A stretch of DNA of 64,000 nucleotides, taken from the NCBI RefSeq assembly GCF_003426815.1, contig NZ_QKYK01000001.1, forward strand, positions 62,001 to 126,000, given 5' to 3'. The notes below the pieces were generated by a model. The model made no database searches. It was given only the letters and a program-made list of their open reading frames with translations, and had not been told where the DNA came from. This document shows positions 1 through 64,000 of the stretch, piece by piece (positions within the stretch are counted from its first letter, which is position 1; every line of letters begins with the position of its first letter). The DNA is from Desertimonas flava. Lineage in GTDB: Bacteria; Actinomycetota; Acidimicrobiia; Acidimicrobiales; Ilumatobacteraceae. The position numbers and the translations under genes were made by a program.

Positions 1-656
1 GTCGCCAGCGCACGCTCCATCGGCTCGGTCTGGTTGGTGTGCACCACCGTGGCGGACTGATCGCCGAGCACGGCGAGGAACCCGGGCTGGCCGAGCGGAC
101 GGAACGTCGAGATGCGCGCCGCGTCGACGCTCGCCCCGTCTTCGCCCCACGCGAAGTACGGCGACGACTCGGTACCGATGGTGGTGAGATCGGCGGACCA
201 GACGGGATCGCTCTCCAGGGCGCCGACCACGTCGGAAGGGGAGGCACTGGTTGCGACGACCACGATGTTGCTGGGCGGATCGACGACCGCGATCTCCTGC
301 AGCAAGTGTTGGAACGCGAAGCCCACCTCGGACAACGGGTCCTGCTCCGGCAGGCGGTTGCCGAACATGATCGGCGGTTGTGGGAACGTGTCGATCCACG
401 CGATGTCATGGAACGCCGCGAGGCGGTCGTCCGCATCGCCGTCGACGCCGGCCCGGCGCCAGAGCGCCTCGATGTCGGTGTACTGGATCGTCATCGAGCC
501 GCCGAGCACGGCGGCGTCCTCCGGCATGAGCTGCAGCATCCGTGCGAACGGGGTGGTGTCGCCGACGGTGGTGGTGACGAAATCCCGGGCTCCGGCGGCC
601 GTGGCCATCGTCGATGCCGCCAGCGCTCCCGCAGCGATCGCCAAAGGAATCTTCAT
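1..656 (-). CDS. Secreted protein of unknown function (partial, runs off left edge)
   Basis: This frame is open on the minus strand from an ATG at 654-656 to the window edge, giving at least 218 residues without a stop. The start MKIPLAIAAGALAASTMATA looks like a Sec signal peptide with a short basic n-region and an Ala-rich h-region ending in an AxA-like site. The mature part is acidic with Asp/Pro turns and no metal or catalytic motif that I recognise. It is divergent from the DUF1353 gene across 65 bases holding a perfect 16-bp palindrome. The product is probably exported; its function is unknown and its C-terminus is not visible. Confidence 0.75.
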   Translation of the reverse strand, partial: MKIPLAIAAGALAASTMATAAGARDFVTTTVGDTTPFARMLQLMPEDAAVLGGSMTIQYTDIEALWRRAGVDGDADDRLAAFHDIAWIDTFPQPPIMFGNRLPEQDPLSEVGFAFQHLLQEIAVVDPPSNIVVVATSASPSDVVGALESDPVWSADLTTIGTESSPYFAWGEDGASVDAARISTFRPLGQPGFLAVLGDQSATVVHTNQTEPMERALA

Positions 657-668
657 GCGGCAGAGTTC

Positions 669-684
669 TACCGGTCGACCGGTA
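669..684. promoter_or_regulatory. 16-bp perfect palindrome, candidate operator
   Basis: TACCGGTCGACCGGTA is a perfect inverted repeat in the 65-bp space between two divergent starts (656 minus, 722 plus). Length and symmetry suit a TetR-type dimer site, but no regulator gene is adjacent, so the binding protein is unknown. Confidence 0.4.
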
Positions 685-721
685 AGAATCGCCGGTCGGA
701 GCGGAGCAGAGGGGGATGACG

Positions 722-1642
722 ATGTCAGAGCAGGTGGACGAGCCGCCGCCGGACGACTGGGCACAGGAAGGTCCTTGGAACCCGTGGCCCGTCGCGCCAG
801 GCTTCGAGGTCAGGTCGGAATGGCTCGGACTCGTCCAGGTGAACCGCAAGGAGTTCGCCGTGATGTCCGACTTCCGGTACAGCCACGACGAGGGTAAGGA
901 GCGCCTCGCGGCGCGGGTCGCCAAGCTCCACAAGCTCGACGACCAGGCCGCACGAGCGATGGTCGAGTCTGCCTCGCTGTTCAAGAGTCCACGAGACGGC
1001 GAGACCGAGCTCGTCGAAACCGATCTCGCGTCGATCCCTCCATTCGTCCGCTGGTTCGAGAACTCCTACGGGCTGCACACGCCGGCTGCGATCATCCACG
1101 ATGGGCTGATCCAGCCGACGCGTGACAGCGGGGCGCTGCAGAGCGACGCGTTGGCGGACTTCATGTTCTGGGAGATGATGCGTTCGGCGGGCGTCCCGTG
1201 GCTCAAGCGATCGATCATGTGGGCCGCCGTTTCCCTCCGCACGCGCTGGAAGCGCGGCGTCTCCGCCGCGGGCCTGGCCAAGAAGGCCGGTGTCATCCTC
1301 TGGCTGATCCTCGCCTGTTCCGGGATCGTCAGCTTCGTGTGGTCGCTCGGCTCGTCGGTGCTGGAGTGGGGCCACCCCGTGCCGCTCTGGGCCATGTACG
1401 TCTATTGGGCGCTCGGCTGGATCGCCGCCGCGGTGCTCTGGGGTCGCCAGTGGCGGGCCGGGTTGGTGGGCGGGCTCGCTGCGCTCTGGATCCTTCCACC
1501 TGCGGTGTTGGCCGGCGTCGGGGGGCTCTTCTATCTCGCCTTCGAAGGAGTGTTGCGACGGGACAGACGATGGATCGCCGCCTCGCTGCTCGCTGTCGCC
1601 GCGATCAGCGTCGGGGCGATCTGGCTCGACATCGCCACCTGA
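722..1642 (+). CDS. DUF1353-domain protein with C-terminal membrane segments
   Basis: This is a 306-residue protein. The first half carries the DUF1353 pattern: a DLASIPP stretch, then HTPAAIIHDGL, then an ALADFMFWEMMR segment. The second half adds about three hydrophobic segments (LILACSGIVSFVWSL, MYVYWALGWIAAAVLW, GLAALWILPPAVLAGVGGLF), so the domain is probably membrane-tethered facing the cytoplasm. DUF1353 is often phage-related, but no other phage gene is near. I prefer the ATG at 722 over the one at 716, because the purine-rich AGAGGGGG at 708-715 is well spaced only for 722. Molecular role is unknown. Confidence 0.75.
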   Translation: MSEQVDEPPPDDWAQEGPWNPWPVAPGFEVRSEWLGLVQVNRKEFAVMSDFRYSHDEGKERLAARVAKLHKLDDQAARAMVESASLFKSPRDGETELVETDLASIPPFVRWFENSYGLHTPAAIIHDGLIQPTRDSGALQSDALADFMFWEMMRSAGVPWLKRSIMWAAVSLRTRWKRGVSAAGLAKKAGVILWLILACSGIVSFVWSLGSSVLEWGHPVPLWAMYVYWALGWIAAAVLWGRQWRAGLVGGLAALWILPPAVLAGVGGLFYLAFEGVLRRDRRWIAASLLAVAAISVGAIWLDIAT

Positions 1643-1665
1643 CACGACCCAGCAGGCTCAGAATG

Positions 1666-1679
1666 CATCGTATATGATG
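1666..1679. promoter_or_regulatory. Near-palindromic AT-rich site, candidate operator/promoter of the amidohydrolase
   Basis: CATCGTATATGATG has symmetric arms (12 of 14 positions) around a TATA core, and is one of the few AT-rich spots in the area. It lies about 60 bases upstream of the amidohydrolase ATG. The symmetry resembles GntR/FadR-family operators; this is an inference only. Confidence 0.3.
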
Positions 1680-1737
1680 TGATCCGCGAAGGACCACCGG
1701 GGCCCTGGCATCACGAGCACGGAGAGACAGGCGAACC

Positions 1738-2943
1738 ATGAGCATCGCGCACGAACTGCTGGGTCCTGACTTCAAGATCATCGACTCCGACACCCACTTC
1801 ACGGAGCCGGCCGATCTGTGGACGAAGCGGGCACCAGCCAAGTACAAGGACCGCGTCCCGCTGGTGCGGCCCAACGCCGACGGCCTCAACAAGTGGTACG
1901 TCGACGGCCTCGAGCTGATGAACGCCGGCGCCGGCAGCATCATCGACAAGGACGGCGTCAAGACGAAGTTCTGGAACATCGACATGATGAACCACATCAC
2001 CGTCGACGAGGCGCACGCCGGTTCCTGGGACGTGTCCGCCCGCCTCGAGGTGATGGACGAGCAGGGTGTGTGGGCTCACATCGTCTACCCGAACGTCGCC
2101 GGCTTCGGCGCCGGCCGGCTGCTGAGGCTGGAGGATCGCGACCTCGCCTACGCGATCGTGCAGATCTACAACGACGCGGTCGCCGAGTGGCAGGCCGAGA
2201 GCAACGACCGCCTGCTGCCACAGATGCTCGTGCCGTTCTGGGACATGGACCACACGCTGGCCGAGATCCAGCGCTGCCACGACATGGGACTGCGCGGCAT
2301 GGCGATGAGCGGCGAACCCTTCAACGGCGGCCTGCCCGACCTCGGAAATCGCCATTGGGACCCGATGTACGAGCTGTGCAGCGAGCTCGACTTCCCGATC
2401 AACATCCACATCGGCTCGGGTGACAGCGGCGGCTCCGACCAGTTCCGCTCGATGTACGGCGCCCGCACGTGGGCGTCGCAGGACGCCCACCGGGCCTACG
2501 TCCTCATGTGCGTGCAGCTCGAGCTCACCAACTCGAACTTCCTCTCGAACCTCGTCACGAGCGACATCCTCGTCCGCTACCCGAAGCTCAAGTTCGTGTC
2601 GGTGGAGAGCGGCATCGGCTGGATCCCCTACGTCCTCGAGCGCACCGACTACCAGCTCCAGGAGGCACTGCCCGACGACCCGGCGCTGCAACGGCCCAGC
2701 GCGCAGGAGCTGTTCCGCCAGAGTGTCTACGCCACCTTCTGGTTCGAAGACTCCGCGCCGCGCCACTCGATCGCCGACGTCGGATTCGACAACGTGATGT
2801 TCGAGACCGACTTCCCACACCCGACGTGCCTCTACCCGAACCCCGTCGACTACGCGCTCGAGCGACTGAAGGAGCACGATGTCGAAGACATCAAGAAGGT
2901 GATGGGCGGCAACGCGGCGAAGCTCTACAAGGTCGCCGTCTGA
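1738..2943 (+). CDS. Amidohydrolase family 2 (TIM-barrel metal-dependent hydrolase)
   Basis: This 401-residue cytoplasmic protein has the amidohydrolase-2 layout: an N-terminal DSDTHFTEPADLW segment, where the family usually has a DxHxH-type metal site but the second His is Phe here; a central NIHIGSG strand with His; and a C-terminal FETDFPHPTCLYP segment with the Asp and His expected at the last barrel strand. Related proteins act as decarboxylases or hydrolases on aromatic or cyclic substrates; the substrate here cannot be read from sequence. GGAGAG lies 11 bases before the ATG. It is alone on this strand and converges on ktrA with 13 bases between stops. Confidence 0.85.
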   Translation: MSIAHELLGPDFKIIDSDTHFTEPADLWTKRAPAKYKDRVPLVRPNADGLNKWYVDGLELMNAGAGSIIDKDGVKTKFWNIDMMNHITVDEAHAGSWDVSARLEVMDEQGVWAHIVYPNVAGFGAGRLLRLEDRDLAYAIVQIYNDAVAEWQAESNDRLLPQMLVPFWDMDHTLAEIQRCHDMGLRGMAMSGEPFNGGLPDLGNRHWDPMYELCSELDFPINIHIGSGDSGGSDQFRSMYGARTWASQDAHRAYVLMCVQLELTNSNFLSNLVTSDILVRYPKLKFVSVESGIGWIPYVLERTDYQLQEALPDDPALQRPSAQELFRQSVYATFWFEDSAPRHSIADVGFDNVMFETDFPHPTCLYPNPVDYALERLKEHDVEDIKKVMGGNAAKLYKVAV

Positions 2944-2956
2944 CGGCGCCGTCGAG

Positions 2957-3670
2957 CTACGCGCGCCTCGCGAACGCCTCCGCGGCCGCCGTCTCGCCGG
3001 CCACCACGAGCAGGTCACCCCGGGCCAGAACCGTGTCGACCGTTGCGTAGGTGAACGACCCACCCGCAGGTTTCACGCACACCACGGTCACCCCGAACCG
3101 TTCGCGGACCGCTGAGTCGGCCAGTGTGCGCCCCACGAGCTCTTCCGGTACCGCCGTCTCCACCAGGGCGAACCGCTCGTCGAGCTGGAACCAGTCGAGG
3201 ATCCGCCCACCGATCATGTGGGCGACCTGGTGGCCCATGTCGTGCTCGGGGTAGACCACGTGGTGGGCGCCGACGCGCTCGAGGATCCGACCGTGCTGGC
3301 GGCTCACCGCCTTCGCCCACACCGACCGCACGCCGACTTCGTCGAGGGCTGCGGTGGCGAGGATGCTCGCCTCGAGGTCCGAACCCACGGCGACGATGGC
3401 ATGGGGCATCTCGTCGATCCCCAACTGGACGAGTGCCGCGGTGTTCGTGACATCGGCCTGGACGACGTGCGTGATGGTGGGGGAGTAGTACTGGACCGTC
3501 GACTCGCTGACGTCGACCCCGAGCACCTGGTATCCCAAGCGCACGAGCTCGGAGGCGAGCGCACCACCGAATCGGCCCAGACCGAGCACGGCGATCGACT
3601 CGCCCGGTTCTGCGCGCGCAGGGCCGCCGTGCTGGCCGAGGGTCCACTGGCGCCGCGACTTGTCACCCAA
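2957..3670 (-). CDS. ktrA: Potassium uptake regulatory protein KtrA/TrkA-type (RCK)
   Basis: This cytoplasmic gating subunit of a Ktr/Trk potassium system has a Rossmann RCK-N domain with the dinucleotide motif AVLGLGRFGGALA and an acidic residue at the end of beta-2 (LGVDVSE), followed by an RCK-C domain (VETAVPEELVGRTL). Its size, about 237 residues, is normal for KtrA. I chose a TTG start at 3670 because GGAGGAG lies 10 bases upstream and it overlaps the ktrB stop by a few bases, as in a coupled operon; a GTG at 3709 would add 13 residues. It is transcribed after ktrB. It presumably binds NAD(H) or ATP and opens KtrB. Confidence 0.9.
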   Translation of the reverse strand: MGDKSRRQWTLGQHGGPARAEPGESIAVLGLGRFGGALASELVRLGYQVLGVDVSESTVQYYSPTITHVVQADVTNTAALVQLGIDEMPHAIVAVGSDLEASILATAALDEVGVRSVWAKAVSRQHGRILERVGAHHVVYPEHDMGHQVAHMIGGRILDWFQLDERFALVETAVPEELVGRTLADSAVRERFGVTVVCVKPAGGSFTYATVDTVLARGDLLVVAGETAAAEAFARRA

Positions 3671-5018
3671 TGATGATCCGCTCCTCCGGGTGCCGATACA
3701 GACGTTCACGCGCTCGCAGAACGAGCGCGGCGAACAGGGTAGGTGGCCCGACCCGTCCGATGAACATGAGCCCCGTCACGAGGAGCTGGCCCGGGGTCGA
3801 CAGCAGGGGCGTGATACCCGTCGACAGTCCGACCGTGCCGAGCGCCGACACGGACTCGAAGACGACGTCGGACAGCTCGTGCGGCGTGAGCGCCAGCAGG
3901 ATCATCGACGACACCACGACACCTCCGACCGCCATCAGTGCAACGGTCAACGCCTGCCGTTGCACATCGGTCGGAACCCGTCGACGGAACACCTCGACAT
4001 CCCGCTCACCGCGGACCTCGGCCCAGATGACCCAGCCGAGGAGGGCGAACGTCGTCACCTTGACGCCGCCCGCTGTGGACCCGCTGCCACCTCCGATGAA
4101 CATCAAGATCATCGTCAGCAGATGTGACGTGTCGTTGAGCGACGCGGCATCCACGGAGTTGAAGCCGGCGGTGCGTGTCGTCACGCTGTGGAACAGGCCG
4201 TTGACCAGGGAATCACGTGTCGACAGCGGTCCGAGCGTGGAAGCGTTGGTCCATTCGAACGCGGCGAAGAGCAACCATCCCGACACGACGAGGACAACGG
4301 TCGTCGATACCGTCAACTTCGCGTGGAGATCCCACTGGCGGATGCGGCGACGACCGGACGCGATCTGGTGCCAGACGGGAAACCCCAATCCGCCGATCAC
4401 GATCGCCGCGGCGAGCGCGAGCAGGAGGATCGGGTCGTCCTGGAACCGCATCATGTTGTCGGGGAACAGCGCAAATCCCGCGTTGTTGAAGGCCGACACC
4501 GAGTGGAACACGGCGAGATAGGCGGCGCGCCCCAATGACTCGTCGTGACCGATCCAGAACCGCTGAAGGAGGACGGCGGCCACGCCCAGTTCGACACACG
4601 CCGTCATCGTGACGACGGCCTTCACCAACGAGGTGACGTCGCCGAGCCGCAGCGTTCCGGTCTGCGCGGCGGCGACGACGCGCTGACGAATCCCCAGGCG
4701 GCGACTCAACACGATGACGAGCAGCGACGACAGCGTCATGATGCCGAGTCCGCCGACTTGGATCAGACCGAGGATCACGGCTTGTCCGAAGCCGCTCCAG
4801 TGGCCCTCGGTGTCGATGACCGACAGCCCCGTCACGCACGTCGCCGACATCGCGGTGAACATCGCCGTGGTCAGGGGCGCTCGTCCTGAGCTCTGCGTCG
4901 AGATCGGCAATGACAGCAGCGCGGTACCCAACATGCTCGTGACAAAGAACGTCACGACGATGTACTGGGCGGGATGGCGGAGGGCGATCCGCCCGCCGCC
5001 CAACCATCGCGCGCTCAT
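3663..5018 (-). CDS. ktrB: Potassium transporter KtrB/TrkH family
   Basis: This 451-residue polytopic membrane protein of the Trk/Ktr/HKT superfamily has four pseudo-repeated pore loops with the expected filter glycines: SATCVTGLS, FNNAGFA, TTRTAGFNS and SALGTVGLSTG. These are the defining TxxGx positions for K+ selectivity. The long stretch IGGGSGSTAGGVKVTTF matches the gating-loop region. The start at MSARWLGG is preferred because the upstream in-frame extension to 5198 is Arg/Pro-rich and lacks membrane character. It is first in a two-gene operon with ktrA, overlapping it. Function is K+ uptake, possibly Na+-dependent as in known Ktr systems. Confidence 0.93.
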   Translation of the reverse strand: MSARWLGGGRIALRHPAQYIVVTFFVTSMLGTALLSLPISTQSSGRAPLTTAMFTAMSATCVTGLSVIDTEGHWSGFGQAVILGLIQVGGLGIMTLSSLLVIVLSRRLGIRQRVVAAAQTGTLRLGDVTSLVKAVVTMTACVELGVAAVLLQRFWIGHDESLGRAAYLAVFHSVSAFNNAGFALFPDNMMRFQDDPILLLALAAAIVIGGLGFPVWHQIASGRRRIRQWDLHAKLTVSTTVVLVVSGWLLFAAFEWTNASTLGPLSTRDSLVNGLFHSVTTRTAGFNSVDAASLNDTSHLLTMILMFIGGGSGSTAGGVKVTTFALLGWVIWAEVRGERDVEVFRRRVPTDVQRQALTVALMAVGGVVVSSMILLALTPHELSDVVFESVSALGTVGLSTGITPLLSTPGQLLVTGLMFIGRVGPPTLFAALVLRARERLYRHPEERIIIG

Positions 5019-5260
5019 CGTGTCGACTGCTCGTCGATGCGCCGGGCCGACGAGTCCCGTTCCTCGAAGCCACGAATCGGGAACGCCGCCATTCCGACAG
5101 CTTGGCTCACACACACCCGGCCGGGGCAGTTCCGAGCGCCGCCACGGCCATGCTGCTGGCCACCGCCCGGTCGCCGCCGACGCCCCCGCGTCCCACAACT
5201 GGTCGAAGGAGCTCGCCTCGTCCCGCGACCGCCAATCGGCCGTGGCACTAGATTGGACCC

Positions 5261-6358
5261 GTGCAACGAGGTCCGTGGCACCACATCGACGTGGTCACCA
5301 CTGACGACCTGCTGTCCCTGGACGGGGTCGCGGGGCCGTGCGTGTCGCTGTATTTGCCGACGCACCGGTACGGCCCTGACGTCCGGCAGGGACCCGTGGT
5401 CCTGCGCAACCAGCTGGCTGAGGTCCGCCGCGGCCTCGAAGGCTCGGGTTGGCGCCGCCCCGACATCGACGACTTCCTCGAGCCGCTCAACGGGCTCGTG
5501 AGCCAGGACGAGTTCTGGCAGTACCAGGGCGCGGGGCTGGCGTTGTTCCGCGCTCCCGACCTCGACGCCACCCATCGCCTGCCCCTCGACGTCGACGAGC
5601 ACGTCGACATCGGGGACTCGTTTCGAGTCGCTCCGCTCGTGCCGCTCGTGTCGGGGGACGGAGCGTTCTTCATCCTCGCTCTGAGCCAGAACGAGGTCCG
5701 ACTCTTCGAGGCGACGCGACAGCGGATCGGCGAGGTCGAACTGACTGGCGTTCCGAGGTCGATGGACGAGGCGCTCGCCCATGAGGACCCCGAACGCCAG
5801 CTCCAGTTCCGGTCGGCGGGGCAGGGCGCGGTGCAGTTCCACGGCCACGGTGCTGGCGACGAGGTGGACAAGGCCAGGCTCGAGCGCTACATCCGGGCGG
5901 TGGCCACCGGCATCGACGAACGCCTGCGTGGGTCTGGGGACCGGCCGCTCGTGCTGGCCTCCGTCGCGTACTACCTGCCGATCTTCAAGGCCGCCAGCAG
6001 CTACCGGGGGATCGTCGACGACTTGGTGGAGGGCAGCCCAGATGGACGACCCGTCGAGGACCTGCATCGCGACGCGTGGCAACTGGTCGAGTCCACGTTC
6101 ACCGGTGAGCGCGACCGCCTGGTCGCCCGCTATCGCGTGGCGGCTGGGACCGGCCTGACGTCGGCTGACCTGGACGAGATCGTCGACCGTGCCACCGAAG
6201 GACGAGTCGAGACGCTCTTCGTGGCACCCGACGCCCACGACGACCGTCGCGTCGACCAGGCGATCCTCGCCACGTTGCGCACCAACGGTCGGCTCTGGAA
6301 CACGACAGAGTCGCTCGACCGGACCGCCGGCCCGCTTGCCGCCCTCCTCCGTTACTGA
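5261..6358 (+). CDS. Bacterial eRF1-like (baeRF) domain protein
   Basis: This 365-residue soluble protein has the baeRF-family opening LDGVAGPCVSLYLPTHR with a following GP-x-Q stretch, a middle domain (AFFILALSQNEVRLFEA) and a C-terminal Rossmann-like segment ending RVETLFVA and a VDQAILATLRTNG helix, as in archaeal/eukaryotic eRF1 domains 2-3. Such proteins are thought to act on stalled or hibernating ribosomes; I see no GGQ motif, so classical peptide release is unlikely. A second, more distant relative lies at 8198-9208. The start at 5261 (GTG) is the first in the frame, after a 242-bp gap from divergent ktrB in which I see no other gene. Confidence 0.8.
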   Translation: MQRGPWHHIDVVTTDDLLSLDGVAGPCVSLYLPTHRYGPDVRQGPVVLRNQLAEVRRGLEGSGWRRPDIDDFLEPLNGLVSQDEFWQYQGAGLALFRAPDLDATHRLPLDVDEHVDIGDSFRVAPLVPLVSGDGAFFILALSQNEVRLFEATRQRIGEVELTGVPRSMDEALAHEDPERQLQFRSAGQGAVQFHGHGAGDEVDKARLERYIRAVATGIDERLRGSGDRPLVLASVAYYLPIFKAASSYRGIVDDLVEGSPDGRPVEDLHRDAWQLVESTFTGERDRLVARYRVAAGTGLTSADLDEIVDRATEGRVETLFVAPDAHDDRRVDQAILATLRTNGRLWNTTESLDRTAGPLAALLRY

Positions 6359-6594
6359 CCGCCGCGACGATCCCGACGGCAGCGGTTCGTCGTGAACCGC
6401 GAGCCGCGACCCTGGCCAAGCGTCCCGGCGTCGCCGCCCTGCAGGTACCCACCCACGACGTCGACGCCGTCGTCGAACGCGTCCGAACTGCCGGTGGCGA
6501 CCTCGTCAACGAGCCGGAACCGAGGTCGAAGGCGTCGCTCACGCTGGTGCATAGCGTCGGAGGTCCGTGCGGTCCGTGCGACGCTCGCCGTGCG
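6359..6594 (+). other. Gene-poor gap with a possible decayed VOC-like fragment
   Basis: No start, stop and ribosome site combine into a credible gene here. One plus-strand frame reads VPTHDVDAVVERVRTAGGD followed by LVNEPEPR, which resembles the DVDA...AGG part of glyoxalase/VOC proteins, and then loses similarity. I read it as a gene remnant at best. Confidence 0.25.
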
Positions 6595-6762
6595 TCAACA
6601 GTCCTCGCGGACGTTGTCGCTGCTGAACATGAGAGCGAACATCATCACCGTCGAGGTGGCGGTCATGGCCCCGAAGCGCACGTAGTGCCGTCGTTCCGTC
6701 CTCTTGGCGTCGTCTCGTCCAGTCTCGTGGAGATCGCCGCCGTTGGCGGTGTCGGTCGCCAT
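6595..6762 (-). CDS. Small membrane protein, apparently truncated, co-transcribed with the copper-storage gene
   Basis: This 55-residue ORF starts 4 bases after the copper-storage gene stop on the same strand. The N-terminal half is charged (GRDDAKRTERRHYVRFGAM), followed by a hydrophobic stretch TATSTVMMFALMF and an abrupt stop at SSDNVREDC. Full-length relatives that I recall continue with further membrane segments after a HYVRFxxM start, so this looks like a 5-prime remnant cut off in its first membrane helix. No function assigned. Confidence 0.45.
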   Translation of the reverse strand: MATDTANGGDLHETGRDDAKRTERRHYVRFGAMTATSTVMMFALMFSSDNVREDC

Positions 6763-6766
6763 GTCA

Positions 6767-7165
6767 CTATGCGCTGAGGAGCTGGTCGCAGGCGTGCTCG
6801 CAGCGCCGGCAGGCGTCGGCACACACGCGACAGTGTTCGTGCATGTCGGCGTGACGGTCGCACTCTTCGGCGCAGCGTCGGCAGGCATCCCGGCACGCGG
6901 TGAGCACCGCGCGAGTGAGCACGGCGTCGTAGCCGGCTTGGCGGGACAGCACCCGGGCGGTGGTGTCGCAGATGTCGGCACAGTTGAGATCGCTGGTGAT
7001 GCACCGGCGCAGGTCGGCCACCATCTCTTCACCGAGACACGCGTCGGCGCAGGCGGTGCAGGCCTGGGTGCAGTCGAGACAGGCGTCGATGCACGCCACG
7101 AGCGGGTCCGGGTCGAAGCCGAGCTGGCTTGGTGACGTGCGGAGCATCTGAGAGGCAACGGACAT
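6767..7165 (-). CDS. Four-helix-bundle copper-storage protein (Csp/DUF326-like)
   Basis: This 132-residue protein contains 18 cysteines, nearly all spaced three or four apart on predicted helices (ACIDACLDCTQACTACADAC near residue 24; CRDACRRCAEECDRHAD; CADACRRCEHAC). That is the pattern of Csp proteins, whose bundle core is lined with Cys and stores many Cu(I) ions. There is no Tat or Sec signal, so it should be the cytosolic Csp3-like form. AAGGAG sits 5 bases before the ATG, fixing the start. A 21-bp inverted repeat of CsoR type lies 23 bases upstream, implying copper induction. Confidence 0.88.
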   Translation of the reverse strand: MSVASQMLRTSPSQLGFDPDPLVACIDACLDCTQACTACADACLGEEMVADLRRCITSDLNCADICDTTARVLSRQAGYDAVLTRAVLTACRDACRRCAEECDRHADMHEHCRVCADACRRCEHACDQLLSA

Positions 7166-7187
7166 GGCAACTCCTTGGGGCTGTGGT

Positions 7188-7208
7188 CGGATACCGATTG
7201 GGTATCCG
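7188..7208. promoter_or_regulatory. CsoR-like inverted repeat upstream of the copper-storage gene
   Basis: CGGATACC-N5-GGTATCCG is a perfect 8-bp inverted repeat, 23 bases before the start of the Csp-like gene. The ATACC...GGTAT core resembles known CsoR copper-repressor operators. No csoR gene lies in the window. Confidence 0.5.
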
Positions 7209-7625
7209 CAGGCCCGAGCGGATATGCGGGTGGCATCAGCGAATCGCGGGCGTCCGGTGACCCGGCGCGCGGGATTGTGACAGGACTGCAACGTGGTTGT
7301 GGTTTCCGCCCTCGCTCGGACGGGAACCTAGAAGCATCACGTTGTTCTCGACTCGACCCGAGGGTGGGTTCCCGATCTGTCGGGCCGAGAGGAGACGCAG
7401 CGAATCGAGCGTTGCGTCGACCATGACGCGCAGTGACGGGAGGACCTCGATCGGAACGTCGGGTCCACTGGAGGTGATTTGCAGGATGGACGTTTTGTGG
7501 TGGCCGTTCACGTTGAAAGGGATGCGGGCTCGACCAGCAGCCCGGGTGACCGATCACGGCAGAATCGAGTCGACGAGATTCCGCTCGCTCGCGCTGATTG
7601 TGGACCGCTCGACGTCGGGACCGTC
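7209..7625. other. Intergenic region between divergent copper-storage and DUF421 genes
   Basis: This stretch of over 400 bases holds no ORF that I can support. It is somewhat less GC-rich than its surroundings. A minus-strand frame (7236-7511) could encode 91 residues but has no recognisable motif or ribosome site. It presumably holds promoters for both neighbours. Confidence 0.3.
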
Positions 7626-8219
7626 GTGACACCGTCGATGTGGTTCGACGGGTGGTCGAACGTGTGGCGGGTGATCGCCGTGGGTGCGGCGGCGTATCTG
7701 GTGATGGTGATCGAGTTGCGGGTTTCCGGCAAGCGCACGTTGGCAAAGATGAGTGCGTTCGATCTCGTCGTGACCGTTGCACTCGGATCGGTCCTGGCAA
7801 CGATCGCGTTGTCGCGTGATGTGTCGTTCATCGAGGGCAGTGTCGCGATCACATTGCTCGTCACCGCACAGTGGGCGGTGTCGTGGCTTTCCACACGCAC
7901 TCGATGGGCGGCTCGCGTCGTGCGGGCCGACGCGACGGCCGTGTTCCATCGCGGCGACTTCGACGACGAGGCGATGGCCCGGGCTCGCCTGCTTCGAGCC
8001 GAGGTCGACCAGGCGATCCGGGCAAGCGGGTATGGAGACCGCGAACGGATCGCTGCGGTCGTGCTCGAGACCGATGGCAGTCTCAGCGTCATCCCATTCG
8101 AGCGGTGCAGTAGCGGCACAGCTCTACCGAGCGACACGGCGAGAAGATCTCAGACAGGGGGCTCGCCCGTAGCCACCGACACGAAGGGAGACGACGAGTG
8201 GTGCCTCATGCAGACCTGA
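7626..8219 (+). CDS. DUF421 (YetF-like) membrane protein
   Basis: This protein of about 197 residues has an N-terminal three-helix membrane part (WRVIAVGAAAYLVMVIEL, DLVVTVALGSVLATIAL, GSVAITLLVTAQWAVSWL) and the DUF421 signature GKRTLAKMSAFDLVVTVALG, followed by a small cytoplasmic alpha/beta domain (ARARLLRAEVDQAIRASGYG, then VVLETDGSLSVI). I take the GTG at 7626 or ATG at 7638, just before the first hydrophobic segment. It overlaps the next gene by 22 bases, so the two are probably cotranslated. DUF421 proteins are linked to spore or stress functions in other bacteria; the mechanism is unknown. Confidence 0.82.
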   Translation: MTPSMWFDGWSNVWRVIAVGAAAYLVMVIELRVSGKRTLAKMSAFDLVVTVALGSVLATIALSRDVSFIEGSVAITLLVTAQWAVSWLSTRTRWAARVVRADATAVFHRGDFDDEAMARARLLRAEVDQAIRASGYGDRERIAAVVLETDGSLSVIPFERCSSGTALPSDTARRSQTGGSPVATDTKGDDEWCLMQT

Positions 8220-9208
8220 GGGCGTTCAACGAGGAATCCGACTGGTTCGCCACGATCACGCTGCCGACGCCCAGCGACCTCGACGACGCACGAGCCAGGT
8301 TCGACCTCGAGTGGAGAGACGCGCGCGCACAGCTCACCGATACGTGGCAGGCCGACGAACTCGACCAGCTGGATCGGGTCGTCGGCGATCTCCATCACCG
8401 TGACAGCGCCGGACTGGTGATCGTCCAAGCCCGGAACGGGCCGACGCTGGTCGAGCACCTCGACGAACCGGTCGTCGCCACCGTGCACGAAGGGCCGGTG
8501 CCGCGATGGGCAACGGTGATCGAGGGCCGGCAACGAACGATCGCCCACGTCATCGTGGAGACCGACCGAGCCGGCGCCGACATCACGGCGTTCGACGGCG
8601 GCACGGTGCTCTGCACCGACACCGTGGTCGGCGACACCGAACACATCCATCGGGGGCATCCGGGCGGCTGGTCACAACGGCGGTTCCAGCAACGCGCAGA
8701 GAACACGTGGGAGGACAACGCCCGGGAGGTGGCCGACGCTGTCGCCGAAGTGACCCAGCGCGTCGACGCCCAACTGGTCGCTGTCGCCGGCGACGTCCGC
8801 GCCCAGACGTTCTTGCTCGAGCACCTCCCCACCGACGTGGCCGACATCGCCGTCAAGGTCGAAGCCGGGTCACCCGGCGGCATCGCCGACGAGGTCGTAC
8901 GGCAACTGTCGAACCTCGTCGCCGAACGAGTCACCGCCGCGGCGGACAGCGTTCGCGCCGGCCTCGACTCGGATCTCGCCGCCACGGACGCCGACACGAT
9001 CGTCGACGCTCTCCGTCAAGGTCGTGTGGAGACGCTGCTCGTCCACGATGACCTCTCGACGGACGACGACGTCGACAGCAGGTGGCTGGACGGGGCGCGT
9101 CTGGTCGACCGGGCGATCGTCGCCGCGCTCGCCACCGACGCCGAGGTGATCGTGGTGCCGAAGCTGGCGATCATGGACGCGCCGGTGGCGGCAACGATGC
9201 GATGGTGA
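8198..9208 (+). CDS. Vms1/Rv2629-like eRF1-fold protein
   Basis: This 336-residue cytosolic protein has the landmarks of the Rv2629/Vms1-type bacterial family: a segment HIHRGHPGGWSQRRFQQRAEN whose Gly/Gln-rich loop sits where release factors carry their catalytic loop, then RVDAQLVAVAGDVRAQTFL and a C-terminal GRVETLLVHDD plus VDRAIVAALATDAEV unit shared with the protein at 5261. Family members are proposed peptidyl-tRNA or ribosome-rescue factors, and the mycobacterial one is hypoxia-induced. GGGAG lies just upstream of the GTG start. It overlaps the DUF421 gene and is followed by a 29-codon ORF coupled to DUF2254. Confidence 0.82.
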   Translation: MVPHADLRAFNEESDWFATITLPTPSDLDDARARFDLEWRDARAQLTDTWQADELDQLDRVVGDLHHRDSAGLVIVQARNGPTLVEHLDEPVVATVHEGPVPRWATVIEGRQRTIAHVIVETDRAGADITAFDGGTVLCTDTVVGDTEHIHRGHPGGWSQRRFQQRAENTWEDNAREVADAVAEVTQRVDAQLVAVAGDVRAQTFLLEHLPTDVADIAVKVEAGSPGGIADEVVRQLSNLVAERVTAAADSVRAGLDSDLAATDADTIVDALRQGRVETLLVHDDLSTDDDVDSRWLDGARLVDRAIVAALATDAEVIVVPKLAIMDAPVAATMRW

Positions 9209-9291
9209 CCTCGTCGGTCGAGCCGACCGACGAGATCACCCAGGACATCCTCGAGAACGGCGAAACAGCTCAGCCTGGGGACGGCGCATGA
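9202..9291 (+). CDS. Possible 29-residue coupling peptide
   Basis: An ATG overlaps the stop of the preceding gene (ATGGTGA) and the ORF ends by overlapping the next start (ATGA). The peptide is acidic (EPTDEITQDILENGE) with no motif. It may act only to couple translation, or be spurious. Confidence 0.3.
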   Translation: MVTSSVEPTDEITQDILENGETAQPGDGA

Positions 9292-10589
9292 AGGTACGAC
9301 TCAGCTCGATCGTCGAGCGCCTCCGATCGAGCCTGTTCTTCGTTCCGATGTCAGCGGTGGTGGCAGCGGCTGTGCTCGGTCTCGGCCTGCTCGCCGTCGA
9401 TCGCCGCGTCGACATCACGCTCGCCGAGCTTCCGTTCGGGTTCACCTCGACGGTCGAGAGCGCCCGCACCCTGCTCGGAGCGATTGCCGCCGCCACGATC
9501 TCGTTTGCTGGGATCGCCTTCTCCGTGTCGCTGCTGATTCTGCAGTTGGCGTCCAGCCAATACTCGCCGCGGGTCGTGCACGCCTTGTTCCGTGATCCGT
9601 TCAACAAGCGGGTGATGGCGCTCGTCGTCGGCACCTTCACCTACTGCATCGTCGTGTTGCGTTCCGTCCGATCGGCGCTCGAAGCCGACGGCGAACCGGT
9701 GATCCCCAACGTCTCTGTGGCCGTCGCCGTCGTGCTCGGCATCGTCGCGATCTTGGCCATCGTCGCCTTCATCGATCACAACGCCCACACGATGGACGTC
9801 AGCGAGATCCTGGAACGGATCCGCCGCGAGACCGTCACCCAGATCCACGCCTCGTGGGAACCCGCCGAACCAGGGCACCTCACCGGGCCGCTCCCGCCGA
9901 AATCGAGCCAGCCGACGACCGTCGTGCGATCGGACGGATCGGGCTGGATCCAACTCATCGATACCGACACGATCATCGACCTCGTTCCCGACGGCGCGAC
10001 GGTCCGCGTCCACACCGAAGCCGGCCAGTACGCGATCGCCCACAGCCCGCTGATGTCGATCACGCCGCCCAGCGACGACGAGCTCATCGGCAAACTCCGG
10101 TCGGCGGTCGTGATCGGTCACACCCGCACGATGCAACAAGACGTCACCTACGGACTTCGCCAGACCGTCGACATCGCCCTCAGAGCGCTCTCACCCGGAA
10201 TCAACGACCCGACCACCGCCCAGGACGCCATCTTCCACACCGCGGCGATCCTCTCCGAACTCCTCCGCCGAGAACCACCACCTGCGGTCACCACCAACGG
10301 CGACCGCACGGTCGTCATGGAACGCAGACCCTCCCACGACGCACTGATCGGGCTCGCCTTTGACGAGATCCGGCGCGCCGGCAGCGCCGATCCCGCCGTG
10401 TGCTGCTATCTCCTCGACACCCTCGCATCACTGATCGAGTCAGTGACCGCTGACGGCTACCACGACCGGACCACCGAACTCCGACGCCAAGCCCATCTCG
10501 TCCTCGAAGCGTCTACCCGTCACGAGCAACTCGATGACGACATCGCCGCCATCCGCAGTGCCTATGCCCAGATCCGCGAGACCACCTGA
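9288..10589 (+). CDS. DUF2254 integral membrane protein
   Basis: This 433-residue protein has about four N-terminal membrane helices, including the DUF2254 signature around GAIAAATISFAGIAFSVSLL and QLASSQYSPRVVHALFRD, followed by VMALVVGTFTYCIVVL and VAVAVVLGIVAILAIVAFI. A soluble C-terminal half contains the second family landmark DVTYGLRQTVDIALRALSPG then INDPTTAQDAI. Function is unknown. The start overlaps the preceding small ORF, and the whole 7626-10589 stretch looks like one transcription unit with DUF421 and the eRF1-like gene, consistent with a stress or dormancy role. Confidence 0.88.
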   Translation: MKVRLSSIVERLRSSLFFVPMSAVVAAAVLGLGLLAVDRRVDITLAELPFGFTSTVESARTLLGAIAAATISFAGIAFSVSLLILQLASSQYSPRVVHALFRDPFNKRVMALVVGTFTYCIVVLRSVRSALEADGEPVIPNVSVAVAVVLGIVAILAIVAFIDHNAHTMDVSEILERIRRETVTQIHASWEPAEPGHLTGPLPPKSSQPTTVVRSDGSGWIQLIDTDTIIDLVPDGATVRVHTEAGQYAIAHSPLMSITPPSDDELIGKLRSAVVIGHTRTMQQDVTYGLRQTVDIALRALSPGINDPTTAQDAIFHTAAILSELLRREPPPAVTTNGDRTVVMERRPSHDALIGLAFDEIRRAGSADPAVCCYLLDTLASLIESVTADGYHDRTTELRRQAHLVLEASTRHEQLDDDIAAIRSAYAQIRETT

Positions 10590-10675
10590 TCGCTAACGCC
10601 CGGCGTTGAAGGTCACAGGCGGACAACGTCCGATCACGGGTCTGGGCGCCAGCAGCCGCTGCGGCGGGACTCGGG

Positions 10676-10748
10676 TGGTCGAGACCGGCGTCGATCCGGT
10701 GACCTTCCGCTTTTCAGGCGGACGCTCTGCCGACTGAGCTACTCGACC
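10676..10748 (-). tRNA. tRNA-Phe (GAA)
   Basis: The 73-base cloverleaf has a seven-pair acceptor GGTCGAG/CTCGACC, anticodon stem TCCGC/GCGGA and loop CTGAAAA with anticodon GAA. The T-loop reads ATCGACG, slightly unlike the usual TTC start. CCA is not encoded. It is last of three clustered minus-strand tRNAs. Confidence 0.92.
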
Positions 10749-10770
10749 GAGAGCACGATTGCTCGTGCAG

Positions 10771-10845
10771 CGGTCCCGACGGGACTTGAACCCGCGACCT
10801 CCGGCTTGACAGGCCGGCGTGAACTCCAGACTTCACCACGGGACC
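10771..10845 (-). tRNA. tRNA-Asp (GTC)
   Basis: Acceptor GGTCCCG/CGGGACC, anticodon loop CTGTCAA (GTC) on a GCCGG-rich stem, and T-loop TTCAAGT. Middle member of the Glu-Asp-Phe cluster; CCA is not encoded. Confidence 0.94.
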
Positions 10846-10887
10846 CAGTGACATAACGCAACTGGTTTGCGGCAGTAGATATGTGCG

Positions 10888-10960
10888 CACCCCCAACGGG
10901 ATTCGAACCCGTGCCGCCACCTTGAAAGGGTGGTGTCCTAGGCCACTAGACGATGGGGGC
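10888..10960 (-). tRNA. tRNA-Glu (TTC)
   Basis: Acceptor GCCCCCA pairs with TGGGGGT (G-U at the first pair). The anticodon loop CTTTCAA gives TTC on a CCACC/GGTGG stem; the T-loop is TTCGAAT. First gene of the minus-strand cluster Glu-Asp-Phe, an order common in Actinobacteria. Confidence 0.94.
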
Positions 10961-11054
10961 TAGAACGTCTCCGGTTGAGAGCAACGGAACACTAGCAGCG
11001 CGTCGGCGAGGTTCCACCGGACGAATGGCCGTTCCTCAGCGCTGGGTCGTGCGG

Positions 11055-11600
11055 TCATCCCACCGAGCCCGGCGACAGCACCGCCACGGCCGAGTCGAGG
11101 ATCCAGGAGAGATAGGCGTAGAGGTGGTACTCGGGAGTGTCGACCACCCCGGAGACGTGGCTGGAGTCGTCGGTGTGATCGGCCGGCTCGTCATCTTCGT
11201 CGACGTTCAGCAGGGTCCCAAGCACGAGCCGGATGCTGTTGACGGCCTGCATGAACGCCAGCAGCTGATCCTCGGTGAAGGTGACCACGTCGGAGCGGCG
11301 CCCGCGTCGACCGCCGGGCGTCGCCGCCGCGAGGACCTCTTCCACGGTGGCGACGCCGGCGAGCCGGCTGGCGACCAGTTCGTCGCGCATCAGGCGCTGA
11401 TACTCGGCCTCCATCTCGGCGTCGTCGGGGTGGGCGACCGGGAACAACCGGACGGTGGCCGGTGCGGTCGTGGCTCCGTCGGGAGCGCTCAGCAGTGCTC
11501 GCAGCTCGTCGAGGAGCCGACCGAGCAGCACCCGTTCATCCGCCGCGAGGCGCAGGACGAAGCGTTCGCCGTCGCGCGAGAAGGCCCCCGTGCTACTCAT
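11055..11600 (-). CDS. DUF2017 family protein
   Basis: This is a 181-residue helical, acidic cytoplasmic protein. It has the DUF2017 features ERVLLGRLLDELRALL near the N-terminus, an EAEYQRLMRDELVASRL helix and a C-terminal LYAYLSWILDSAV segment. It follows clpS by 19 bases on the same strand, the arrangement seen in many actinobacteria including mycobacteria. The conserved pairing suggests a role with the ClpS/ClpC degradation machinery, but no activity is established. Confidence 0.85.
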   Translation of the reverse strand: MSSTGAFSRDGERFVLRLAADERVLLGRLLDELRALLSAPDGATTAPATVRLFPVAHPDDAEMEAEYQRLMRDELVASRLAGVATVEEVLAAATPGGRRGRRSDVVTFTEDQLLAFMQAVNSIRLVLGTLLNVDEDDEPADHTDDSSHVSGVVDTPEYHLYAYLSWILDSAVAVLSPGSVG

Positions 11601-11619
11601 CGCCGCTCAACGTGCATCC

Positions 11620-11916
11620 CTACTCGTCATGCTCCATGGTGGCCCACAACCCGTGCTCGTGCAGGCGGAACACGTGCATCTCCGCCCGCTCGCGCGTGTC
11701 GCTGGCGACGACCGCCTTGCCCTTCTCGTGGACGTCGAGCATCAGCTCGGTGGCCTTCTCGAGGGAGTAGCCGAACAGCTTCTGGAGCACGAACGTGACG
11801 TAGCTCATCAGGTTGATCGGGTCGTTCCACACCAACACGATCCACGGACGATCTTCGGTGACGATCTCGTCGGTGGTGGGGGCGTCCAGGACTGCCACGT
11901 CCGGTGCGTCACTCAC
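11620..11916 (-). CDS. clpS: ATP-dependent Clp protease adaptor ClpS
   Basis: This is a protein of about 98 residues. It has the ClpS hallmarks [20 protein letters not shown] (the N-degron pocket with its Asn-Asp pair), [20 protein letters not shown] and a C-terminal [15 protein letters not shown]. ClpS delivers N-end-rule substrates to ClpC/ClpA. I chose the GTG at 11916, giving a normal family length; an upstream start at 11994 would add 26 Arg-rich residues unlike ClpS tails. It is first gene of a pair with DUF2017. Confidence 0.93.
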
Positions 11917-12041
11917 CCGAACATTCAACCGGATGCGTTCCCGCAGGCCACGCAGGCTGACCCATCGCCCGCCGGACTCCGGACGGTGACGCACGTCGAC
12001 TTTGGCCGGGCGGGGCGAGGGTGCCTTACGATGGAGCCGCT

Positions 12042-12992
12042 ATGGCCGTCGGCAGCCGCCCACTCGTCCCCTCGCGCCTCGCTCCAGGTGGACTCTCGCA
12101 GCGCGCTCACGGCGCGCGCCAGCAGCCGAAGTCGGTCGTCGGTGCGTACATCGCACTCACCAAGCCGCGGATCATCGAGCTCCTTCTCATCACCACGATC
12201 CCCACCATGGTGCTGGCTGCCGGCGAATGGCCGTCGCTGTGGCTGATGCTCGTGACGCTCGTCGGCGGCACGCTCGCCGCCGGCGGCGCCAATGCCTTCA
12301 ACATGTACATCGATCGCGACATCGACGCGATGATGAAGCGCACCCAGGACCGCCCCCTGGTCACCGGCGTCATCCAGCCTCGCCAGGCGCTCGTGTTCGC
12401 CGCCGCCCTGGAAGTCGTCGCCTTCGCCGTGCTCTGGGCCGGGGCCAACCTCCTGTCGGCCGTGCTCGCCCTGTCGGCGATGCTCTTCTACGTCGGTGTG
12501 TACACCATCTGGCTCAAGCGCTCGAGCCGCCACAACATCGTCATCGGCGGCGCCGCCGGCGCCGTGCCGGTCCTCGTCGGATGGGCGGCGGTCACCGACT
12601 CGCTCGGTTGGGCGCCGGTCGTACTTTTCATTGCGATGTTCCTCTGGACGCCGCCCCACTTCTGGGCGCTGGCCATCCGCTATGCCGACGACTACCGGGC
12701 CGCCGACGTCCCGATGCTGCCGGCCGTCGTGCCCCTCGAAGAGGCCGCACGGAAGATGATCGGCTACACCGTCGCCCTCGTGGCGAGCACGCTGGTGCTC
12801 GCTCCCGTGGCCGATCTCGGCTGGATCTACACCGCGACGGCGATCGTCCTTGGGGTCGGCTTCCTGGGCGGCACGTATGCCCTCGCCAAGCGGCCGAGCC
12901 CGGCCGGGAGCATGCGGGTGTTCGCCTACAGCATCACCTACGTGACGCTTCTGTTCGCCGCCATCACCGCCGACGTGCTGATCCTGGCATGA
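12042..12992 (+). CDS. ctaB: Protoheme IX farnesyltransferase (heme O synthase)
   Basis: This UbiA-family membrane enzyme of 316 residues converts heme B to heme O on the way to heme A for the oxidase encoded next. Both prenyl-diphosphate Asp motifs are present: NAFNMYIDRDIDAMMKRTQDR near residue 90 and DDYRAADVPMLP in the second half, with ALTKPRIIELLL at the start of the first helix. The ATG at 12042 is preferred over a GTG at 12021 because GGAG sits 5 bases before it. It is first gene of the cytochrome oxidase cluster. Confidence 0.95.
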   Translation: MAVGSRPLVPSRLAPGGLSQRAHGARQQPKSVVGAYIALTKPRIIELLLITTIPTMVLAAGEWPSLWLMLVTLVGGTLAAGGANAFNMYIDRDIDAMMKRTQDRPLVTGVIQPRQALVFAAALEVVAFAVLWAGANLLSAVLALSAMLFYVGVYTIWLKRSSRHNIVIGGAAGAVPVLVGWAAVTDSLGWAPVVLFIAMFLWTPPHFWALAIRYADDYRAADVPMLPAVVPLEEAARKMIGYTVALVASTLVLAPVADLGWIYTATAIVLGVGFLGGTYALAKRPSPAGSMRVFAYSITYVTLLFAAITADVLILA

Positions 12993-13134
12993 CCCCTGTC
13001 GCCGCCGTGACCTCGCACAGATTTCATGCCGCCAGGCGGCCTACAAGTAGAGTCACGGCCGAACTCGGCCATGCTGCCTCTCCCCGCCCCGCGGTGGGCC
13101 GCAGTGCCGGCACCGCGTACAGAGCCCGACACGA

Positions 13135-14814
13135 ATGAGCACTCTCGACCCCACCCTTCATCACGTCGCCGACGACACCGGCTCCACCTCCGGAGCGGTC
13201 ACCTCGTCGATCGTCGCCGCGCTCACATCGAGCGATCACAAGGTGATCGGTCGCCTCCTCGTGACCGCCTCGCTCCTCGCCACGCTCGTGACCGGTGTCC
13301 TCGGGGCGCTGCTCGGGGCCGAGCGAATCAGCGGAGACGGCGATCTCCTGCCCGATCGCATCGTTCCCGAGCTGTTCGCCGGGTACCGCGTCGGTCTGGT
13401 GCTCGGCGGTGTCGTCCCGCTCCTGCTCGGTCTCGCCGTCTTCGCCGTGCCGCTCCAACTCGGTGCTCGTAGCCTCGCCTTCCCTCGACTCGCGGCCGCC
13501 GGCTTCTGGACGTGGCTCGGCGGCGTCGTGCTGCTCATCATCTCGCTGTTCAACAACGGCGGCCCAGAAGGCGGCGACGCCGACATGGTCCGCCTCTACA
13601 TCGGCGCGCTGGTCCTCGTCACTCTCGGCCTGATCGCCGTCGCCGTGCCGGTTGCCACGTCGGTCCTCACCACGCGGGCCCCCGGCATGAAGCTGCACCG
13701 CGTCCCGCCGTTCGCCTGGGCGTCGCTGATCCATGCGCTCGGCGTCGTGCTCGTCCTGCCGATCCTCGTCGGCGTCCTCGCCTACCTCTACATGGACGAT
13801 CGCTACGCCACGGCCGAGACGTCGCTGTTCGGCGGTGGCGCCGGCACCAACGACTGGGGGGCGTGGCTGCTCACCGGGCCGTCGCTGGCCCTCTTCGCCG
13901 TGCCCGCCGTCGGTCTGCTCGCCGAGTTCCTCCCGGTCGTCTTCCGCAAGCGCCTGCCGATGCGCGGCGTTCTGCTCGCCGGCATCTCCCTCGTCGGCGT
14001 GGGCATCCTCGCCGGCGTCACCCAGCAGCAGAAGTTCCGGCTGCCGGGCACGGGCGGTCCGGTCACCGGTCGCAACTGGCTGACCCGCCTCGGTTACCTG
14101 CTCAACTGGGCGATGCTGTCGCTGCTGCCGCTGCTCGGCATCGTCGTCGTCCTCGCCGTCGGAGCCCTGCTCGCCAAGCCGCCGAGCAAGGCCGAGCGCC
14201 GCGCCGGCGCCGCGGTCACCCCGAAGCCGATCGCCCCCTTCGTCTTCGCCCTGCTGGGCGTCGGTCTCGTCGCCATCGGCATCCTCGGCGCGGCCGCCAG
14301 CGGCATCGAGGATCTCGGGCTCGACGGCACCGTGTTCGAGGAGGGCGCCACCGTGGCGCTCGTGTACGGGGCCGTGCTCGCCGGCCTCGGAGGGATCGTC
14401 TACTGGTTCCCGAAGTGGACCGGCGCCAAGGTGCCCGACGCTCCGGCGTACGGCCTGGCCCTGCTCGGAGCGCTCGGTGCGGTCCTCGCCTCCGTGCCCT
14501 ATCTGATCGCCGGCTTCGCCGACCAGCCGGCCCGCGCGGTCGTGTTCGACTACGAGGGCCCGAGCGCCCTCTGGAACGTCGCCGTCACCGTCGGCCACGC
14601 CGCCTTCGCCGTCACCGTCCTCGCCGTACTCGGGCTCCTCCTGAAGCCCGCCGGCAGCGCCGCCACCGCCGGTGACGATCCCTGGGATGCCCAGACGCTC
14701 GAGTGGGCCACCACATCGCCGGCGCCCGCCGGCAACTTCGCCACCACGCCCGCCGTTCGTTCGCCCGAGCCCCTGACCGACCTCAAGATCACGACGACAG
14801 AGGTCGCACCGTGA
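13135..14814 (+). CDS. Cytochrome oxidase subunit I paralogue lacking all heme and copper ligands
   Basis: This 559-residue, roughly 12-helix membrane protein aligns by landmarks to the true CtaD encoded downstream: VPLQLGARSLAFPRL matches LPLQIGARDVAFPRI, AEFLPVVFRKRLP matches SEVLPVFAKKPLF, and YGAVLAGLGGIVYWFPK matches FGGAVLGFFAGFYYWWPK. At each ligand position of CtaD (H97, H275, Y279, H324, H325, H410, H412) this protein has Tyr84, Gly248, Ala252, Gln, Gln, Gly404 and Thr406. It cannot bind heme a, heme a3 or CuB in the known way. It even shares the C-terminal DPWDAQTLEWATTSP tail with CtaD (DPWDARTLEWMTTSP). It lies between ctaB and ctaC. Role unknown: perhaps structural, assembly or regulatory. 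Confidence 0.85.
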   Translation: MSTLDPTLHHVADDTGSTSGAVTSSIVAALTSSDHKVIGRLLVTASLLATLVTGVLGALLGAERISGDGDLLPDRIVPELFAGYRVGLVLGGVVPLLLGLAVFAVPLQLGARSLAFPRLAAAGFWTWLGGVVLLIISLFNNGGPEGGDADMVRLYIGALVLVTLGLIAVAVPVATSVLTTRAPGMKLHRVPPFAWASLIHALGVVLVLPILVGVLAYLYMDDRYATAETSLFGGGAGTNDWGAWLLTGPSLALFAVPAVGLLAEFLPVVFRKRLPMRGVLLAGISLVGVGILAGVTQQQKFRLPGTGGPVTGRNWLTRLGYLLNWAMLSLLPLLGIVVVLAVGALLAKPPSKAERRAGAAVTPKPIAPFVFALLGVGLVAIGILGAAASGIEDLGLDGTVFEEGATVALVYGAVLAGLGGIVYWFPKWTGAKVPDAPAYGLALLGALGAVLASVPYLIAGFADQPARAVVFDYEGPSALWNVAVTVGHAAFAVTVLAVLGLLLKPAGSAATAGDDPWDAQTLEWATTSPAPAGNFATTPAVRSPEPLTDLKITTTEVAP

Positions 14815-14841
14815 TGTCCGGAGTTCAGCGAGCGCAGCGAG

Positions 14842-14926
14842 CGTCCCGAGGTTCGCGCGGTCAAGGTGTGCGGAGCGCTAGCGGAGCACGCCGTTCACGC
14901 GGCCTGCGTGGCCGGGGAACGCAGTC
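14842..14926 (+). repeat. Dispersed intergenic GC-rich repeat, copy 1
   Basis: About 80 bases here match the inverse of 29014-29094. The strongest part is CACGCGGCCTGCGTGGCCGG followed by GGAACGCAG; a second block starts GCGCGG-(T/C)-CAAGGTG. It separates two oxidase genes and contains no ORF. Confidence 0.6.
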
Positions 14927-14938
14927 GAAGGAGAAGCA

Positions 14939-15520
14939 GTGACGTACGCACTCCCCGCCGCCCCGGCCCCGCCGCCCCGCCGGCAGGTGTTCGTGGGCAC
15001 CGCCATCGCGTCGCTGGGCGCCATCATGCTCATGGGCGGCATGCTCGCCGTCTTCATCCGCAAGCGTGAAGAGGTGATGGACGCCGGAGAAGCGTGGCTT
15101 CCCCAGGGCGTCGAGATCCCCGGCGTGCCCGCCAACGTGATGCTCATCGGCGTGCTCGCCATTCCCCTGTTCGCACAGTGGGCCGTCTACGCCGCCCGGC
15201 GCCACGACCGCATCCACGTCGGCCTCGCCCTCGGCCTCGTCGGCGTCATCGGCCTCGCTGCCATCAACGCCCAGGCGTACATCTACAACAGGATGGACAT
15301 GCCGGTGGCCGACTCCGGCTATGCCCCGATGTTCTATGCCATCACCGGGGCGATGGTCGCCCTGCTCATCATCGGCGTCGTGTTCACCGGCGTCACGGCG
15401 TTCCGCCTGCTCGGCGGACGCCAGTCCGACACGGAGCTCGTGTCGGCCCATGCCCTCTACTGGTACGTCATCGCCGGGGTCGTCTCGGCGGTGTGGCTGA
15501 TCGTGTTCGTCACCAAATGA
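14939..15520 (+). CDS. Divergent cytochrome oxidase subunit III-like membrane protein
   Basis: This 193-residue protein has about five hydrophobic helices. The C-terminal part, FYAITGAMVALLIIGVVF then ALYWYVIAGVVSAVWLIVF, follows the subunit III pattern (FYTLTGFHGAHVTIGILM then GLYWHFVDIIWIIIF in the CtaE encoded at 19953), but the GFHGAHV histidines and the WHFVD His/Asp are missing. It is therefore a degenerate CtaE paralogue placed directly after the ligand-less subunit I paralogue. The GTG start has GGAG 8-9 bases upstream. It overlaps the next gene by ATGA, so translation is coupled. Confidence 0.7.
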   Translation: MTYALPAAPAPPPRRQVFVGTAIASLGAIMLMGGMLAVFIRKREEVMDAGEAWLPQGVEIPGVPANVMLIGVLAIPLFAQWAVYAARRHDRIHVGLALGLVGVIGLAAINAQAYIYNRMDMPVADSGYAPMFYAITGAMVALLIIGVVFTGVTAFRLLGGRQSDTELVSAHALYWYVIAGVVSAVWLIVFVTK

Positions 15521-16689
15521 TTCCCACCGGGTCGCGCCTCCTCATCGGCGCCACGCTCCTCTCCATCGTCGCGGCCATCATCTACGGCACCACCGTCAGC
15601 GGCTCCCTCGGCACGACCGGCCTCATCAGCCTGTCCGTCGCCTTCGGAGTGATCACGGCGATCAACCTGTTCACCCGCGACGCCGACGTCTCGGTGAAGG
15701 ATCCCACCGCCGCCACCGAATCGGCGGCGGCGCACCATGCGCCCCGACCCAGCATCTGGCCCATCGTCGCGGGTGGCGGCGGCGTGCTGCTCGTCCTCGG
15801 CCTGATCACCTACCCGGTCGTCTTCATCTTCGGGGTCATCGCCCTGCTCGCCGCCACGATCGAGTGGATGATCGAGGCCTGGAGCGAGCGCGCCTCGGGC
15901 GACGTCGGGTACAACGCCGGCGTACGCGAGCGCATCGCCCACCCCGCCGAGATGCCGGTGCTCGCCCTGCTCGCCACGGGTGTCATCGTCTACTCGTTCA
16001 GCCGCATCATGCTGTTCCTGTCCAAGACCGGTGGCCCCATCGTGTTCGGTGTGCTCGCCGCACTGGTCCTCGCCGTCGGCGCTGCGGTCGCCTATCGCCC
16101 GCAGCTGCGCAACGCCACCGTGCAGGCCGTGGCGGCCGTCGCCGTACTCGGCCTCGTCGCCGGCGGCGTGGCGGCCGCACTGGCCGGACCCCGCGACATC
16201 GAAACCCACGAGACCACCGGGGCGCTCGCCACGCACGGCGAATGCGAGACCCCCGACGAGACCCATGCCGACAACAACGCCTCACAGACCATCGGGGCCA
16301 AGGCCAACGTCCACGGCGAGATCATCCTGCGCAGCGACGGCACGCTCGTCGCTCGCACCATCGGCATCCCGGGTGACCACTCCGCGATCACCATCACGCG
16401 GAGCAACCCGACCAACATCATCTTCCGCAACGAGAGCGACGACGACCGCCGCCTCGTGCTCCTGCTCGGCGAGGCCACCGCGGCCGAGGGTGCCGACAGC
16501 GGCGCTGACGCAGGGGAATCGACCGATGCCGAACACGCCGCACGCGAGCAGCTCTGCACCGCGCTCGCCGAGGCCGACGGCAGCCAGCTGCTGACGTTCG
16601 AGATCGGTGCGGCGTCGTCCGAGACGAACCACTTCGAGTTCGTCGTGCCCGGGGTCGACAATCAGTCTGTTGAGGTGATCGTTCCGTGA
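15517..16689 (+). CDS. CtaF-like membrane protein with extra helices and a C-terminal cupredoxin-like domain
   Basis: This 390-residue protein starts like the actinobacterial oxidase subunit IV (RLLIGATLLSIVAAIIYG, then SIWPIVAGGGGVLLVLGLI and LAATIEWMIEAW). It continues with three more helices and an extracytoplasmic domain of about 150 residues, with strands such as IILRSDGTLVARTIGI, ITITRSNPTNIIFRNE and HFEFVVPGVDNQSVEVIVP. That domain resembles a cupredoxin fold but lacks an obvious Cys-His-Met copper site. It overlaps genes on both sides (ATGA and GTGA), tying it tightly to the oxidase operon. Possibly an assembly or accessory subunit; the fusion is unusual. Confidence 0.6.
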   Translation: MIPTGSRLLIGATLLSIVAAIIYGTTVSGSLGTTGLISLSVAFGVITAINLFTRDADVSVKDPTAATESAAAHHAPRPSIWPIVAGGGGVLLVLGLITYPVVFIFGVIALLAATIEWMIEAWSERASGDVGYNAGVRERIAHPAEMPVLALLATGVIVYSFSRIMLFLSKTGGPIVFGVLAALVLAVGAAVAYRPQLRNATVQAVAAVAVLGLVAGGVAAALAGPRDIETHETTGALATHGECETPDETHADNNASQTIGAKANVHGEIILRSDGTLVARTIGIPGDHSAITITRSNPTNIIFRNESDDDRRLVLLLGEATAAEGADSGADAGESTDAEHAAREQLCTALAEADGSQLLTFEIGAASSETNHFEFVVPGVDNQSVEVIVP

Positions 16690-17936
16690 GTCTGTGGAGC
16701 CAACGCCCGGCTCGTCCCGCCGAATCGAAGGCGCGCCTGTCGACAGGCCGGCGGGCACTGCCGTTCGCCGCGCTCGGTCTGGTCATCCTGCTGGCCTCCT
16801 GTGCCAAGGATGCGCCGCAGGACACCTGGCAACCCGAAGGCGACAACGCCCAGAAGATCCACAACCTGCAGTGGCCGGTGTTCGCCATCGCCGGGCTGGT
16901 GCTGGTCATCGTCGCCCTGGCCGTGATGTGGTGCGTGTTCCGCTACCGCGACCGCGGCCAGGCCATTCCCGAGCAGACGCACGGCAAGCCGGCCCTCGAG
17001 ATCGGTCTCACGATCCTGCCCGCCCTCATCCTGATCGGTGTCGCCGTCCCCACGGTCGGAACCTTGATGGCGCTCAACAAGACCGACGACACCGCGTGCG
17101 TCGTCAACGTCACGGGCCAGCAGTGGTGGTGGGAGATCGACTACCCCGCGGGCGACTGCGGCGGCGTGGCGATCGACCAGGCCATCGTCACCAGCGGCCA
17201 GCTCGTCATCCCCGAAGACACCAACGTGCTGCTGCGCGGCACGAGTCGTGATGTCATCCACAGCTTCTGGGTCCCGAAGATCAACGGCAAGCGCGACATG
17301 GTCCCTGGCCGCATCCACACCCTCCGCCTGCACGCCGATCACCCCGGCATCTACGCCGGTCAGTGCGCCGAGTTCTGCGGTCTCTCCCACGCCAACATGC
17401 GCATGGAGATCGTCTCGCTCTCACAAGCCGACTTCGCCACGTGGGTGGCCAACCAGCTCGAGCCGGTCGGCGAGATCGAAGGCGGTGAGCTCGCCGAGGA
17501 AGGCGAGGCCCTGTTCATCTCCAACTGCTCGCGCTGCCACCAGGTCAACGGCCAGGTCGGCGCCGACGGCCAGCCCGTCATCGCCGCCCCCGAGGACAAC
17601 GTGTACTCGGGAGCTGCGCCGAACCTCACGCATCTGATGTCTCGCAACACCTTCGCCGGAGCGACGTGGGACCTCCTCACCCCCGAGTGCCGCGAGGCCG
17701 TCTGGGAGGCCGAGCCCGAGGACTTCGGAGCGGCGTACCTCGAGGGCGTCACGGCAGAATGTCTCAACGAGGTCGACCTGCGCGAGTGGCTGCGCAACGC
17801 CCCCGAGAAGAAGCCGATGTTCACCGAGCAGGACGAACTGGCCGAGACCAACGGCCTGCCCCGTGGCATGCCCAACCTCAACCTTTCCGAGGAACAGATC
17901 GACGCCCTGATCGCGTACCTGCTGGAGCTGAACTGA
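16686..17936 (+). CDS. ctaC: Cytochrome c oxidase subunit II with fused cytochrome c (caa3-type)
   Basis: This 416-residue subunit II carries electrons through CuA to subunit I. A lipobox (LLASC, Cys39) suggests a lipid-anchored N-terminus; two membrane helices follow. CuA ligands are all visible: His192, Cys227, Cys231, His235 and Met238 in QCAEFCGLSHANM, plus the aromatic QQWWWEIDY strand. After residue 265 a cytochrome c domain begins with CSRCH (Cys281, Cys284, His285), so the enzyme is caa3-like with its own c-heme donor. A possible distal Met ligand lies near GMPNLNLS or further upstream in the domain. It starts at a GTG overlapping the preceding stop. Confidence 0.95.
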   Translation: MSLWSQRPARPAESKARLSTGRRALPFAALGLVILLASCAKDAPQDTWQPEGDNAQKIHNLQWPVFAIAGLVLVIVALAVMWCVFRYRDRGQAIPEQTHGKPALEIGLTILPALILIGVAVPTVGTLMALNKTDDTACVVNVTGQQWWWEIDYPAGDCGGVAIDQAIVTSGQLVIPEDTNVLLRGTSRDVIHSFWVPKINGKRDMVPGRIHTLRLHADHPGIYAGQCAEFCGLSHANMRMEIVSLSQADFATWVANQLEPVGEIEGGELAEEGEALFISNCSRCHQVNGQVGADGQPVIAAPEDNVYSGAAPNLTHLMSRNTFAGATWDLLTPECREAVWEAEPEDFGAAYLEGVTAECLNEVDLREWLRNAPEKKPMFTEQDELAETNGLPRGMPNLNLSEEQIDALIAYLLELN

Positions 17937-17937
17937 C

Positions 17938-19956
17938 ATGGCGATCATCGAACGACCCGTCCCCGCAACCGTGGGTGCGCCCGTGGTGGCGCCTCCGGTC
18001 ACTCCGTCGCGTACCTTCGGAGCCTTCAAGCGTCCCGTTGCCGCCACCGGCTGGCGCTCGTGGGTGTTCACGGTCGACCACAAGAAGCTCGGCATCATGT
18101 ACGGCGCCGCCGCCATCGTCTTCTTCGTGGTCGGCGGCATCGAGGCGCTGCTGATCAGGGCCCAGCTGGCCGGCCCCGACGGCACGGTCCTGTCGGCCGA
18201 CCTGTACAACCAGATGTTCACCATGCACGCCACGTCCATGGTGTTCCTCTTCGCCATGCCGATGGCGTCGGCGTTCGCCAACTACATGCTGCCGCTGCAG
18301 ATCGGCGCCCGTGACGTCGCCTTCCCGCGCATCAACGCCTTCGGCTTCTGGTGCTTCCTCTTCGGCGCCATCTTCGTCAACCTGTCCTGGTTCCTCGGCG
18401 GCGCCGCCGACGGTGGCTGGTTCATGTACGCGCCGAACTCGAGCGTGGCGTTCTCCCCGAGCAACGGCATCGACTTCTGGACGCTCGGCCTGCAGATCAC
18501 CGGCATCGCCTCGCTCACCGGCGCCGTCAACCTGATCGTCACCGTGCTCAACATGCGCACCAAGGGCATGTCGCTGATGCGGATGCCGGTGTTCACGTGG
18601 ATGGTGCTGGTGATCCAGTTCCTCCTCCTGTTCGCCATGCCGGTCATCACCGTCGCCCTGTTCCTGCTGATGTTCCAGCGCAGCTTCGACGCCACGTTCT
18701 TCACCGTCGAGGCCGGTGCTGACCCGCTGCTCTGGCAGCACCTCTTCTGGATCTTTGGCCACCCCGAGGTGTACATCCTCGTGTTGCCGTCGTTCGGCAT
18801 CATCTCCGAGGTCCTGCCCGTCTTCGCCAAGAAGCCGCTGTTCGGCTACCCGTTCGTGGTCTTCTCGGGCGCGGCCATCGGCTTCGTCGGCTGGGGTGTG
18901 TGGGCCCACCACATGTTCGCCTCCGGCCTCGGTCCCGTCAGCGTCGCCGTGTTCTCGGTGGCCACGATGGCGATCGCCATCCCCACCGGCGTCAAGATCG
19001 TCAACTGGACGCTCACCATGTGGGGCGGCAAGTTGAAGTTCACGACGGCGATGCTCTTCGCCGTCGGCATGATCGTCGAGTTCACCATCGGCGGTCTTTC
19101 CGGCGTCACGCACTCCGTGGCCCCATCGGACACGCAGCAGACCGACACCTACTACATCGTCGCCCACTTCCACTACGTGCTGTTCGGCGGCGCCGTGCTC
19201 GGGTTCTTCGCCGGCTTCTACTACTGGTGGCCGAAGATCTTCGGCAAGTGCCTCGGCGAGAAGCTCGGCAAGTGGAACTTCTGGCTGATGATCATCGGCA
19301 TGAACCTGACGTTTGGCCCGATGCACATCATCGGCCTCCAGGGCCAGCCCCGCCGCATGTACGTCTGGACCGACTACCGGGCCGGCGAAGGCTTCTTCAA
19401 CCTCGGCTTCTGGAACCAGGTCTCGTCGGTCGGAGCGTTCATCCTCGCCCTCGGCGTGCTGATGTTCCTCATCAACGTCGTGCAGACCACCCGCAAGGGA
19501 GCCCCGGCGCCGCTCGACCCGTGGGACGCCCGCACCCTGGAGTGGATGACCACGTCGCCGCCCAAGGAGCACAACTTCGACTCGCTGCCCGAGGTGCACG
19601 CACTCGACGAGTTCTTCCATCGCAAGTACGCCGACGTGGGCGAAGGCAATCATCACGACCTGCAGAAGGTGGCGACGGCCGAGGACATCCTCGCCGAGCA
19701 AGAGGCCAACGCCGACCACCACATCCACCTGCCGTCGCCGTCCTACTGGCCGCTCGTCCTCGCCTTCATGCTGCCGTTCGTCGGCTTCGGCATCATCTAC
19801 AACCGCCTCATCGCCATCGTCGCCGCCGCCCTCATCGTGGTGTCGATGTTCGGATGGGCGCTCGAGCCGTCGGTCGCCGACGAGAGCGACTACGACCCCG
19901 AAGAGCCCGACGCCGGGCCCGGAACCGACCTGGCCGTCGTGGGAGGCGCGACGTGA
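17938..19956 (+). CDS. ctaD: Cytochrome c oxidase subunit I, C-terminally extended
   Basis: This is the catalytic subunit of the aa3/caa3 oxidase, 672 residues. All ligands are present: His97 and His412 for the low-spin heme, His410 for heme a3, and His275, His324 and His325 for CuB with the cross-linking Tyr279 in HPEVY. After a canonical body of about 555 residues there is a tail with HNFDSLPEVH and two extra hydrophobic segments (YWPLVLAFMLPFVGFGIIY, LIAIVAAALIVVSMFGWAL) that resemble subunit IV, so part of CtaF appears fused here. It follows ctaC by one base and overlaps ctaE by GTGA. Confidence 0.96.
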   Translation: MAIIERPVPATVGAPVVAPPVTPSRTFGAFKRPVAATGWRSWVFTVDHKKLGIMYGAAAIVFFVVGGIEALLIRAQLAGPDGTVLSADLYNQMFTMHATSMVFLFAMPMASAFANYMLPLQIGARDVAFPRINAFGFWCFLFGAIFVNLSWFLGGAADGGWFMYAPNSSVAFSPSNGIDFWTLGLQITGIASLTGAVNLIVTVLNMRTKGMSLMRMPVFTWMVLVIQFLLLFAMPVITVALFLLMFQRSFDATFFTVEAGADPLLWQHLFWIFGHPEVYILVLPSFGIISEVLPVFAKKPLFGYPFVVFSGAAIGFVGWGVWAHHMFASGLGPVSVAVFSVATMAIAIPTGVKIVNWTLTMWGGKLKFTTAMLFAVGMIVEFTIGGLSGVTHSVAPSDTQQTDTYYIVAHFHYVLFGGAVLGFFAGFYYWWPKIFGKCLGEKLGKWNFWLMIIGMNLTFGPMHIIGLQGQPRRMYVWTDYRAGEGFFNLGFWNQVSSVGAFILALGVLMFLINVVQTTRKGAPAPLDPWDARTLEWMTTSPPKEHNFDSLPEVHALDEFFHRKYADVGEGNHHDLQKVATAEDILAEQEANADHHIHLPSPSYWPLVLAFMLPFVGFGIIYNRLIAIVAAALIVVSMFGWALEPSVADESDYDPEEPDAGPGTDLAVVGGAT

Positions 19957-20651
19957 CCGACACGAGCACGACCGAGAACGAGACCGACGTGTCCACCGAC
20001 ATCGACGACGCCACCGCCCAGGCCGCTACGCCGGTGCCGGTGGTCGACCCCGCCGGCCACGGCGAGCACCACGGCTCGCCCGACGAGCACGGCACCACCG
20101 GCCTCTCCAACAACAAGATGGGCATGTGGCTGTTCCTGGGTTCCGAGTGCCTGCTGTTCGGCGGCCTGATCTCCACCTACATGCTGTACCGGGGCCGGCA
20201 CTCCGGGAACCTCGGCCCCGACCAGATCTACGACATCCCGTTCACGTCGGTGTCGAGCTTCGTCCTGCTGATGTCCTCGCTCACCATGGTGCTCGCCGTA
20301 TCGGCCGCCAAGCGCCACGACGACCGCAACACCCGGGTGTGGCTGGTGATCACCGCCCTGCTCGGCGCCACGTTCGTCGGCGGTCAGGTGTACGAGTTCA
20401 CGACGTTCTACAACGAGGGCCTGGGCTTCACCACGAGCCTGTTCTCGTCGAGCTTCTACACGCTCACCGGCTTCCACGGTGCCCACGTCACGATCGGCAT
20501 CCTGATGCTGCTCGCCCTCACGCTGATCCACAAGCGCAAGCGGGTCACCGGCGACCAGGCCGAGGTGGTCGAGCTGGTCGGCCTGTACTGGCACTTCGTC
20601 GACATCATCTGGATCATCATCTTCACCCTCGTCTACCTGATCCCGGCCTGA
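19953..20651 (+). CDS. ctaE: Cytochrome c oxidase subunit III
   Basis: This 232-residue membrane subunit supports proton uptake and stability of subunit I. Landmarks are NKMGMWLFLGSECLLFGGL (helix 1-2 region with the conserved Glu), FTLTGFHGAHV-type helix (FYTLTGFHGAHVTIGILM) and the terminal LYWHFVDIIWIIIFTLVYL. The N-terminal 50 residues are a soluble acidic, His-containing tail. The GTG start at 19953 overlaps the ctaD stop. Compare the degenerate paralogue at 14939, which lacks the His and Asp residues. Confidence 0.95.
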   Translation: MTDTSTTENETDVSTDIDDATAQAATPVPVVDPAGHGEHHGSPDEHGTTGLSNNKMGMWLFLGSECLLFGGLISTYMLYRGRHSGNLGPDQIYDIPFTSVSSFVLLMSSLTMVLAVSAAKRHDDRNTRVWLVITALLGATFVGGQVYEFTTFYNEGLGFTTSLFSSSFYTLTGFHGAHVTIGILMLLALTLIHKRKRVTGDQAEVVELVGLYWHFVDIIWIIIFTLVYLIPA

Positions 20652-20652
20652 T

Positions 20653-20985
20653 ATGACTGACGTCGTGACCGACCACGCCCCCGCCGCCAGTGACGGCGCC
20701 GACGCCCACCACGGGCCGAGCGATCTCACGTTCATCAAGACGGCCGGGGTCCTCGCAGTGCTGACCGCCATCGAGGTGTGGCTCAGCTACTCGGGCCTCA
20801 GCGCGAGCATCTTCGTGCCGATCCTGCTCGTCGTGATGGTGCTCAAGTTCTTCACCGTCGTGCTCGTGTTCATGCACATCAAGTACGACGCGAAGATCTT
20901 CGGCCGGCTCTTCTACATGGGGCTCTTCCTCGCGATCTTCGTGTACGTCGCTGCGCTGGCGACGTTCCACTTCTTCAGCAGCTGA
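20653..20985 (+). CDS. ctaF: Cytochrome c oxidase subunit IV (CyoD/CtaF-type)
   Basis: This 110-residue protein has three hydrophobic helices: GVLAVLTAIEVWLSYSGL, IFVPILLVVMVLKFFTVVLV and FYMGLFLAIFVYVAALATF, with the subunit IV marker FMHIKYDAKIFGRLF between helices 2 and 3. It starts one base after the ctaE stop and is the last gene of the oxidase operon before a hairpin terminator. Confidence 0.9.
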   Translation: MTDVVTDHAPAASDGADAHHGPSDLTFIKTAGVLAVLTAIEVWLSYSGLSASIFVPILLVVMVLKFFTVVLVFMHIKYDAKIFGRLFYMGLFLAIFVYVAALATFHFFSS

Positions 20986-21114
20986 CGCTTCGTCCTCGGC
21001 GGCGTCGGTCGCTTCGCTCCCTCGCCGCCTGCGGCGAGTTTGTGAGGTGCTCGCTGCGCTCGCACTGAAGAGTTGAAAGAGGCGGCGGCGCAGCAAGCTG
21101 CGCTGATCGCCGCA

Positions 21115-21137
21115 TCGAGGGGGGAATCCCCCCTCGA
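21115..21137 (+). terminator. Hairpin terminator candidate after the oxidase operon
   Basis: TCGAGGGGGG / CCCCCCTCGA forms a perfect 10-bp stem with a 3-base AAT loop, 130 bases after the ctaF stop. No T-run follows. Confidence 0.45.
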
Positions 21138-21160
21138 GCACCCCCCTTCGGCGCCCGCGC

Positions 21161-21264
21161 GTTGATCGCCTCGCGACCGGTCTCCAACGGCGGCCGCGTG
21201 TTGATCGCCTCGCTACCGGTCTCCATCGGCGCGTTGCTCGGCTCGAGGCCGGTTTCCGATCGGC
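21161..21264 (+). repeat. Three direct repeats of about 32 bp
   Basis: Units start at 21161, 21200 and 21233. The first two share GTTGATCGCCTCG, then ACCGGTCTCCA and CGGCG; the third is more diverged (GTTGCTCGGCTCG, then CCGGTTTCC). They are tandem, degenerate and lack CRISPR-like spacers. Confidence 0.6.
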
Positions 21265-21300
21265 CGCTGATCGTTCCACTCTCTCCGCGGCGGAAGTCAC

Positions 21301-21348
21301 GGGGGGTGGGCTGGCTGGTTGGGGGGTGGCGGGGGCAGACTGGGGGGC
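21301..21348 (+). promoter_or_regulatory. G-quadruplex-prone leader immediately before ctaG
   Basis: At least five runs of three to six G lie within 48 bases on the coding strand, ending one base before the GTG start. They could fold into a G-quadruplex in mRNA and cover the ribosome site. The fold is a prediction. Confidence 0.4.
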
Positions 21349-22245
21349 GTGCCGAATCCATGGCGGTTTGAGCTCCATCTCGAGGTCATCGTCCTCGTCA
21401 CCGCGCTGACGGTCGCCTACACGTACCTCGTGCGAGTCATCGGACCGGCCGCCGTGAAGGTGGGCGAGTCGCCGATCACCCGCAAGAACGTCTACGCCTT
21501 CGTCGGCGCCATGAGCATGCTCTTCGCCGCCAGCTGGTGGCCCCTCCACGACATCGGTGAGCAGTACCTCTACTCGGCCCACATGCTCCAGCACATGATG
21601 CTGTCGTACTTCATGCCGCCGCTGATCTGGCTGGCGACGCCGGAGTGGCTGATGCGCACCATCATCGGCCACGGGCGCTTCTACCACGTGGTCCGTTGGC
21701 TCACCCATCCGGTGGTCGCCGGCGTCACGTTCAACGTCGCCGTGATGGTGATCCACATCCCCGGAGTGGTGACGGCGTCGACCGAGAGCGGCCTCACCCA
21801 CTACGCCCTCCACGTGATGGTCGTGACCACGTCGCTCTTGATGTGGATGCCGGTCTGCGGACCGATCCCCGAGTTCCGCATCGGCACGGCGCCCAAGATG
21901 ATCTACCTGTTCCTGCAGTCGGTGGTGCCCACCGTGCCGGCCGGCTGGCTGACGTTCGCCGACGACCCCGTGTACCACAGCTACGGCAACCAGCCGCTCC
22001 GCCTCTGGGGCGTCTCGGCCGTCGCCGACCAGCAGCTGGCCGGGGCGATCATGAAGACGGGCGGCTCGATCTTCCTCTGGACGATCATCATCCGCCTCTG
22101 GTTCAAGCGCTTCGCCAAGTCGTACGCGCAGGAGCACAACTACCGGCGGACCCCCGTCACCGTTCCGGAGGCGGACGCCGGCACGCTCACCTACGAGGAC
22201 GTCGAGCGCGAGTTCGCCGCCACACCGGCGGTGCGCGAGCCCTGA
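21349..22245 (+). CDS. ctaG: Cytochrome c oxidase assembly factor CtaG (caa3-type)
   Basis: This 298-residue membrane protein of the caa3_CtaG family has about seven helices. His/Met-rich loop motifs typical of the family are visible: HDIGEQYLYSAHMLQHMML, HYALHVMVVTTSLLMWMPV and TVPAGWLTFAD. These are thought to help copper delivery to CuB. The GTG at 21349 follows a G-rich stretch directly and starts the VPNPWRFELH reading that leads into the first helix. It is separated from the oxidase operon by a terminator-like hairpin and repeats, so it may have its own promoter. Confidence 0.9.
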   Translation: MPNPWRFELHLEVIVLVTALTVAYTYLVRVIGPAAVKVGESPITRKNVYAFVGAMSMLFAASWWPLHDIGEQYLYSAHMLQHMMLSYFMPPLIWLATPEWLMRTIIGHGRFYHVVRWLTHPVVAGVTFNVAVMVIHIPGVVTASTESGLTHYALHVMVVTTSLLMWMPVCGPIPEFRIGTAPKMIYLFLQSVVPTVPAGWLTFADDPVYHSYGNQPLRLWGVSAVADQQLAGAIMKTGGSIFLWTIIIRLWFKRFAKSYAQEHNYRRTPVTVPEADAGTLTYEDVEREFAATPAVREP

Positions 22246-22298
22246 CGAGGCGCCCAATCGGCGCTGGTCGGCGCCCCATCCACAGGTAGCGTCGGAGC

Positions 22299-23594
22299 GT
22301 GCTCGACGCCCGGCTCCTACGAACCGACCTGCCGGCCACGATCGCCGCGCTCGCCCGACGAGGCAAGCCCGAGCTGATCGATCAGCTCCAAACGGCGGCC
22401 GCCCTCGACTCCCGTCTGCGTGAGATCACGTCCGAGCGAGACACCGTGCGCGCTCGCGTGAACGAGCTCTCCAAGGAGATCGGACGCCTGCGACGGCAGC
22501 CCGACGCCGGCGACGAGGCGGAACGACTCGCCACTGAGAGCCGGGCGTTCGGCGAGCAGGAACGACAGCTCGCCGAGGATCACGGCGCGATCTCGGCCCA
22601 GCTGCGCGACATCATGCTCGGGCTCCCCAACCTCCCGTCCGAGCTCGCCCCCGACGGCGCCGGCGAGGACGACAACGTGGTGGTGAAGGGACCGATCGGG
22701 TTGCCCGACGAGTACCCCGACCACCAGCTGGTGCCGCACTGGGAGACCGGCGCGGCGCTGGGCATCCTCGACAACGAGCGCGCCGTGAAGCTCAGCGGGG
22801 CGATGTTCACGATGACGCGCGGGCTCGGGGCGACGCTCGGCCGAGCCCTCTGCCAGCTCGCCCTCGACCGCAACGCCGACGCCTTCGAAGAGATCCGGCC
22901 GCCGTCACTCGTCACGTCGGCCACGCTCACGGCGTCGGGTCAGCTGCCGAAGTTCGCCGACGACGCCTTCGCCATCGAGCGCGACGACCTCTGGGCGATC
23001 CCCACCGCCGAGGTGCCACTGACATCGATCTATCGCGACGAGGTCCTCGCCGACACCGACTTGCCGGTGCGGATGATGGCCTACACGCCGTGCTACCGAC
23101 GCGAGGCGGGCTCGGCCGGTAAGGACACACGCGGCATGCTGCGTGCCCACGAGTTCGACAAGGTCGAGATCCTCGCCCTCGCCACCCCCGAACAGAGCCC
23201 GGACCTCCTCGACGAGCTGCTCGGCCGCGCCGAAGCCACGATCGCCGCCCTCGAACTGCCCTACCGCATCATCGACATCTGCACCGGCGACCTCGGCCAG
23301 ACCCACCATCGCTCGTTCGACATCGAGGTCTGGTCGCCCGGCACGCAGGCGTGGCTCGAGGTGTCGTCGGTCAGCTGGTTCAGCGACTATCAGGCCCGCC
23401 GGGCCAACATCCGCTTCCGTCGGACCGGCCAGAAGGGCACCGAGATCGTCCACACCCTCAACGGATCCGCCCTCGCCGTGCCTCGGGTCTGGGCGGCCAT
23501 CCTCGAGAACCATCGCCAGCCCGACGGCTCGGTCGTGATCCCCGAGGTGCTCCGCCCGTACATGCGCGGCGCCGACGTGATCCTCCCGAAATGA
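22299..23594 (+). CDS. serS: Seryl-tRNA synthetase
   Basis: This class II synthetase of 431 residues has an N-terminal coiled-coil arm (SRLREITSERDTVRARVNEL to about residue 100) that binds the long arm of tRNA-Ser and, in principle, tRNA-Sec. The catalytic core shows motif 2 (MMAYTPCYRREAGSAGKDTRG, with the class II Arg) and motif 3 (ALAVPRVWAAILENHRQ). Because SerS charges tRNA-Sec before SelA acts, it also supplies the selenocysteine pathway found at 55-62 kb. It starts at GTG 22299; its stop overlaps the pdxH start. Confidence 0.97.
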   Translation: MLDARLLRTDLPATIAALARRGKPELIDQLQTAAALDSRLREITSERDTVRARVNELSKEIGRLRRQPDAGDEAERLATESRAFGEQERQLAEDHGAISAQLRDIMLGLPNLPSELAPDGAGEDDNVVVKGPIGLPDEYPDHQLVPHWETGAALGILDNERAVKLSGAMFTMTRGLGATLGRALCQLALDRNADAFEEIRPPSLVTSATLTASGQLPKFADDAFAIERDDLWAIPTAEVPLTSIYRDEVLADTDLPVRMMAYTPCYRREAGSAGKDTRGMLRAHEFDKVEILALATPEQSPDLLDELLGRAEATIAALELPYRIIDICTGDLGQTHHRSFDIEVWSPGTQAWLEVSSVSWFSDYQARRANIRFRRTGQKGTEIVHTLNGSALAVPRVWAAILENHRQPDGSVVIPEVLRPYMRGADVILPK

Positions 23595-24238
23595 ACGACG
23601 AGCTCGCCACTCGCCGGGTGCAGTACGAGACGGCGGGTCTCGACGCGGTCGATCTCGCCGGCGACCCGCTCACCCAATGGCAGCGGTGGTACGACGACGC
23701 CAGCGCGGCCGGAGTGACCGAGCCCAACGCGATGACCGTGGCGACGGTCGACGCCGACGGCCTGCCCGACGCTCGCGTGGTGCTCGCGCGCGGCGTCGAC
23801 GAGCGGTCGCTCGTCTTCTACACCAACTACGACAGCGCCAAGAGCCGGCAACTCGCTGCCGCGCCGCACGCAGCCGCCGTCTTCGCCTGGCTCGACCTCC
23901 ACCGTCAGGTCCGCATCCGCGGTGCCATCGAGCGCGTGCCGGCGGCCGAGAGCGACGCCTACTTCGCCGGACGACCCCGCGGCAGCCAGATCGGTGCCTG
24001 GGCGTCCCCGCAGAGCGAGGTGCTCGCCGACCGGGCCGAGCTGGAACGTCGCACCGCGGACGTCGAGCAGCGCTTCACCGGCACCGACGAGGTCCCGCGC
24101 CCGCCGTTCTGGGGTGGCTGGCGCCTCGTCGTGGAGACCGCCGAGTTCTGGCAGGGACGTCCGAGCCGCCTCCACGATCGTCTCCGGTACCGTCGCGGCG
24201 GCGCGGGGGCGTGGCTCGTCGAACGCCTCGCACCCTGA
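23591..24238 (+). CDS. pdxH: Pyridoxamine 5-prime-phosphate oxidase
   Basis: This FMN-dependent oxidase makes pyridoxal phosphate. The 215 residues contain the PNPOx pattern NAMTVATVDADGLPDARVVL, FYTNYDSAKSRQL (FMN phosphate region), RIRGAIERV and RPRGSQIGAWASPQS, ending with a C-terminal dimer segment RLHDRLRYRR. It begins with ATGA overlapping serS. The product feeds PLP enzymes in this window such as SelA and the decarboxylase at 45.1 kb. Confidence 0.95.
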   Translation: MNDELATRRVQYETAGLDAVDLAGDPLTQWQRWYDDASAAGVTEPNAMTVATVDADGLPDARVVLARGVDERSLVFYTNYDSAKSRQLAAAPHAAAVFAWLDLHRQVRIRGAIERVPAAESDAYFAGRPRGSQIGAWASPQSEVLADRAELERRTADVEQRFTGTDEVPRPPFWGGWRLVVETAEFWQGRPSRLHDRLRYRRGGAGAWLVERLAP

Positions 24239-24324
24239 GCGGTCCCGGTGGGCCGTCGACGCCCGCGCTGATCGTCGGCCAATCGCCCTCGCCGACACCG
24301 GTTTGCGCCGATACCGTCGGCCAG

Positions 24325-24627
24325 ATGGCGCACATCCCGACCGCACCCATCGCCGCCGCATCCCTCGTCGGCGGCTACGTCGTGGCCCGCGAGACCAAGA
24401 AGCGCCCGCTCGGCGGGCTCGTCTTGGCGGTCGGAGGCCTGCTCGCCGGGCGGCTGTGGCACCGCCGGGTCGGGCCGGTCGGGACGGCTGCGCTCACCGC
24501 CGTGTACCTCGGAGGGTTCGGTGGGTCTCACCCGTTGGCGAAGAAGATCGGTGCCTGGCCGGCCGTCCTCACCGCTGCCGCCACCAGCGCAGCAGCGTCC
24601 TGGCTCGTCGCCGACCGCCGGCGCTGA
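24325..24627 (+). CDS. Small Gly/Ala-rich membrane protein
   Basis: This 100-residue ORF has an ATG at 24325, high third-position GC and three weak hydrophobic stretches (APIAAASLVGGYVVA, GLVLAVGGLLAGRLW, TAALTAVYLGGFGG) separated by basic loops. I do not recognise the family. It lies between pdxH and orn, on the same strand as both. Confidence 0.6.
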   Translation: MAHIPTAPIAAASLVGGYVVARETKKRPLGGLVLAVGGLLAGRLWHRRVGPVGTAALTAVYLGGFGGSHPLAKKIGAWPAVLTAAATSAAASWLVADRRR

Positions 24628-24721
24628 CCGCGTCGACCGCCCGGCGGCAGGCCACAGGGGCCCGGTGGAGTACGCTTCCAAGAGTCGGCGGACGGCTCTC
24701 GGGTGGATTGGCTCGGGTGGA

Positions 24722-25339
24722 ATGTGGTTGGAGGAACAGCGGAACGTGCTCGTCTGGATGGACCTGGAGATGACGGGACTCGATCACACGCGCGACGTGA
24801 TCGTCGAGATCGCCACGATCGTCACCGACGATGAGCTGCGCGTCGTGGCCGAGGGACCCGATCTGGTCATCCACGCACCCGACGAGATCCTCGCCACGAT
24901 GGATCCCGTCGTCGTCGACATGCACACGCGGTCCGGCCTGCTCGAGGCCATCCGCGCGTCGAAGGTCACGCTCGAAGCGGCCGGCGCCGCGACGCTGGAC
25001 TTCATCCGCACCCACGTGCCCGAACCGGGCACGGTGCCGCTGTGCGGCAACTCGATCGGCACCGACCGGCGCTTCCTGGCTCGCTGGCTGCCGGAGATCG
25101 AGAAGCACCTGCACTACCGCTCCGTCGACGTCTCGAGCGTCAAGGAGCTCGTCCGCCGGTGGTACCCCGACGTGATCCAGGCGTCGCCCCGCAAGTCCGG
25201 CTCGCACCGAGCACTCGACGACATCCGGGCCTCGATCGAGGAGCTGCGGTTCTACCGCGGCGAGGTGTTCGTCGCCCCCCAGCCCGCCGTCGGCACACCA
25301 GCTCCCGTCGCCGTGGTCGCCCCGGCCGCCGACGACTGA
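24722..25339 (+). CDS. orn: Oligoribonuclease
   Basis: This DEDDh 3-prime exonuclease degrades short RNAs and pGpG. It has about 205 residues. Catalytic acids are visible in WMDLEMTGLD (Asp, Glu) and in GTDRRFLARWLPE (Asp), and the His/Asp pair in SHRALDDIRASIEELRFYR. The C-terminal tail is Pro/Ala/Val-rich and dispensable-looking. The ATG at 24722 gives 8 extra residues before the usual start; a GTG at 24746, 11 bases after GGAGG, is also plausible. It overlaps the next gene by TGATG. Confidence 0.94.
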   Translation: MWLEEQRNVLVWMDLEMTGLDHTRDVIVEIATIVTDDELRVVAEGPDLVIHAPDEILATMDPVVVDMHTRSGLLEAIRASKVTLEAAGAATLDFIRTHVPEPGTVPLCGNSIGTDRRFLARWLPEIEKHLHYRSVDVSSVKELVRRWYPDVIQASPRKSGSHRALDDIRASIEELRFYRGEVFVAPQPAVGTPAPVAVVAPAADD

Positions 25340-26334
25340 TGCGCGCCGTCCTCCTCACCGAGTACGGCGGACCGGAAGTCCTGCGGATCAGCGACGTCCC
25401 GTCCCCGGTCCCCGGTCCCGACGAGATCCTCGTCGACGTGCGGCACACGGCCGTCAACCGCGCCGACGTGTTGCAGCGTCAAGGCCGCTACGCCGATCCC
25501 CGGCCCGGCGCGCTGGCGATCCCGGGACTCGAGTACGCCGGCGTCGTCGCCGCCCTCGGCGAACGCGTCACCGGGTGGGCAGTCGGGGACGAGGTGATGG
25601 GCATCGAGTCCGGCGGCGGGTACGCCGAGCAGATCGCCACCGACGCCCGTCAGGCGATCCGCGTGCCGGCAGGCCTGTCGCTCGCCGACGCCGCCGCCGT
25701 TCCCGAGGTCTTCCTCACCGCCTGGGACGCACTCGTCGTCCAGGGTGGCCTCACGAGCGGTCGCTGGGCCCTGGTCCACGCCGGGGCGTCGGGCGTCGGC
25801 ACGGCAGCGATCCAGATCGCCAAGGCCATCGGTGCTCGCATCGCCGTCACGTGCTCGGCCGGGAAGGCGGATGCGTGCCGTGAACTCGGCGCCGACGTCG
25901 TGCTCGAGCGTTCGCCGGCCGACTGGGCCGGCGCCCTCGGTCCGGCCATCGCTGCCGTCGACCAGACCCCGGGCGCCGGTGTCGACGTCATCCTCGACGT
26001 GATCGGCGGTGACGAGGTCGATCGCAACCTCACGGTGATCCGGCCGCAAGGCCACATCGTCCAGGTGGGCTTGATGGGCGGGGCCAAGGCGACGGTGAAC
26101 ATGGGCCTGCTGCTGGCCAAGCGCCTGCAGTGGACCGGCACGGTGCTGCGCGCCCGTCCACCCGAGCAGAAGGTGGCGATCAGCCGGCGTTTCGCCGACG
26201 AGGTCGTGCCGTTGTTCTCCGCCGGCGTGCTGCGTCCCGTCATCGATCGGCGGTTCCGGCTCGACGACATCGCCGAGGCCCACCGCGTCATGGAAGCCGA
26301 CGCCAACGTCGGCAAACTGCTGATCGACGTGTGA
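25339..26334 (+). CDS. NAD(P)H:quinone oxidoreductase, zinc-free MDR family (PIG3-like)
   Basis: This 331-residue medium-chain dehydrogenase/reductase has an N-terminal GroES-like domain (AVNRADVLQRQGRY) and a Rossmann domain with the nucleotide motif HAGASGVGTAAIQIAK. There are no zinc Cys clusters. The pattern EVFLTAWDAL and a C-terminal RFRLDDIAEAHRVMEADANVGK is typical of the TP53I3/PIG3 quinone oxidoreductase group. It begins directly on the orn stop (TGATG). Likely role: reduction of quinones or reactive carbonyls using NADPH; the exact substrate is unknown. Confidence 0.9.
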   Translation: MRAVLLTEYGGPEVLRISDVPSPVPGPDEILVDVRHTAVNRADVLQRQGRYADPRPGALAIPGLEYAGVVAALGERVTGWAVGDEVMGIESGGGYAEQIATDARQAIRVPAGLSLADAAAVPEVFLTAWDALVVQGGLTSGRWALVHAGASGVGTAAIQIAKAIGARIAVTCSAGKADACRELGADVVLERSPADWAGALGPAIAAVDQTPGAGVDVILDVIGGDEVDRNLTVIRPQGHIVQVGLMGGAKATVNMGLLLAKRLQWTGTVLRARPPEQKVAISRRFADEVVPLFSAGVLRPVIDRRFRLDDIAEAHRVMEADANVGKLLIDV

Positions 26335-26402
26335 AGGCGGTCGGCCCCGTACGGCCGCGGCTCGGTGCGTCTGGTGACGGGATGCCCTCGTAGGGTGGGC
26401 AG

Positions 26403-27518
26403 GTGGGATCGACCGACCAGCACACACACGCTGAACCGCCGGCGTCGCCCAAGCCTCGCAAGCAGGAGCAGGAGCCGGCGTCGGAGGAAGTGACCGAGGT
26501 CGCGCCGGGTGTGCTCCGCTGCCAGCTGCCCATCTCGATGCCCGGTCTCGGCCACGTCAACTGCTACGTCCTCGAGGACGAGCGTGGCGCGACCATCGTC
26601 GATCCCGGGCTTCCCGGCCCGCGGACGCTCGGCGTGCTCCGCAAGCGGCTGGCGAGTGCCGGCATCCCGCTCAAACGGGTGCACACCGTCGTCGTCACGC
26701 ACTCCCATCCCGATCACTTCGGTGGCGCCGGCTGGGTGCGACGCGAATCGGGCGCCGACATCGTCACGCACAAGCTGTTCCACGTGTTCTGGGACCGCAA
26801 CGAGCCACCCGACCTCGACGTCGAGGACCTGGCTGCTCTGGGATCGGGTGGTGAGGAGGAGCCGCTGCGCCGGCGCCGGTCGCCGTGGGACCCACCGCCG
26901 TGGGGCGGCCCCTCGATGCGACCTCCGCTCAAGCGCCGCCTGCTGATGCGCGGGGCTCGCCGCTTCCCGTCACTGGCCCGGACGCCGCGGCCGACCGTCC
27001 GTCTCGACGACGCCGATCGCATCACACTCGGCGGCCGCGAGTGGGTGGCGTTGTACACGCCCGGCCACACCGACGATCACCTCTGCCTGTTCGATCCGGC
27101 CGACGGCGTGATGCTCTCCGGCGATCACGTGCTGCCGACGATCACGCCGCACATCGGTGGGTACGTCCGCAACGTCGACCCGCTCGCCTCGTTCTTCAAC
27201 TCGCTCGACAAGGTGGCGGCCTACGGCTCGCAGGTCACCGTGGCCCTCCCGGCCCACGGCCAGCCGTTCGCCGACCTGGCGGGACGAGCCAAGAGCATCC
27301 AGGAGCATCACCTCGGTCGCCTCGACATCGCGCGGGCGGCGTCGGAGGAGGCCGGCCGGCCGTTGACCGTGAGCGAGATGTCGACGCACCTGTTCTCGCC
27401 CCGCGCCCAGGGTCCGATGGCCGACAGCGAGACGTTCGCCCACCTCGAACACCTCCGGTTGCTCGGCGCATACCGCCGCACGGACACCGACGAGGGCTAC
27501 CTGTACGAGCCCGCCTGA
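26403..27518 (+). CDS. Metallo-beta-lactamase-fold hydrolase
   Basis: This is a 371-residue protein. The zinc site is complete: HSHPDHFGG (HxHxDH), a later YTPGHTDDHLCLF His, SGDHVLP with the bridging Asp, and a C-terminal LPAHGQPF His. A lower-complexity insert (about residues 150-190) rich in Arg, Pro and Trp sits between the second and third motifs. The C-terminal helical part resembles that of glyoxalase II- or LACTB2-like hydrolases. GTG start. It converges on the WhiB gene across a long hairpin. Probable substrate is a thioester, lactone or similar; not determinable from sequence. Confidence 0.88.
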   Translation: MGSTDQHTHAEPPASPKPRKQEQEPASEEVTEVAPGVLRCQLPISMPGLGHVNCYVLEDERGATIVDPGLPGPRTLGVLRKRLASAGIPLKRVHTVVVTHSHPDHFGGAGWVRRESGADIVTHKLFHVFWDRNEPPDLDVEDLAALGSGGEEEPLRRRRSPWDPPPWGGPSMRPPLKRRLLMRGARRFPSLARTPRPTVRLDDADRITLGGREWVALYTPGHTDDHLCLFDPADGVMLSGDHVLPTITPHIGGYVRNVDPLASFFNSLDKVAAYGSQVTVALPAHGQPFADLAGRAKSIQEHHLGRLDIARAASEEAGRPLTVSEMSTHLFSPRAQGPMADSETFAHLEHLRLLGAYRRTDTDEGYLYEPA

Positions 27519-27533
27519 GGGCGCCGCTGGAAG

Positions 27534-27596
27534 TCGACACGGCCCGGCCGGACGCGCGGTGGTGGGTATGGGTGGTGGCCGGCCGGGCCGAGTCGA
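27534..27596. terminator. Long inverted repeat between convergent genes
   Basis: An 18-bp stem with one mismatch (TCGACACGGCCCGGCCGG against its complement at 27579-27596) and a 27-base loop lies between the stops of the MBL gene and whiB. It has no T-run but is placed as a bidirectional terminator. Confidence 0.55.
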
Positions 27597-27614
27597 TGGT
27601 CCGACTCGCGTGAG

Positions 27615-27941
27615 CTACGCGACGTCGGGGAAACCCGGGAGCTCGGGGTAGTCCGGGATCTCGGGCACGACGATCGCCGGGCGAGGCACCCGTGGTGGAC
27701 GACCGCGGCCGCGCTTCTCGACGACGGGAACCCCGTCGACGAAGATCTCGCCACCCCACACGCCACACGGCTCCTGGCGCTCGATCGCACCCGAGAGGCA
27801 ATGCGGGCGGGCGACGCATTGCAGGCAGATGGCCTTGGCGCGGGCCATGTCGTAGGGGTCCTCGGAGAAGAAGAGTGCGCTGTACGTCCCTCGCTGGTCG
27901 GTGCAGCGGGCGTAGCGCTTGATGAGGTTCACCGCGTCCAT
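27615..27941 (-). CDS. WhiB-family iron-sulfur regulator with AT-hook tail (copy 1)
   Basis: This 108-residue Wbl protein has the four-Cys cluster ligands in YARCTDQRG, then AICLQCVARPHCLSGA, and the turn motif GVWGGE. The C-terminus carries a basic RGRGRPPRVPRP element that looks like an AT-hook for minor-groove binding. WhiB proteins bind a [4Fe-4S] cluster and usually sigma factor region 4. I start it at MDAVNLIKRY (27941); a longer reading to 28112 has no family character. It is divergent from the small gene at 28112 and about 690 bases from a second WhiB. Confidence 0.9.
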   Translation of the reverse strand: MDAVNLIKRYARCTDQRGTYSALFFSEDPYDMARAKAICLQCVARPHCLSGAIERQEPCGVWGGEIFVDGVPVVEKRGRGRPPRVPRPAIVVPEIPDYPELPGFPDVA

Positions 27942-28111
27942 GTCTCTTGTTGAGTCGCCAGCGCCCGGTTTGATGCAAGAAAAATTGCTCGTTTCGGAAA
28001 CCTCCTTGACGGGGCGCCACCGAACCTGATTTCCTGGGCAACGTTCTGTGCAACTCGCGCCGTCCGCACTGGGAGTGCGGACCGCCCCGACCGATTGAGG
28101 AGAGCCCGGCA

Positions 28112-28429
28112 ATGATCAGCACCTTCACCATGGAGCGCCCGGCGATGCCGCCGATGGCCGCGCCGGTGGGTGCTGCGCTGGCAGCCCTCCCGCCGGTCGA
28201 GATGGCCACCGGTCTGCCCGGCCCGATCGGCTCCACCCGGCTCACCGGCGTGTTCGCGCACGCCACCGGTGGGTTTTCGGGCATGGCCAACGGCTCCGGC
28301 ATCGCGTCGTCCCCGGCAACGTACGCCGTCGACGGCGTGAAGCCGAACGTTTGCCACGAGTGGACCCGTGACCGCCAGGTCGGCATCACCCTCCGTTCCT
28401 CCCGGCACCTCCGAAGTCCTCGAACCTGA
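28112..28429 (+). CDS. Small protein of unknown function between two WhiB genes
   Basis: This is a 105-residue ORF with a good GAGGAG ribosome site 9 bases before the ATG, strong GC at third positions, and a Rho-independent hairpin 24 bases after its stop. The first two thirds are Met/Pro/Ala/Gly-rich (MERPAMPPMAAPVGAALAAL) and the end is basic (RDRQVGITLRSSRHLRSPR). I do not recognise a family. Placement between divergent and co-directional WhiB genes suggests a function tied to them. Confidence 0.6.
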   Translation: MISTFTMERPAMPPMAAPVGAALAALPPVEMATGLPGPIGSTRLTGVFAHATGGFSGMANGSGIASSPATYAVDGVKPNVCHEWTRDRQVGITLRSSRHLRSPRT

Positions 28430-28452
28430 CAGAGTTCGAGACTCGCTTCTGA

Positions 28453-28487
28453 GGCCGCCGGGTTCCCCCGGCGGCCTTTCTGGTTTT
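28453..28487 (+). terminator. Rho-independent terminator
   Basis: GGCCGCCGGG-TTCC-CCCGGCGGCC forms a perfect 10-bp stem with a 4-base loop, followed by TTTCTGGTTTT. It ends the 28112-28429 transcript before the second WhiB gene. Confidence 0.85.
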
Positions 28488-28629
28488 CCGCCTCCTGACC
28501 GCCCCGCATTCGACGCAGACATCACCCACCCCACCACAACCGGCCGGAAACGACATGACACCGACTCTCACCCCAACGACCAGCACGACACCGACAAGCG
28601 AACGACTCGAACCACAGGAAGCCACCCCC

Positions 28630-29010
28630 ATGATCACCATGATCCCCAGACCGAGCCTGGCGGCCATCGCCTTGCTCCCGGACGTCGACGACGAACTCGA
28701 CGAGGCCGTGATCCGCACGGCCGGCCCCCGCTGCGCCGACGGCAACGGCACCCTGACGCCGCTGTTCTTCAGCGACGACCTGGTCGACATCGGCCGGGCC
28801 AAGGCGATCTGCGCCAAGTGCCCGCTGCAGGCCAACTGCCTCAGCGACGCCATGGACCGCGAGGAGCCGTGGGGCGTCTGGGGCGGCGAGCTGCTCCTGA
28901 ACGGCCGCATCGTCACGTCCAAGCGGGCGTGCGGTCGCCCGCCCAAGCGTCCCCGCCCGCCGATGGTCATCGACGAGATGGGCATCGTCCCCTCCGAGAG
29001 CGTCGCGTGA
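28630..29010 (+). CDS. WhiB-family iron-sulfur regulator with AT-hook-like tail (copy 2)
   Basis: This 126-residue Wbl protein resembles the one at 27615: Cys ligands in GPRCADGNG and AICAKCPLQANCLSDA, the turn GVWGGE, and a basic tail CGRPPKRPRPP. Both share the FFSxDxxDxxRAKAIC stretch, so they look like paralogues that arose by inverted duplication. The ATG at 28630 has AGGAAG 8 bases upstream; an earlier ATG at 28555 would add a Thr/Pro-rich leader and is less likely. It ends near a strong bidirectional hairpin. Confidence 0.9.
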   Translation: MITMIPRPSLAAIALLPDVDDELDEAVIRTAGPRCADGNGTLTPLFFSDDLVDIGRAKAICAKCPLQANCLSDAMDREEPWGVWGGELLLNGRIVTSKRACGRPPKRPRPPMVIDEMGIVPSESVA

Positions 29011-29013
29011 CCT

Positions 29014-29094
29014 GCTCGGCTGCGTTCCCCGGCCACGCAGGCCGCGTGGACGGCTCGGTCGGAGCAAGCTCCTCCCTCACCTTGGCCGCGCGGC
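29014..29094 (-). repeat. Dispersed intergenic GC-rich repeat, copy 2 (inverted relative to copy 1)
   Basis: This is the reverse-complement match to 14842-14926, with the shared block CTGCGTTCCCCGGCCACGCA and GGCCGCGTG. It lies directly after the second WhiB stop. Confidence 0.6.
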
Positions 29095-29103
29095 ACTCGC
29101 GAC

Positions 29104-29139
29104 GTCAGCCCGATCGACCGCGAGGTCGATCGGGCTGAC
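29104..29139. terminator. Perfect 16-bp hairpin between convergent genes
   Basis: GTCAGCCCGATCGACC and its exact complement at 29124-29139 are separated by GCGA. It lies between the stops of whiB copy 2 (plus) and the VOC gene (minus), so it should terminate in both directions. Confidence 0.75.
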
Positions 29140-29154
29140 CCCCTCCTCCGGTGG

Positions 29155-29508
29155 TCAGGCTCCGGGCTGGTTCAATTCGACACGGTTGCCCGACGGGTCG
29201 CGCAGGAAACACTGCCGACCGGACCCGACCGCAACCGGATCGGTCACCTCGATGTCGCGAGCCCGCAGCTCGGCGACGTCGGCATCGATGTCGTCGGTTC
29301 GCAACGCGAAGTGCTGACCATGCTGGCTCGGTACGGTCGCCGCGATCAGGTGCACCTGCTGATCTCCGGCATCCAGCCAGGCACCGTCGAACGAGAAGGC
29401 CGGACGGTCGGGCCGTACCGTGAGGCCGAGCACATCGACGTAGAACTGCAACGCCGCCGCGACGTCGTGCACGTTGATCGACACGTGGTGAACCCCGCTG
29501 GTACGCAT
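29155..29508 (-). CDS. VOC-family (glyoxalase/dioxygenase fold) protein
   Basis: This 117-residue single VOC unit has VHHVSINVHDVAAALQFYVD at the start, LTVRPDRPAFSFDGAWLD, VHLIAA, then HFALRTDDIDADVAELRA and the closing strand CFLRDPSGNRVELNQ. Putative metal residues are the His of HHVS and the Glu of NRVEL. Start at MRTSGVHHV (29508); the longer frame to 29601 lacks family character. Substrate unknown. Confidence 0.85.
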   Translation of the reverse strand: MRTSGVHHVSINVHDVAAALQFYVDVLGLTVRPDRPAFSFDGAWLDAGDQQVHLIAATVPSQHGQHFALRTDDIDADVAELRARDIEVTDPVAVGSGRQCFLRDPSGNRVELNQPGA

Positions 29509-29567
29509 GACGACAGTCTCGCGCCGGCGCCTGAGATCGTCGATCGACCCGTCGGTAGGCTCTCCAC

Positions 29568-30170
29568 GTGGCCGGAACCGCACGTCCACCGCTGCGCGCA
29601 CAGATCGTCATCCTGATCGTCGCCGCGCTCGTCGCCGGGGTGGGTGCCGTCGTGTGGAGCCGGACGATCGCCGCCGACGAGGATCCGGTGGCCGAGGAGG
29701 ACGACGTGCGGTTGTTCGACCCCGACGCGGTCGTCGACCCCGACTCCTCCAACCCGCCGAACGATGGCGAGGCGTTCCCGGTCGTGCAGGTGGCGTCCGC
29801 CGACGGGGACATGATCTCCCTCGAGTCCGACGGCCGGCCGATGGTGGTGAACCTCTGGTGGAGCGGGTGCGGCCCATGTGCCCGCGAGCTGCAGGCGTTC
29901 AGCGACGTCGATGCCGAATACGCCGGCGACGTGCGGTTCGTGGGCGTCAACCCCCACGACGACGCCGAGAAGATGCTCGAGTTCGCCGCCAATCGCGGCG
30001 TCGGCTACGAGCTGTACCTCGACGAGGGCTACGAGCTCCTCGACGCGACCGGGCTCGTCTACTTCCCGATGACGCTGTTCGTGTCCGCCGACGGTCGCAT
30101 CGTCGCCCAGACGGGCGAGGTGTCCGAGTCCGAGCTGCGCGAACAGGTCGCCGCCATCGCGGTCACGTGA
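29568..30170 (+). CDS. TlpA/ResA-like membrane-anchored thioredoxin
   Basis: This 200-residue protein has an N-terminal uncleaved signal anchor (AQIVILIVAALVAGVGAVVW), an acidic linker and an extracytoplasmic thioredoxin fold with NLWWSGCGPCARELQAF (CGPC active site) and the cis-Pro region YFPMTLFVSADGRIV. It reduces or isomerises disulfides outside the membrane. It starts at GTG and its stop overlaps the ccdA-like start (TGATG), so the electron donor is encoded in the same operon. Likely job: cytochrome c maturation or copper-site thiol reduction for the oxidase. Confidence 0.9.
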   Translation: MAGTARPPLRAQIVILIVAALVAGVGAVVWSRTIAADEDPVAEEDDVRLFDPDAVVDPDSSNPPNDGEAFPVVQVASADGDMISLESDGRPMVVNLWWSGCGPCARELQAFSDVDAEYAGDVRFVGVNPHDDAEKMLEFAANRGVGYELYLDEGYELLDATGLVYFPMTLFVSADGRIVAQTGEVSESELREQVAAIAVT

Positions 30171-31120
30171 TGCTGGCGCTCCAGGCCGACTACGGCCTCA
30201 GCTTCCTGCGTGGCATGTTCGCCACCGTCAACCCGTGTGGCTTCGTCCTGCTGCCCACCTACCTCGTGTACTTCCTCGGCAACGAGGCGATGGCGGGGGC
30301 CGCGGGCGCGACCGGCGGGCAGCGGGCCTCGGTGCGGCGGGCTCTGTTGGTCGGGACGGCCGTGTCGGCCGGGTTCATGGCCGTGTTCATCGTCGTGGGC
30401 CTCGTCACCGGCACCGTCCACGAATGGGTGGTCGACAATTCGAAGTACGTCACCCTCGTGCTCGGCGGCGGGTTCGTGGTGCTCGGCACGGTCATTCTCG
30501 CCGGGTATCGCCCGCGGTTCGCCACCCCGCACCTGTCGGTCGACCTGTCACGGCGCGACATCCGCACGATGTTCTCGTACGGAGCCGCCTACGCGATCGC
30601 CTCGCTCGGATGCACGATCGTCGTGTTCCTCCCCGTGATCGCGTCGCCGCGGGGCGGCTTCGCCCGCAACGTCGCCAACGTCGTCATGTTCTCGGCCGGC
30701 ATGGGTCTCGTCGTCGTCGCCCTCACGGTGAGCCTGGCGCTCGCCAACCAGCTGATGCTGCGCGCCATGCGGCGCGTGATGCAGTACGTCGACCTCCTCG
30801 CCGCGGCGTTCATGGTGCTGTCGGGCCTGTACCTCGTCTGGTACTTCTTCGTCGTCGACGTGCAGGAGGACTCGTCGGAGTCGATCACCGGGGCGATGCG
30901 TCGTTGGGAGGAGCGGGTCCGCGTCCGCCTCAACGACAACTGGCAGGTGATCGCCGCCGTGCTCGTCGCCGTGGTGGCGCTCGCCATCGTGTACGCCGTC
31001 CGCAGATCTCCGGGCAACCGGGGCGGCCGGCGGACCGACTCGCCGGAGCCGCCCGCCGGGTCCGAACCCCGTTCGCTCGCCGGGGTAGCGTCGGCCGGCG
31101 ATGATCGCCACCTCGACTGA
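30170..31120 (+). CDS. CcdA/DsbD-type transmembrane thiol reductase
   Basis: This 316-residue membrane protein has the two redox Cys in NPCGFVLLPTYLVYFLG (helix 1) and IASLGCTIVVFLPV (helix 4), flanked by repeated three-helix units, as in CcdA. It passes electrons from cytosolic thioredoxin to the TlpA-like protein encoded immediately before it. The C-terminal tail after about residue 240 is an extra soluble region followed by one more helix and a basic end, longer than typical CcdA. It overlaps the next gene by 20 bases. Confidence 0.92.
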   Translation: MLALQADYGLSFLRGMFATVNPCGFVLLPTYLVYFLGNEAMAGAAGATGGQRASVRRALLVGTAVSAGFMAVFIVVGLVTGTVHEWVVDNSKYVTLVLGGGFVVLGTVILAGYRPRFATPHLSVDLSRRDIRTMFSYGAAYAIASLGCTIVVFLPVIASPRGGFARNVANVVMFSAGMGLVVVALTVSLALANQLMLRAMRRVMQYVDLLAAAFMVLSGLYLVWYFFVVDVQEDSSESITGAMRRWEERVRVRLNDNWQVIAAVLVAVVALAIVYAVRRSPGNRGGRRTDSPEPPAGSEPRSLAGVASAGDDRHLD

Positions 31121-31940
31121 CACGGACGTGCCGCCGGCCAGGCCGGCCGCGACCGTGATGCTGATCCGCGACGCCGACGCCGGGGCTGGTGATGCGCGTG
31201 GGCCAGGGCTGGAGGTCTTCGTCCTCCGGCGCGCGGCCGCCGCCGCCTTCGCCGGTGGCTTCTACGTCTTCCCCGGCGGCAAGGTCGACCCCGCCGACGG
31301 CGGAGAGGCGATCGAACCCCTCAGCGCCGGTCTCGACGACGAGGCAGCGTCGGCGGCGCTCGGCATCGAGCGAGGTGGCCTCGCCTACTGGGTCGCGGCC
31401 ATCCGGGAGTGCTTCGAGGAGGCCGGCGTGCTGCTGGCGCGCGGGCGCGACGGCTCGCCACCAGCACCCCGTCACGCCGATCGGGAGAAGGTGCACTCCG
31501 GTGAGCTGGCTCTCGTCGATCTGTGCCGGCGCGACGATCTCGTGCTGGACACGGCGGCGATCCGGTATGTCGCCCATTGGGTCACTCCGGTCGAGGAGCG
31601 GCCGCGCCGCTTCGACACGCGGTTCTTCCTCGCCGCCGCACCGGCGGACCAGGACGGTCGCCACGACGACGGCGAGACGGTGGACAGTCGCTGGGTCCGG
31701 CCGGCCGAGGCGCTCGACGAGGCCGAGGCGGGCGACCTCATGCTGCTCCCGCCGACGATCTCGACGCTGCGGTTCCTCGCCGGCTGCTCGACGGTGAAGG
31801 AAGCGTTCGCCCAGGCCGCCGCCGCCGGACCACCACCGAGGATCCTGCCCACGCTGCAGTACGACGAGGCGGGCAACGTGGTCGGCGTCTCGGCCGGGCC
31901 CGCCGGCGAGTTCTCCGTCGGTCTCCGGCCCAACCGCTGA
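31101..31940 (+). CDS. NUDIX hydrolase
   Basis: This 279-residue protein has the Nudix box split by a long insert: FPGGKVDPADGG, then about 30 residues, then YWVAAIRECFEEAGVLL, with the catalytic RExxEE as RECFEE. The long insert and size resemble the NUDT7/NUDT19 group that acts on CoA or nucleotide diphosphates. The C-terminus has PPTISTLRFLAG, as in that group. It overlaps the ccdA-like gene by 20 bases. Substrate is not determinable from sequence. Confidence 0.88.
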   Translation: MIATSTDTDVPPARPAATVMLIRDADAGAGDARGPGLEVFVLRRAAAAAFAGGFYVFPGGKVDPADGGEAIEPLSAGLDDEAASAALGIERGGLAYWVAAIRECFEEAGVLLARGRDGSPPAPRHADREKVHSGELALVDLCRRDDLVLDTAAIRYVAHWVTPVEERPRRFDTRFFLAAAPADQDGRHDDGETVDSRWVRPAEALDEAEAGDLMLLPPTISTLRFLAGCSTVKEAFAQAAAAGPPPRILPTLQYDEAGNVVGVSAGPAGEFSVGLRPNR

Positions 31941-31941
31941 G

Positions 31942-33171
31942 TCAGCGCCGCCGGGTGAGGGCCACCGGCTGCGCGTCGCCGCCGTCGCCCGGCGCGTCGA
32001 ACGCCGCCTCGACGGCGGCGAGCATGCGCGCCGAGCAGCCCGCCATGTCGACCGCGCCCGGCGCCGCCCGCGGGACGACCTCGTCGAGTCGCTCGGCAAT
32101 CGATCGGAACGCCAGGGCCGCCGGACCGTCACCCTCGAGGGCGACCGGGCGGCCGGTGTCACCGCCGGCAGCGACCGCCGGCTCGATCGGGACCTGACCG
32201 AGCAAGGGGACGCCGATGGCATCGGCCAGCGCCCGGCCCCCACCGGTGCCGAACAGGGCGTGTGTGTCGCCGTGGTGATCGGTGAACGCGCTCATGTTCT
32301 CGACGACCCCGACCACGCGCATGAAGCTGCGACGCGCCATGTCGGCCGCCCGCTGGGCCACCTTCTGGGCCGCCAGGGCCGGCGTCGTGACGACGAGCAG
32401 GTCGGCGCGGGGGAGGAGGCGCGCCAGACCCATCTGCACGTCGCCGGTGCCGGGTGGGAGATCGATGAGGAGGTCGTCGAGGTCGCCCCAGGCGACGTCG
32501 CGCAAGAACTGCTCGACCGCCTTGGTGAGCATCAGGCCACGCCACATCAGCGCGGTGTCCTCGCCGACGAGGAAGCCGGTGGACACGACCTTCAGCAGAC
32601 CCTCGCCGACGGCCAACTCGTTGGGCTGGATGAGTGGCCGCGTCGAGTCGTCCTGCTTGATCGCCTCCATGCGGTCGGTGATGCCGAGCAGCCGCGGGAC
32701 CGAGAAGCCCCAGATGTCGGCGTCGAGCACGCCGACGGTCCGGCCCGTGCTGGCCAGGGCGACGGCGAGGTTGACGGTGACCGAGCTCTTGCCGACCCCG
32801 CCCTTGCCACTGGCGACGGCGATCACGCGGGTGGACGGCGGGACCTGGGTGTCGCCGGCGTTCTGGCGGGCGTTCCACCGGGCCTTGCTCATCACCTCGC
32901 TGCGCTCGTCGGGGGTCATCTCGCCCCACGTGATGTGCACGCGGCTGACACCGGGATGGACGCCGACGCGTGACTCGATCTCCCGCTTGATGTCGGCGCG
33001 CATCGGGCAGCCGCCGATCGTCAGCTTGACCTCGACGTCGACCGCGCCGAACTCGTCGACCACCACGCCCGGCACCATCCCGAGCGTGACGATGTCGGCG
33101 CCGAGCTCGGGATCGATCACCGAGCGCAGCACGGTGAGCACGTCCTCCCGAGTGGGCGGCTGCGCAGTCAT
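31942..33171 (-). CDS. mrp: Mrp/ApbC-type iron-sulfur cluster carrier ATPase
   Basis: This 409-residue protein has an N-terminal DUF59/MIP18-like domain (VLTVLRSVIDPELGADIVTL, IGGCPMRADIKREIESRV), then the ATPase with deviant Walker A ASGKGGVGKSSVTVNLA, LDADIWGFSVPRLLG and switch LIDLPPGTGD. The usual CxxC cluster site near the end is not obvious, but single Cys residues remain. It moves [4Fe-4S] clusters to targets. The start at 33171 (ATG) has a GTG two codons upstream. It is divergent from the SufR-like gene with a shared inverted repeat. Confidence 0.92.
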   Translation of the reverse strand: MTAQPPTREDVLTVLRSVIDPELGADIVTLGMVPGVVVDEFGAVDVEVKLTIGGCPMRADIKREIESRVGVHPGVSRVHITWGEMTPDERSEVMSKARWNARQNAGDTQVPPSTRVIAVASGKGGVGKSSVTVNLAVALASTGRTVGVLDADIWGFSVPRLLGITDRMEAIKQDDSTRPLIQPNELAVGEGLLKVVSTGFLVGEDTALMWRGLMLTKAVEQFLRDVAWGDLDDLLIDLPPGTGDVQMGLARLLPRADLLVVTTPALAAQKVAQRAADMARRSFMRVVGVVENMSAFTDHHGDTHALFGTGGGRALADAIGVPLLGQVPIEPAVAAGGDTGRPVALEGDGPAALAFRSIAERLDEVVPRAAPGAVDMAGCSARMLAAVEAAFDAPGDGGDAQPVALTRRR

Positions 33172-33182
33172 GTCCACTGCCC

Positions 33183-33211
33183 AGATTTTACCGGCGAATC
33201 CCGTGTAATCT
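33183..33211. promoter_or_regulatory. Imperfect inverted repeat in the mrp/SufR-like divergent promoter
   Basis: AGATTTTAC, an 11-base spacer and GTGTAATCT form arms matching at 7 of 9 positions, in an AT-richer 49-bp gap between divergent genes. A plausible autoregulatory site for the adjacent regulator. Confidence 0.35.
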
Positions 33212-33220
33212 CGACGGTCG

Positions 33221-33928
33221 ATGACGTCGCCGTCCGAAGGCGTGTCGCCCGAGACCCGGCGTGCTCGGCCCGACGCTCTGCCGTCGCGCCAGGTGCTGCA
33301 GGTGCTGGGCGACAACACCCGCTACGCGATCTACCTCGAGCTCGCCCGCGCGGCCCGGCCCCTCGTGACGGCCGAGATCGCCGAGACGCTCGGCCTCCAT
33401 CCGAACACGGTGCGGCCACACCTCGATCGTATGCGGGATGTCGGCATCGTCGAGGTGACGACGGACGCCCGCGGTGAGGTCGGTCGCCCGCAGCACCGCT
33501 ACGCGCTCGCGCCCGACGCCCCGTCGCTCGGGCTCGAGCCGCCGACGATCCCCGTGCTGGCCCGCATGGTGCTGGCGATGGCACGGCGGGTCGGCGCCGG
33601 TCCGGCCGACGCCCTCGCGGTGGGCGAGTCCGAGGGCAGCGAGCGGGCCCGCCGCTACGCCGATGCGCCCTCGGCCCTCGAAGCGATCGTGTCCGACCTC
33701 GACCGTCTGGGATTCGACCCGGTCGTCGCCGCCGGGGACGACGGGGACTCGGCGGTCGTGGCCTTCGCCCACTGCCCGTTCGCCGAATACGCCGCCACCC
33801 ACCCTGACCTGGTCTGCAGCCTCCATCGCGGGCTCGTCACGGGCTTCGTCGACGCCATGGGCGACAGCGCAGTCGTCGAGTTCTGCGACATCGCCCATCG
33901 CACCCCGTGCCAGGTCACATTGTCCTGA
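33221..33928 (+). CDS. SufR-like winged-helix regulator with Cys cluster ligands
   Basis: This 235-residue protein has an N-terminal HTH (ARPLVTAEIAETLGLHPNTV then RPHLDRMRDVGIVEV and the GRPQHRYAL wing) and a C-terminal sensor domain with Cys residues in HCPFAEYAATHPDLVCSLHR and a third in VEFCDIAHRTPC. This Cys arrangement is that of SufR, whose [4Fe-4S] cluster senses iron-sulfur status. Neighbours Mrp and ErpA fit a small Fe-S biogenesis locus. ATG 33221 with a 49-bp divergent promoter. Confidence 0.82.
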   Translation: MTSPSEGVSPETRRARPDALPSRQVLQVLGDNTRYAIYLELARAARPLVTAEIAETLGLHPNTVRPHLDRMRDVGIVEVTTDARGEVGRPQHRYALAPDAPSLGLEPPTIPVLARMVLAMARRVGAGPADALAVGESEGSERARRYADAPSALEAIVSDLDRLGFDPVVAAGDDGDSAVVAFAHCPFAEYAATHPDLVCSLHRGLVTGFVDAMGDSAVVEFCDIAHRTPCQVTLS

Positions 33929-34074
33929 GTCGGGGAATGTGCCGGCCTTCGTGGGCGTTGCACTCTCGCGGTCGGCGTCGCAGGACGATGTCTGCCCAGC
34001 TAGATTTCTCTGTAGAACCCATCACGCGGGGGCTCCGCCCTTGCGTGACCCCCGAAAGCACAGGAGGGGATCCG

Positions 34075-34404
34075 TTGATCACACTCACCGACAATGCGGC
34101 GTCCAAGGTGAAAGAGCTCCTCGCGGCCGAGGGCGCCGAGGACCTCGCCCTGCGCGTGGCCGTCCGGCCCGGTGGCTGCAGCGGGTTCTCCTACGAGATG
34201 TTCTTCGACGGTGACGTCGCCGCCGACGACGAGCAGGCCCGCTTCGGTCCCGACGACGCCGTCCGCGTCATCGTCGACGCCCAGTCGGCCCAGCTCCTCG
34301 CCGGCGCCACGCTCGACTACAAGGACGGCCTCGACCAGAGCGGGTTCGCCATCACCAACCCCAACGCCACGCGCACCTGCGGCTGCGGCCAGAGCTTCAG
34401 CTGA
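34075..34404 (+). CDS. HesB/IscA-family iron-sulfur carrier (ErpA-like)
   Basis: This 109-residue A-type carrier has the three ligand Cys in RPGGCSGFSYEM and TRTCGCGQSF, and the DNAASKVKELLA start helix. It delivers clusters to apo-enzymes. The TTG start is supported by AGGAGGGG six bases upstream; earlier in-frame codons read through an intergenic segment. It is downstream of the SufR-like gene on the same strand and converges on the LuxR-type regulator. Confidence 0.93.
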   Translation: MITLTDNAASKVKELLAAEGAEDLALRVAVRPGGCSGFSYEMFFDGDVAADDEQARFGPDDAVRVIVDAQSAQLLAGATLDYKDGLDQSGFAITNPNATRTCGCGQSFS

Positions 34405-34428
34405 CCCCAAGCTGCGTCGCCGGCGCCC

Positions 34429-37017
34429 TCACGGCGCGTCGGGGGGACGCAGCAGATCGAGCTCGATCGCCCGCTGGATCGCCGCGTCCTTCGTGGTGAC
34501 ACCCAGCTTCCGGTAGGCGCTGCTGAGCTGTGTCTTCACGGTGTTCGGCGACACGAACAAGGCGTTGGCGACCTCGACACGCGTGCGATGCCGCGCCCAG
34601 GCGCGCAAGACGTCGAGTTCCCGCCGCGTCAGCTGCACTGGTGCATGGCCCGCGTCGGTGATCGGCGTCGCCACCGGTTCGGAGAGATAGTCCTCGCAGG
34701 CGGCGAGGTCGAACCCCGACGCCAGGTCGCGCAAGGCGCGCAGGTCGCTGCCGGGGAGGTACATCAGCTGCACCCGCACGCCGAACACCTGGTACCGGGC
34801 GGCAGCTCGCTCGAGCAGCTCCCGTGCCGTGAGGTCATTGCCAGCGCGCAATGCCGCGGCGGCACCCAGCGTCTCCACGGCGGCCGCCGACCGCACGGTG
34901 TGGCCCGCCGCGACCTGCAGTTCGGCGAGCTCACGAACGGCCAGCGCCGGGTCGCCGGAGACGAGCTGGTACAGCAAGCGGGCGGGCGCCAGCTGCCCGG
35001 GGCACGGCGTGGCCATCCGCAGCAATGGTCGACCCTTCGAGGCCTGGCCGCTGGCGAGCCAGAGGATCGCCAGGGCGTTGGACAAGGCCGCTGTGGCGAG
35101 GTTCGGCCCCAATCCAGGGCGCGGCGGCTTCGTCGCCAGCGCCGCGGCCACGCGGTGTGCCTCGCTTCCCGACCGGCCGAGACCGAGCTGTGCGTGCATC
35201 GTCACCCACGTGATGAACGGCCAGCTCTCGGCCACGTCGAGCAGCCACTCGGCTCCCTCGAAGGCGTGGAGGGCGCCGGTGAAGTCGAACTCGTCCAGCC
35301 GCAGGGCGGCGTCGCCGGTCACGCCCAGGACGTGGGGGACACGGCGCCGGTAGCCCGACGACCAGGCATCGGGATCGATCATCGCCAGGGCGTCTCGTGC
35401 CTCGGGTCGCCGCCCGTCGAGGGCATGGATGCCGACGGCGAACCCGAGGGCGTAGTTCTTCCACCACGGGACGACGGCGGCCGTCGCCGCTCGATCGACC
35501 AGCGTGCTCGCCCGGTCGAGATCGCCGTACTGAAACAGCGAATACGCCAACGTGCTGAGCGCCATCGGCAGGCGTTCGGTCAGTCCGTCGCGGTCGCCGG
35601 GCGGCAGCGACTCGAAGCACTCCAGGGCGTCGGTCGCCGCGGCGGCCGACTCCTTGGCGCGGCCGAGGTGACGCAGGGCGACGACCAGCCCGACTCGTCG
35701 CGTGAACTCCTCGCCTGGCGACATCTCGTCGACGCCGTCGAGCGCGTGGGCGGCGGCGAGGCGGAAGTACTCGGCGGCCGAGTCCCGGGTTGCCGGGTTC
35801 GTCGTGTAGGCGAACGCGCGGGCGAACGCCAGCATGGGATAGCGCTGCAGCGACGCCCGGGGAACCCGGCGCAGGTGGCGCTCGAACAGGTCGGTGGTGA
35901 AGATGTCGGGGTTGGTGCCGGACATGCGATCGCAGATCCGCGAGGCCAGCCCGAACCGCCGTCCGTCGATGGCCAGGTCGAGGGCGAGGTCGTGCTCGTC
36001 GTGTCGATACAACCAGGATGCGGCGAGCCCTGCGTCTCGCTCGTAGCGGTCGGGGTGATCGGCTCGGAGCCGGCCACGGAACACGTCGCGGACCGACTCG
36101 ACGTACTGGAAGGCCGGTCGGTCGCGGGCGTAGGGGATCCAGCGCCCGAACCCGTTCCATGCGAGCTCGGCGAGCGCGGCATCGGCGTCTTCGACGCCGG
36201 CGAGCTGTTCCGCCAGCTCACGGTCGAAGTACGGCGGGACGCTGGTGTCGAGCACGAAGTCGATGAGCTTCGGATCGACGATCTGTGACTGCAGATCCTC
36301 ACCGACGAGCCGTCGCCATGCGGTGCTGGCGAACGACGGCACGCTCCCCGACCGCTCGAGGGCAAACGCCGCGGCGCGAACGGCGAGCGGGTAGCCGTGG
36401 GTGTCGCGGACGATGCGCTCCGCCGCGCCGAGCGCGTGCGGGGCGTGCATGGCGAGCAGCTGCTCGACCTCGTCGGACGTGAATCGCAGGTCGGATTCGC
36501 CGATCATCCGAACGACGCCGCGGATCGCGAGAACGTCGTCGGTTAGCTTCGTGCTCGCCCTGGTCGTCACGACGATGTCGAGTCCCGGCACAGCGGCGAG
36601 GAGCCGGAGGAGATCATCGTCGATCTCGCCGGTGAGTCCTCGCAGGTTCTCGTAGGCGTCGATCACCAGCGTGGTCGGACCCTTGGCGCCGAGCACGTCG
36701 GCGATCACCGTGAGCGGGTCGTCGCCGACATCGATCGTGGCCGACGTCGTCGCCACCCCGGGGTGCCCGACGTCGCTGCGGACGGTGCTCGTCGCCACCA
36801 GTTGCCAGAACTCCCGCCGTGTTCCGACCTCGCCGCCGAGGGCCACCCACACGACACGCCGCGACGCGGGCGGGCGGGCATCGGCCCAGCTGCGCAGCAG
36901 GGTGGTCTTGCCGAAGCCACTCGGCGCAGCGACGACCCTCAGCCGCGGCCCGCCGGACAGGAGGTCGAACAGGCGCCGGCGCTGCACCAGGCCCTCAGGT
37001 GTCATCTGTGCGATCAC
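34429..37017 (-). CDS. Large LuxR/MalT-like ATP-dependent regulator
   Basis: This is an 862-residue protein. Residues 31-40 hold a Walker A APSGFGKTTL with an Arg/Asp-rich STAND-type NTPase (TLVIDAYENLRG as Walker B, IVVTTRAS sensor). A long TPR-like helical region of about 450 residues follows, and the C-terminus has a LuxR HTH (LTRRELDVLRAWARHRTRVE, then NALFVSPNTVKTQLSSAYRK). The layout is that of MalT/LAL activators, which respond to a ligand plus ATP. It is divergent from the giant surface-protein gene and is its most likely regulator. A 20-bp inverted repeat lies 20 bases before the start. Confidence 0.9.
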   Translation of the reverse strand: MIAQMTPEGLVQRRRLFDLLSGGPRLRVVAAPSGFGKTTLLRSWADARPPASRRVVWVALGGEVGTRREFWQLVATSTVRSDVGHPGVATTSATIDVGDDPLTVIADVLGAKGPTTLVIDAYENLRGLTGEIDDDLLRLLAAVPGLDIVVTTRASTKLTDDVLAIRGVVRMIGESDLRFTSDEVEQLLAMHAPHALGAAERIVRDTHGYPLAVRAAAFALERSGSVPSFASTAWRRLVGEDLQSQIVDPKLIDFVLDTSVPPYFDRELAEQLAGVEDADAALAELAWNGFGRWIPYARDRPAFQYVESVRDVFRGRLRADHPDRYERDAGLAASWLYRHDEHDLALDLAIDGRRFGLASRICDRMSGTNPDIFTTDLFERHLRRVPRASLQRYPMLAFARAFAYTTNPATRDSAAEYFRLAAAHALDGVDEMSPGEEFTRRVGLVVALRHLGRAKESAAAATDALECFESLPPGDRDGLTERLPMALSTLAYSLFQYGDLDRASTLVDRAATAAVVPWWKNYALGFAVGIHALDGRRPEARDALAMIDPDAWSSGYRRRVPHVLGVTGDAALRLDEFDFTGALHAFEGAEWLLDVAESWPFITWVTMHAQLGLGRSGSEAHRVAAALATKPPRPGLGPNLATAALSNALAILWLASGQASKGRPLLRMATPCPGQLAPARLLYQLVSGDPALAVRELAELQVAAGHTVRSAAAVETLGAAAALRAGNDLTARELLERAAARYQVFGVRVQLMYLPGSDLRALRDLASGFDLAACEDYLSEPVATPITDAGHAPVQLTRRELDVLRAWARHRTRVEVANALFVSPNTVKTQLSSAYRKLGVTTKDAAIQRAIELDLLRPPDAP

Positions 37018-37036
37018 GCTCCGCCCGCTCGATCGT

Positions 37037-37056
37037 CGGATCGCTCACGCGATCCG
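37037..37056. promoter_or_regulatory. 20-bp inverted repeat upstream of the LuxR/MalT-like gene
   Basis: CGGATCGC-TCAC-GCGATCCG is a perfect 8-bp inverted repeat, 20 bases before the regulator start. It may be an autoregulatory operator or a hairpin in the 5-prime leader. Confidence 0.4.
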
Positions 37057-37377
37057 GCCAACAGTCGGACCGTACTCTCGCTGCGCCGGCAGCGCACGCG
37101 GCGTGGCAGCCGAGGATCACCCCGCGTTTCACCCTGCCCGGCGCACCACCCCATCGGAAAGTGGACGCTGGCGACGAGGCCGGATGCGGAGGGCGAAATC
37201 GGAGGTGAAAGCCGCCGGATCGCGTGACGACGCACGGTTTCACCGATTTCTGTGATGCCTGCCCCGGCGACCTCGCGCTCTCGAGGACGTCGTCACGATC
37301 CGGCGCTGCGTTGCGGGCCCCACCCGGGGGACACGCGCCGTGACCGCACGAAGCCAACACAAGAGGTTCACCACTCC
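37057..37377. other. Divergent promoter region of the surface-protein gene
   Basis: Over 300 bases without a supported gene, between the LuxR-like regulator and the LPETG protein. AAGAGG lies just before the surface-protein ATG. I see no further repeat or terminator. Confidence 0.4.
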
Positions 37378-40300
37378 ATGGACACGATTGCGACTCGCAC
37401 CTGCTTGCCCCGCGCCGGACGCCTGCTGGGTGCGTTGCTCACCCTCGTGCTCCCGCTCGGCTCGGCGACGCTGGCGAACGCCGCCGCCGATCCGCCGCCG
37501 ACCGAGCCGCCCGCCGTGGCGAGCGAGCCGGCGGCCGACACTGAACCGCCCGCCGCGAGCGATCCGGTCGCGACCGTCACGGAACCGGAGCCGGTCGAGT
37601 CGCAGCCCTTCGACTCCGCCCCTGAGACCGGCTCGGTCCCCGAATCCGGCTCGGTCCCGGAGGGATCCGATCCCGACGACTCGGCCGTGTCGTCCGAGGC
37701 GCCGACCGTTCCGCCCGCCAGCGATCCCGACCGTGCCGACGATCCGGTGATCGGTCCGCTGGCCGTTGGTCCGCGGTCGGAGCTCGTGAAGACGGCGGCC
37801 GTGCCGGGCGGCGGCGCGGTGCAGCCCGGGATGCAGTTCGCCTACCAGATCTACGTCGCATGCACCACCATCAACGTCGGCTGCGTCGACTTCGTGTTCA
37901 CCGATGTGATTCCCGAGGGCCTCGACATCGTGCAGCTACCAGTGTCGAACTCCCGCCGCACGGTGAGCTACGACCCCACCACTCGCACGTTGACGATGAC
38001 GTACCACGAGACGCTGGACAACCCCGCAGGGGAGGTCGGACTCGACTCCGGGGGCAACGAGGCGTTCGACCTCGTCGTCGCCCTGCCGGACGACACGCCG
38101 CTGGCTACCGGCGACACGATCGACAACGTGGCGGTCGTGACGATCGACGGCGCCGTCGACGTCACCGACAACGCCGTGGTCGACGTCGAGGTTCCCGTGA
38201 CCATCACCCCGATCGCGTCGAAGCAATGGCCAGGCGGCGGAGTGGTCGCCGGCAGCGACGCGGCGACGACCGCCACCATCGCGGTGGCCAACGGCTCGTC
38301 CGCGTCCTCAGAGGTCACGTCGCTCGCGGTGACCGACCTGTCGACCGCCACATGGGAGCACTTCGACCTCACCACCGTGGCTCTCGGCAGCCTTCCCGAG
38401 GGTGCGACACAGGCCCAGCTGTTCCTGTGCACCCAGCCGGCCTCGGCGTGTGCCGACGGCGACTGGCTGGCCGCGGGAACTGCATCGGCGCCCGGACCGC
38501 TCGGCCTCGGCGGCATCGACCCGGCCACGGTCACCGGGGTGCGCGTCGAGTTCACCGCCGGCGGCGAGCCGCTCCCGCGCGCCCCGCAGGCCGGCGGCAG
38601 CGTGCAACTCGGCCTGCAGCTTCGTGACACGCTCCGCTCGTCCGGCGAGCCCATCGCCCCGGACTCGCCGATCACGGTCGACAACTGCGCGACGGCAACG
38701 GCGAGCGACGGTGGTGCCCCGGTGGACAGCAGCCCCAGCTGCGCTGGAAAGCAAATCCTGTCCTCCACGGTTCGGGTGACCGCCGCCAAGTCGTGGACTG
38801 CCGACACGTTCGCTGTCGCCGGCGCCGAGTCGGCCGTGAGCGCGGAGATCACCGCCACCAACGCCTCGGCGTTCCCGGTGCATCAACTCGTCATCGCCGA
38901 GCCCGGCCCGAACAGCGACTTCGAGACGTTCGACGTCGACGAGGTCGCGCTCGAGTTCCCGAGCGGCGCGACCGACGCTCGCGTGCAGGTGTCCTACGCC
39001 GACGGCACGACGAGCGACGAGACCTACGGCACGGCGCAGACGATCTCCCTCGACGTCTCAGCCAGCCAGGTCACCGGCATCGTCGTCACGTACTCCGGCG
39101 GGACGGCCCTGGAGCCGGTGATCGGCGCCGGCGCCACGGCCGGCCTGGCGCTCCACGGCCACCTCACGGCTGCCGTCGACGAACCGACCACGCTCGACAA
39201 CTGCGCCGACGTCACAGCCAACGGCCCAGCCGGCACGACGCCGGCCACCGACAGCGCGTGCGACGACCTGCCGGTCGAAGCGCCTCGTGTCAGCGGCGCG
39301 GGCATCAAGGGTGCGTCGCAGACCACGATTCCTGCCGACCAGCCCGTCACGTTCACGATGAGGCTCACCAACAACGGCAACCTGTCGTGGACCGACCCCG
39401 TCCTCACCGATCCCGCTGATCCCGCCGCATCGCCCAACCCGTTCGACTCGGTCGTGCTCGTGTCGGCGACGTCGACGAGCAGCCCGGCAAGCCTCTCGCG
39501 CCTCATCGAGGTGACCACCGACGGGGGTCTCACGTGGAGCGCCTACTCCACGCCGGTTCCAGCAGCCGTCGATGGCGTCCGGGTCCGCGTCGACGGTGAC
39601 GTCCCGCCGTCGGGCTGGGTGCAGCTCAACATCACCGTCGAGCGCCGCCCCGGCGTGGACGCGGCCGAGATCGACAACTGTTTCGGGGCGACGGTCGACG
39701 GGGGCTCGGCGCTCGACCTCGGCAGCGCCGCCTGCGCCACGATCACCGCGGCCGAGGGCGACAGCGCGGCGACCCTCGACAAGGACATCGTCGCTACCTC
39801 GTTGCCGCAGTGGACGCCGGGTCTCGAACGCCAACAGACCGGCATCACGTTGCGGGTGGCCAACACCGGCAACCTGAGCGCTCGCTATCTGCGCATCATC
39901 GAGGACGACGCCGACTTCTTCGATGCCGTCGACTTCGCCGGCTTCGGCACGATCACCGCTCCCGCCGGCGCCAATCGCGTGCAGGTCGACGCCTTCGCCG
40001 GCGGGACGTGGATCGCCGGGACCCCGACCACGGTGGGATCGCCGACGCTGCCCGCAGGGGTCGCGCCCGAGGATGTCCGAGGGCTGCGGTTCACGTTCAC
40101 CAGCACCGACGCGACGACCAACGACGGTTTCGTCCTCGCGCCCTGCGCTGCGGTCACCGCCGGCTGCGCCGGAACGGTCGGACTCGTCGTCAGCCCGCGA
40201 CCGACGCTGGTGAGCGATCCCACGTCGGCGCCCCCGGCGATGCTGTCCAACACGATCCGCGGCGAGTTCGAGACCAACGTCGACGCCGGCACCGCGCAGC

Positions 40301-41832
40301 CGATCGATCCCGACACCGACACGCTCGAGTTGGTGCCCGGCGACCCCCAACTCGACGTCGACAAGGGTCCCGCCGGCACGGTGCTCGGGCCAGGATCGTT
40401 CGCCACGCAGACGCTGACCGTGACCAACAACGGCACGACGCCGCTCGCCGACGTGTCGATCGTCGACGCCCTGCCTGCCGGGCTGGCGTTCGACGAGACG
40501 CTCGAGGGCGATGGCGGCCCGTACACCGTGGTCGTCGGTGACCTGCCCGACGGTTCCGACCCGGCACCGGCACCGACGTTCGAGCTCGTCCGCGACGGCG
40601 AGCGCGTGGAGTCGGTGCGCTGGACGTTCGGCGGGTGGACGCTGCCGCCCAACGCCACGATCACCATCACGTTCCAGGTGGGCTTGGAGCCGGGAGTCAT
40701 GACCGGCCAGACGATCACCAACACGATGGGGGCGACCGGGACCACCGGCGACCCGGACCGACCGCTCGCCTGCACGCCGCCCGACACGGCCGTCGACGGT
40801 GACGAGCGCTTCGGCGACGGCGTCTACTGCACCGACACCGCCGACACCAACGTCATCGCCGGCGCCGGGTTCCAGGCCCGCAAGTGGGTCGCCGGTGACG
40901 CCGCACTCGGCTGGTGGCATCCCACCCTCGGCTTCGTGGCGACCGGCGACGGCAACTGCCCGTCGGCCGACATCGGCGGTCGCCTCTACACGGCGACGCC
41001 GTGCGTCGCTCTCGTCGAGCGGGGCGGCCAGTTCGACTACGTGCTGCGCGTCGTCAACGCCGGCACCGAATCGGCAACGCGCATGGCGCTGATCGACAAC
41101 TTCCCCCAGCAGGGCGACAGCGGCCTGACGCGCGGTGAGGCCCGGTTGACCGAATGGAACAACCGGCCGACACTGGCCGGTCCGGCCACCTACAGCGGGC
41201 CGGGAACGGCGACGATCGGCTACTCCTCGGCGGCCCAGGGCGCCTGGTGCACGGCTGACCTCGACCTCTCCGGCTCCGGCTGTGCCAGCGGATGGGACGA
41301 CGGCGCCGGTGCGTCGACCACGGCGCTGCGCCTGCTCGCCGACTTCACCGACGACCCCCTCGAACCGGGCGCTGGCATCGAGATCCACTTCGTGATGAAC
41401 GTTCCCAGCGAGATCGCCCAGGACGCCGACGTCGTCATCGCCTGGAACTCGTTCGCTCACGCCGAGGCGACCGAGACGGCCCAGGGGGGTGAGCGGATCC
41501 TCCCGCCGATCGAGCCGATCAAGGTCGGTGTTTCGCCGTTGCTCGTGCCCGTTCCTCCGACGTCCACGACCGTCATCGAGCCGACCACCACCGTCGACAC
41601 GGCGGCGACCACGACGGCCGCCCCCACGACGACCGTCCCCACGACGATCGTTGCCGGTGGGTCGACGTCGGTGCCGCCGCCCGCAGGGCCGTCCACGACG
41701 GTCGCAGCTGCGGCTGCCGGCGACCTGCCCGAGACCGGTTCCGACGCATCCCGCGTGATCACGTTGGCCGCCCTCCTCCTCGTCGCCGCCGGCGCCGCCA
41801 GCCTCGTCATCGTGCGCCGGGTCCGGATGTAA
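37378..41832 (+). CDS. LPETG-anchored multi-domain surface protein with DUF11-type repeats
   Basis: This is a 1,484-residue exported protein. It has a signal peptide with RLLGALLTLVLPLGSATLANA, an acidic Pro/Glu/Ser-rich stalk (to about residue 130), then roughly eight beta-rich domains. The latter carry DUF11/isopeptide signatures such as VTNNGTTPLADVSIVDALPA and repeated DNCATAT or DNCADVT strands with paired Cys. A Thr-rich linker (TTTVDTAATTTAAPTTTVPT) precedes LPETGSDASR, a hydrophobic helix and basic tail RRVRM: a textbook sortase substrate. It is probably a stalk-like adhesin or cell-surface fibre. No sortase gene is in the window. The start at 37378 has AAGAGG upstream. Confidence 0.9.
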   Translation: MDTIATRTCLPRAGRLLGALLTLVLPLGSATLANAAADPPPTEPPAVASEPAADTEPPAASDPVATVTEPEPVESQPFDSAPETGSVPESGSVPEGSDPDDSAVSSEAPTVPPASDPDRADDPVIGPLAVGPRSELVKTAAVPGGGAVQPGMQFAYQIYVACTTINVGCVDFVFTDVIPEGLDIVQLPVSNSRRTVSYDPTTRTLTMTYHETLDNPAGEVGLDSGGNEAFDLVVALPDDTPLATGDTIDNVAVVTIDGAVDVTDNAVVDVEVPVTITPIASKQWPGGGVVAGSDAATTATIAVANGSSASSEVTSLAVTDLSTATWEHFDLTTVALGSLPEGATQAQLFLCTQPASACADGDWLAAGTASAPGPLGLGGIDPATVTGVRVEFTAGGEPLPRAPQAGGSVQLGLQLRDTLRSSGEPIAPDSPITVDNCATATASDGGAPVDSSPSCAGKQILSSTVRVTAAKSWTADTFAVAGAESAVSAEITATNASAFPVHQLVIAEPGPNSDFETFDVDEVALEFPSGATDARVQVSYADGTTSDETYGTAQTISLDVSASQVTGIVVTYSGGTALEPVIGAGATAGLALHGHLTAAVDEPTTLDNCADVTANGPAGTTPATDSACDDLPVEAPRVSGAGIKGASQTTIPADQPVTFTMRLTNNGNLSWTDPVLTDPADPAASPNPFDSVVLVSATSTSSPASLSRLIEVTTDGGLTWSAYSTPVPAAVDGVRVRVDGDVPPSGWVQLNITVERRPGVDAAEIDNCFGATVDGGSALDLGSAACATITAAEGDSAATLDKDIVATSLPQWTPGLERQQTGITLRVANTGNLSARYLRIIEDDADFFDAVDFAGFGTITAPAGANRVQVDAFAGGTWIAGTPTTVGSPTLPAGVAPEDVRGLRFTFTSTDATTNDGFVLAPCAAVTAGCAGTVGLVVSPRPTLVSDPTSAPPAMLSNTIRGEFETNVDAGTAQPIDPDTDTLELVPGDPQLDVDKGPAGTVLGPGSFATQTLTVTNNGTTPLADVSIVDALPAGLAFDETLEGDGGPYTVVVGDLPDGSDPAPAPTFELVRDGERVESVRWTFGGWTLPPNATITITFQVGLEPGVMTGQTITNTMGATGTTGDPDRPLACTPPDTAVDGDERFGDGVYCTDTADTNVIAGAGFQARKWVAGDAALGWWHPTLGFVATGDGNCPSADIGGRLYTATPCVALVERGGQFDYVLRVVNAGTESATRMALIDNFPQQGDSGLTRGEARLTEWNNRPTLAGPATYSGPGTATIGYSSAAQGAWCTADLDLSGSGCASGWDDGAGASTTALRLLADFTDDPLEPGAGIEIHFVMNVPSEIAQDADVVIAWNSFAHAEATETAQGGERILPPIEPIKVGVSPLLVPVPPTSTTVIEPTTTVDTAATTTAAPTTTVPTTIVAGGSTSVPPPAGPSTTVAAAAAGDLPETGSDASRVITLAALLLVAAGAASLVIVRRVRM

Positions 41833-41898
41833 CGGACGGTGCCCTCGGCGGCGGATTCAGCCAACCCGTCCGCCGCGGTGCTGCCGTAGGATCCCGGC

Positions 41899-42246
41899 AT
41901 GAGCAAGCCGCTGGGTCCCTATTCGCCGACGTACCGTGCGGGCGACTTCGTGTTCGTCTCCGGGCAGGTCGGCGCACGAGACGGTGTCGTCGTCGACGGT
42001 GGCGTCACTGCGCAGACCCAGCAGGTGTTCGCCAACATCGGCGAGCGCATCGCCGAAGTCGGCGCCGAGCTGACCGACGTGGTGAAGACCACGTGCTTCC
42101 TCACCGACATGGGCGACTTCGCCGAGTTCAACGAGGCCTACATCGCTGGCTTCGGCGACCATCGGCCGGCCCGCTCCACCGTGGCGGTCGCCGCTCTCCC
42201 GGCGGGAGCGAACGTCGAGATCGAGCTCATCATCCACAAGCCGTGA
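41899..42246 (+). CDS. RidA-family enamine/imine deaminase
   Basis: This 115-residue protein has the RidA pattern: LGPYSPTYRAGDFVFVSGQV, TQQVFANIGERIAEVGAEL, VVKTTCFLTDMGDFAEFNEAY and the end RSTVAVAALPAGANVEIELI, with the catalytic Arg. RidA hydrolyses reactive enamines released by PLP enzymes. Its stop overlaps the start of the glycosylase gene (GTGA), so the two are coupled. Confidence 0.93.
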   Translation: MSKPLGPYSPTYRAGDFVFVSGQVGARDGVVVDGGVTAQTQQVFANIGERIAEVGAELTDVVKTTCFLTDMGDFAEFNEAYIAGFGDHRPARSTVAVAALPAGANVEIELIIHKP

Positions 42247-42824
42247 GCGCCGACTCACGGCGCGAACTGCCGCGTTGCGAATGGGGCGGCTCGACACCGC
42301 AGTACATCGAGTACCACGACACGGTCTGGGGCGTCCCCCAGTACGACCCGACCACGCTCTTCGAGTTCCTCACGCTCGAGGGCGCCCAGGCGGGACTGTC
42401 GTGGAGCACGATCCTCGCCAAGCGTGACGGGTACCGCGCCGCCTTCGCCGGGTTCGATCCCGAGGTCGTCGCCGGCTTCGGTGACGACGACGTCGAGCGG
42501 TGCATGGCCGATTCCGGCATCGTGCGCAACCGGGCCAAGATCCTCTCCACGATCGGCAACGCGAGGGCGTGGCTCGAGCTCGACGACCCGGTTGCTCACC
42601 TGTGGTCGTTCGTCGACGGCACGCCGATCCAGAACCGCTTCACCGCAATGGGCCAGATCCCGGCCAGCGAGGCGCGCTCCACGGCGATGAGCAAGGACCT
42701 CAAGAAGCGTGGCTTCCGGTTCGTGGGCCCGACGATCTGCTACGCCCTGATGCAGGCGTGCGGCATGGTCAACGACCACGTCGTGTCGTGCTTCCGCTAC
42801 GACGAGGTCGCCCGCCTGGCCTGA
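42243..42824 (+). CDS. tag: DNA-3-methyladenine glycosylase I
   Basis: This 193-residue base-excision enzyme of the HhH superfamily removes 3-methyladenine. It has the Tag features: RCEWGGSTPQYIEYHDTVWG (zinc Cys and His), FLTLEGAQAGLSWSTIL with the catalytic Glu, KDLKKRGFRFVGPTICYALM and the C-terminal zinc pair in VNDHVVSCF. GTG start overlaps the ridA-like stop. It is the last intact gene before the HNH remnant region. Confidence 0.93.
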   Translation: MSADSRRELPRCEWGGSTPQYIEYHDTVWGVPQYDPTTLFEFLTLEGAQAGLSWSTILAKRDGYRAAFAGFDPEVVAGFGDDDVERCMADSGIVRNRAKILSTIGNARAWLELDDPVAHLWSFVDGTPIQNRFTAMGQIPASEARSTAMSKDLKKRGFRFVGPTICYALMQACGMVNDHVVSCFRYDEVARLA

Positions 42825-42910
42825 ACCCTCCGTGGGTCTGCCGGTTCGTCGGCCGCTCGCTCGATCGCCGTCCCTCCGCTCGGCGTGCACGTGGCGAATG
42901 TCGAAAAAAC

Positions 42911-42926
42911 TCGAACATATGTTGGT
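42911..42926 (+). promoter_or_regulatory. SOS/LexA-like box upstream of the HNH remnant
   Basis: TCGAAC-ATAT-GTTGGT matches the actinobacterial SOS box TCGAAC-N4-GTTCGA at 10 of 12 arm positions. It sits about 40 bases before the decayed HNH gene, in an AT-rich patch. Confidence 0.5.
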
Positions 42927-42947
42927 GTTGTTACATCAGTCATGTAG

Positions 42948-43471
42948 CGTGCAGCTCTGGGAGCCACCGTCCTCGAAGCGATCCAGGAGGGTCTGCGCGC
43001 GCCGGCGCGGATGGCTCAGGCGATCGAGGTGGTTCCGTTCGGATGCGTGACGGGCAGCGAACTGTTCGAGGACGCCGAGCGATTCGCCGACGGGTTCGTC
43101 GAACACGCCGAGGAGCTCGTCAAACATGCGAATGAGCGAGGTTTCGAAAAACTCTTCGCAGCACTCGAGCGGGTCCGCCGGACGGTGGAAGTAGCGTCCG
43201 CAGTGGCGTTGAACGCTGTCGAGGAACGCGGCGTGCATCACGCCGACGGGCACCGCAGTCCGATCCCGGGTTGCCGGGCCACTCCACGACACGTCGACCA
43301 CGCGACGGAATGGGCCTCGGTCGACGCCGGCGCATTAATGTCGCCAACTCAACCCTGCCGTGCGTTCATCACAACTTGTGGAAGTCGAAGCACGGCTACA
43401 CCGTGCGGCGCGGTGCTGACGGCAACCTCCACATCCGCCGGCCCGACGGTACCGAGCTCCACCCCTATTGA
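42948..43471 (+). pseudogene. Broken HNH endonuclease (DUF222-type), internally deleted and frameshifted
   Basis: The first part reads LGATVLEAIQEGLRAPARMA, followed by QAIEVVPFGCVTGSELFEDA, the N-terminus of a DUF222-type HNH nuclease, and runs to VHHADGHRS. It then jumps directly to the C-terminal nuclease motif IPGCRATPRHVDHATEW, so several hundred residues of the middle are missing. After EWA a frameshift follows; the tail continues in another frame as LPCVHHNLWKSKHGYTVRRG and ends HIRRPDGTELHPY. No in-frame start exists after the stop at 42945. A DNA-damage-type box lies upstream. Confidence 0.75.
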
Positions 43472-43566
43472 TCGCGCGTCCGGTGGGGGTGCTGTGCCGG
43501 ACGAGTCCTCGGCGGGGATGGGATGCGGTTCTATACCCGGGCGGGTGGGGCGCTAACGTCGTCGGC

Positions 43567-43722
43567 GTGCCGGGTGTGATCGCCATCCTCGTTGTGCTCG
43601 CCCTCCTCCCCGTCGTCGTGTTGATGAGCGGCGGCGTGGCCTCGGGCATCATCGGGTTCTTCCTCGGTCGGGACGCCGATCGACGCAACGAGGGATCCGA
43701 GCTCCTCGAGCTCGAGGACTAG
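43567..43722 (+). CDS. Single-pass small membrane protein
   Basis: This 51-residue ORF starts at GTG 43567 with one long helix (VIAILVVLALLPVVVLMSGG then VASGIIGFFLG) and a charged tail RDADRRNEGSELLELED. High third-position GC supports coding. No family recognised. Confidence 0.5.
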   Translation: MPGVIAILVVLALLPVVVLMSGGVASGIIGFFLGRDADRRNEGSELLELED

Positions 43723-43834
43723 GGTCACGCGACGTCCGTCGCCGCCAGCCCCCGACCTCTCCGGCGATCCGGCTTGCCGAGCGGATGTGCGCAGATGATG
43801 CTCACGTCTCGAGCGTGTCCACGGGATCGCTGGA

Positions 43835-44611
43835 TCAGACCGAGGGCGGCGCGTCAACCGGCGGCGGGTCGTCGACGACCGGTTGTGCAGGTCGAGGCCG
43901 GGGGCGAGCGAGGTGCAGCCCGCCGAGGGCCGCGACCTCGTCGATCGTCAAGCCGCGTGTGGACACGACCGTGCGGATGGCCGCGGCGATCGCCGCGCAG
44001 GCGTCGCGCTCCAACTGGTCAGCGTCGGCCTCACCGGACTCGTCGGCCTCCAGCGTGTGATCTCGGTACTCCTCGACGAAACAGCGCACGGTGGCACGCG
44101 CCACGTCGAACGAGTCGGCCGATGAATACCCGCGTGCCGCGAGGCGGCCGATCACTCTCGCCTCATCGGTGGGCTGCGGCCGCGACGCCAGAGCCTCCTC
44201 AGCAGCATGACGACCGCAATACCGGGCGGCGAAGCCGATCAGATCCGACAGGGCGCCGTCGGACTCGCCATCGGCGGGGTCCGCGGTGGTCACGGGCACC
44301 GGCCTGACCCGCTGACGCTCGGCAACCTGTTGGGCCTCCTCAGCACGGCCCCATCTCTTGGTCGGCCTGGGTCGCGCGATCCGGTCATTGCGATCGTCCG
44401 GGTCGCGATCCGCTCCCTGGCTCTCGAGATCGAGCGGCAGCCCGAGGTGCCACCGGACGCGGCGGATGGCGCCGGTGACCGCTCGCTCGCGCACTCTGAG
44501 CCGATCGAGACGCTTCTCCGAACCGCCTGACCGCTGGAGCTCGGCCCGCTCGCGCTTGATCGTGGCGAGCTCGCGGAGAAGCTTGTCGTGGTGCCGGCTG
44601 AGTCGGGTCAT
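43835..44611 (-). CDS. Hypothetical charged helical protein
   Basis: This is a 258-residue, Arg/Glu-rich protein. The N-terminal 50 residues (DKLLRELATIKRERAELQRS and KRLDRLRVRERAVTGAIRRV) look like a coiled coil; a basic Pro/Arg linker and a helical C-terminal half with three Cys follow (AARYCGRHAAEEAL, TVRCFVEEYRDH, LERDACAAIAAAIRTVV). No domain recognised. It stands alone on the minus strand between the HNH remnant and a VOC gene, a region of accessory character. Confidence 0.65.
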   Translation of the reverse strand: MTRLSRHHDKLLRELATIKRERAELQRSGGSEKRLDRLRVRERAVTGAIRRVRWHLGLPLDLESQGADRDPDDRNDRIARPRPTKRWGRAEEAQQVAERQRVRPVPVTTADPADGESDGALSDLIGFAARYCGRHAAEEALASRPQPTDEARVIGRLAARGYSSADSFDVARATVRCFVEEYRDHTLEADESGEADADQLERDACAAIAAAIRTVVSTRGLTIDEVAALGGLHLARPRPRPAQPVVDDPPPVDAPPSV

Positions 44612-44696
44612 GGGCGGATCCGGACGGAGTTACCCTCGCAGGCCCGATCGTAGAGCGACTCGCGTCGCACGCAGGCTGCTGGGCTAGCGTCCGGCG

Positions 44697-45047
44697 ATGG
44701 CCGTCCACATCGCTTCGATCACGTTCGACTCCGTCGACCCCGTGCCGCTGGCTCGCTGGTGGGCGGAGCGCTTCGGCGCCGAGATCATCGCCGAGAACGA
44801 GGGGTTCTTCGTGCTCGTCGCCGGCGGCTCCCTGCCCGCGCAGCTGGCCTTCCAGAAGGTCGACGATCCGACACCGGGCAAGAACAAGCTCCACCTGGAC
44901 GTCCACACCGACGGTGATCTCGACGAGGAGGTCGGCCGTTGGGTCGAGGCCGGGGCGACCAGCCTCGGTTCGCGCACTGCCGGCGACTTCCGCTGGGTCA
45001 CCCTCACCGATCCCGACGGCAACGAGTTCTGCATCGCTCCCGGCTGA
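44697..45047 (+). CDS. VOC-family protein (glyoxalase-like)
   Basis: This 116-residue protein opens with HIASITFDSVDPVPLARWWA and has GFFVLVAGGSLPAQLAFQKV, KNKLHLDVHTDGDLDEEVGR and a final strand FRWVTLTDPDGNEFCIAPG. These are the VOC-fold landmarks of the glyoxalase-like subgroup found widely in actinobacteria, often on catabolic or stress genes. Substrate unknown. Confidence 0.87.
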   Translation: MAVHIASITFDSVDPVPLARWWAERFGAEIIAENEGFFVLVAGGSLPAQLAFQKVDDPTPGKNKLHLDVHTDGDLDEEVGRWVEAGATSLGSRTAGDFRWVTLTDPDGNEFCIAPG

Positions 45048-45099
45048 CGGCACGGAGGCGCGGCCGGCGCCGGCGCCGGGGATGCGTACGATCGCCCGG

Positions 45100-46494
45100 G
45101 TGACCATGCATCGTCCCGACGCGGCGAGTGAAGCGCTCACCGACGCCGTCGTCCGCTACGCGGTCGACCGCGTCCGCATGATGCCTCCGCCCCTCGATCA
45201 CCCGCTGAGCCCCGACGAGCTGCGCGAACGCGCCGGGCGCACCATCACGCCGGAAGGGCTGGGGGGCCTCGAGGCGTTGCGTGTCTTCGGCGACGTCCTC
45301 GCGCCCGCTTGTCTCTCGGTCGACCACCCGCGGTACCTGTCGTTCGTGCCGGCGGCGCCGACGGAGGCCTCGATCCTGTTCGATCTCGTCGTCGGAGCGT
45401 CCAGCATCTACGGCGGATCGTGGCTCGAGGCGTCCGGAGCCGTCTACGCCGAGAACGAGGCCCTGCGCTGGTTGGCCGATCTCGCCGGGTTCCCGCCGGC
45501 GGCCGGTGGCGTGTTCGTCAGCGGCGGCACGGCCGGCAACCTCAGCGCCTTGCTCGCCGCGAGATGGCGCTGGCGGGAACGGGCAGGCGGCCGGCACGAT
45601 CGCACACGAGGCCTGATGCTCACGTCGGGCGGCGCCCACTCCTCGGTGGCCCAAGCAGCGCGGGCGATGGACGCCGACGTCGTCAGCGTCCCGGCCGACC
45701 CCCGCGGCAAGCTCACGCGATCAGCGCTCGATGCCACGGTCGCGCGTCTCGACGACGACGAGCGCGAGCGACTGTTCGCCGTCATCGCCACGTCGGGCAC
45801 CACGAACGCCGGGGTGGTGGACGATCTGGCGGCGGCGGCCGACGCTGCCGCCGACCTCGGCGTGTGGCTCCACGTGGACGGGGCGTACGGCGGGGCGGGG
45901 CTGACCGCGTCGAGCATTCGCCATCTGTACGACGGGATCGAGCGGGCCGACAGCTTCATCGTCGATCCGCACAAGTGGCTGTTCGCGCCGTACGACTCGT
46001 GCGCCCTCGTCTACCGGGACCCCGCCGTGGCCCGGCGGGCCCACACGCAGCACGCCGAGTACCTCGATGTGCTGCACACCGAGCACGAGCACGCCAGTCA
46101 GAATGCCTTCGACTGGAACCCGTCGGACTACGCCCACCATCTGTCACGGCGCGCCCGCGGCCTGCCGTTCTGGTTCAGCCTGGCCACCTACGGCACCGAG
46201 GCCTACGGCGAGGCGGTCGAGGCGACGCTGCGCACCACCCACGCCGGCGCCGAGCTCGTCCGGGCTGCCGAGCACCTGGAACTGGTGGTCGAGCCCGAGC
46301 TGACGATCGTGATGTTCCGCCGCCTCGGCTGGACGGCGGCCGACTACCAGCGCTGGAGCGATGCCCAGCTGCGCGACGGCGAGTCCTTCGTGACCCCGTC
46401 GGCGTGGGGCGACGAGACCGTCCTGCGCTGGTGCATCGTCAACCCGGAGACCACACCCGACGACCTCGCCGCCATCATCGACTCCCTCCGCTAG
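45100..46494 (+). CDS. PLP-dependent group II (aromatic-L-amino-acid type) decarboxylase
   Basis: This is a protein of about 464 residues. The PLP lysine lies in SFIVDPHKWLFAPYDS; upstream are the cofactor motifs GGTAGNLSALLAAR, SGGAHSSVAQAARAM, ATSGTTNAGVVDD and HVDGAYGGAGL. It should decarboxylate an aromatic or related amino acid to the amine, or form a related aldehyde; the sequence does not fix the substrate. Start chosen at GTG 45100, with ATG at 45082 and 45106 as alternatives. The stop TAG lies inside CTAGTGGTC, the same sequence that forms the ends of the element at 48170. Confidence 0.9.
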   Translation: MTMHRPDAASEALTDAVVRYAVDRVRMMPPPLDHPLSPDELRERAGRTITPEGLGGLEALRVFGDVLAPACLSVDHPRYLSFVPAAPTEASILFDLVVGASSIYGGSWLEASGAVYAENEALRWLADLAGFPPAAGGVFVSGGTAGNLSALLAARWRWRERAGGRHDRTRGLMLTSGGAHSSVAQAARAMDADVVSVPADPRGKLTRSALDATVARLDDDERERLFAVIATSGTTNAGVVDDLAAAADAAADLGVWLHVDGAYGGAGLTASSIRHLYDGIERADSFIVDPHKWLFAPYDSCALVYRDPAVARRAHTQHAEYLDVLHTEHEHASQNAFDWNPSDYAHHLSRRARGLPFWFSLATYGTEAYGEAVEATLRTTHAGAELVRAAEHLELVVEPELTIVMFRRLGWTAADYQRWSDAQLRDGESFVTPSAWGDETVLRWCIVNPETTPDDLAAIIDSLR

Positions 46495-46501
46495 TGGTCG
46501 T

Positions 46502-46532
46502 CTGACGGGATGTGCCAATCACACCCCGTCAG
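46502..46532. repeat. 31-bp palindromic repeat, copy A
   Basis: It begins CTGACGGGATGTGCC and ends CCCCGTCAG, a near-perfect inverted repeat. Related copies lie at 46699 and 57602. Confidence 0.65.
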
Positions 46533-46615
46533 AAGCGATTGCCGAATCGATCGTGAGTTTCCGGCCGCGTCAGGCGGCCCGAAGTTCATCCTGCAAACCT
46601 CCGGGCCCCGTCCCG

Positions 46616-46634
46616 GATAGTGCCTGGCACTATC
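46616..46634. repeat. 19-bp perfect palindrome sharing the core of the 31-bp repeats
   Basis: GATAGTGCCTGGCACTATC has 9-bp arms around one T. Its core GTGCCTGGCAC matches the middle of the neighbouring palindromes. Confidence 0.5.
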
Positions 46635-46698
46635 TCACCGCCTGGACGTCGAGGCGTGCGTCGACGATTGCGAGAACCGCAACGATCAGCACAAACCT

Positions 46699-46728
46699 CT
46701 GAGGCATGTGCCAGGCACATCCCGTCAG
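46699..46728. repeat. 30-bp palindromic repeat, copy B
   Basis: It begins CTGAGGCATGTGCC and ends GGCACATCCCGTCAG. The centre ATGTGCC-A-GGCACAT is a perfect inverted repeat. It lies 41 bases before the deaminase start. Confidence 0.65.
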
Positions 46729-46769
46729 GTCGGCGGGCGTGAGCGCTGCGGGCCTGGCAGGATCGGGGC

Positions 46770-48140
46770 ATGCCCGACGAGACCTTCGACCTGGTCATCG
46801 CCAACGCCCGCTGCGTCGCCACGATGGACGACGCCGGGACCGAGTTGGAAGGCGGCTGGGTGGCGGTCACAAACGGTCTGGTGGCCGCGGTCGGTACCGG
46901 CCCGGCGCCCGTCGCCGCCACCACGCTCGATGCCACGGACTGCCTCGTCACGCCCGGGCTGATCAACACCCACCACCACCTGTACCAGAACCTCACGCGG
47001 GCCTACCCGCCGATGACGGACAAGCCGCTGTTCGGATGGTTGCAGTCGCTGTACCCGCTGTGGAGCGCACTGGACACGGAGGCCGCCTACCTGTCGGCGT
47101 GGGTGGGCCTCGCCGAGCTCGCCCTGTCGGGCTGCACCACGTCGACCGATCACCTCTACCTGCACCCGCAGCGCGCTGGTGACCTGCTCACCGCCGAGAT
47201 CGACGCCGCCCGCGACCTCGGCATGCGGTTCCACCCGACGCGCGGCTCGATGTCGTTGTCCGAGAAGGACGGTGGTCTTCCGCCCGACGACGTGGTGTCC
47301 GACGACGACTCGATCCTCGCCGCCAGCGAGGAGGCGGTGTCGCGGCATCACGACCGCGCGCACGGGGCGATGGTCCGCATCGCCTTGGCGCCGTGTTCAC
47401 CGTTCAGCGTGACCGAGTCGTTGATGGTGCGCTCGGCCGAGTTGGCCGAACGGCTGGACGTCCGGCTGCACACCCACTTCGCCGAGAACGCCGAGGACGA
47501 CGAGTTCTCGATCGCCACGTTCGGGTGCCGGCCGACCGACTACCTCGACCGCACCGGATGGCTCACCGACCGGGCGTGGCTCGCCCACTGCGTGATGCCC
47601 AACCCGGAGGAGGTCGGCCGTCTCGGTGCCGCCGGAGTCGGCGTCGCCCACTGCCCGTCGAGCAACCTCATCCTCGCCTCGGGGATCTCGCCCGTCGTCG
47701 CCCTTCGGGCCGCCGGGGTGCACGTCGGCCTCGGCGTGGACGGCTCGTCGTCGGCGGACTCGGCGAGCCTGTGGCTCGAGGCCCGTCAGGCGATGCTGCT
47801 CGCCAAGCTGCGCAACGGCGCCGACGCGGCGACCGCCCGGATGGCATTGGAGATGGCGACGCGCGGCGGGGCCGCCTGCCTCGGCCGCACGGGTGAGCTG
47901 GGCGAGCTCACCGCCGGTGCGGTCGGCGACGTCGCCGTCTGGCCCCTGACGGGACCGGTGTTCGCGGGCGCCATCGCCGACCCGGTGGAGGCATGGCTGC
48001 GCAGCGGGCCGGTCTTCGCCCGCCACACGGTGGTGCACGGGCGCCCGGTCGTGCGTGACGGACGACTCGTCCACCCGGACGTCGACGACCGCCTCCGCGC
48101 CCACCGTCGCGTCGCCGCGGCGATCCAGCGCGTCGACTGA
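46770..48140 (+). CDS. Amidohydrolase resembling 8-oxoguanine deaminase
   Basis: This 456-residue zinc hydrolase of the TrzN/ATZ/8-oxoguanine deaminase group has metal His motif PGLINTHHHLYQNLTRA, HTHFAENAED, AHCVMPNPEE and catalytic Asp in GLGVDGSSSADSASLW. The HLYQNLTRA sequence is characteristic of bacterial 8-oxoguanine deaminases, which clear oxidised guanine. The sequence fits a cytosolic enzyme. It is flanked upstream by a cluster of palindromic repeats and downstream by a 166-bp MITE-like element. Confidence 0.88.
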   Translation: MPDETFDLVIANARCVATMDDAGTELEGGWVAVTNGLVAAVGTGPAPVAATTLDATDCLVTPGLINTHHHLYQNLTRAYPPMTDKPLFGWLQSLYPLWSALDTEAAYLSAWVGLAELALSGCTTSTDHLYLHPQRAGDLLTAEIDAARDLGMRFHPTRGSMSLSEKDGGLPPDDVVSDDDSILAASEEAVSRHHDRAHGAMVRIALAPCSPFSVTESLMVRSAELAERLDVRLHTHFAENAEDDEFSIATFGCRPTDYLDRTGWLTDRAWLAHCVMPNPEEVGRLGAAGVGVAHCPSSNLILASGISPVVALRAAGVHVGLGVDGSSSADSASLWLEARQAMLLAKLRNGADAATARMALEMATRGGAACLGRTGELGELTAGAVGDVAVWPLTGPVFAGAIADPVEAWLRSGPVFARHTVVHGRPVVRDGRLVHPDVDDRLRAHRRVAAAIQRVD

Positions 48141-48169
48141 ACGGCTCCCGTCCCGGCTCGGCCGTCGTT

Positions 48170-48335
48170 CTAGTGGTCTGTCGTCGAGTTGGTGAGGTGG
48201 ATCGCGCCGCTGGGCTCGTCGCTGGCAAGGCGCGAGGACGAAGGCATACGCCCAGTCTTTCGAGGACGAGCAACGCAGCCAGCGGCGAGATCCAGCAAGC
48301 GAGACACCCTTAACAATCCGGCGACAGACCACTAG
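48170..48335. mobile_element. MITE-like element with 14-bp perfect terminal inverted repeats
   Basis: A 166-bp non-coding element starts CTAGTGGTCTGTCG and ends with its exact reverse complement. The interior contains further complementary blocks (GCTCGTCGCTGGCAAGGC and CAGCCAGCGGCGA), so it could fold into a long hairpin. No transposase is present. The right end provides the lacI stop codon, suggesting insertion at that site. Confidence 0.6.
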
Positions 48336-49390
48336 ACGGGCGCGGTGCTCGCCCGCACGACCAGCTCGGTCGGTAGCACGAACTTGGCGGCCGGTTCGAT
48401 GCTGCCGGCGCGGCGCGCGCTGATGGCGCCGACGAGGGCGGCGGCCGCGGCCCGGCCCTTGGCGATGACGTCCTGCCGCACGGTGGTCAGGCCGGGAGAG
48501 GCCCGGTCGGCGGCGGCGGCGTCGTCGAAGCCGACCACCGACAGTTCGGCCGGGACCGAGATGCCGAGCTCGTTGGCCACACCGACGACGTTGAGCGCCA
48601 TCAGGTCGGAGTAACAGAGCACGGCCGTGGGCCGCTCGGGGCCGGTGAGCAGCTGACGGGCGGCGATGCGGGCGGTGGCGTCGGTGTTGTCCGGAGCGAC
48701 CGTGACGGCCGGCGTGATGCCCGCCGCGTGCAGGGCATCGGTCCAGCCCAGCATGCGCTCTCGCTGGGGGTGGCCGGAGATCTCGGCGGTGTAGGTCGCC
48801 GCGTCGATGACACCGACCGTCCCGTCGAGCGATCGCGTGGCGATGCCGATGCGGCGGTGTCCGAGCTCGACGAGATGCTGGGCGGCGGCGCGAGCCCCGC
48901 CGCGGTCGTCGATGTTGACGGCGCCCATCCCGTCGCTCGAGTCGCCGTCGACGACGACGATCGGTAGACGGCGTCGCACGAGCCAGTCCTTGGCCGTCGA
49001 GCGGGTGACGCAGGAGTAGATCAGGGCGCCATCGATGGCGACGTCGCGAGCCGGCACGACATCGGCGCGCTCGCTCGACGTGAGCAGCGTGATCGCGAAG
49101 CCGGTCGGGGCCAGCTCGTCGGCGATGGCACCGAGGAAGCGAGCGGCGACCTCGTCGGAGAACGCTTCGTGGAGCGAATCCGTGAGCAGGACGCCCACGG
49201 CGCCGGTGGTCCCCCGGGCGAGGGCACGGCCGGCCGGGTCGGGCCCGGCGTAGCCGAGTTCGTCGGCGGTGGCGAGGATCCGTTCACGGAGCTGTCCGGA
49301 GAGCTGATCGGGCTGCGAGAAGGCGTTGGAGACCGTCATCCGGCTCACGCCGACACGGTCGGCGATCGTCTGCAACGTGACTCTGGCCAT
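48332..49390 (-). CDS. LacI-family transcriptional regulator
   Basis: This is a 352-residue protein. The N-terminal HTH is clear (RVTLQTIADRVGVSRMTVSN followed by a hinge helix around LSGQLRERILATADELGY), then the periplasmic-binding-protein-like core (GAVGVLLTDSLHEAF, DDAAAADRASPGLTTVRQD). The effector is probably a sugar or nucleoside, but unknown. Start MARVTL at 49390; the upstream reading to 49552 is not LacI-like. Its stop TAG is supplied by the end of the MITE-like element. It may control the convergent deaminase. Confidence 0.9.
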   Translation of the reverse strand: MARVTLQTIADRVGVSRMTVSNAFSQPDQLSGQLRERILATADELGYAGPDPAGRALARGTTGAVGVLLTDSLHEAFSDEVAARFLGAIADELAPTGFAITLLTSSERADVVPARDVAIDGALIYSCVTRSTAKDWLVRRRLPIVVVDGDSSDGMGAVNIDDRGGARAAAQHLVELGHRRIGIATRSLDGTVGVIDAATYTAEISGHPQRERMLGWTDALHAAGITPAVTVAPDNTDATARIAARQLLTGPERPTAVLCYSDLMALNVVGVANELGISVPAELSVVGFDDAAAADRASPGLTTVRQDVIAKGRAAAAALVGAISARRAGSIEPAAKFVLPTELVVRASTAPV

Positions 49391-49550
49391 CTCGCAGGGT
49401 GTCGTGCTCAGCGTTCGCCGACTGCCGCAATCACGGCACCCCAGCGTACTCGCCCGCTCCCGTCGTGCCGAGAGGAGCCACGCGTCGGGTGGCGGAAATC
49501 GTGGGGACCATGTCGTTGACGCCGTTGGTGCCGCGGCGCACGATGGCACC

Positions 49551-50558
49551 ATGACCGCCCGGACTATCGCCGTACTCGCCTTCGACGGCGTTCAGGCCCT
49601 CGACATCGTCGGTCCCCACGAGGTGTTCTCCACGGCCAACGCGGTGATGGGCGCCGACGCCTACGACGTCAGGGTCGTCGCCCGCAACGCCGGCCCCGTG
49701 GTGAGCGACAGTTCGCTCGCCATCGTGGCGACGGAGTGGCCCGACCAGCGGTCCTCGTTCGACACGGTGATCGTGCCGGGCGGCTCGGCGACGAGACGGC
49801 TGCCGGCGGAAGCTCCCGAGGTCGCCTGGCTGTCGGCGGCCGCCGGTCGCACCCGCCGCCTCGCCACCGTGTGCACCGGAGCCTTCATCGCCGCCCGCGC
49901 CGGTCTCCTCGACGGCCGGCGGGTCGCCACGCATTGGCTCTACGCCGACCGGCTGCAGCGAGAGCACCCCGAGCTGACCGTCGACTCCGACCCGATCTTC
50001 GTCCGCGACGGCGACGTGTGGACGTCGGCCGGCGTCACGGCGGGCATCGACCTGGCCCTCGCCCTCGTCGAGGACGACTGCGGGGTCGAGGTGGCCCAGA
50101 ACATCGCCCGCTCGCTCGTGATGTTCCTCCGCCGGCCCGGGGGACAGAGTCAGTTCGCCGCGCCGACGTGGATCGAGCGGGCCGCCTCCGAGCCGGTACG
50201 CGAGGCCCAGCACCTGATCGACGCGGCCCCCGGCGACGACCACCGGGTGCCCGTCCTCGCCGCCCGGGTCGGGATGAGCGAGCGGCATTTCACCCGCGTG
50301 TTCGCTCGTCAGGTCGGCATGTCGCCCGCTCGCTACGTCGAGCGGGTCCGCATCGACGCCGCCCGGCGCCTGCTCGAGGCCGAACCGGCGACGACCGAGG
50401 CGGTCGCCCGGCGCTGTGGGTTCGGCACCGGCGAGACCCTGCGCCGGGCGTTCCATCGCCATCTCGGCGTCGCGCCCGACGACTACCGCAAGCGCTTCGG
50501 CGCCCATCCTTCCCAGCCCGGCACGCCGGGCATCCCAGAAAGGTCACCCCAGTCATGA
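49551..50558 (+). CDS. GlxA-type DJ-1/PfpI-AraC transcriptional regulator
   Basis: This 335-residue protein has an N-terminal DJ-1-like domain (VLAFDGVQALDIVGPHEVFS, VIVPGGSAT, LATVCTGAFIAARAGLLDGR with the nucleophile-position Cys) and a C-terminal AraC HTH pair (VPVLAARVGMSERHFTRVFA, then TEAVARRCGFGTGETLRRAF). Its stop overlaps the start of a stand-alone DJ-1 protein with the same fold, suggesting both respond to one metabolite. Start at ATG 49551. Confidence 0.9.
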   Translation: MTARTIAVLAFDGVQALDIVGPHEVFSTANAVMGADAYDVRVVARNAGPVVSDSSLAIVATEWPDQRSSFDTVIVPGGSATRRLPAEAPEVAWLSAAAGRTRRLATVCTGAFIAARAGLLDGRRVATHWLYADRLQREHPELTVDSDPIFVRDGDVWTSAGVTAGIDLALALVEDDCGVEVAQNIARSLVMFLRRPGGQSQFAAPTWIERAASEPVREAQHLIDAAPGDDHRVPVLAARVGMSERHFTRVFARQVGMSPARYVERVRIDAARRLLEAEPATTEAVARRCGFGTGETLRRAFHRHLGVAPDDYRKRFGAHPSQPGTPGIPERSPQS

Positions 50559-51196
50559 CACAGATCGCCATCGCCACGTTTCCCAAGTTCACGGCGCTGG
50601 ACGGCGTCGGCCCCTACGAGGTACTGCAGCGGATCCCCGAGTTCGACGTGATCTTCGTCGGCCACGAGCGAGGCGAGGTCCGCAGCGAGAATGGCATGCT
50701 CGGCATCATCGCCGACGCCACGTTCGAAGAGGTCCCGCGGCCCGACGTGCTCGTCTTCCCCGGCGGCATCGGCACCCGCCCCCTGGTTCGTGACGAGCGC
50801 GTGCTCGACTGGGTCCGGACGGCCCATGAGACGACGACGATGACCACGTCGGTGTGCACCGGGTCGTTGGTGCTGGCCGCGGCCGGACTGCTCGACGGCC
50901 TGGAGGCTACCACGCACTGGTCGGCCTACGCCGATCTCGACAAGCTCGGCGCCGTGCCGACCTCACGACGGGTGGTCGAGCACCTCGACCGGCGCCTCAT
51001 CACATCGGCCGGCGTGTCGTCGGGCATCGACATGGCCCTCCGGCTCGTCGAGCTCCTCGTGGACGAGACCGCAGCCAAGGCGGCGCAGCTGTTCATCGAG
51101 TACGACCCGCAGCCACCCTTCGACTGCGGCTCGCAGGACAAGGCTGACGACGTCGTGATGACGAGGGTCATCGAGTACGCGTCGGTGCGGTCCTGA
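50555..51196 (+). CDS. DJ-1/PfpI-family protein (isonitrile hydratase-like)
   Basis: This 213-residue DJ-1-fold protein has KFTALDGVGPYEVLQRIPEF, FPGGIGTRPL and the nucleophile elbow TTSVCTGSLVLAAAGLLDG, as in the InhA/isonitrile-hydratase group. It lacks the AraC DNA-binding part of the upstream protein. The two share the same domain and overlap by ATGA. It may be an isonitrile hydratase or a related enzyme; the substrate is unproven. Confidence 0.87.
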   Translation: MTQIAIATFPKFTALDGVGPYEVLQRIPEFDVIFVGHERGEVRSENGMLGIIADATFEEVPRPDVLVFPGGIGTRPLVRDERVLDWVRTAHETTTMTTSVCTGSLVLAAAGLLDGLEATTHWSAYADLDKLGAVPTSRRVVEHLDRRLITSAGVSSGIDMALRLVELLVDETAAKAAQLFIEYDPQPPFDCGSQDKADDVVMTRVIEYASVRS

Positions 51197-51264
51197 CGAC
51201 GTGATGTGACGGTTTCGTGACGGATTGACGGGCGGCGGGCGCCGCGGGCGGGCAAACTACGGCG

Positions 51265-51999
51265 GTGCCGTTCCCTGCCGTACGCCGGCGTTCCGCCCTG
51301 CTCGCTGCCCTGCTGATCGCCGGCTCCGCCGTCGGTCTCGGCGCATGCGGGGGAGACGACGGCGCCGGAGACGCCGGTGGCGTCATCGAGCTGTCGTCGG
51401 ACACGATCCCGCCCGACGGTCCCGGCATCGTGCTCGGCGGGCCCGACGGCGCCGTGCCCCGATCCGGCCGGTTCGTCGCCATGGTGGGCGACTCCCTCAC
51501 CGTCGGGGCGACACAGAGCCTCGAGGCGGCCGCCCAGACGCTCGACATCGATCTCAGGATCGACGCCGAGATCGGTCGCCGCCTCACGTCCGGGTCCGAT
51601 CCTGACTCAGGCGTCGACGCCATCACCGAGATGCTCGATCAGTACGGCACCCCCGACCTGTGGGTCGTGGCCCTGGGCACGAACGACGTCGGTCAGTACT
51701 CGACGCCCGAGGAGTACGCCGAGCAGATCCGCGCCCTCCTCTCCCTCATCCCTGCCGACGCGCCCCTCGTGTGGATCGACGTCTACCTGTCGGTGCGCGA
51801 GGAGGCCTCCGAGATGTTCGATCAGGTCCTCACCGAGATCCTGACCGAGCGCGGCAACGCCACCATCGGGTCGTGGTCGTCGGTCGCCCCCGACGACGGC
51901 ATGCTCAGTGGCGACGGGGTGCATCCGTCGGACGAGGGGAGCGCGCAGTTCGTCACCGTCGTCACCTCGCGCATCCAGACCTGGATGGCCAGCGGCTGA
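51265..51999 (+). CDS. SGNH/GDSL-family lipoprotein hydrolase
   Basis: This 244-residue protein has a lipoprotein signal ending GLGAC (lipobox), an acidic linker and an SGNH hydrolase fold with GDSLT (Ser nucleophile), GTND (block III Asn) and DGVHPSDEGS (Asp and His of the catalytic pair). It acts outside the membrane on an ester or acetyl group, probably on cell-wall or lipid material. GTG start. It is followed by tandem repeats. Confidence 0.88.
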   Translation: MPFPAVRRRSALLAALLIAGSAVGLGACGGDDGAGDAGGVIELSSDTIPPDGPGIVLGGPDGAVPRSGRFVAMVGDSLTVGATQSLEAAAQTLDIDLRIDAEIGRRLTSGSDPDSGVDAITEMLDQYGTPDLWVVALGTNDVGQYSTPEEYAEQIRALLSLIPADAPLVWIDVYLSVREEASEMFDQVLTEILTERGNATIGSWSSVAPDDGMLSGDGVHPSDEGSAQFVTVVTSRIQTWMASG

Positions 52000-52093
52000 C
52001 CCGGCTCACCCTCCGGATGCGGGCAGCGGTGATTTCGTCAGCGCAGCGGTCCGGAGCGGACCATGGCGCGGACCGAATGACGATCGCGCCGTC

Positions 52094-52157
52094 GTCGGCG
52101 CTACGACGTGATGATCTGGTCGGCGCTACGACGTGATGATCTGGTCGGCGCTACGAC
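52094..52157. repeat. 25-bp tandem repeat at the 3-prime end of the GlnR-like gene
   Basis: Units at 52094-52118 and 52119-52143 are identical, starting GTCGGCGCTACGACGTGATG. A partial third copy at 52144-52157 contains the stop codon of the GlnR-like gene. Confidence 0.85.
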
Positions 52158-52852
52158 CAGCGGGTCTGGCCGAAGCGGTAGCCCACCGACCGCACGGTCT
52201 CGATCATCGAGGCGTACTCCTCGCCGAGCTTGGCCCGCAGACGGCGCACGTGAACGTCAACGGTGCGGGCGCCGCCGTAGTACTCGTAACCCCACACCCG
52301 GTTCAGCAGCACCTCACGGGTGAACACCTTGCCGGGGTTCTGCGACAGGAACTTGAGCAGCTCGTACTCCATGTACGTCAGGTCCAGGGGGCGACCGGCG
52401 ATCGAGGCCTGGTACGTCGCCACGTTGAGCATCAGCTCGCGGTACTCGACGAGGTCGGCCTGCGGTTCGGCCCCGGTCCGCCACAGGAGATGGCGCACTC
52501 TGGCCTCCAACTCGGCCGGGTGCACCGGCAGGAGGCAGAAGTCGTCGAACAACTCGTCGCGCAGCTCCAGGTCGGAGATCTGCGCCCCGCTGATCAGCAC
52601 GAGCAGGCGCGTCGATGCCGACGCCGAGCTGCTCTTGCGGAACGAGCGGATGAACGCCCACGCCGTCACCGAGTCGGCGGTGGCGTCGACCACCATCCCC
52701 GCCCACCCTTCGGGCGGTTCGTGCTCGGCCGCCTCGGCGGCCGTGGCGACGGATTTCCATCGGTATCCGCCGAGGTCGAGTGTCCGCGCCAGCTCCGGCG
52801 CCACCGTCGTCGCGTAGACGGCCAGGAGGTCGGGGCTGCTGGCGGCGGACAT
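52151..52852 (-). CDS. OmpR-family response regulator, probable GlnR
   Basis: This 233-residue protein has an N-terminal receiver-like domain that is poorly conserved (no clear DD pocket; only VVDATADSVTAWAFI) and a C-terminal winged helix (YMEYELLKFLSQNPGKVFTR, VLLNRVWGYEYYGGARTVDV, then RRLRAKLGEE and TVRSVGYRFG). Atypical receivers that need no phosphorylation are characteristic of actinobacterial GlnR, the nitrogen regulator. It follows glnA by two bases, and a GlnR-like box lies before glnII. Its stop lies inside a 25-bp tandem repeat. Confidence 0.75.
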   Translation of the reverse strand: MSAASSPDLLAVYATTVAPELARTLDLGGYRWKSVATAAEAAEHEPPEGWAGMVVDATADSVTAWAFIRSFRKSSSASASTRLLVLISGAQISDLELRDELFDDFCLLPVHPAELEARVRHLLWRTGAEPQADLVEYRELMLNVATYQASIAGRPLDLTYMEYELLKFLSQNPGKVFTREVLLNRVWGYEYYGGARTVDVHVRRLRAKLGEEYASMIETVRSVGYRFGQTRWS

Positions 52853-52854
52853 GG

Positions 52855-54192
52855 TCACAACGCTCGCAGGTAGCGGTCGATCTCGAAGTCCGACACGTGG
52901 GTCTTGTAGTCCTGCCACTCTCGCCATTTGTTGCGCAGGAACCATTCGAAGATGTGCTCACCGAGCGTCTCGCGCACGAGATCGGAGCCCTCCATGGCGT
53001 TCAGCGCCTCAGCGAGCGACTGCGGCAACCGGCTGATGTTCATCTTGTCGAGGACGTCGTCGTCGATCTCGAACAGGTTGGCGTCCGCCTCGGCGGGCAG
53101 CTCGTAGCCCTCGTCAACCCCCTTCATGCCGGCGGCGAGGATGACGGCGAAGGCGAGGTACGGGTTGCAGGCCGGATCGGGCGAGCGGTACTCGAGGCGG
53201 GTCGCCAGCGGGTTGCCGCGCTTGGCGATCGGGATGCGGATCAGGCCGCTGCGGTTGTTGCGGGCCCACGAGACGTGGACGGGCGCCTCGAACCCGGGCA
53301 CGAGGCGCTTGTAGCTGTTCACCGTCTGGTTGGTGATCGCCGTGATCTCGGCCGCATGGTGCAGCAGGCCGGCGACGAAGGCCTTGGCGGTTGGCGACAG
53401 GTTGTAGTCGTCGTCGCTGTCGAAGAAGGCGTTCTCGTCGCCGCGGAACAGCGACATGTGCGTGTGCATCCCCGATCCCTGCACCCCCTGCAGCGGCTTG
53501 GGCATGAACGTCGCGTGGAGTCCCTGGGACACCGCCAGCTCGCGGACGATGAGCCGGAACGTCATCACGCTGTCGGCCATCGACACGGCGTCGGTGTGCC
53601 GCAGGTCGATCTCCTGCTGGCTCGGCGCGTCCTCGTGGAAGCTGTACTCGACCGGGATCCCCATCGACTCGAGCGTGCGGATCGTCTGCTTGCGGAGTGA
53701 CTCCGTGACGTCGTTGGCGGCGAGGTCGAAGAAGCTCGCCTGATCGAGCGGCACGGGACGCTCGCCGGGGCCGGGAGCGGCGAAGTAGAAGAACTCGATG
53801 TCGGGGGCGACGTAGAACGTGAGGCCCCGCCCGTGGGCGTCCTGGACGAGACGCTTGAGCACCTGGCGGGAGTCGCCGATGAACGGCGAGCCGTCGAGGT
53901 CATGGATGTCGCAGAAGATGCGGGCCTCGGGCGTCTTGGGGTCTCCCCACGGGAGCAGCTCGAACGTGTTGGCATCGGGGATGGCCAGCACGTCGGCCTC
54001 CTGGATGCGTGAGAAGCCGTCGATCGACGAGCCGTCGAACGTCATGCCCCCGTCGAGCGCGTTCTCCAGCTCGGCCGGTGAGATGGCGAAGCTCTTGAGA
54101 TTCCCGAGGATGTCGGTGAACCACATCCGAACGAGGCGGACGCCGCGTTCCTCGACGCCTCTCATGATGTACTCGTGCTGTTGTTCCAGCAT
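52855..54192 (-). CDS. glnA: Glutamine synthetase, type I-like
   Basis: This 445-residue GSI-type enzyme has MTFDGSSIDGF, the Glu metal site DIEFFYF, HEDAPSQQEIDLRHTDAVSM, SGMHTHMSL (metal His) and the Asn/Arg site NRSGLIRIP, ending at DFEIDRYLRAL. At 445 residues it is the shorter GSI-alpha type; the usual adenylylation Tyr loop is not apparent. It makes glutamine from glutamate and ammonia. It is cotranscribed with the GlnR-like gene downstream. Confidence 0.95.
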   Translation of the reverse strand: MLEQQHEYIMRGVEERGVRLVRMWFTDILGNLKSFAISPAELENALDGGMTFDGSSIDGFSRIQEADVLAIPDANTFELLPWGDPKTPEARIFCDIHDLDGSPFIGDSRQVLKRLVQDAHGRGLTFYVAPDIEFFYFAAPGPGERPVPLDQASFFDLAANDVTESLRKQTIRTLESMGIPVEYSFHEDAPSQQEIDLRHTDAVSMADSVMTFRLIVRELAVSQGLHATFMPKPLQGVQGSGMHTHMSLFRGDENAFFDSDDDYNLSPTAKAFVAGLLHHAAEITAITNQTVNSYKRLVPGFEAPVHVSWARNNRSGLIRIPIAKRGNPLATRLEYRSPDPACNPYLAFAVILAAGMKGVDEGYELPAEADANLFEIDDDVLDKMNISRLPQSLAEALNAMEGSDLVRETLGEHIFEWFLRNKWREWQDYKTHVSDFEIDRYLRAL

Positions 54193-54220
54193 TCCCTGAT
54201 CCTCGCATCCCAGAGCGGAA

Positions 54221-54257
54221 ACGGGAAGGAGCGGTCCGCCGACCCGCTCCTTCCCGT
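54221..54257 (-). terminator. Hairpin terminator candidate after glnII
   Basis: ACGGGAAGGAGCGG at 54221-54234 pairs perfectly with 54244-54257, with a 9-base loop. It lies about 100 bases downstream of glnII and ahead of glnA on the minus strand. No T-run. Confidence 0.55.
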
Positions 54258-54320
54258 ACCGAACGTCGAGGCCGTGGCGGCCTCGCTAAGACTCGCTCAG
54301 CCGGCGATCACCGCAGCTGC

Positions 54321-54370
54321 TCGTGACGCATCGTCACATTGCCGATCGTGACGCATCGTCACATTGCCGA
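54321..54370. repeat. 25-bp tandem duplication at the 3-prime end of glnII
   Basis: Two identical units (54321-54345, 54346-54370) begin TCGTGACGCATCGTCACATT. Each contains the palindrome GTGACGCATCGTCAC. The second unit contains the glnII stop codon. Confidence 0.85.
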
Positions 54371-55360
54371 GCAGACCGTGTCCACCATCAGGCGGGCGAC
54401 CACGTACGGGTCCATGTTGGCATTGGGGCGCCGGTCCTCGAGGTAGCCCTTGCCGTCACGCGACACCTGCAGCGGGATGCGGATGGACGCACCGCGGTCG
54501 GAGACGCCGTAGCTGAACTTGTTCCACGGGGCCGTCTCGTGGTGACCGGTGAGGCGGTCCTGGATGCCGTGGCCGTAGTTGTTGACGTGGAGCTCGACCT
54601 TCTTGCCGAGGGCCTTGCACGCCTCCTCGATGTACTTGTAGCCGCCGTCCTCACGCATCTCCTTGGTGGAGAAGTTGGTGTGGGCGCCGGCGCCGTTCCA
54701 GTCGCCCTTCATGGGCTTGGGGTCGAGCGTGGCCGACACGTCGAAGTCCTCGGCGGTGCGGTACAGCAACCAGCGGGCGACCCACAGCTGGTCGGCGACC
54801 TCGAGTGGGCCGAGCGGGCCGACCTGGAACTCCCACTGGCCGATCATCACTTCGGCGTTGACGCCGCTGATGGAGAGGCCGGCCTCGAGACAGTTCTCGA
54901 GGTGCTCCTCGACGATCTCGCGGCCGAAGATCTCGTCGGAGCCGACGCCGCAGTAGTAGCCACCCTGCGGTGCGGGGAAGCCACCGACCGGGAAGCCGTA
55001 GGGGCGCCCGTCCTTGAAGAACGTGTACTCCTGCTCGATGCCGAAGAGCGACTCGTGCTTGGCGTACTTCTTGGCCGTCTTGACGAGGGCGGCGCGGGTG
55101 TTGGTGGGGTGCGGCTTGCCGTCGGCGGTGTACACCTCGGTCATGACGAGCACGTCGTCGCCGCCGCGGATCGGGTCGGGGCAGGAGAAGACGGGGACCA
55201 GGACGCAGTCGCTGCGGTCGCCGGTGGCCTGGTTCGTGCTGGAGCCGTCGAAGCCCCACTCGGGCAGCTCGGCGCCGTCCGCGAGGATCTTCGTCTTCGA
55301 CCGCAGCTTGCCGGTCGGTTCGGTGCCGTCGATCCAGATGTATTCAGCCTTGTAGACCAC
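54359..55360 (-). CDS. glnII: Glutamine synthetase, type II (eukaryote-like)
   Basis: This 333-residue GSII has the opening YIWIDGTEPTGKLRSKTKIL, LPEWGFDGSSTNQA, LFGIEQEYTFF (metal Glu), NAEVMIGQWEFQVGPLG and DWNGAGAHTNFSTKEMR, with GHHETAPWNKFSYGVSDRGA near the end. It duplicates the reaction of the adjacent GSI; in actinobacteria GSII is usually induced under nitrogen limitation by GlnR. GAGGAG lies 4 bases before the GTG start. A four-half-site GlnR-like box lies 97-134 bases upstream. Confidence 0.96.
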   Translation of the reverse strand: MVYKAEYIWIDGTEPTGKLRSKTKILADGAELPEWGFDGSSTNQATGDRSDCVLVPVFSCPDPIRGGDDVLVMTEVYTADGKPHPTNTRAALVKTAKKYAKHESLFGIEQEYTFFKDGRPYGFPVGGFPAPQGGYYCGVGSDEIFGREIVEEHLENCLEAGLSISGVNAEVMIGQWEFQVGPLGPLEVADQLWVARWLLYRTAEDFDVSATLDPKPMKGDWNGAGAHTNFSTKEMREDGGYKYIEEACKALGKKVELHVNNYGHGIQDRLTGHHETAPWNKFSYGVSDRGASIRIPLQVSRDGKGYLEDRRPNANMDPYVVARLMVDTVCSAM

Positions 55361-55456
55361 GGGGCTCCTCGTTCGTCGCTCGTTTGTGGATGGTCGATTC
55401 GTCGCGGGGTCGGAGGGATTTGGCCCAACGCGGCTCGCTCATCCTGGAGTCGATCC

Positions 55457-55494
55457 GTTGCCGAACCGTTGCGCAATTGTGAACGCTGTGTAAA
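55457..55494 (-). promoter_or_regulatory. GlnR-like operator upstream of glnII
   Basis: On the minus strand four 5-base half-sites recur at exact 11-bp spacing: TTTAC, TTCAC, GCAAC, GCAAC. This fits the GTnAC-N6-GnAAC tandem arrangement of actinobacterial GlnR boxes. It begins just after the stop of the selenoprotein gene. Confidence 0.5.
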
Positions 55495-55499
55495 TCGGT

Positions 55500-56042
55500 T
55501 CAGCCGCCGCCGCTGGTGACGGCGGCGACGATCTCGTCGAAGGCGGCGTCGGCGTAGGCCCGCATCTCGTCGTCGGTGCGGTCTTGGATCGGGTGCGGTG
55601 TGAACACCCTGGCGATCTCGGAGAACCCGAGCGCGGCCGCTTGGGTCGCGGCCGCGTCGACGAACTCGGCAGACGCGACGAACACACCCGGAACCCCTCG
55701 GAGCTCGAGGTCACTGATGTCGTGCACACTGCACGACGTGCAACTGCCTCAATCGGCGAGCGCCTCGATGACCAGGGTGCACTGCACCGAGATCTCGTGG
55801 CGCAGATCGACGGGCGCCGGTTTGGTGAACGTCGGCTTGGCGTAGCGGTGGACGGTTGCTCCGGCGTCGGTGAGCCGGGACTCGAGCCGGTCGAGGAACA
55901 CGTCGCCGCGGGGCTTGGAGATGTCGAGCAGGGCGACGTGCTGGCCGGCGATCGACGCCGGGCGGGCGAGACGCCGGCGTTCGGCGACCTCGCGCTCGCC
56001 CGTCGGGTCGAGGACGTAGCGCGCCGCGGTCGTGTCGCTCAT
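55500..56042 (-). CDS. UGSC-type selenoprotein, read through an in-frame UGA
   Basis: The frame from ATG 56042 reads MSDTTAARYVLDPTGE to EALAD, meets TGA at 55749-55751, and continues in the same frame as GSCTSCSVHDISDLELRG to a true TGA at 55500, giving 180 residues with Sec98. The continuation has no start or ribosome site of its own and keeps coding bias. U98-G-S-C101 is the signature I recall for UGSC (seleno)proteins, whose conserved N-terminus carries VLDPTG as here. C104 is a third nearby thiol. The likely role is a redox or thiol-chalcogen reaction; substrate unknown. It lies 22 bases after its thioredoxin-fold partner and near all sel genes. The family name is from memory, not searched. 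Confidence 0.9.
55719..55751 (-). promoter_or_regulatory. Bacterial SECIS element following the UGA codon
   Basis: Starting 11 bases after the UGA, GTCGTGCA-GTG-TGCACGAC forms an 8-bp perfect stem (or 7-bp with loop AGTGT). E. coli fdhF also has 11 bases between UGA and its apical hairpin. It is the only strong hairpin in this coding segment. Confidence 0.7.
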
Positions 56043-56064
56043 CGTGAACCAGCGTAGAACATGT

Positions 56065-57534
56065 TCACGGGCTGACCGCCCTCGTGACGGGCTGGCTGCC
56101 GGTGGTGCCGTTGGCCCAGCCGCCGATGATCGCCGAGAAGAGGCCGGCGCCGCCTCCCGCCGAGGCCAGCAGGATGCCATCGGGCCGGAACTTGGGCAGG
56201 GTCTCGGCGGGGATGCCGGGCTTCACGCCCTCCTCGATGCCGCCGGCGCCGCGCACGAGCTCGTCCATCGGGATGGTCAAGCGGCTGTGCAACTCGGCGA
56301 GGACGCGGTCGCGATCCCAGCCGGCCTCGGCGAACACGCGGATGTGCTCGGGGCCGAGCACCAAGATGGCGTCGAAGGCGATGACGAGCTTGGGGTGATG
56401 AAGGGTGCGCAGGCACGACGCCAGCGTGTTGGCGAGGCTGTCTGGTGTGCGCGAGATCTGGTCGACGACGCAGCGCGGCCCCTCGCCGGCGAACACGGTG
56501 ACGGCGTCGGTGCCGGGCGGGATGCCGCGCTGGGCGGCCAGTGTGCCGAGCGGCGAATCGGCGAGCTCCGGGAAGCAGAACGACAGCTTGCCGGGGTTGC
56601 CGTGGGTGGCTCGATCGACGCCACCGGGACGGCCGCCGCCGACGTTGCGGACCACCAGCTGAACCGCCCGGCCGATCGTCATGTTGGCCCGGTTGCCCTG
56701 GCCGAAGACGTTCACGCCGCTGTTCATGCCGATCGCCTGGGTGCCCGGACCGCTGGCGACGATGACCGGTCCGACGGGCATCGTGGTGGCGAGGACGCCG
56801 TGGATGTTGAACTCGTCGTTGCAGATCGCCTCGATGACGGTGAGGACCCAGGGGAGGTACTCGGGCAGGCAGCCGGCCATGACGGCGGCGATGGCGACCT
56901 TCTCGACCGAGACCTCGACGAGGTCGGGCGGGACGACGGCGACGACGTCTCGCGGCGACCGGGTGGTGCCGGCGAGCATGCGCATCACCCGCTCCTCGGT
57001 GGGCGGGACGACGGGAAGCCCGTCGGTCCAGCCGCGCGTGAACATCGCCTCGATGTCGTCCTCCTGGCGGGCCAACTCGACGCGGCGCGAGTGCAGGATG
57101 CCGCCCTCGAAGCGCACCCGCAGCCGGTCGACGAGGTCGGGGTCGACGCTCAGCGAGCCGCAGCCGGGACGCATCACGGGCAGGTCGTCGCCGAGATCGG
57201 CGATGCCGGTGATCCGCTGCCAGTCCTCGCGGGACCACCCGACGGTGCGTTCCTGCTCCCTCCCGTCGACGACGCGGATGAGCGTCGGCACGGTCTCGAT
57301 GTCGTGGTGCCAGCTGACGGCGAGCTCGGTGTCGTCGACGCCGGCGACCTCGCTGGGGAAGGCCGGGTCGTCCTGCGAGTACACCGTGAGCGGTCCGGCG
57401 TCGGCGAGGCGGGGGAGCAGCGGAGCGACGAGCCGGCAGGTGGCGCACTCCTGCTTCACCACGACGACGAGCCCGTCGGGCAGCGTCGGCGCAGCGGTCG
57501 AGTCCGTCACGGCGGTCGTCGCTGTCGTGGTCAT
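56065..57534 (-). CDS. Thioredoxin-fold protein fused to a large WTDGLPVVPPT domain, partner of the selenoprotein
   Basis: This is a 489-residue protein. Residues 20-120 form a thioredoxin-like domain with C30-A-T-C33 in VVVKQECATCRLVAPLL and a cis-Pro at TVPTL (P83). C125 in MRPGCGSLS follows. From about residue 155 a long domain carries RGWTDGLPVVPPTEERVMRM, NDEFNIHGVLATTMPVGPVI and a Gly-rich end LLASAGGGAGLFSAIIGGW. I know such WTDG proteins as genomic partners of UGSC proteins, though their activity is unknown. The start MTTTATT (57534) is chosen because the longer frame would read back through the tRNA-Sec region. It is first gene of an operon with the selenoprotein. Confidence 0.8.
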   Translation of the reverse strand: MTTTATTAVTDSTAAPTLPDGLVVVVKQECATCRLVAPLLPRLADAGPLTVYSQDDPAFPSEVAGVDDTELAVSWHHDIETVPTLIRVVDGREQERTVGWSREDWQRITGIADLGDDLPVMRPGCGSLSVDPDLVDRLRVRFEGGILHSRRVELARQEDDIEAMFTRGWTDGLPVVPPTEERVMRMLAGTTRSPRDVVAVVPPDLVEVSVEKVAIAAVMAGCLPEYLPWVLTVIEAICNDEFNIHGVLATTMPVGPVIVASGPGTQAIGMNSGVNVFGQGNRANMTIGRAVQLVVRNVGGGRPGGVDRATHGNPGKLSFCFPELADSPLGTLAAQRGIPPGTDAVTVFAGEGPRCVVDQISRTPDSLANTLASCLRTLHHPKLVIAFDAILVLGPEHIRVFAEAGWDRDRVLAELHSRLTIPMDELVRGAGGIEEGVKPGIPAETLPKFRPDGILLASAGGGAGLFSAIIGGWANGTTGSQPVTRAVSP

Positions 57535-57601
57535 CCTGATGTCCCCGATCGTCAACCGTACTGCGGCGATGTCGTCCCCGCCGTGCCGAGCGCGACCTCG
57601 C

Positions 57602-57632
57602 CTGACGGGATGGGCCTGGCACCTCCCGTCAG
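57602..57632. repeat. 31-bp palindromic repeat, copy C, upstream of tRNA-Sec
   Basis: It begins CTGACGGGATGGGCC and ends CTCCCGTCAG; the outer 9-bp arms are perfect. It is related to copies at 46502 and 46699 and lies between the thioredoxin-fold gene and tRNA-Sec. Confidence 0.65.
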
Positions 57633-57657
57633 CAAGCCGTTGGGTACGCTCGCCGGC

Positions 57658-57753
57658 GGAGGTGTCCGAGTGCCTGGTGGACTCCGCCGCCTTCAAAGCG
57701 GTCGGGACGAGAGCACCTCGTCCGGCGGGTTCGATTCCCGTCCACCTCCGCCA
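57658..57753 (+). tRNA. selC: tRNA-Sec (anticodon TCA)
   Basis: The 96-base tRNA includes encoded CCA. Acceptor GGAGGTG pairs with CACCTCC (seven pairs, then T-C at pair 8). The anticodon loop CTTCAAA carries TCA at 57693-57695 on a GCCGC/GCGGT stem. A long variable arm GGGACGAG/CTCGTCC and T-loop TTCGATT follow. The UCA anticodon and long extra arm identify a selenocysteine tRNA rather than tRNA-Ser. It is convergent with selB. Confidence 0.95.
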
Positions 57754-57763
57754 CACACGCCCA

Positions 57764-57834
57764 ACCCATCCGAGTGTTCAAGCGCGCCCGAGTGCCGGAT
57801 GTCCGGCCCCTGGGCGCTCGACACTCGGGTGGGT
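57764..57834. terminator. Large structured inverted repeat between tRNA-Sec and selB
   Basis: ACCCATCCGAGTGT pairs with ACACTCGGGTGGGT (14 pairs, one G-U). Inside are a second stem AGCGC...GCGCT and a small hairpin GCCGGA-TG-TCCGGC. It separates the convergent tRNA-Sec and selB transcripts and should terminate both. Confidence 0.6.
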
Positions 57835-57843
57835 CGGGGCGGG

Positions 57844-59550
57844 TCAGAGCGCCGGGAGGAGCGGGCCGCCGATGTGGAGCGGGTCGCGTCGTCGCGTCAC
57901 GCCGCGGGCGGCCAGCTCGCCGAGCAGGGCGAGGGCGTACTTGCGGGTGGTCGCCGCGGCGTCGCGGAACTGGGCGACGGTGAACCCATCGGGCGATGTG
58001 GCGAGCAGCGAGGCGGCCACAGCAGCCGCCTCGTCGATCGCGTCCGGATGGAACCACACGCCATCCCGCTCGACGAGGACCCGTCGGGTCCGGAGGTCGC
58101 GGAGCACGTCGCGAGGCGCGTCGGGTTCGGGGGGTTGGAGGCCCCCGAGGCGGAGCTGCTCGACGACCGGGTGCTCCCCCTGACCGGTGGTCCCGAGGGT
58201 CACCCACTCGCCGCTCAGCGTGAGGTCGTCGAGATGATCGACGAGGGCTCGCTCACGATCGTCGAGAAGGCTCGCGGCGAGACCGGGCGCCGGGCTGGCG
58301 GTGACGCGTGCCCGGAGCGACTCGGTGAGAGCGGCGAGGGCGACGGGGTCGGCGACCCATGTCCCGATCGTCGGCTCGACCATCACCCCCGTGAGCCGGG
58401 CGAGATCGGCGCTGGTCACCCACCCGCGCTCGGCAACGACCCGTTGCCATCGGCGATCGGGTGCCGCCTTGGACAGCGGGAGCCGCGGGTCGATGTCGAG
58501 CACCTCGCCGCCGCCGACGGTCTCGTCCCGGCCCGACTCGCGCAGGATGAAGCGATCCCCCGGCAGCAGCGGCAGCCCGACACCGAGACGCAGACGGACG
58601 GCGCCCGTCGCCCCCGGCGCCACCGAGCGGGCGCCGATCACCTGCAGCTCGGAGCGGTACTCGCCCGATCCGATGTGCACGGAATAGGAGCCGCGCCGCC
58701 CGACGTCGTGGGCGATCCCCGCCAGCACGGTGAGCTGGGCATCGAATTGCGACGTCGTCCACCAGTCCGCGGGCGTGACGACGACATCGCCGCGCCGGAC
58801 CGTGTCGGCGGAGACGCCGCGCAGGTTGAGCGCCGCCCGCTCGCGTGCCCCGACCGCCCCCACCGCTTCGCCGCGGACGTGAATACCGCGCAGCGACGAG
58901 GCGACATCGTGCGGCATGACGGCGACGGCCTGGTCGATCGTGAATCCGGCGCCCTCGGTCACGCCGGTGACGATCGTGCCGCTGCCGGCCACCGTGAAGG
59001 CGCGGTCCACCCACAGGCGTGAGCGTCCCGGCCCGGGGGGCGGCGGTGGGTCGACGAGACGGTCGAGCTCTGTGAGGAGGACGTCGAGCCCGACGCCCGT
59101 GCGCGCCGACACGGCGACCCTCGGCACCGTCTCGAGCGGGCTGCCGGCAAGCCGCTCGCCGAGCTCGTCGAGGACCAGCCCGAGGTCCTCGTCGTCGACG
59201 AGGTCGCACTTGGTCACCGCGACGACGCCCCGGTCGATGCCGAGCAGCTCGACGATGCGCAGGTGCTCCTCGGACTGGGCCCGCCACCCCTCGCTGGCGT
59301 CGACGACGAACAGGCACACGTCGGCCCCGCCGACGCCGGCGAGCATGTTGCCGAGGAAGCGGCTGTGACCCGGTACGTCGACGAAGCTCACGGGCCGGCC
59401 CGACGGCAGCGCGGTGTGGGCGAAGCCGAGGTCGATCGTCAGACCGCGTCGCTTCTCCTCGGCAAAGCGGTCGGGGTCGGTACCGGTGAGGGCCTCGATC
59501 AAGGCCGACTTGCCGTGATCGACGTGTCCGGCGGTGGCGATGACGCTCAC
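57844..59550 (-). CDS. selB: Selenocysteine-specific elongation factor SelB
   Basis: This 568-residue GTPase has G1 AGHVDHGKSALIEALTG, G3 DVPGHSRFLGNM and G4 TKCD, with the switch region RRGLTIDLGFA, then EF-Tu-like beta-barrels and a C-terminal run of winged-helix domains (RTRRVLVERDGVWFHPDAID, GELAARGVTRRRDPLHIG) that bind the SECIS hairpin. It delivers Sec-tRNA-Sec to the ribosome at UGA. It is last of the selD-selA-selB operon, 22 bases after selA. Confidence 0.96.
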   Translation of the reverse strand: MSVIATAGHVDHGKSALIEALTGTDPDRFAEEKRRGLTIDLGFAHTALPSGRPVSFVDVPGHSRFLGNMLAGVGGADVCLFVVDASEGWRAQSEEHLRIVELLGIDRGVVAVTKCDLVDDEDLGLVLDELGERLAGSPLETVPRVAVSARTGVGLDVLLTELDRLVDPPPPPGPGRSRLWVDRAFTVAGSGTIVTGVTEGAGFTIDQAVAVMPHDVASSLRGIHVRGEAVGAVGARERAALNLRGVSADTVRRGDVVVTPADWWTTSQFDAQLTVLAGIAHDVGRRGSYSVHIGSGEYRSELQVIGARSVAPGATGAVRLRLGVGLPLLPGDRFILRESGRDETVGGGEVLDIDPRLPLSKAAPDRRWQRVVAERGWVTSADLARLTGVMVEPTIGTWVADPVALAALTESLRARVTASPAPGLAASLLDDRERALVDHLDDLTLSGEWVTLGTTGQGEHPVVEQLRLGGLQPPEPDAPRDVLRDLRTRRVLVERDGVWFHPDAIDEAAAVAASLLATSPDGFTVAQFRDAAATTRKYALALLGELAARGVTRRRDPLHIGGPLLPAL

Positions 59551-59572
59551 GCGCTGACCTCGCCCGAACGGC

Positions 59573-60847
59573 TCACCGCGCGATGGAGGTGAGGGCGGCG
59601 GTCACCGCAGGATCGTGGTGGGGGTCGACGGCGCGGAGGTCGAGGACCGTCCGCCCCTCGTGGATCCGGGCGATGACCGGGCGGTCGGCGGCCCGTAGCG
59701 ATACGAGGTGATCGCCGTCGATCGCCAGGCCGAACGAGGGAATCGTCGCGCCGGGCGCGGCGCCGGCGCCGGGGACCGCGTCGGTTGCTGTCGGCACGAG
59801 GTGGTCCGCCGTCGCCAGGGCGGCCGCCCTCGCCTCGAGGTCGGCGACCGGCGTCGTCGCCATGCGCCAGAACGGGATCGCCCGGCCGTCACGGCGCAGG
59901 TAGGTCAGCGCCAGGTCCTGCAGGGCGCCCAACACCAGACCGCCCGGCCGGAGGGCGCGAGCCAGGGGGTGGCGGGCGCAGCGTTCGACGAGGTCGGCCC
60001 GCCCGGCGATGATCCCGGCCTGTGGGCCACCAAGCAGCTTGTCGCCGCTGAACGTGACGATGTCGGCGCCGGCGGCCACGGTCTGCACGGCGGCCGGTTC
60101 GTCGGCCAGCCAGCGCGGCGGACCGTCGGGGAGCCACGGACAGCGGCTGTCGAGCAGCCCGCCCCCGAGGTCGACCACGACCGGCGGTCCGATCGTCGCC
60201 AGCTCGGCCACGCCGACCGTCTCGGTGAAGCCCTCGACACGGAAGTTGCTCGGGTGCACCTTGAGGAGCAGGGCGAGGTCGGGGTGGCGTTCGGCGGCGT
60301 GCTGGTAGTCGCCCAACCGGGTCCGATTGGTCGTGCCGACGTCGACGAGGCGGGCGCCGGACTGTTCGAGGACGTCGGGGACCCGGAAGCCCCCGCCGAT
60401 CTCGACGCTCTCCCCGCGGGAGACGGCGACCGACCGGCCGTTGGCGAGGGCGGCGAGCACGAGGAGGACGGCGCCGGCGTTGTTGTTCACGACCATCGCC
60501 GACTCGGTGGCGCACAGTCGGGCGAACAATCCACCGACGGCCGCTTGTCGGGAGCCCCGCTCGCCCGACTCGAGGTCGAACTCGACGGTCTGGGCAGCCG
60601 CCGGCTGCCGGTGGGCGACGGGCGCTCGGCCGAGGTTGGTGTGGAGCAGCACACCGGTGGCGTTGATGACCGGGCTGAGCAGGCGGCGACGTCGCGAGTC
60701 GGCGACCGCCTGCGCGGAGTCGGGCCGACCGTCGGCGATCGCCTGCCGGGCGGCATCGACCAGCAGGGGGTGGGGAAGGCCCTGCAGACGGCGCGCCAGC
60801 GCATCGACCGACGGAGGGCGGTCGGCGACGGGTTCGCTCGTGGTCAT
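59573..60847 (-). CDS. selA: L-seryl-tRNA(Sec) selenium transferase SelA
   Basis: This 424-residue PLP enzyme converts Ser-tRNA-Sec to Sec-tRNA-Sec with selenophosphate. It has the family start NATGVLLHTNLGRAP, MVVNNNAGAVLLVLAALANG and the PLP lysine in TFSGDKLLGGPQAG. Its N-terminal region (ARRLQGLPHPLLVDAAR) is the tRNA-binding part. The start overlaps the selD stop by a few bases (ATGA), so the three sel genes form one operon. Confidence 0.96.
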   Translation of the reverse strand: MTTSEPVADRPPSVDALARRLQGLPHPLLVDAARQAIADGRPDSAQAVADSRRRRLLSPVINATGVLLHTNLGRAPVAHRQPAAAQTVEFDLESGERGSRQAAVGGLFARLCATESAMVVNNNAGAVLLVLAALANGRSVAVSRGESVEIGGGFRVPDVLEQSGARLVDVGTTNRTRLGDYQHAAERHPDLALLLKVHPSNFRVEGFTETVGVAELATIGPPVVVDLGGGLLDSRCPWLPDGPPRWLADEPAAVQTVAAGADIVTFSGDKLLGGPQAGIIAGRADLVERCARHPLARALRPGGLVLGALQDLALTYLRRDGRAIPFWRMATTPVADLEARAAALATADHLVPTATDAVPGAGAAPGATIPSFGLAIDGDHLVSLRAADRPVIARIHEGRTVLDLRAVDPHHDPAVTAALTSIAR

Positions 60848-61896
60848 TTCGTCACGTCGACGCCGGGGTCACTGGCCGACGCGACGTCGCCGACCCGCCA
60901 CCACGTGAGTCCGGAACCGCCGACGGGACGGCCGACGAGATCGTCAGCCACCTCGGGAGCCACTGCGGCCAGCAGCCCACCGGACGTCTGCGGATCGAAG
61001 CAGAGGGCGTCGTCGGCCTCGCCGCCCGACGACGTGAACCGCCCGTCGACGTAGGCCCGGTTGCGGGGATCGCCGCCGGTCCGGACGCCGTCCTCGGCTG
61101 CCTCGCGCGCTCCCGCGTAGGCGATCAGGCCGGCGGCGTCGATGCGCACCCGGACGCCCGATCGCTCGGCCATCTCCCATGCGTGACCGGCGAGTCCGTA
61201 TCCCGTCACATCGGTGACGGCGTGGACGGCCGGGCCGGCCGCGACGAGCTGCTCGGCGGCGTCGCGGTTCAGCGTGCGCATGCCGCCGATCGCCGCCGCT
61301 TTGGCTGCTTCCGATCCCCCCGCCAAGGCCAGCGCCGTGCCGATCGGCTTGGACAGCACGAGCACGTCGCCGGCGAGGGCGCCGCCCTTGCGGAACACTC
61401 GGCGGGGGTCGACGAGGCCTTGGACGGCGAGACCGAAGATCGGTTCGGGGTTGCGGATCGTGTGGCCGCCACCGATGGAGCCGCCGGCGTCGCGCACGAC
61501 CTCGGACGCGGCGGCGAAGATCGTGGTGATCACCTGGCGCGGCATCTCCTCGGGGAAGGCGGCGATGTTCAGCGCCACGGCGACCCGACCGCCCATGGCG
61601 TACACGTCGCTGCACGCGTTGGCAGCGGCGATCGCCCCGAAGTCCGCCGGGTCGTCGACGAGGGGAGGAAAGAAGTCGGTGGTCGACACGAGGGCCAGGT
61701 CGTCGGACACCTGGTAGATGGCGGCGTCGTCGAACGGGGCGAGGCCGACGAGTAGGCCCGGCGCCGCCGTGGACGGCAGCTCGTCGACCAGTTCGCGCAG
61801 CAGTGACGCGCCCCACTTCGCCGCGCAGCCGCCGCACGACGTCCACTCGGTGAGCCGGATCGTGGCCGTGGGCGGGGCGTCGGTGGCGTTCGTCAC
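60844..61896 (-). CDS. selD: Selenide, water dikinase SelD
   Basis: This 350-residue enzyme makes selenophosphate from selenide and ATP. It has a catalytic Cys and Lys in TEWTSCGGCAAKWG, DLALVSTTDFFPPLVDDPAD, GGSIGGGHTIRNPEPIFG and the conserved LCFDPQTSGGLL near the end. The active-site residue is Cys rather than Sec, so SelD itself is not a selenoprotein. It is first gene of the sel operon. Confidence 0.97.
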   Translation of the reverse strand: MTNATDAPPTATIRLTEWTSCGGCAAKWGASLLRELVDELPSTAAPGLLVGLAPFDDAAIYQVSDDLALVSTTDFFPPLVDDPADFGAIAAANACSDVYAMGGRVAVALNIAAFPEEMPRQVITTIFAAASEVVRDAGGSIGGGHTIRNPEPIFGLAVQGLVDPRRVFRKGGALAGDVLVLSKPIGTALALAGGSEAAKAAAIGGMRTLNRDAAEQLVAAGPAVHAVTDVTGYGLAGHAWEMAERSGVRVRIDAAGLIAYAGAREAAEDGVRTGGDPRNRAYVDGRFTSSGGEADDALCFDPQTSGGLLAAVAPEVADDLVGRPVGGSGLTWWRVGDVASASDPGVDVTK

Positions 61897-61997
61897 GCCA
61901 ACACGGTACGGGCTGGGTCCACGGCCTCCGATACCGGGCCGGCCGTGCCCCGAACCGCGGCCCGCGGGCGGGGACGCGTGCGTACACTCGCCGCCGA

Positions 61998-63893
61998 ATG
62001 CGGACGGAACACAGGCGGCTCGTCGCCGTCACGGCCGGCGCCGCCATCGCGGCCGCCCTCACCTTCGGCGGGGTCGGCGCGGCCGCGCCGCCGACCGTCC
62101 CGCCGACCGCTGCTCCACCGACAGCCCCACCGACCGCTCCTCCGACCGCTCCTTCACCGACAGCCCCTGCGGCCGCGTCGCCAACCCCGCTGTCGTGGGG
62201 TCCGTGCACGGCGGAAGCCGGGATCGACCCGGCGTTCCAGTGCGCGACGCTGAACGTGCCGCTGGACCACGCCAACCCGACGGGACCCACCATCCCCATG
62301 GGCGTGATCCGGCTCCCCGCCACCTCCACGCGCCAGGGTGCTCTGCTCGTCAACCCCGGAGGTCCCGGAGCATCGGGTGTGGACATGGCCATCGACTCGG
62401 CCGACGGGATCGACTCATTGCTCGAACTGAACGGCACGTTCGACATCGTCGGGTTCGACCCTCGCGGGGTGGGGCGGTCGGCCCAGATCACCTGCGACAC
62501 CGAGTCGTCGTGCGCGGCCGAGTACGGCGACACGTACCGGCTGTACTCCACGGAGAACACCGCCCGCGACATGGATCTCCTGCGGGCCGCGATGGGCGAC
62601 GGACAGATCACGTTCTACGGGGCGTCGTACGGCACGTACCTCGGAGCGGTGTACGCCGCACTCTTCCCCGAGCGGGTTCGGGCGATGGCCCTCGACGCCG
62701 CGTGGGACCCGGTCGAGGACACCGCGATCGAGGCCTGGACCACCGAGTTCGGCGGCTTCGAGCACGCCTTGAACCGTTGGATCGCCTGGTGTCAGGCCGA
62801 CACGACGTGCGACCTCCACGGGCCCGACGTCGGCGCCCAGTGGGACGCCATCTACGATCTGCTCGACGAGCAGCCGATCCGCACCGCCGCCGGAACGATC
62901 ATCGACGGCTCGGCCGTCCAGACGGCGTCGTACAACGCGATGTACGCCAACTGGATGTGGCCGATCCTCGCCCGCGGCCTCGCCGACGCGGCGTTCGGCG
63001 ACGGCGACGTGTTGGAGGAGATCCTCGGCGAGGGCGACGCCACCGACTCGCTCGTCCATCGCGCGACCGACGATCCGGAGGGTGCGGCGATGATGGCGAT
63101 CCGCTGCGCGAGCGGGATCGACCTGCCCCGTCCCGACGATCCGGCGGCGACGCTCGCCGCCGTCCAGGCTGCCGCCCCGCGCATGTCTCGCGGCGAGGGG
63201 TTGTCGATGTTCTCCGAGCCGGACGTCTGCGACGCGATCATCGGCGCCGACGTCGTCCCGATCGTGCCCGTCTACGCCGGCGCCGGGCCCATCGTGGTCA
63301 TCGGCGGCCAGAACGACCCGGCGACACCGTTCCGGTACGCCGCCGAGATGTCGGCGCGGCTCGGTCCCAACACGGCGCTGCTCACGTACACCGGCGAGGG
63401 CCACGCCTTTCTCGGATCATCGTCGTGCGTCACCGGCCACATCTCCGGCGTGCTCCGCGACGGCGTGCTGCCGCCGGCGGGCACCGTCTGTGACGCCGAT
63501 CCGCCCGTCGCCCGGCCGGCATTCTGGGACACCATGCCGATCGTCGCCGGGGTGGGTGACCCGGTCGACGCGGCGGTGGACTACGCCCTGCCCGATGCCT
63601 ACGGGCCGTGGCAGGCCTACGCCGACGTCCGTGTGTTGACCGGTGACCCCGAGGCGGTGTTCGCCGCCTACAAGTCGGCGCTCGTCGCCGCCGGCTTCGC
63701 CGATCTCGGCACCTACGACTACGACGTCGGCTGGGCAGGCGTCGACTTCAGGGCACCCGACGGCACGCCGATCTTCGTCGACGTCATGACCGCCGAGTAC
63801 GTGGCCGACATCGCCTTCGTCAACCTGCTCGTCCCGGCCGGCAGCGGCCTCGTGGTGATCGGCGCCTACGGCACCGATCCCTACGCTCCCTGA
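61998..63893 (+). CDS. Secreted alpha/beta hydrolase (tripeptidyl aminopeptidase-like)
   Basis: This is a 631-residue exported protein. A signal peptide (LVAVTAGAAIAAALTFGGVGAAA) is followed by a Pro/Thr/Ala-rich repeat (TAPPTAPPTAPSPTAPAAAS). The hydrolase domain has the oxyanion strand LLVNPGGPGASG, nucleophile elbow YGASYGTYLG, acid in VIGGQNDPATPFRYA and His in YTGEGHAFLGS. This is the SCO/Streptomyces tripeptidyl aminopeptidase or proline iminopeptidase type. A further C-terminal region of about 120 residues with a beta-rich pattern is added. It probably cleaves short peptides outside the cell. Confidence 0.88.
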   Translation: MRTEHRRLVAVTAGAAIAAALTFGGVGAAAPPTVPPTAAPPTAPPTAPPTAPSPTAPAAASPTPLSWGPCTAEAGIDPAFQCATLNVPLDHANPTGPTIPMGVIRLPATSTRQGALLVNPGGPGASGVDMAIDSADGIDSLLELNGTFDIVGFDPRGVGRSAQITCDTESSCAAEYGDTYRLYSTENTARDMDLLRAAMGDGQITFYGASYGTYLGAVYAALFPERVRAMALDAAWDPVEDTAIEAWTTEFGGFEHALNRWIAWCQADTTCDLHGPDVGAQWDAIYDLLDEQPIRTAAGTIIDGSAVQTASYNAMYANWMWPILARGLADAAFGDGDVLEEILGEGDATDSLVHRATDDPEGAAMMAIRCASGIDLPRPDDPAATLAAVQAAAPRMSRGEGLSMFSEPDVCDAIIGADVVPIVPVYAGAGPIVVIGGQNDPATPFRYAAEMSARLGPNTALLTYTGEGHAFLGSSSCVTGHISGVLRDGVLPPAGTVCDADPPVARPAFWDTMPIVAGVGDPVDAAVDYALPDAYGPWQAYADVRVLTGDPEAVFAAYKSALVAAGFADLGTYDYDVGWAGVDFRAPDGTPIFVDVMTAEYVADIAFVNLLVPAGSGLVVIGAYGTDPYAP

Positions 63894-63981
63894 CGTCCGC
63901 CCGGGCGGGATCGTCCCCGCGACTCGCGTCGATCGCGATCGTGGACGTCTCGGAATGCGGGTGATGGGTAGCGTCGCGGAC

Positions 63982-64000
63982 ATGACCGTGCTGCGCATCG
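63982..64000 (+). CDS. Possible gene start at the right edge (partial)
   Basis: An ATG with MTVLRI follows an 88-base gap after the hydrolase. Only six codons are visible, so no product can be named. Confidence 0.25.

Follow-up and report, generated by a model that had tools for sequence, protein, structure and literature searches.

Organization of the locus

The window analysed here, a stretch of 64,000 nucleotides from Desertimonas flava, carries on its forward strand the genes of a cytochrome caa3 oxidase together with a module of three further genes. Downstream of a ctaB-like gene coding for a heme O synthase of the UbiA family (12021-12992), the module opens with a subunit I-like protein of 559 residues without metal ligands (13135-14814; hereafter I-like), continues with a diverged subunit III-like protein of 193 residues (14939-15520; III-like), whose GTG start follows an AAGGAG sequence, and closes with a protein of 390 residues (15517-16689; IV-like) made up of membrane helices and a cupredoxin-fold domain lacking copper ligands. 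The operon proceeds with ctaC (16686-17936; subunit II with a cytochrome c domain), ctaD (17938-19956; a canonical subunit I in which the six His are present), ctaE (19953-20651; canonical subunit III), a gene for a small subunit IV (COX4_pro, 20653-20985) and one for a ctaG-like copper assembly factor (21319-22245).

The module sits between ctaB and ctaC, in the sequence ctaB, I-like, III-like, IV-like, ctaC, ctaD, ctaE, and this arrangement was identical in the complete loci mapped across the order Acidimicrobiales. In the window the III-like and IV-like genes overlap by ATGA, and the IV-like gene and ctaC by the four bases GTGA. Among loci of the family, 48 of 67 share the latter 4-bp overlap, a figure that the open-frame test makes an upper bound; the former recurred in none of 73 loci. 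Upstream of the cluster, a DUF2017 gene (PF09438, 11055-11994, reverse strand) adjoins a ClpS-like open reading frame, the latter recognized by eye. The genome codes for a second canonical CtaD (contig 56, 60083-61996; locus L001), and no second I-like gene was found in it.

A subunit I homolog without metal ligands

The I-like protein matches PF00115 (110.9 bits, E 8.9e-32) and shares 27% identity with CtaD from the same operon (E 2e-41); with a profile of 64 family members, the best solved relatives were mycobacterial and other CtaD proteins (E 3.3e-66). Its TIGR02891 score is 181.5, for a cut-off of 670.75. A structural comparison with subunit I, as proposed in the initial annotation, was run on an AlphaFold2 model (pLDDT 84.1, pTM 0.87), and this predicted structure retains the 12-helix fold of subunit I, its best alignment with the Mycobacterium smegmatis protein (6adq_F) giving a VIA Z of 36.4 and an rmsd of 3.1 over 471 residues. 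The E-values, the predicted fold and the conservation of the protein together exclude a chance resemblance.

Ligand positions were compared in an alignment of 83 members from the family, 34 from other families and 28 CtaD sequences, family sequences having been dropped beforehand if shorter than 480 residues, low in similarity score or identical over their last 420 residues. In the window protein, the TM2 ligand of heme a is replaced by Tyr (His97 to Tyr84, codon at 13384-13386), the TM6 ligand of CuB by Gly (His275 to Gly248) and the cross-linked Tyr by Ala (Tyr279 to Ala252; codons 248 to 252 at 13876-13890), the two TM7 ligands of CuB by Gln (His324/325 to Gln297/Gln298, 14023-14028), and the TM10 ligands of heme a3 and heme a by Ala (His410 to Ala405) and Val (His412 to Val407; codons 405 to 407 at 14347-14355). 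The replacing residues listed in the initial annotation stand for Tyr, Gly, Ala and Gln-Gln and do not for TM10, where Gly and Thr had been read and the alignment places Ala and Val, one residue along; the TM10 stretch is free of His in either register. Its central claim, that of a subunit I paralog from which all six His and the Tyr are gone, is upheld by sequence and fold, and the CtaD-like DPWDAxTLEW tail that it described is present as DPWDAQTLEW at residues 515-524 (DDPWDAQTLEW, 14674-14706). The proton pathways are likewise altered, in both the D-pathway (Asp126 to Ser113; Glu277 to Ser250) and the K-pathway (Lys353 to Val339), and the first heme-propionate Arg is replaced as well (Arg472 to Ala466).

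Two objections had been anticipated, namely that ligand His might lie in shifted positions and that homologs might reveal a recent pseudogene. The first is excluded for the window protein, since its six His in all (residues 9, 10, 35, 188, 200 and 488) include none near a ligand column; the whole protein of 559 residues contains no Cys. The second fails because the full set of CuB His is found in none of the 117 aligned I-like sequences. Within the family, a His lies at most four columns from the TM7 site in 44 of 83 sequences and from the TM10 site in none, and no sequence keeps both His of the low-spin heme pair (TM2 and TM10) or the proximal TM10 His of heme a3; all six are kept in each of the 28 CtaD proteins.

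The substitutions are unevenly distributed among sites. Gln occupies the TM6 CuB column in 65 of the 83 family sequences (the window itself has Gly) and the TM7 column of Gln297 in 78, so that the exchange of His for Gln at CuB positions is, on this alignment, non-random; it was counted in favour of a partnership with caa3, discussed below. In the family, a hydrogen-bonded Gln pair may take the place of the metal cross-link. The TM2 column varies among Tyr, Phe, Leu, Gln and Ala, and the heme a3 column among Val, Thr, Ala, Ser and Glu. CtaD has 173 columns with an identity of 95% or more, and in I-like proteins identity remains at 80% or above in 35 of them, including DHK, RxPGM, WxPKxxG and part of the C-terminal tail; with just these 35 kept, the surfaces of CtaD in general have largely not been kept.

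The subunit III-like and cupredoxin-bearing proteins

The III-like protein belongs to the subunit III family by its PF00510 score (33.3 bits, cut-off 23.8), and scores well under the NCBIfam cut-off for CtaE. At the level of sequence comparison, these results show that the I-like and III-like proteins descend from A-family oxidase subunits. The membrane helices of the IV-like protein bear a weak, below cut-off similarity to PF12270 (subunit IV), and its C-terminal domain (residues about 262-390, 16300-16686) has a Greek-key beta fold related to cupredoxins (Foldseek E 1.4e-4 to 2aan; VIA Z 11.4 and rmsd 2.2 over 94 residues to 4hcf_B) from which the His-Cys-His-Met copper ligands are absent in the window. 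A type-1 copper motif adjoins 6 of the 34 I-like sequences from other families and none of the 83 from the family, a IV-like protein having been found for 109 of those 117. The cupredoxin domain has been dropped in most other families; in the window's family it persists without copper. As read from the alignments, the loss of every redox-metal ligand from the module is shown at the level of residues. Cys 243 and Cys 347 of the IV-like protein, invariant in 48 of 48 family sequences, perhaps form a disulfide.

A protein of 200-370 residues with membrane helices and a cupredoxin domain, homologous to the second half of the IV-like protein, is common in other classes of Actinomycetota. At loci of the class outside the order, a gene of this type adjoins ctaG in most of those examined.

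Distribution and linkage to caa3

In a set of 61 genomes, made up of the one containing the window, 36 more from its family and 24 from other families of its order, I-like genes occur in 34 of the 37 family genomes and in 15 of the 24 from other families; one of the three family genomes without them, G020, has neither a subunit I match nor the module. When 84,980 species genomes were scanned, 107 stretches were confirmed, and the best 80 loci of these were examined: 77 carry an I-like gene or a fragment of one, and three are Chloroflexota CtaD (L152-L154). The latter are ordinary CtaD proteins with all six His, and a close tie to Chloroflexota was consequently rejected.

Full-length IV-like proteins (above 160 bits) were counted from alignment A4, an iterated profile that drifted into CtaD being left out. 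They were found in 62 of 296 genomes of the class, every one in Acidimicrobiales. All 60 genomes of the order with a caa3 CtaD match (E at most 1e-240) carry one, on the same contig and strand as CtaD in 58, at a median gap of 1322 bp, and on separate contigs in the other two. A IV-like protein without a CtaD match occurs in G228 and G265, and in G228 the CtaD gene runs off the contig or the retrieved stretch. Outside the order, none of the 24 genomes with CtaD at this threshold has a full-length IV-like protein, and among 396 genomes of the phylum, matches to the full protein or its N-terminal half are restricted to the order (20 genomes), the half with membrane helices and cupredoxin matching alone elsewhere. 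Searches found no IV-like protein in plasmids, and none of the viral contigs matched the I-like protein of L046. These data, together with the loss of ligands, support the early proposal of a non-catalytic subunit I paralog residing in an oxidase operon, here the ctaB-to-ctaE locus. What that proposal did not cover is that the two following genes are likewise derived from or linked to the oxidase and devoid of metal sites, that the module spans the order, and that basal relatives retain heme His together with a cupredoxin that has its copper motif. Other orders of Acidimicrobiia have related caa3 oxidases without the module, so that the module is not a general requirement for caa3, an observation counting against a partnership. 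Alternative complex III was also considered as a partner and rejected, the genome having no NrfD/ActC match and containing cytochrome b.

Selective constraints

Substitution rates across related genomes, also suggested at the outset, were estimated from the 40 closest of 127 pairs, limited to dS 0.1-1; the pairs are not independent, having species in common, and the reading frames include a little in-frame upstream sequence. For the I-like gene, dN/dS ranged from 0.017 to 0.13 with a median of 0.062 (39 pairs), and medians were 0.045 for CtaD (22 pairs) and 0.105 for the IV-like gene (31 pairs); in the 22 shared pairs they were 0.063 for I-like and 0.045 for CtaD. These ratios show strong purifying selection on the coding sequences of the module, with I-like near the level of CtaD, and the view that a gene intact over 559 residues is kept by selection holds well, given also the homologs throughout the family. 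The rate of evolution of the I-like protein is several times that of CtaD (terminal branches of 0.65 and 0.10 for the window pair), which counts against a partnership with caa3.

Descent and stepwise loss of cofactors

In a tree of 92 subunit I sequences, obtained by a quick search with SH-aLRT support only and in which the outgroup does not fall on one side of a branch, 52 I-like sequences form one clade apart from CtaD (SH-aLRT 100), although long branches could pull them together. On this tree the I-like proteins are an old clade within Acidimicrobiales. Its early branches are L175, then L046, L048, L054 and L069, then L042, and the CtaD proteins of these basal genomes, where included, branch in matching order, which fits vertical descent.

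The basal sequences retain part of the ligand set. In L046, L048, L054, L069 and L042, the TM2 His and the HxH of TM10 are kept and the CuB His are gone; in L175 the TM2 His and the second of the TM10 pair remain. The IV-like proteins of all six have a type-1 copper motif, and basal relatives of the window's IV-like protein pass PF13473. The basal I-like protein with its copper-motif IV-like neighbour is thus predicted to be an oxidase homolog without CuB and still bearing heme. The bis-His pair is gone in 27 of 34 sequences from other families, and L035 keeps it without a cupredoxin. All six copper-keeping IV-like proteins are paired with a bis-His I-like protein, a coincidence that may reflect one or two events in the tree and hence provides no independent statistic. 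Since no I-like protein has a full CuB set and basal relatives keep the heme a His and type-1 copper, the order of loss read from these sequences is stepwise, CuB first and then the hemes and the cupredoxin copper.

At the L175 locus, about 4.7 kb separate the IV-like gene from ctaC, a gap counting against a partnership with caa3; by its reading frames, the stretch 2086-7054 of this locus resembles a metal ABC transporter (binding protein, ATPase and permease) with a Fur-like frame.

A second family in other orders of the class

In G070, from another order of Acidimicrobiia, a reading frame of 715 residues directly upstream of ctaC codes for a cbb3-like subunit I lacking the ligand His, fused to a cupredoxin resembling that of IV-like proteins whose copper motif is intact. 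It has matches at 1e-25 or better in 65 of the 296 class genomes, all 65 outside the order. In 21 aligned sequences (G070 and 20 loci), ligand His is kept in no segment of the ligand region. Such CcoN-like genes lie on the reverse strand at L155 (8093-10237) and L199 (6367-8445), the latter having lost all six His when aligned to CcoN. In several members of the set a FixO-type cytochrome c domain is fused to the subunit I part, with a cytochrome c gene coming next. Further loci of this kind are L200, L202, L210 and L214.

Proposed role and alternative scenarios

The module shares an operon with caa3, accompanies this type of caa3 throughout the order, and keeps the subunit I fold and tail without metals. 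On these grounds, we propose that the three proteins are a cofactor-free pseudo-oxidase partner of caa3, a physical association to which linkage and co-occurrence give, in our judgement, an even chance. A duplicated oxidase core would have become redox-silent, its three products would form a membrane subcomplex made together with caa3, and this subcomplex would dock, as an accessory scaffold, to caa3 or to the site where caa3 meets the bc complex, the loop motifs and C-terminal tail common to I-like and CtaD serving the contacts. An ancestor with heme a and type-1 copper would have passed electrons without reducing O2; electron transfer would then have been dropped and the structural role retained. 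The complete scenario, in which the module is a permanent partner of active caa3 in Acidimicrobiales, as half of a half-dead heterodimer or as a supercomplex adaptor, derived via the surviving copper-less, heme-bearing intermediate and accompanied by a separate cbb3-like family in other orders, receives a probability of roughly 0.35. It suggests a respiratory component working without metals.

Alternatively, the module could remain outside the mature oxidase as an assembly factor, holding apo-CtaD and apo-CtaC during insertion of heme A and copper, with the ancestral cupredoxin delivering copper. Its location between ctaB and ctaC, with ctaG after the operon, the cupredoxin nature of the IV-like relatives that have copper ligands and the proximity of such genes to ctaG in the majority of loci sampled from the other orders of Acidimicrobiia speak for this role. 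However, copper ligands are kept in none of the 83 family sequences, so that the IV-like protein no longer delivers copper there, and a complete set of I-, III- and IV-like proteins exceeds what a chaperone needs; we consider this explanation unlikely. An independent membrane function, as a channel, carrier or sensor merely sharing the operon, would accord with the fast evolution of I-like proteins and with the loss of proton-path residues, which leaves the active-site cavity free for other use, yet the strict linkage to and co-occurrence with caa3 and the retained CtaD-like tail speak against it, and we regard it as unlikely. That heme or copper is still bound through non-canonical ligands and performs redox chemistry is highly improbable: ligation by Tyr, Gln or Met is conceivable in principle, and basal relatives keep heme a His and type-1 copper ligands, but the window protein has neither Cys nor any His near a site, residues at the ligand columns change freely within the family, and the first propionate Arg is gone. 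A decaying pseudogene cluster, for which fast evolution and lost catalytic residues might be invoked, has a negligible probability and was rejected given the frames open across the family, the median dN/dS of 0.062 and the order-wide retention.

Comparison with known systems

In PMC3413370 the six His are taken as the signature of the heme-copper superfamily, and NOD (nitric oxide dismutase) is described as an unusual quinol-NOR homolog in which one coordinating His is replaced by Asn and the others are kept. Like the I-like protein, NOD is a superfamily member with an altered ligand set (PMC3413370), whereas I-like proteins of the window's type have lost all six His. No report of an oxidase subunit I without ligands was found in a search that included the accessible parts of PMC3413370, PMC9145763 and PMC8239418 and took in few subscription journals, and none of a dead heme-copper oxidase core serving as a structural subunit was found in the literature searched.

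A clade in which fold and selection persist without ligands separates the role of the fold from that of the metals, and the stepwise series, CuB first and then hemes together with cupredoxin copper, constitutes a natural experiment. The module is present in a named isolate, Ilumatobacter nonamiensis YM16-303 (locus L080), which makes association with caa3 directly testable.

Compared with CtaD/CoxA, the A-family subunit I (TIGR02891, PF00115), the I-like protein is homologous over its full length, with the same fold and tail motif, but lacks the His sextet, the Tyr cross-link and the D- or K-path residues. Similarly, the C-terminal domain of the IV-like protein has the fold of type-1 copper cupredoxins (auracyanin, Cupredoxin_1), unlike which it lacks, in the window, the His-Cys-His-Met site. 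The core proteins of mitochondrial complex III are catalytically dead homologs kept as structural subunits, and this use of a dead enzyme as a structural subunit offers a parallel to the role proposed here for the I-like protein.

Follow-up and report, generated by a model that had tools for sequence, protein, structure and literature searches.

Two abutting open reading frames on the minus strand of the 64,000-nucleotide stretch of Desertimonas flava DNA analysed here (the window) are separated by a single TGA, which raises the question of whether this codon is a stop or encodes selenocysteine (Sec) and, in the latter case, what kind of enzyme the undivided gene specifies. The first-pass annotation had joined the two halves into one selenoprotein gene; on re-reading the translation, they share one frame across TGA 55749-55751 and the annotated coordinates proved exact. 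The features on which the argument rests are the following:

55500..56042, minus strand: UGSC selenoprotein gene, 180 residues including Sec98, with the final TGA stop at 55500-55502
55749..55751, minus strand: in-frame TGA, predicted codon 98 for selenocysteine, with which the UGSCTSC (UxxCxxC) motif begins
55719..55737, minus strand: predicted bacterial SECIS-type hairpin GUCGUGCA-GUG-UGCACGAC (codon freezing, covariation, minimum free energy)
56065..57534, minus strand: partner gene N3, 489 residues (thioredoxin match; adjacency; no family for the core)
57658..57753, plus strand: tRNA-Sec, anticodon UCA (ARAGORN; Rfam RF01852, 64.8 bits)
57844..59550, minus strand: selB, selenocysteine-specific elongation factor (TIGR00475, E 1.6e-67, 229 bits, under the curated 242)
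59573..60847, minus strand: selA, selenocysteine synthase (TIGR00474, E 1.5e-112, above cut-off)
60844..61896, minus strand: selD, selenophosphate synthetase, Cys form with TSCGGCAAK (translation; homologous to the selD of related loci)

Codon 98 and the terminal TGA are the sole stops in the frame from 56042 to 55500; the sequence around Sec98 reads EALAD-U-GSCTSC, and VLDPTG occupies residues 10-15. By its sequence the gene belongs to the UGSC (seleno)protein family: the read-through protein scores 159.3 bits against the NCBIfam model NF041046 (curated cut-off 125) and 150.6 bits against Pfam PF24696 (curated cut-off 25), and both alignments cross the UGA. It is an ordinary member of this known, uncharacterised family, as had been proposed from the letters alone, and is single-copy in a genome of 6.2 Mb whose relatives are Ilumatobacteraceae. 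Above-cut-off family matches were found in 49 of 81 relatives, almost all with one internal TGA. Every one of the 111 UGSC loci fetched from relatives has TGA at the Sec site, within UGSC(T/S)xC, followed by GSCTSC in 105 and GSCTTC in 6. Cysteine at this site is confined to distant members (L112, L126, L130, L131 and Roseovarius), and methionine is rare and likewise found in distant relatives. Three motif positions (U/C, G and second Cys) show no exception in a 37-member alignment, and UxxCxxC is without exception in the clade of the window's protein. The comparison with homologues that the first-pass annotation had called for therefore favours it: alignments read across UGA98, with TGA in close homologues and Cys in distant ones, and no close homologue ends at that codon.

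The predicted hairpin lies just 3' of the UGA, with 19 nt and an onset 14 nt past the first base of that codon. We compared codons in 100 non-redundant UGSC orthologues. Codons +6 (Cys TGC), +7 (Ser AGT), +8 (Val GTG) and +10 (Asp GAC), within the hairpin, and +4 (Thr ACG), at its edge, are the same in all 100, where synonymous choice is available (six codons for Ser, four each for Val and Thr); from codon +12 onward codons vary freely. One informative stem pair covaries, being GC in 93 sequences, AU in 8, GU in 6 and CU in 2, and never A-C. The minimum free energy of -21.1 kcal/mol is only modestly low relative to shuffled sequences (z -2.0), so that the SECIS case stands on codon freezing and covariation.

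The complete sel set with tRNA-Sec that had been reported within 6 kb was located in full, with selB, selA and selD all on the minus strand, at most 5.9 kb from the UGSC gene and on its upstream side. The window's SelB falls under the TIGR00475 cut-off, unlike most relatives' SelB, and its C-terminal part has diverged. Among the 81 relatives, an above-cut-off selA occurs in 49 of 52 genomes that have a Sec-containing UGSC and in 9 of 29 that lack one (Fisher p = 2e-9), and the three exceptions in the first group are incomplete assemblies (84-90%). An in-frame TGA was sought in all formate dehydrogenase-like genes of the window's genome and none was found; formate dehydrogenase was therefore ruled out as a second selenoprotein and does not account for the sel genes.

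A genuine stop, be it through a pseudogene, a sequencing error or two separate genes, would agree with the mechanical ORF ending at the UGA and with a GTG 24 nt 3' of it. However, this GTG (55727), the sole own start of the downstream half, falls within both the recoding hairpin and the conserved family domain, which bears out the earlier remark that this half has no convincing start; moreover, the TGA recurs in 111 of 111 relatives' loci, the motif and both halves are conserved, the SECIS codons are frozen and the sel genes are linked. A real stop is thus extremely improbable. Since the family matches span the UGA and the TGA is present in all the relatives' loci, the read-through is not due to chance, and the gene almost certainly encodes a true UGSC selenoprotein, in which UGA98 would be decoded as Sec through the downstream hairpin, the neighbouring selB, and selA, selD and tRNA-Sec.

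The expectation that a gene caller would report two hypothetical fragments held in part. A UGA-containing UGSC gene on plasmid pFER4 of Paracoccus ferrooxidans (L220:6396-6965) was indeed deposited as E3U26_23345 and E3U26_23350, both hypothetical, with selB about 4.4 kb away. Nevertheless, such a split is not inevitable, because a UGSC (seleno)protein model is part of the NCBI annotation pipeline and gives Cys members their name. The first-pass annotation did not include the SECIS evidence, the partner gene or the kinship described below.

Regarding the nature of the protein, profile comparisons relate UGSC to protein B of glycine, betaine and D-proline reductases (GrdB/PrdB). The GrdB-type NCBIfam model TIGR01917 was matched at E<=1 by 24 of the 37 UGSC members, and for the best member the E-values against four GrdB-type models ran from 9e-7 to 1e-5 (TIGR01917 9e-7, TIGR01918 9.7e-7, betaine GrdH 2.3e-6); the Pfam GrdB family, PF07355, was absent at E<=1 from the listed matches of every UGSC member, and its gathering score was not reached. 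Genome G000 holds no PF07355 gene. A profile-profile comparison with GrdB-like genes from the same order, translated through their own UGA, gave a probability of 90% (E 1.4e-6) and placed Sec98 in the GrdB Sec column; 78% remained when residues 97-105 were masked, versus 0.1% for the reversed-alignment control and 0.4% for a control comparison against N3. When columns were shuffled, 58 of 60 controls scored 20.4 or less versus 49.7 for the real pair; the other two reached about 133 and, on inspection, were set aside as degenerate: end-gap artefacts with a summed probability of 0.0, one of them spanning 4 aligned columns. The homology, which covers about 60-100 residues, is significant and aligns Sec with Sec, as expected for the GrdB-like superfamily.

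The aligned proteins have a common layout of strand, U-x-x-C-x-x-C, helix, GIP/GVP strand and HP-type segment. As in the Sec domain of GrdB, GrdF, GrdH and PrdB (PF07355, TIGR01917, TIGR01918, TIGR04483), the Sec of UGSC sits at a strand end with a helix next, and the UxxCxxC motif, which is that of GrdB (PMC13188914), is followed by a G[IV]P...HP[IL]G-like segment. Unlike GrdB, UGSC is a single 180-residue domain under the PF07355 cut-off. Very probably, then, UGSC is a catalytic domain that stands alone and shares distant homology with the GrdB/PrdB Sec domain. A 2026 review places it apart from GrdB, among thioredoxin-like proteins (PMC13188914), and our literature search found no paper tying UGSC to GrdB, although one may exist behind a subscription, or the tie may be recorded in a Pfam clan note. 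Same-order relatives also carry many GrdB/PrdB-like selenoproteins with ...LLTPV-U-PxC motifs whose annotated frames end at the UGA (L147-L171). A full GrdB (TAT-U-GTGTRC), unexpected in an actinobacterial order, occurs in four same-order genomes (G056, G076, G077 and G368); where the upstream side is visible, a frame of GrdE length precedes it.

Instead of the GrdE or PrdA that accompany GrdB and PrdB, UGSC pairs with N3, whose stop lies about 22 nt upstream of the UGSC start ATG. In N3, an N-terminal thioredoxin-like domain with CATC precedes an unnamed core of about 340 residues, for which no Pfam or NCBIfam domain was matched. The structure model of N3 has a pLDDT of 90.1, and in comparison with PDB folds the thioredoxin domain alone gave a clear match; a cyclic amide hydrolase or fumarase fold for the core was dropped at a TM of about 0.2, below significance. 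Among 81 genomes, N3 adjoins UGSC in 78 of 81 UGSC hits, on the same strand and separated by a median of 103 bases, and 4 of 82 N3 hits are without an adjoining UGSC. The pairing is kept in paralogues down to 27% identity, extends to haloarchaeal plasmids and Proteobacteria, and includes gene fusions in Sporomusa and Vibrio. A fusion of UGSC to a protein termed Unknown_1 was reported in the GOS survey (PMC2398784); equated through this fusion alone, Unknown_1 is probably the N3 core. The fused genes on Sporomusa termitida and Vibrio europaeus plasmids (L217:6320-8044 and L219:6368-8053) have Met for Sec (GDMGTS), with aconitase X and DUF126 genes close by. In all likelihood, UGSC works in complex with the N3 encoded directly upstream. 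N3 is not a GrdE/PrdA-type partner (0.3% against GrdE), and no relation was detected between it and either GrdE or the N-terminal half of GrdB, so that a substrate-holding role for N3 would stand only by analogy.

The fused thioredoxin-like domain (CxTC) starts N3 in the window's clade, and N3 elsewhere is without it. Gene orders of trxB-trxA-N3-UGSC in Arthrobacter and N3-UGSC-trxB in Roseovarius were found, as well as a trxB near the pair in Variovorax; among the annotated plasmid loci just 3 have free trx genes flanking the pair, and no adjacent trx genes were present in the other actinobacterial loci examined. Glycine reductase is fed by TrxB/TrxA (PMC3091704). Because thioredoxin is fused to N3 in one lineage and is a neighbour in others, these arrangements point to it as the probable electron donor of UGSC-N3, by analogy with the GrdB systems.

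The surroundings of UGSC-N3 paralogue pairs include TRAP, TTT and ABC transporters, together with CaiB-type CoA-transferases, acyl-CoA dehydrogenases, enoyl-CoA hydratases and LysR regulators; the transporters and CoA-metabolism genes suggest a catabolic setting. One genome (G059, loci L192-L198) has about ten pairs, nearly all with TGA and in differing neighbourhoods, a selenoprotein paralogue radiation that fits substrate diversification, as would be expected; diversification of this kind is also known for GrdB (PMC10838667). All three pairs of genome G331 (L172-L174) lie about 2-7 kb from ABC transporter genes, which cluster with ProV/ProW-type (glycine betaine/proline) genes for a CBS-domain ATPase and a permease. 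Directly 3' of UGSC, the window has two glutamine synthetase genes (52855-55360, minus strand), and such genes also occur a few kb downstream in L066, L077, L081, L085, L096 and L100. A link of glutamine synthetase to released ammonia was considered and dropped: in most related loci where they were seen, these genes are about 3-5 kb away, so the neighbourhood reflects mere synteny.

The literature has so far assigned UGSC to another kind of protein. The GOS paper regarded it as likely thioredoxin-like (PMC2398784), and under this proposal it would be a thioredoxin-fold thiol/selenol oxidoreductase, such as a disulfide or peroxide reductase, with Sec98-Cys101 as a redox UxxC pair; the UxxC motif itself and the thioredoxin domain encoded by the adjoining gene agree with it. 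Against this, alpha and beta elements alternate in the AlphaFold model of UGSC (mean pLDDT 94.8), a domain of five strands, beta-alpha x5, with Sec98 at the end of strand 3 and before helix 3. In Foldseek, the 50 best PDB matches listed for the model point to Rossmann/flavodoxin-like folds, with no thioredoxin-fold protein among them, and the sequence kinship points to GrdB. A PDB sequence search with UGSC gave nothing significant (best E 0.25), and one with the GrdB-like set found no GrdB structure for fold comparison. We consider a thioredoxin-fold oxidoreductase improbable. The confident model predicts a Rossmann-like alpha/beta fold, and the thioredoxin-like label is probably wrong.

The pair is therefore most likely, by analogy, a thioredoxin-driven GrdB-type selenoenzyme that would cleave a bond of a small, imported molecule. 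The mechanism that we infer combines complex formation with N3 and reductive bond cleavage with Sec as the nucleophile: the Sec98 selenolate, which C101 and C104 would protect and recycle, would attack a polarised carbon in a small N3-held substrate and expel a leaving group (an amine, a halide or similar), after which the oxidised or substituted selenium would be reset by thioredoxin, in the window's lineage the domain fused to N3. We give this sequence of attack, expulsion and reset an even chance, and the overall picture of a UGA98 selenoprotein with a GrdB-like domain, an N3 complex and a thioredoxin-reset Sec nucleophile a somewhat better one. As a parallel, GrdB-like selenoproteins have taken on other leaving groups, as the fluoroacetate reductase FarB/FarE (C-F) shows, although, unlike UGSC, FarB and FarE are true GrdB and GrdE homologues of anaerobes (PMC10838667). 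The Met-bearing fusions of Sporomusa and Vibrio imply that neither Sec nor Cys is needed in part of the family and, as they occur near aconitase X, that some members may have a non-reductive core reaction. Extended to the pair as a whole, this would make Sec/Cys a covalent nucleophile of a lyase, hydrolase or transferase acting before CoA activation, with thioredoxin only keeping it reduced; CoA-transferases and CoA lyases are often nearby, and N3 weakly resembles cyclic amide hydrolase and fumarase folds. These fold matches are, however, under significance, and the invariance of the U/C, G and second Cys in the 37-member alignment and of UxxCxxC in the window's clade, as well as the dedicated thioredoxin fused to N3, argue against it. 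Such a non-reductase is an unlikely reading, though less so than the thioredoxin fold.

What is new here is the relation to GrdB, the constant N3 partner, the fused thioredoxin and a Rossmann-like rather than thioredoxin-like model. UGSC proteins are among the most abundant selenoproteins of aquatic metagenomes, and the ties to GrdB, N3 and thioredoxin give them a concrete enzyme hypothesis and a minimal protein set. As the comparisons connect the family to glycine-reduction selenoenzymes and to a constant partner, its function is now testable. We tentatively suggest that UGSC-N3 may form a separate two-subunit, thioredoxin-powered class of the GrdB type, widespread in likely aerobic aquatic bacteria and with many paralogues and substrates, in which N3 would replace GrdE in holding and activating the substrate. 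Glycine reductase is a trait of strict anaerobes, whereas the Ilumatobacter relatives are aerobes, which speaks against a GrdB-type mechanism; if the proposal is true, glycine-reductase chemistry would extend beyond fermenting anaerobes.

Follow-up and report, generated by a model that had tools for sequence, protein, structure and literature searches.

Bacterial SECIS (bSECIS) elements are modelled as hairpins with a UGA-to-loop distance of 16–37 nt, a loop of 3–9 nt, an upper stem of 4–16 bp and a folding energy of −7.5 kcal/mol or lower. In the published consensus the first or second loop nucleotide is a G, with G or U as the usual next base, and no bulged U is called for (PMC13188914). In the E. 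coli fdhF element, according to a review, the bulged U of the stem is needed for SelB binding (PMC8704476). UGSC selenoproteins were catalogued in marine metagenomes (PMC2398784) and have also been described from Actinobacteria in which UAG encodes Sec (PMC5330540); NCBIfam and Pfam curate them, and the function of such families is described as largely uncharacterised (PMC13188914). Here we compare these systems with a hairpin in a UGSC gene of Desertimonas flava, which is almost certainly the bacterial SECIS of that gene.

A hairpin 11 nt past the UGA of a UGSC gene

The window, the whole stretch of 64,000 nt that was analysed, contains a gene that becomes a single 180-aa frame once its TGA is read as U, with the UGA at the U of the motif UGSCTSC. 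The product matches NF041046 over nearly its whole length (159 bits against a curated cut-off of 125) and PF24696 with 150.7 bits against a cut-off of 25. With a full-length match and the Sec codon in the UGSC motif, we found no difference from the UGSC selenoproteins of these two families, to which Acidimicrobiia add many members and paralogues. The features of the gene are as follows.

55500..56042, minus strand: UGSC-family selenoprotein gene, 180 aa, stop UGA at 55502-55500 (NF041046, PF24696)
55749..55751, minus strand: in-frame UGA, Sec98 of the UGSC protein (reading frame, family match, alignment in 165 genes)
55738..55748, minus strand: 11-nt spacer GGCAGUUGCAC from the UGA to the hairpin
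55719..55737, minus strand: hairpin with 8-bp stem and GUG loop, almost certainly a bacterial SECIS
55737-55730 and 55726-55719, minus strand: arms of the stem
55727..55729, minus strand: apical loop GUG, with G23 at 55729 and U24 at 55728 (U of the UGA counted as 1)

On the minus strand the hairpin reads GUCGUGCA-GUG-UGCACGAC, with all eight base pairs perfect, and as DNA it is a palindrome too. Its sequence, coordinates and 11-nt distance from the UGA had been given exactly in a preliminary description of the locus. Folded alone, the 19 nt reach −10.9 kcal/mol. In contexts of 33–60 nt, seven of the eight stem pairs have a probability of at least 0.99. The A-U pair that closes the loop reaches only 0.66, so the loop can be taken as 3 nt or, with this pair open, as 5 nt, and its earlier rendering as AGUGU, with a G-U step, is a fair description. 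A competing TGCAC/GTGCA fold, to which attention had also been drawn, does exist at −3.9 kcal/mol but holds about 0.1% of the population; it is minor and unimportant.

Measured against the bSECIS consensus, the hairpin shows no violation, with 19 nt from UGA to loop, a 3-nt loop, an 8-bp stem and a loop G followed by U. The comparison with E. coli fdhF, whose sequence we checked in 5,368 E. coli genomes, is more mixed. Both elements have the same 11-nt spacing, carry the loop G-U at the same nucleotides 23-24 and flank the loop with GCA...UGC. In contrast to fdhF, which has its bulged U at U17, the UGSC hairpin is a continuous 8-bp stem without a bulge; its loop is 1 nt shorter, and the conserved lower stem of fdhF is missing. 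A lower stem of the fdhF kind was considered for the UGSC genes and rejected, as all five of its pairs occur in only 12 of 139.

Conservation of the stem in UGA-containing genes

UGSC genes were gathered from class and phylum searches and from 80 genome loci (Actinomycetota), affording 165 genes with UGA, orthologues and paralogues together, and 23 in which a Cys codon takes its place. The hairpin stands at exactly +11 nt in 162 of the 165 UGA genes. The remaining three are distant paralogues (L168-L170) that can form a GU-loop hairpin displaced by 2 nt, with a possible loop CGUGC as read by eye, suggesting that the element may shift its position within the family. A UGA gene lacking any such hairpin, the case that had been named as refuting a SECIS, did not occur among the 165.

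Pair statistics were collected from 69 distinct aligned UGA sequences, with the displaced L168-L170 left out. Stem positions pair in 96.7% of cases, compared with 91.7 ± 0.5% in shuffles, and 0 of 500 shuffles came as high; the covariation score was likewise reached by none of 500. Four of the eight pairs show two-sided changes, a number reached by 1 of 500 shuffles, and sliding the partner by 1–3 columns lowers pairing to 6–58%. The two outermost pairs are broken in 5 and 11 of the 69 sequences, and the middle of the stem is nearly invariant. Loop nucleotides G23 and U24 are invariant (69/69), and at position 17 all sequences have a C that pairs with G, which bears out the earlier remark that no bulged U is visible. 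While the hairpin is thus kept in Sec genes, the structure is absent from the Cys homologues: their 20 distinct sequences pair at 58.8%, a level attained by 86 of 500 shuffles; their covariation score, by contrast, is nominally high, with 16 of 500 shuffles reaching it.

Other selenoprotein families of the same class offer an independent view of the loop. FdhA genes with an internal UGA mostly have a stem of about 6 bp and the loop GGUCU, with GU at nucleotides 23-24 in 25/25, and SelW-like genes have loops such as CGUGA, with GU at nucleotides 22-23 in 31/31, one nucleotide closer to the UGA than in UGSC. Stem sequences differ among these elements; the apical GU and a similar distance from the UGA are common to them, and a bulged U in the 5′ arm is generally missing from the predicted FdhA and SelW folds. 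All three families occur together in genomes G002, G008 and G027. As the FdhA and SelW elements also lack a bulge and keep the loop GU, SelB of this lineage probably recognises the G-U loop on an uninterrupted stem and not a bulge, as far as sequence comparison can tell. The earlier expectation that SelB recognition might differ from that in E. coli finds only partial support. The bulge is indeed missing, but the loop G-U sits at the fdhF positions, the local SelB is of the winged-helix type found in Moorella, the FdhA and SelW elements are bulge-free as well, and the consensus asks for no bulge.

If the hairpin is a SECIS, SelB of this lineage might still recognise some feature other than the loop G-U, such as the shape of the stem or a lower stem. 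The loss of the E. coli bulge and the near-invariance of the mid-stem would both fit such recognition. We consider it unlikely, since the loop GU stays constant while stem sequence varies among UGSC variants, FdhA and SelW, and the lower stem is unconserved.

Codon-level evidence

Taken as a single sequence, the hairpin is beyond chance only mildly; with the orthologues it is so overwhelmingly. The 60-nt stretch is not significantly more stable than its shuffles (z = −1.29), and perfect hairpins with an 8-bp stem and a 3-nt loop number eight on one strand of the GC-rich 64-kb window. Among random synonymous recodings of the peptide, the same 8-bp stem arises in 2.1% and a fold of equal stability in 4.4%. 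The codons that spell SCSVHD are nearly complementary to one another, so the peptide predisposes to such a stem. Rfam holds no SECIS family that matches the hairpin. Searching the genome with a model of the element turned up no convincing further copy (next match E = 0.007, 20.6 vs 61.9 bits), and a fixed-spacing pattern search stayed at chance level, with 4 matches against 6 in the reversed control. With single-sequence tests weak and Rfam silent, the case rests on comparison.

The comparison is most telling at the level of codons. At codon 6 after the UGA, Cys (UGC), Gly (GGC) or Trp (UGG) is encoded. Wherever this codon ends in C, the wobble of codon 8 is G (153/153), and wherever it is UGG, replacing Cys104 by Trp, the wobble of codon 8 is C (12/12), with codon 8 encoding Val, Leu, Ile or Cys; as raw sequence counts, these figures overstate independence. 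In Cys homologues with the same Trp, codon 8 ends in G or C, uncoupled. On the tree, this C-G to G-C swap corresponds to three independent changes, one of them on a well-supported branch. With so few independent swaps, their count alone would not carry the argument, which draws on the frozen wobbles as well.

Wobble positions were followed on the tree of a 139-gene core set. Those of codons 6, 7, 8 and 10 show 0 changes, the zeros at codons 6-8 being partly by construction because these codons define membership of the set. Three changes were counted at codon 5 and nine at codon 9; outside the hairpin, the counts rise to 16–56 at codons 12-24 and 26–31 at codons 2-3. The coupling of codons 6 and 8 described above holds in the unselected 165 genes, and the loop codon 7 gives a similar picture there: Ser105 is AGU in 160/160 UGA genes with Ser there, compared with an AGU share of about 6% among Ser codons elsewhere in the same UGSC genes, and Ser at this codon in Cys homologues is mostly AGC or UCG.

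These patterns speak against a stem that arose as a by-product of coding for SCSVHD, in which catalytically conserved residues with self-complementary codons would produce an RNA structure without a role. The recoding frequencies above lend this idea what appeal it has. Nevertheless, wobbles of stem and loop are frozen while their neighbours vary, an amino-acid change in one arm is matched by the wobble of the other arm in UGA genes only, Cys homologues encode the same residues by different codons, and FdhA and SelW reach GU loops from unrelated coding sequence. A coding by-product is accordingly very improbable.

Upstream of the hairpin, at codon 2 after the UGA (55743-55745, minus strand), AGU is favoured over AGC for Ser (65%, compared with 27% at other sites of these genes), and no bias of this kind was seen at codon 3. 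AGU at codon 2 would weaken a competing 6-bp hairpin, CUGCAC/GUGCAG. The bias may reflect selection against misfolding, in sequences that are not independent of one another.

The UGSC protein, its neighbour and the Sec machinery

We dismiss with near certainty the idea that the UGA simply ends translation or is a sequencing error, with the hairpin serving as a terminator, pause site or DNA operator palindrome, as its palindromic character in both DNA and RNA might suggest. The frame runs on for 82 codons past the UGA with family similarity on both sides, and the UGA is kept in 165 genes from many genomes. The stem lacks a U-run behind it, and the GU loop with near-constant UGA spacing recurs in unrelated genes with different stems.

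An AlphaFold model of the UGSC protein (pLDDT 94.5) places Sec at the N-terminus of a predicted helix (residues 99-114) that follows strand 90-96. A fold search with this model returned a common alpha/beta arrangement only, with no clear family. Residues 95-159, around the Sec motif, have weak HMM similarity to selenoprotein B of glycine/sarcosine reductase (E ~0.08), hinting at a distant relationship between the UGSC and GrdB active sites.

Upstream of the UGSC gene lie a partner gene and the genes of the Sec machinery.

56065..57534, minus strand: partner gene directly upstream of UGSC, encoding a thioredoxin-like N-terminal domain and a large unassigned domain
57658..57753, plus strand: tRNA-Sec (selC), anticodon UCA (Rfam RF01852, 64.8 bits; ARAGORN)
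57844..59550, minus strand: selB, Sec-specific elongation factor with C-terminal winged-helix domain (TIGR00475; PF09107 SelB-wing_3; 1WSU)
59573..60847, minus strand: selA, Sec synthase (TIGR00474, 377.9 bits, over cut-off; PF03841)
60949..61857 (contig 122949-123857), minus strand: matched part of selD, selenophosphate synthetase, without internal UGA (TIGR00476, 325 bits)

SelB scores 237 bits against the full-length equivalog TIGR00475 (E = 4e-70), slightly short of the 242 bits set as the curated cut-off. Moorella SelB (1WSU, E = 1.4e-5) aligns with its C-terminus, where the RKY and TRR residues are kept. The tRNA-Sec gene lies between selB and the UGSC pair, on the strand opposite to both. 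Together with the UGSC match across the UGA, the proximity of selD, selA, selB and tRNA-Sec supports reading the hairpin as a SECIS.

The partner gene encodes 489 residues, with a weak thioredoxin match and the motif CATC in its thioredoxin-like N-terminus. Its large C-terminal domain has no Pfam or NCBIfam match, and a fold search with the whole model gave nothing but low TM-scores beyond the thioredoxin part. Of 67 loci with sufficient flanking sequence, 64 have this gene directly upstream of UGSC and on its strand; this co-location suggests that the two form a redox pair and are likely functional partners. No internal UGA was found in the FdhA-type, AhpC/TSA peroxiredoxin or CMD matches listed for this genome, and SelW is absent from it. 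Among the families tested (FdhA, SelW, AhpC/TSA and CMD), UGSC may thus be the only customer of the local selA/selB/selC/selD set.

Discussion

A SECIS identity for the hairpin, which the preliminary description had proposed, has become very probable through the in-frame UGA of a known family, orthologues with the element at the same distance, compensatory changes and the lack of the structure in Cys homologues. By analogy with the known pathway, we infer that SelB binds the hairpin and that Sec is inserted at the UGA. During translation of the UGSC mRNA, SelB carrying Sec-tRNA-Sec and GTP would use its C-terminal winged-helix domain to bind the hairpin, with loop nucleotides G23-U24, exposed on a rigid stem, as the main contact. 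Sec would then be delivered to the UGA 11 nt upstream instead of termination, completing the U-G-S-C redox motif.

Hairpins of this type are already known; the step past annotation is a rule common to three families, that of a GU loop without a bulge. The analysis also confirms as one selenoprotein gene a frame that default annotation would break in two at the UGA. The locus and its relatives form an unusually clean natural data set, with about 160 UGA genes set against 20 distinct Cys homologues as controls, compensation visible in the codons, and three unrelated families of one class that share a bulge-free GU loop, from which SECIS rules outside E. coli are testable. Tentatively, and with slightly more doubt than belief, we suggest that SelB of Acidimicrobiia might read nothing but the apical G-U, placed on an uninterrupted stem at a near-fixed distance from the UGA and with no bulged U, in three unrelated families. 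If so, the recognition grammar of this lineage would be simpler than that of E. coli.
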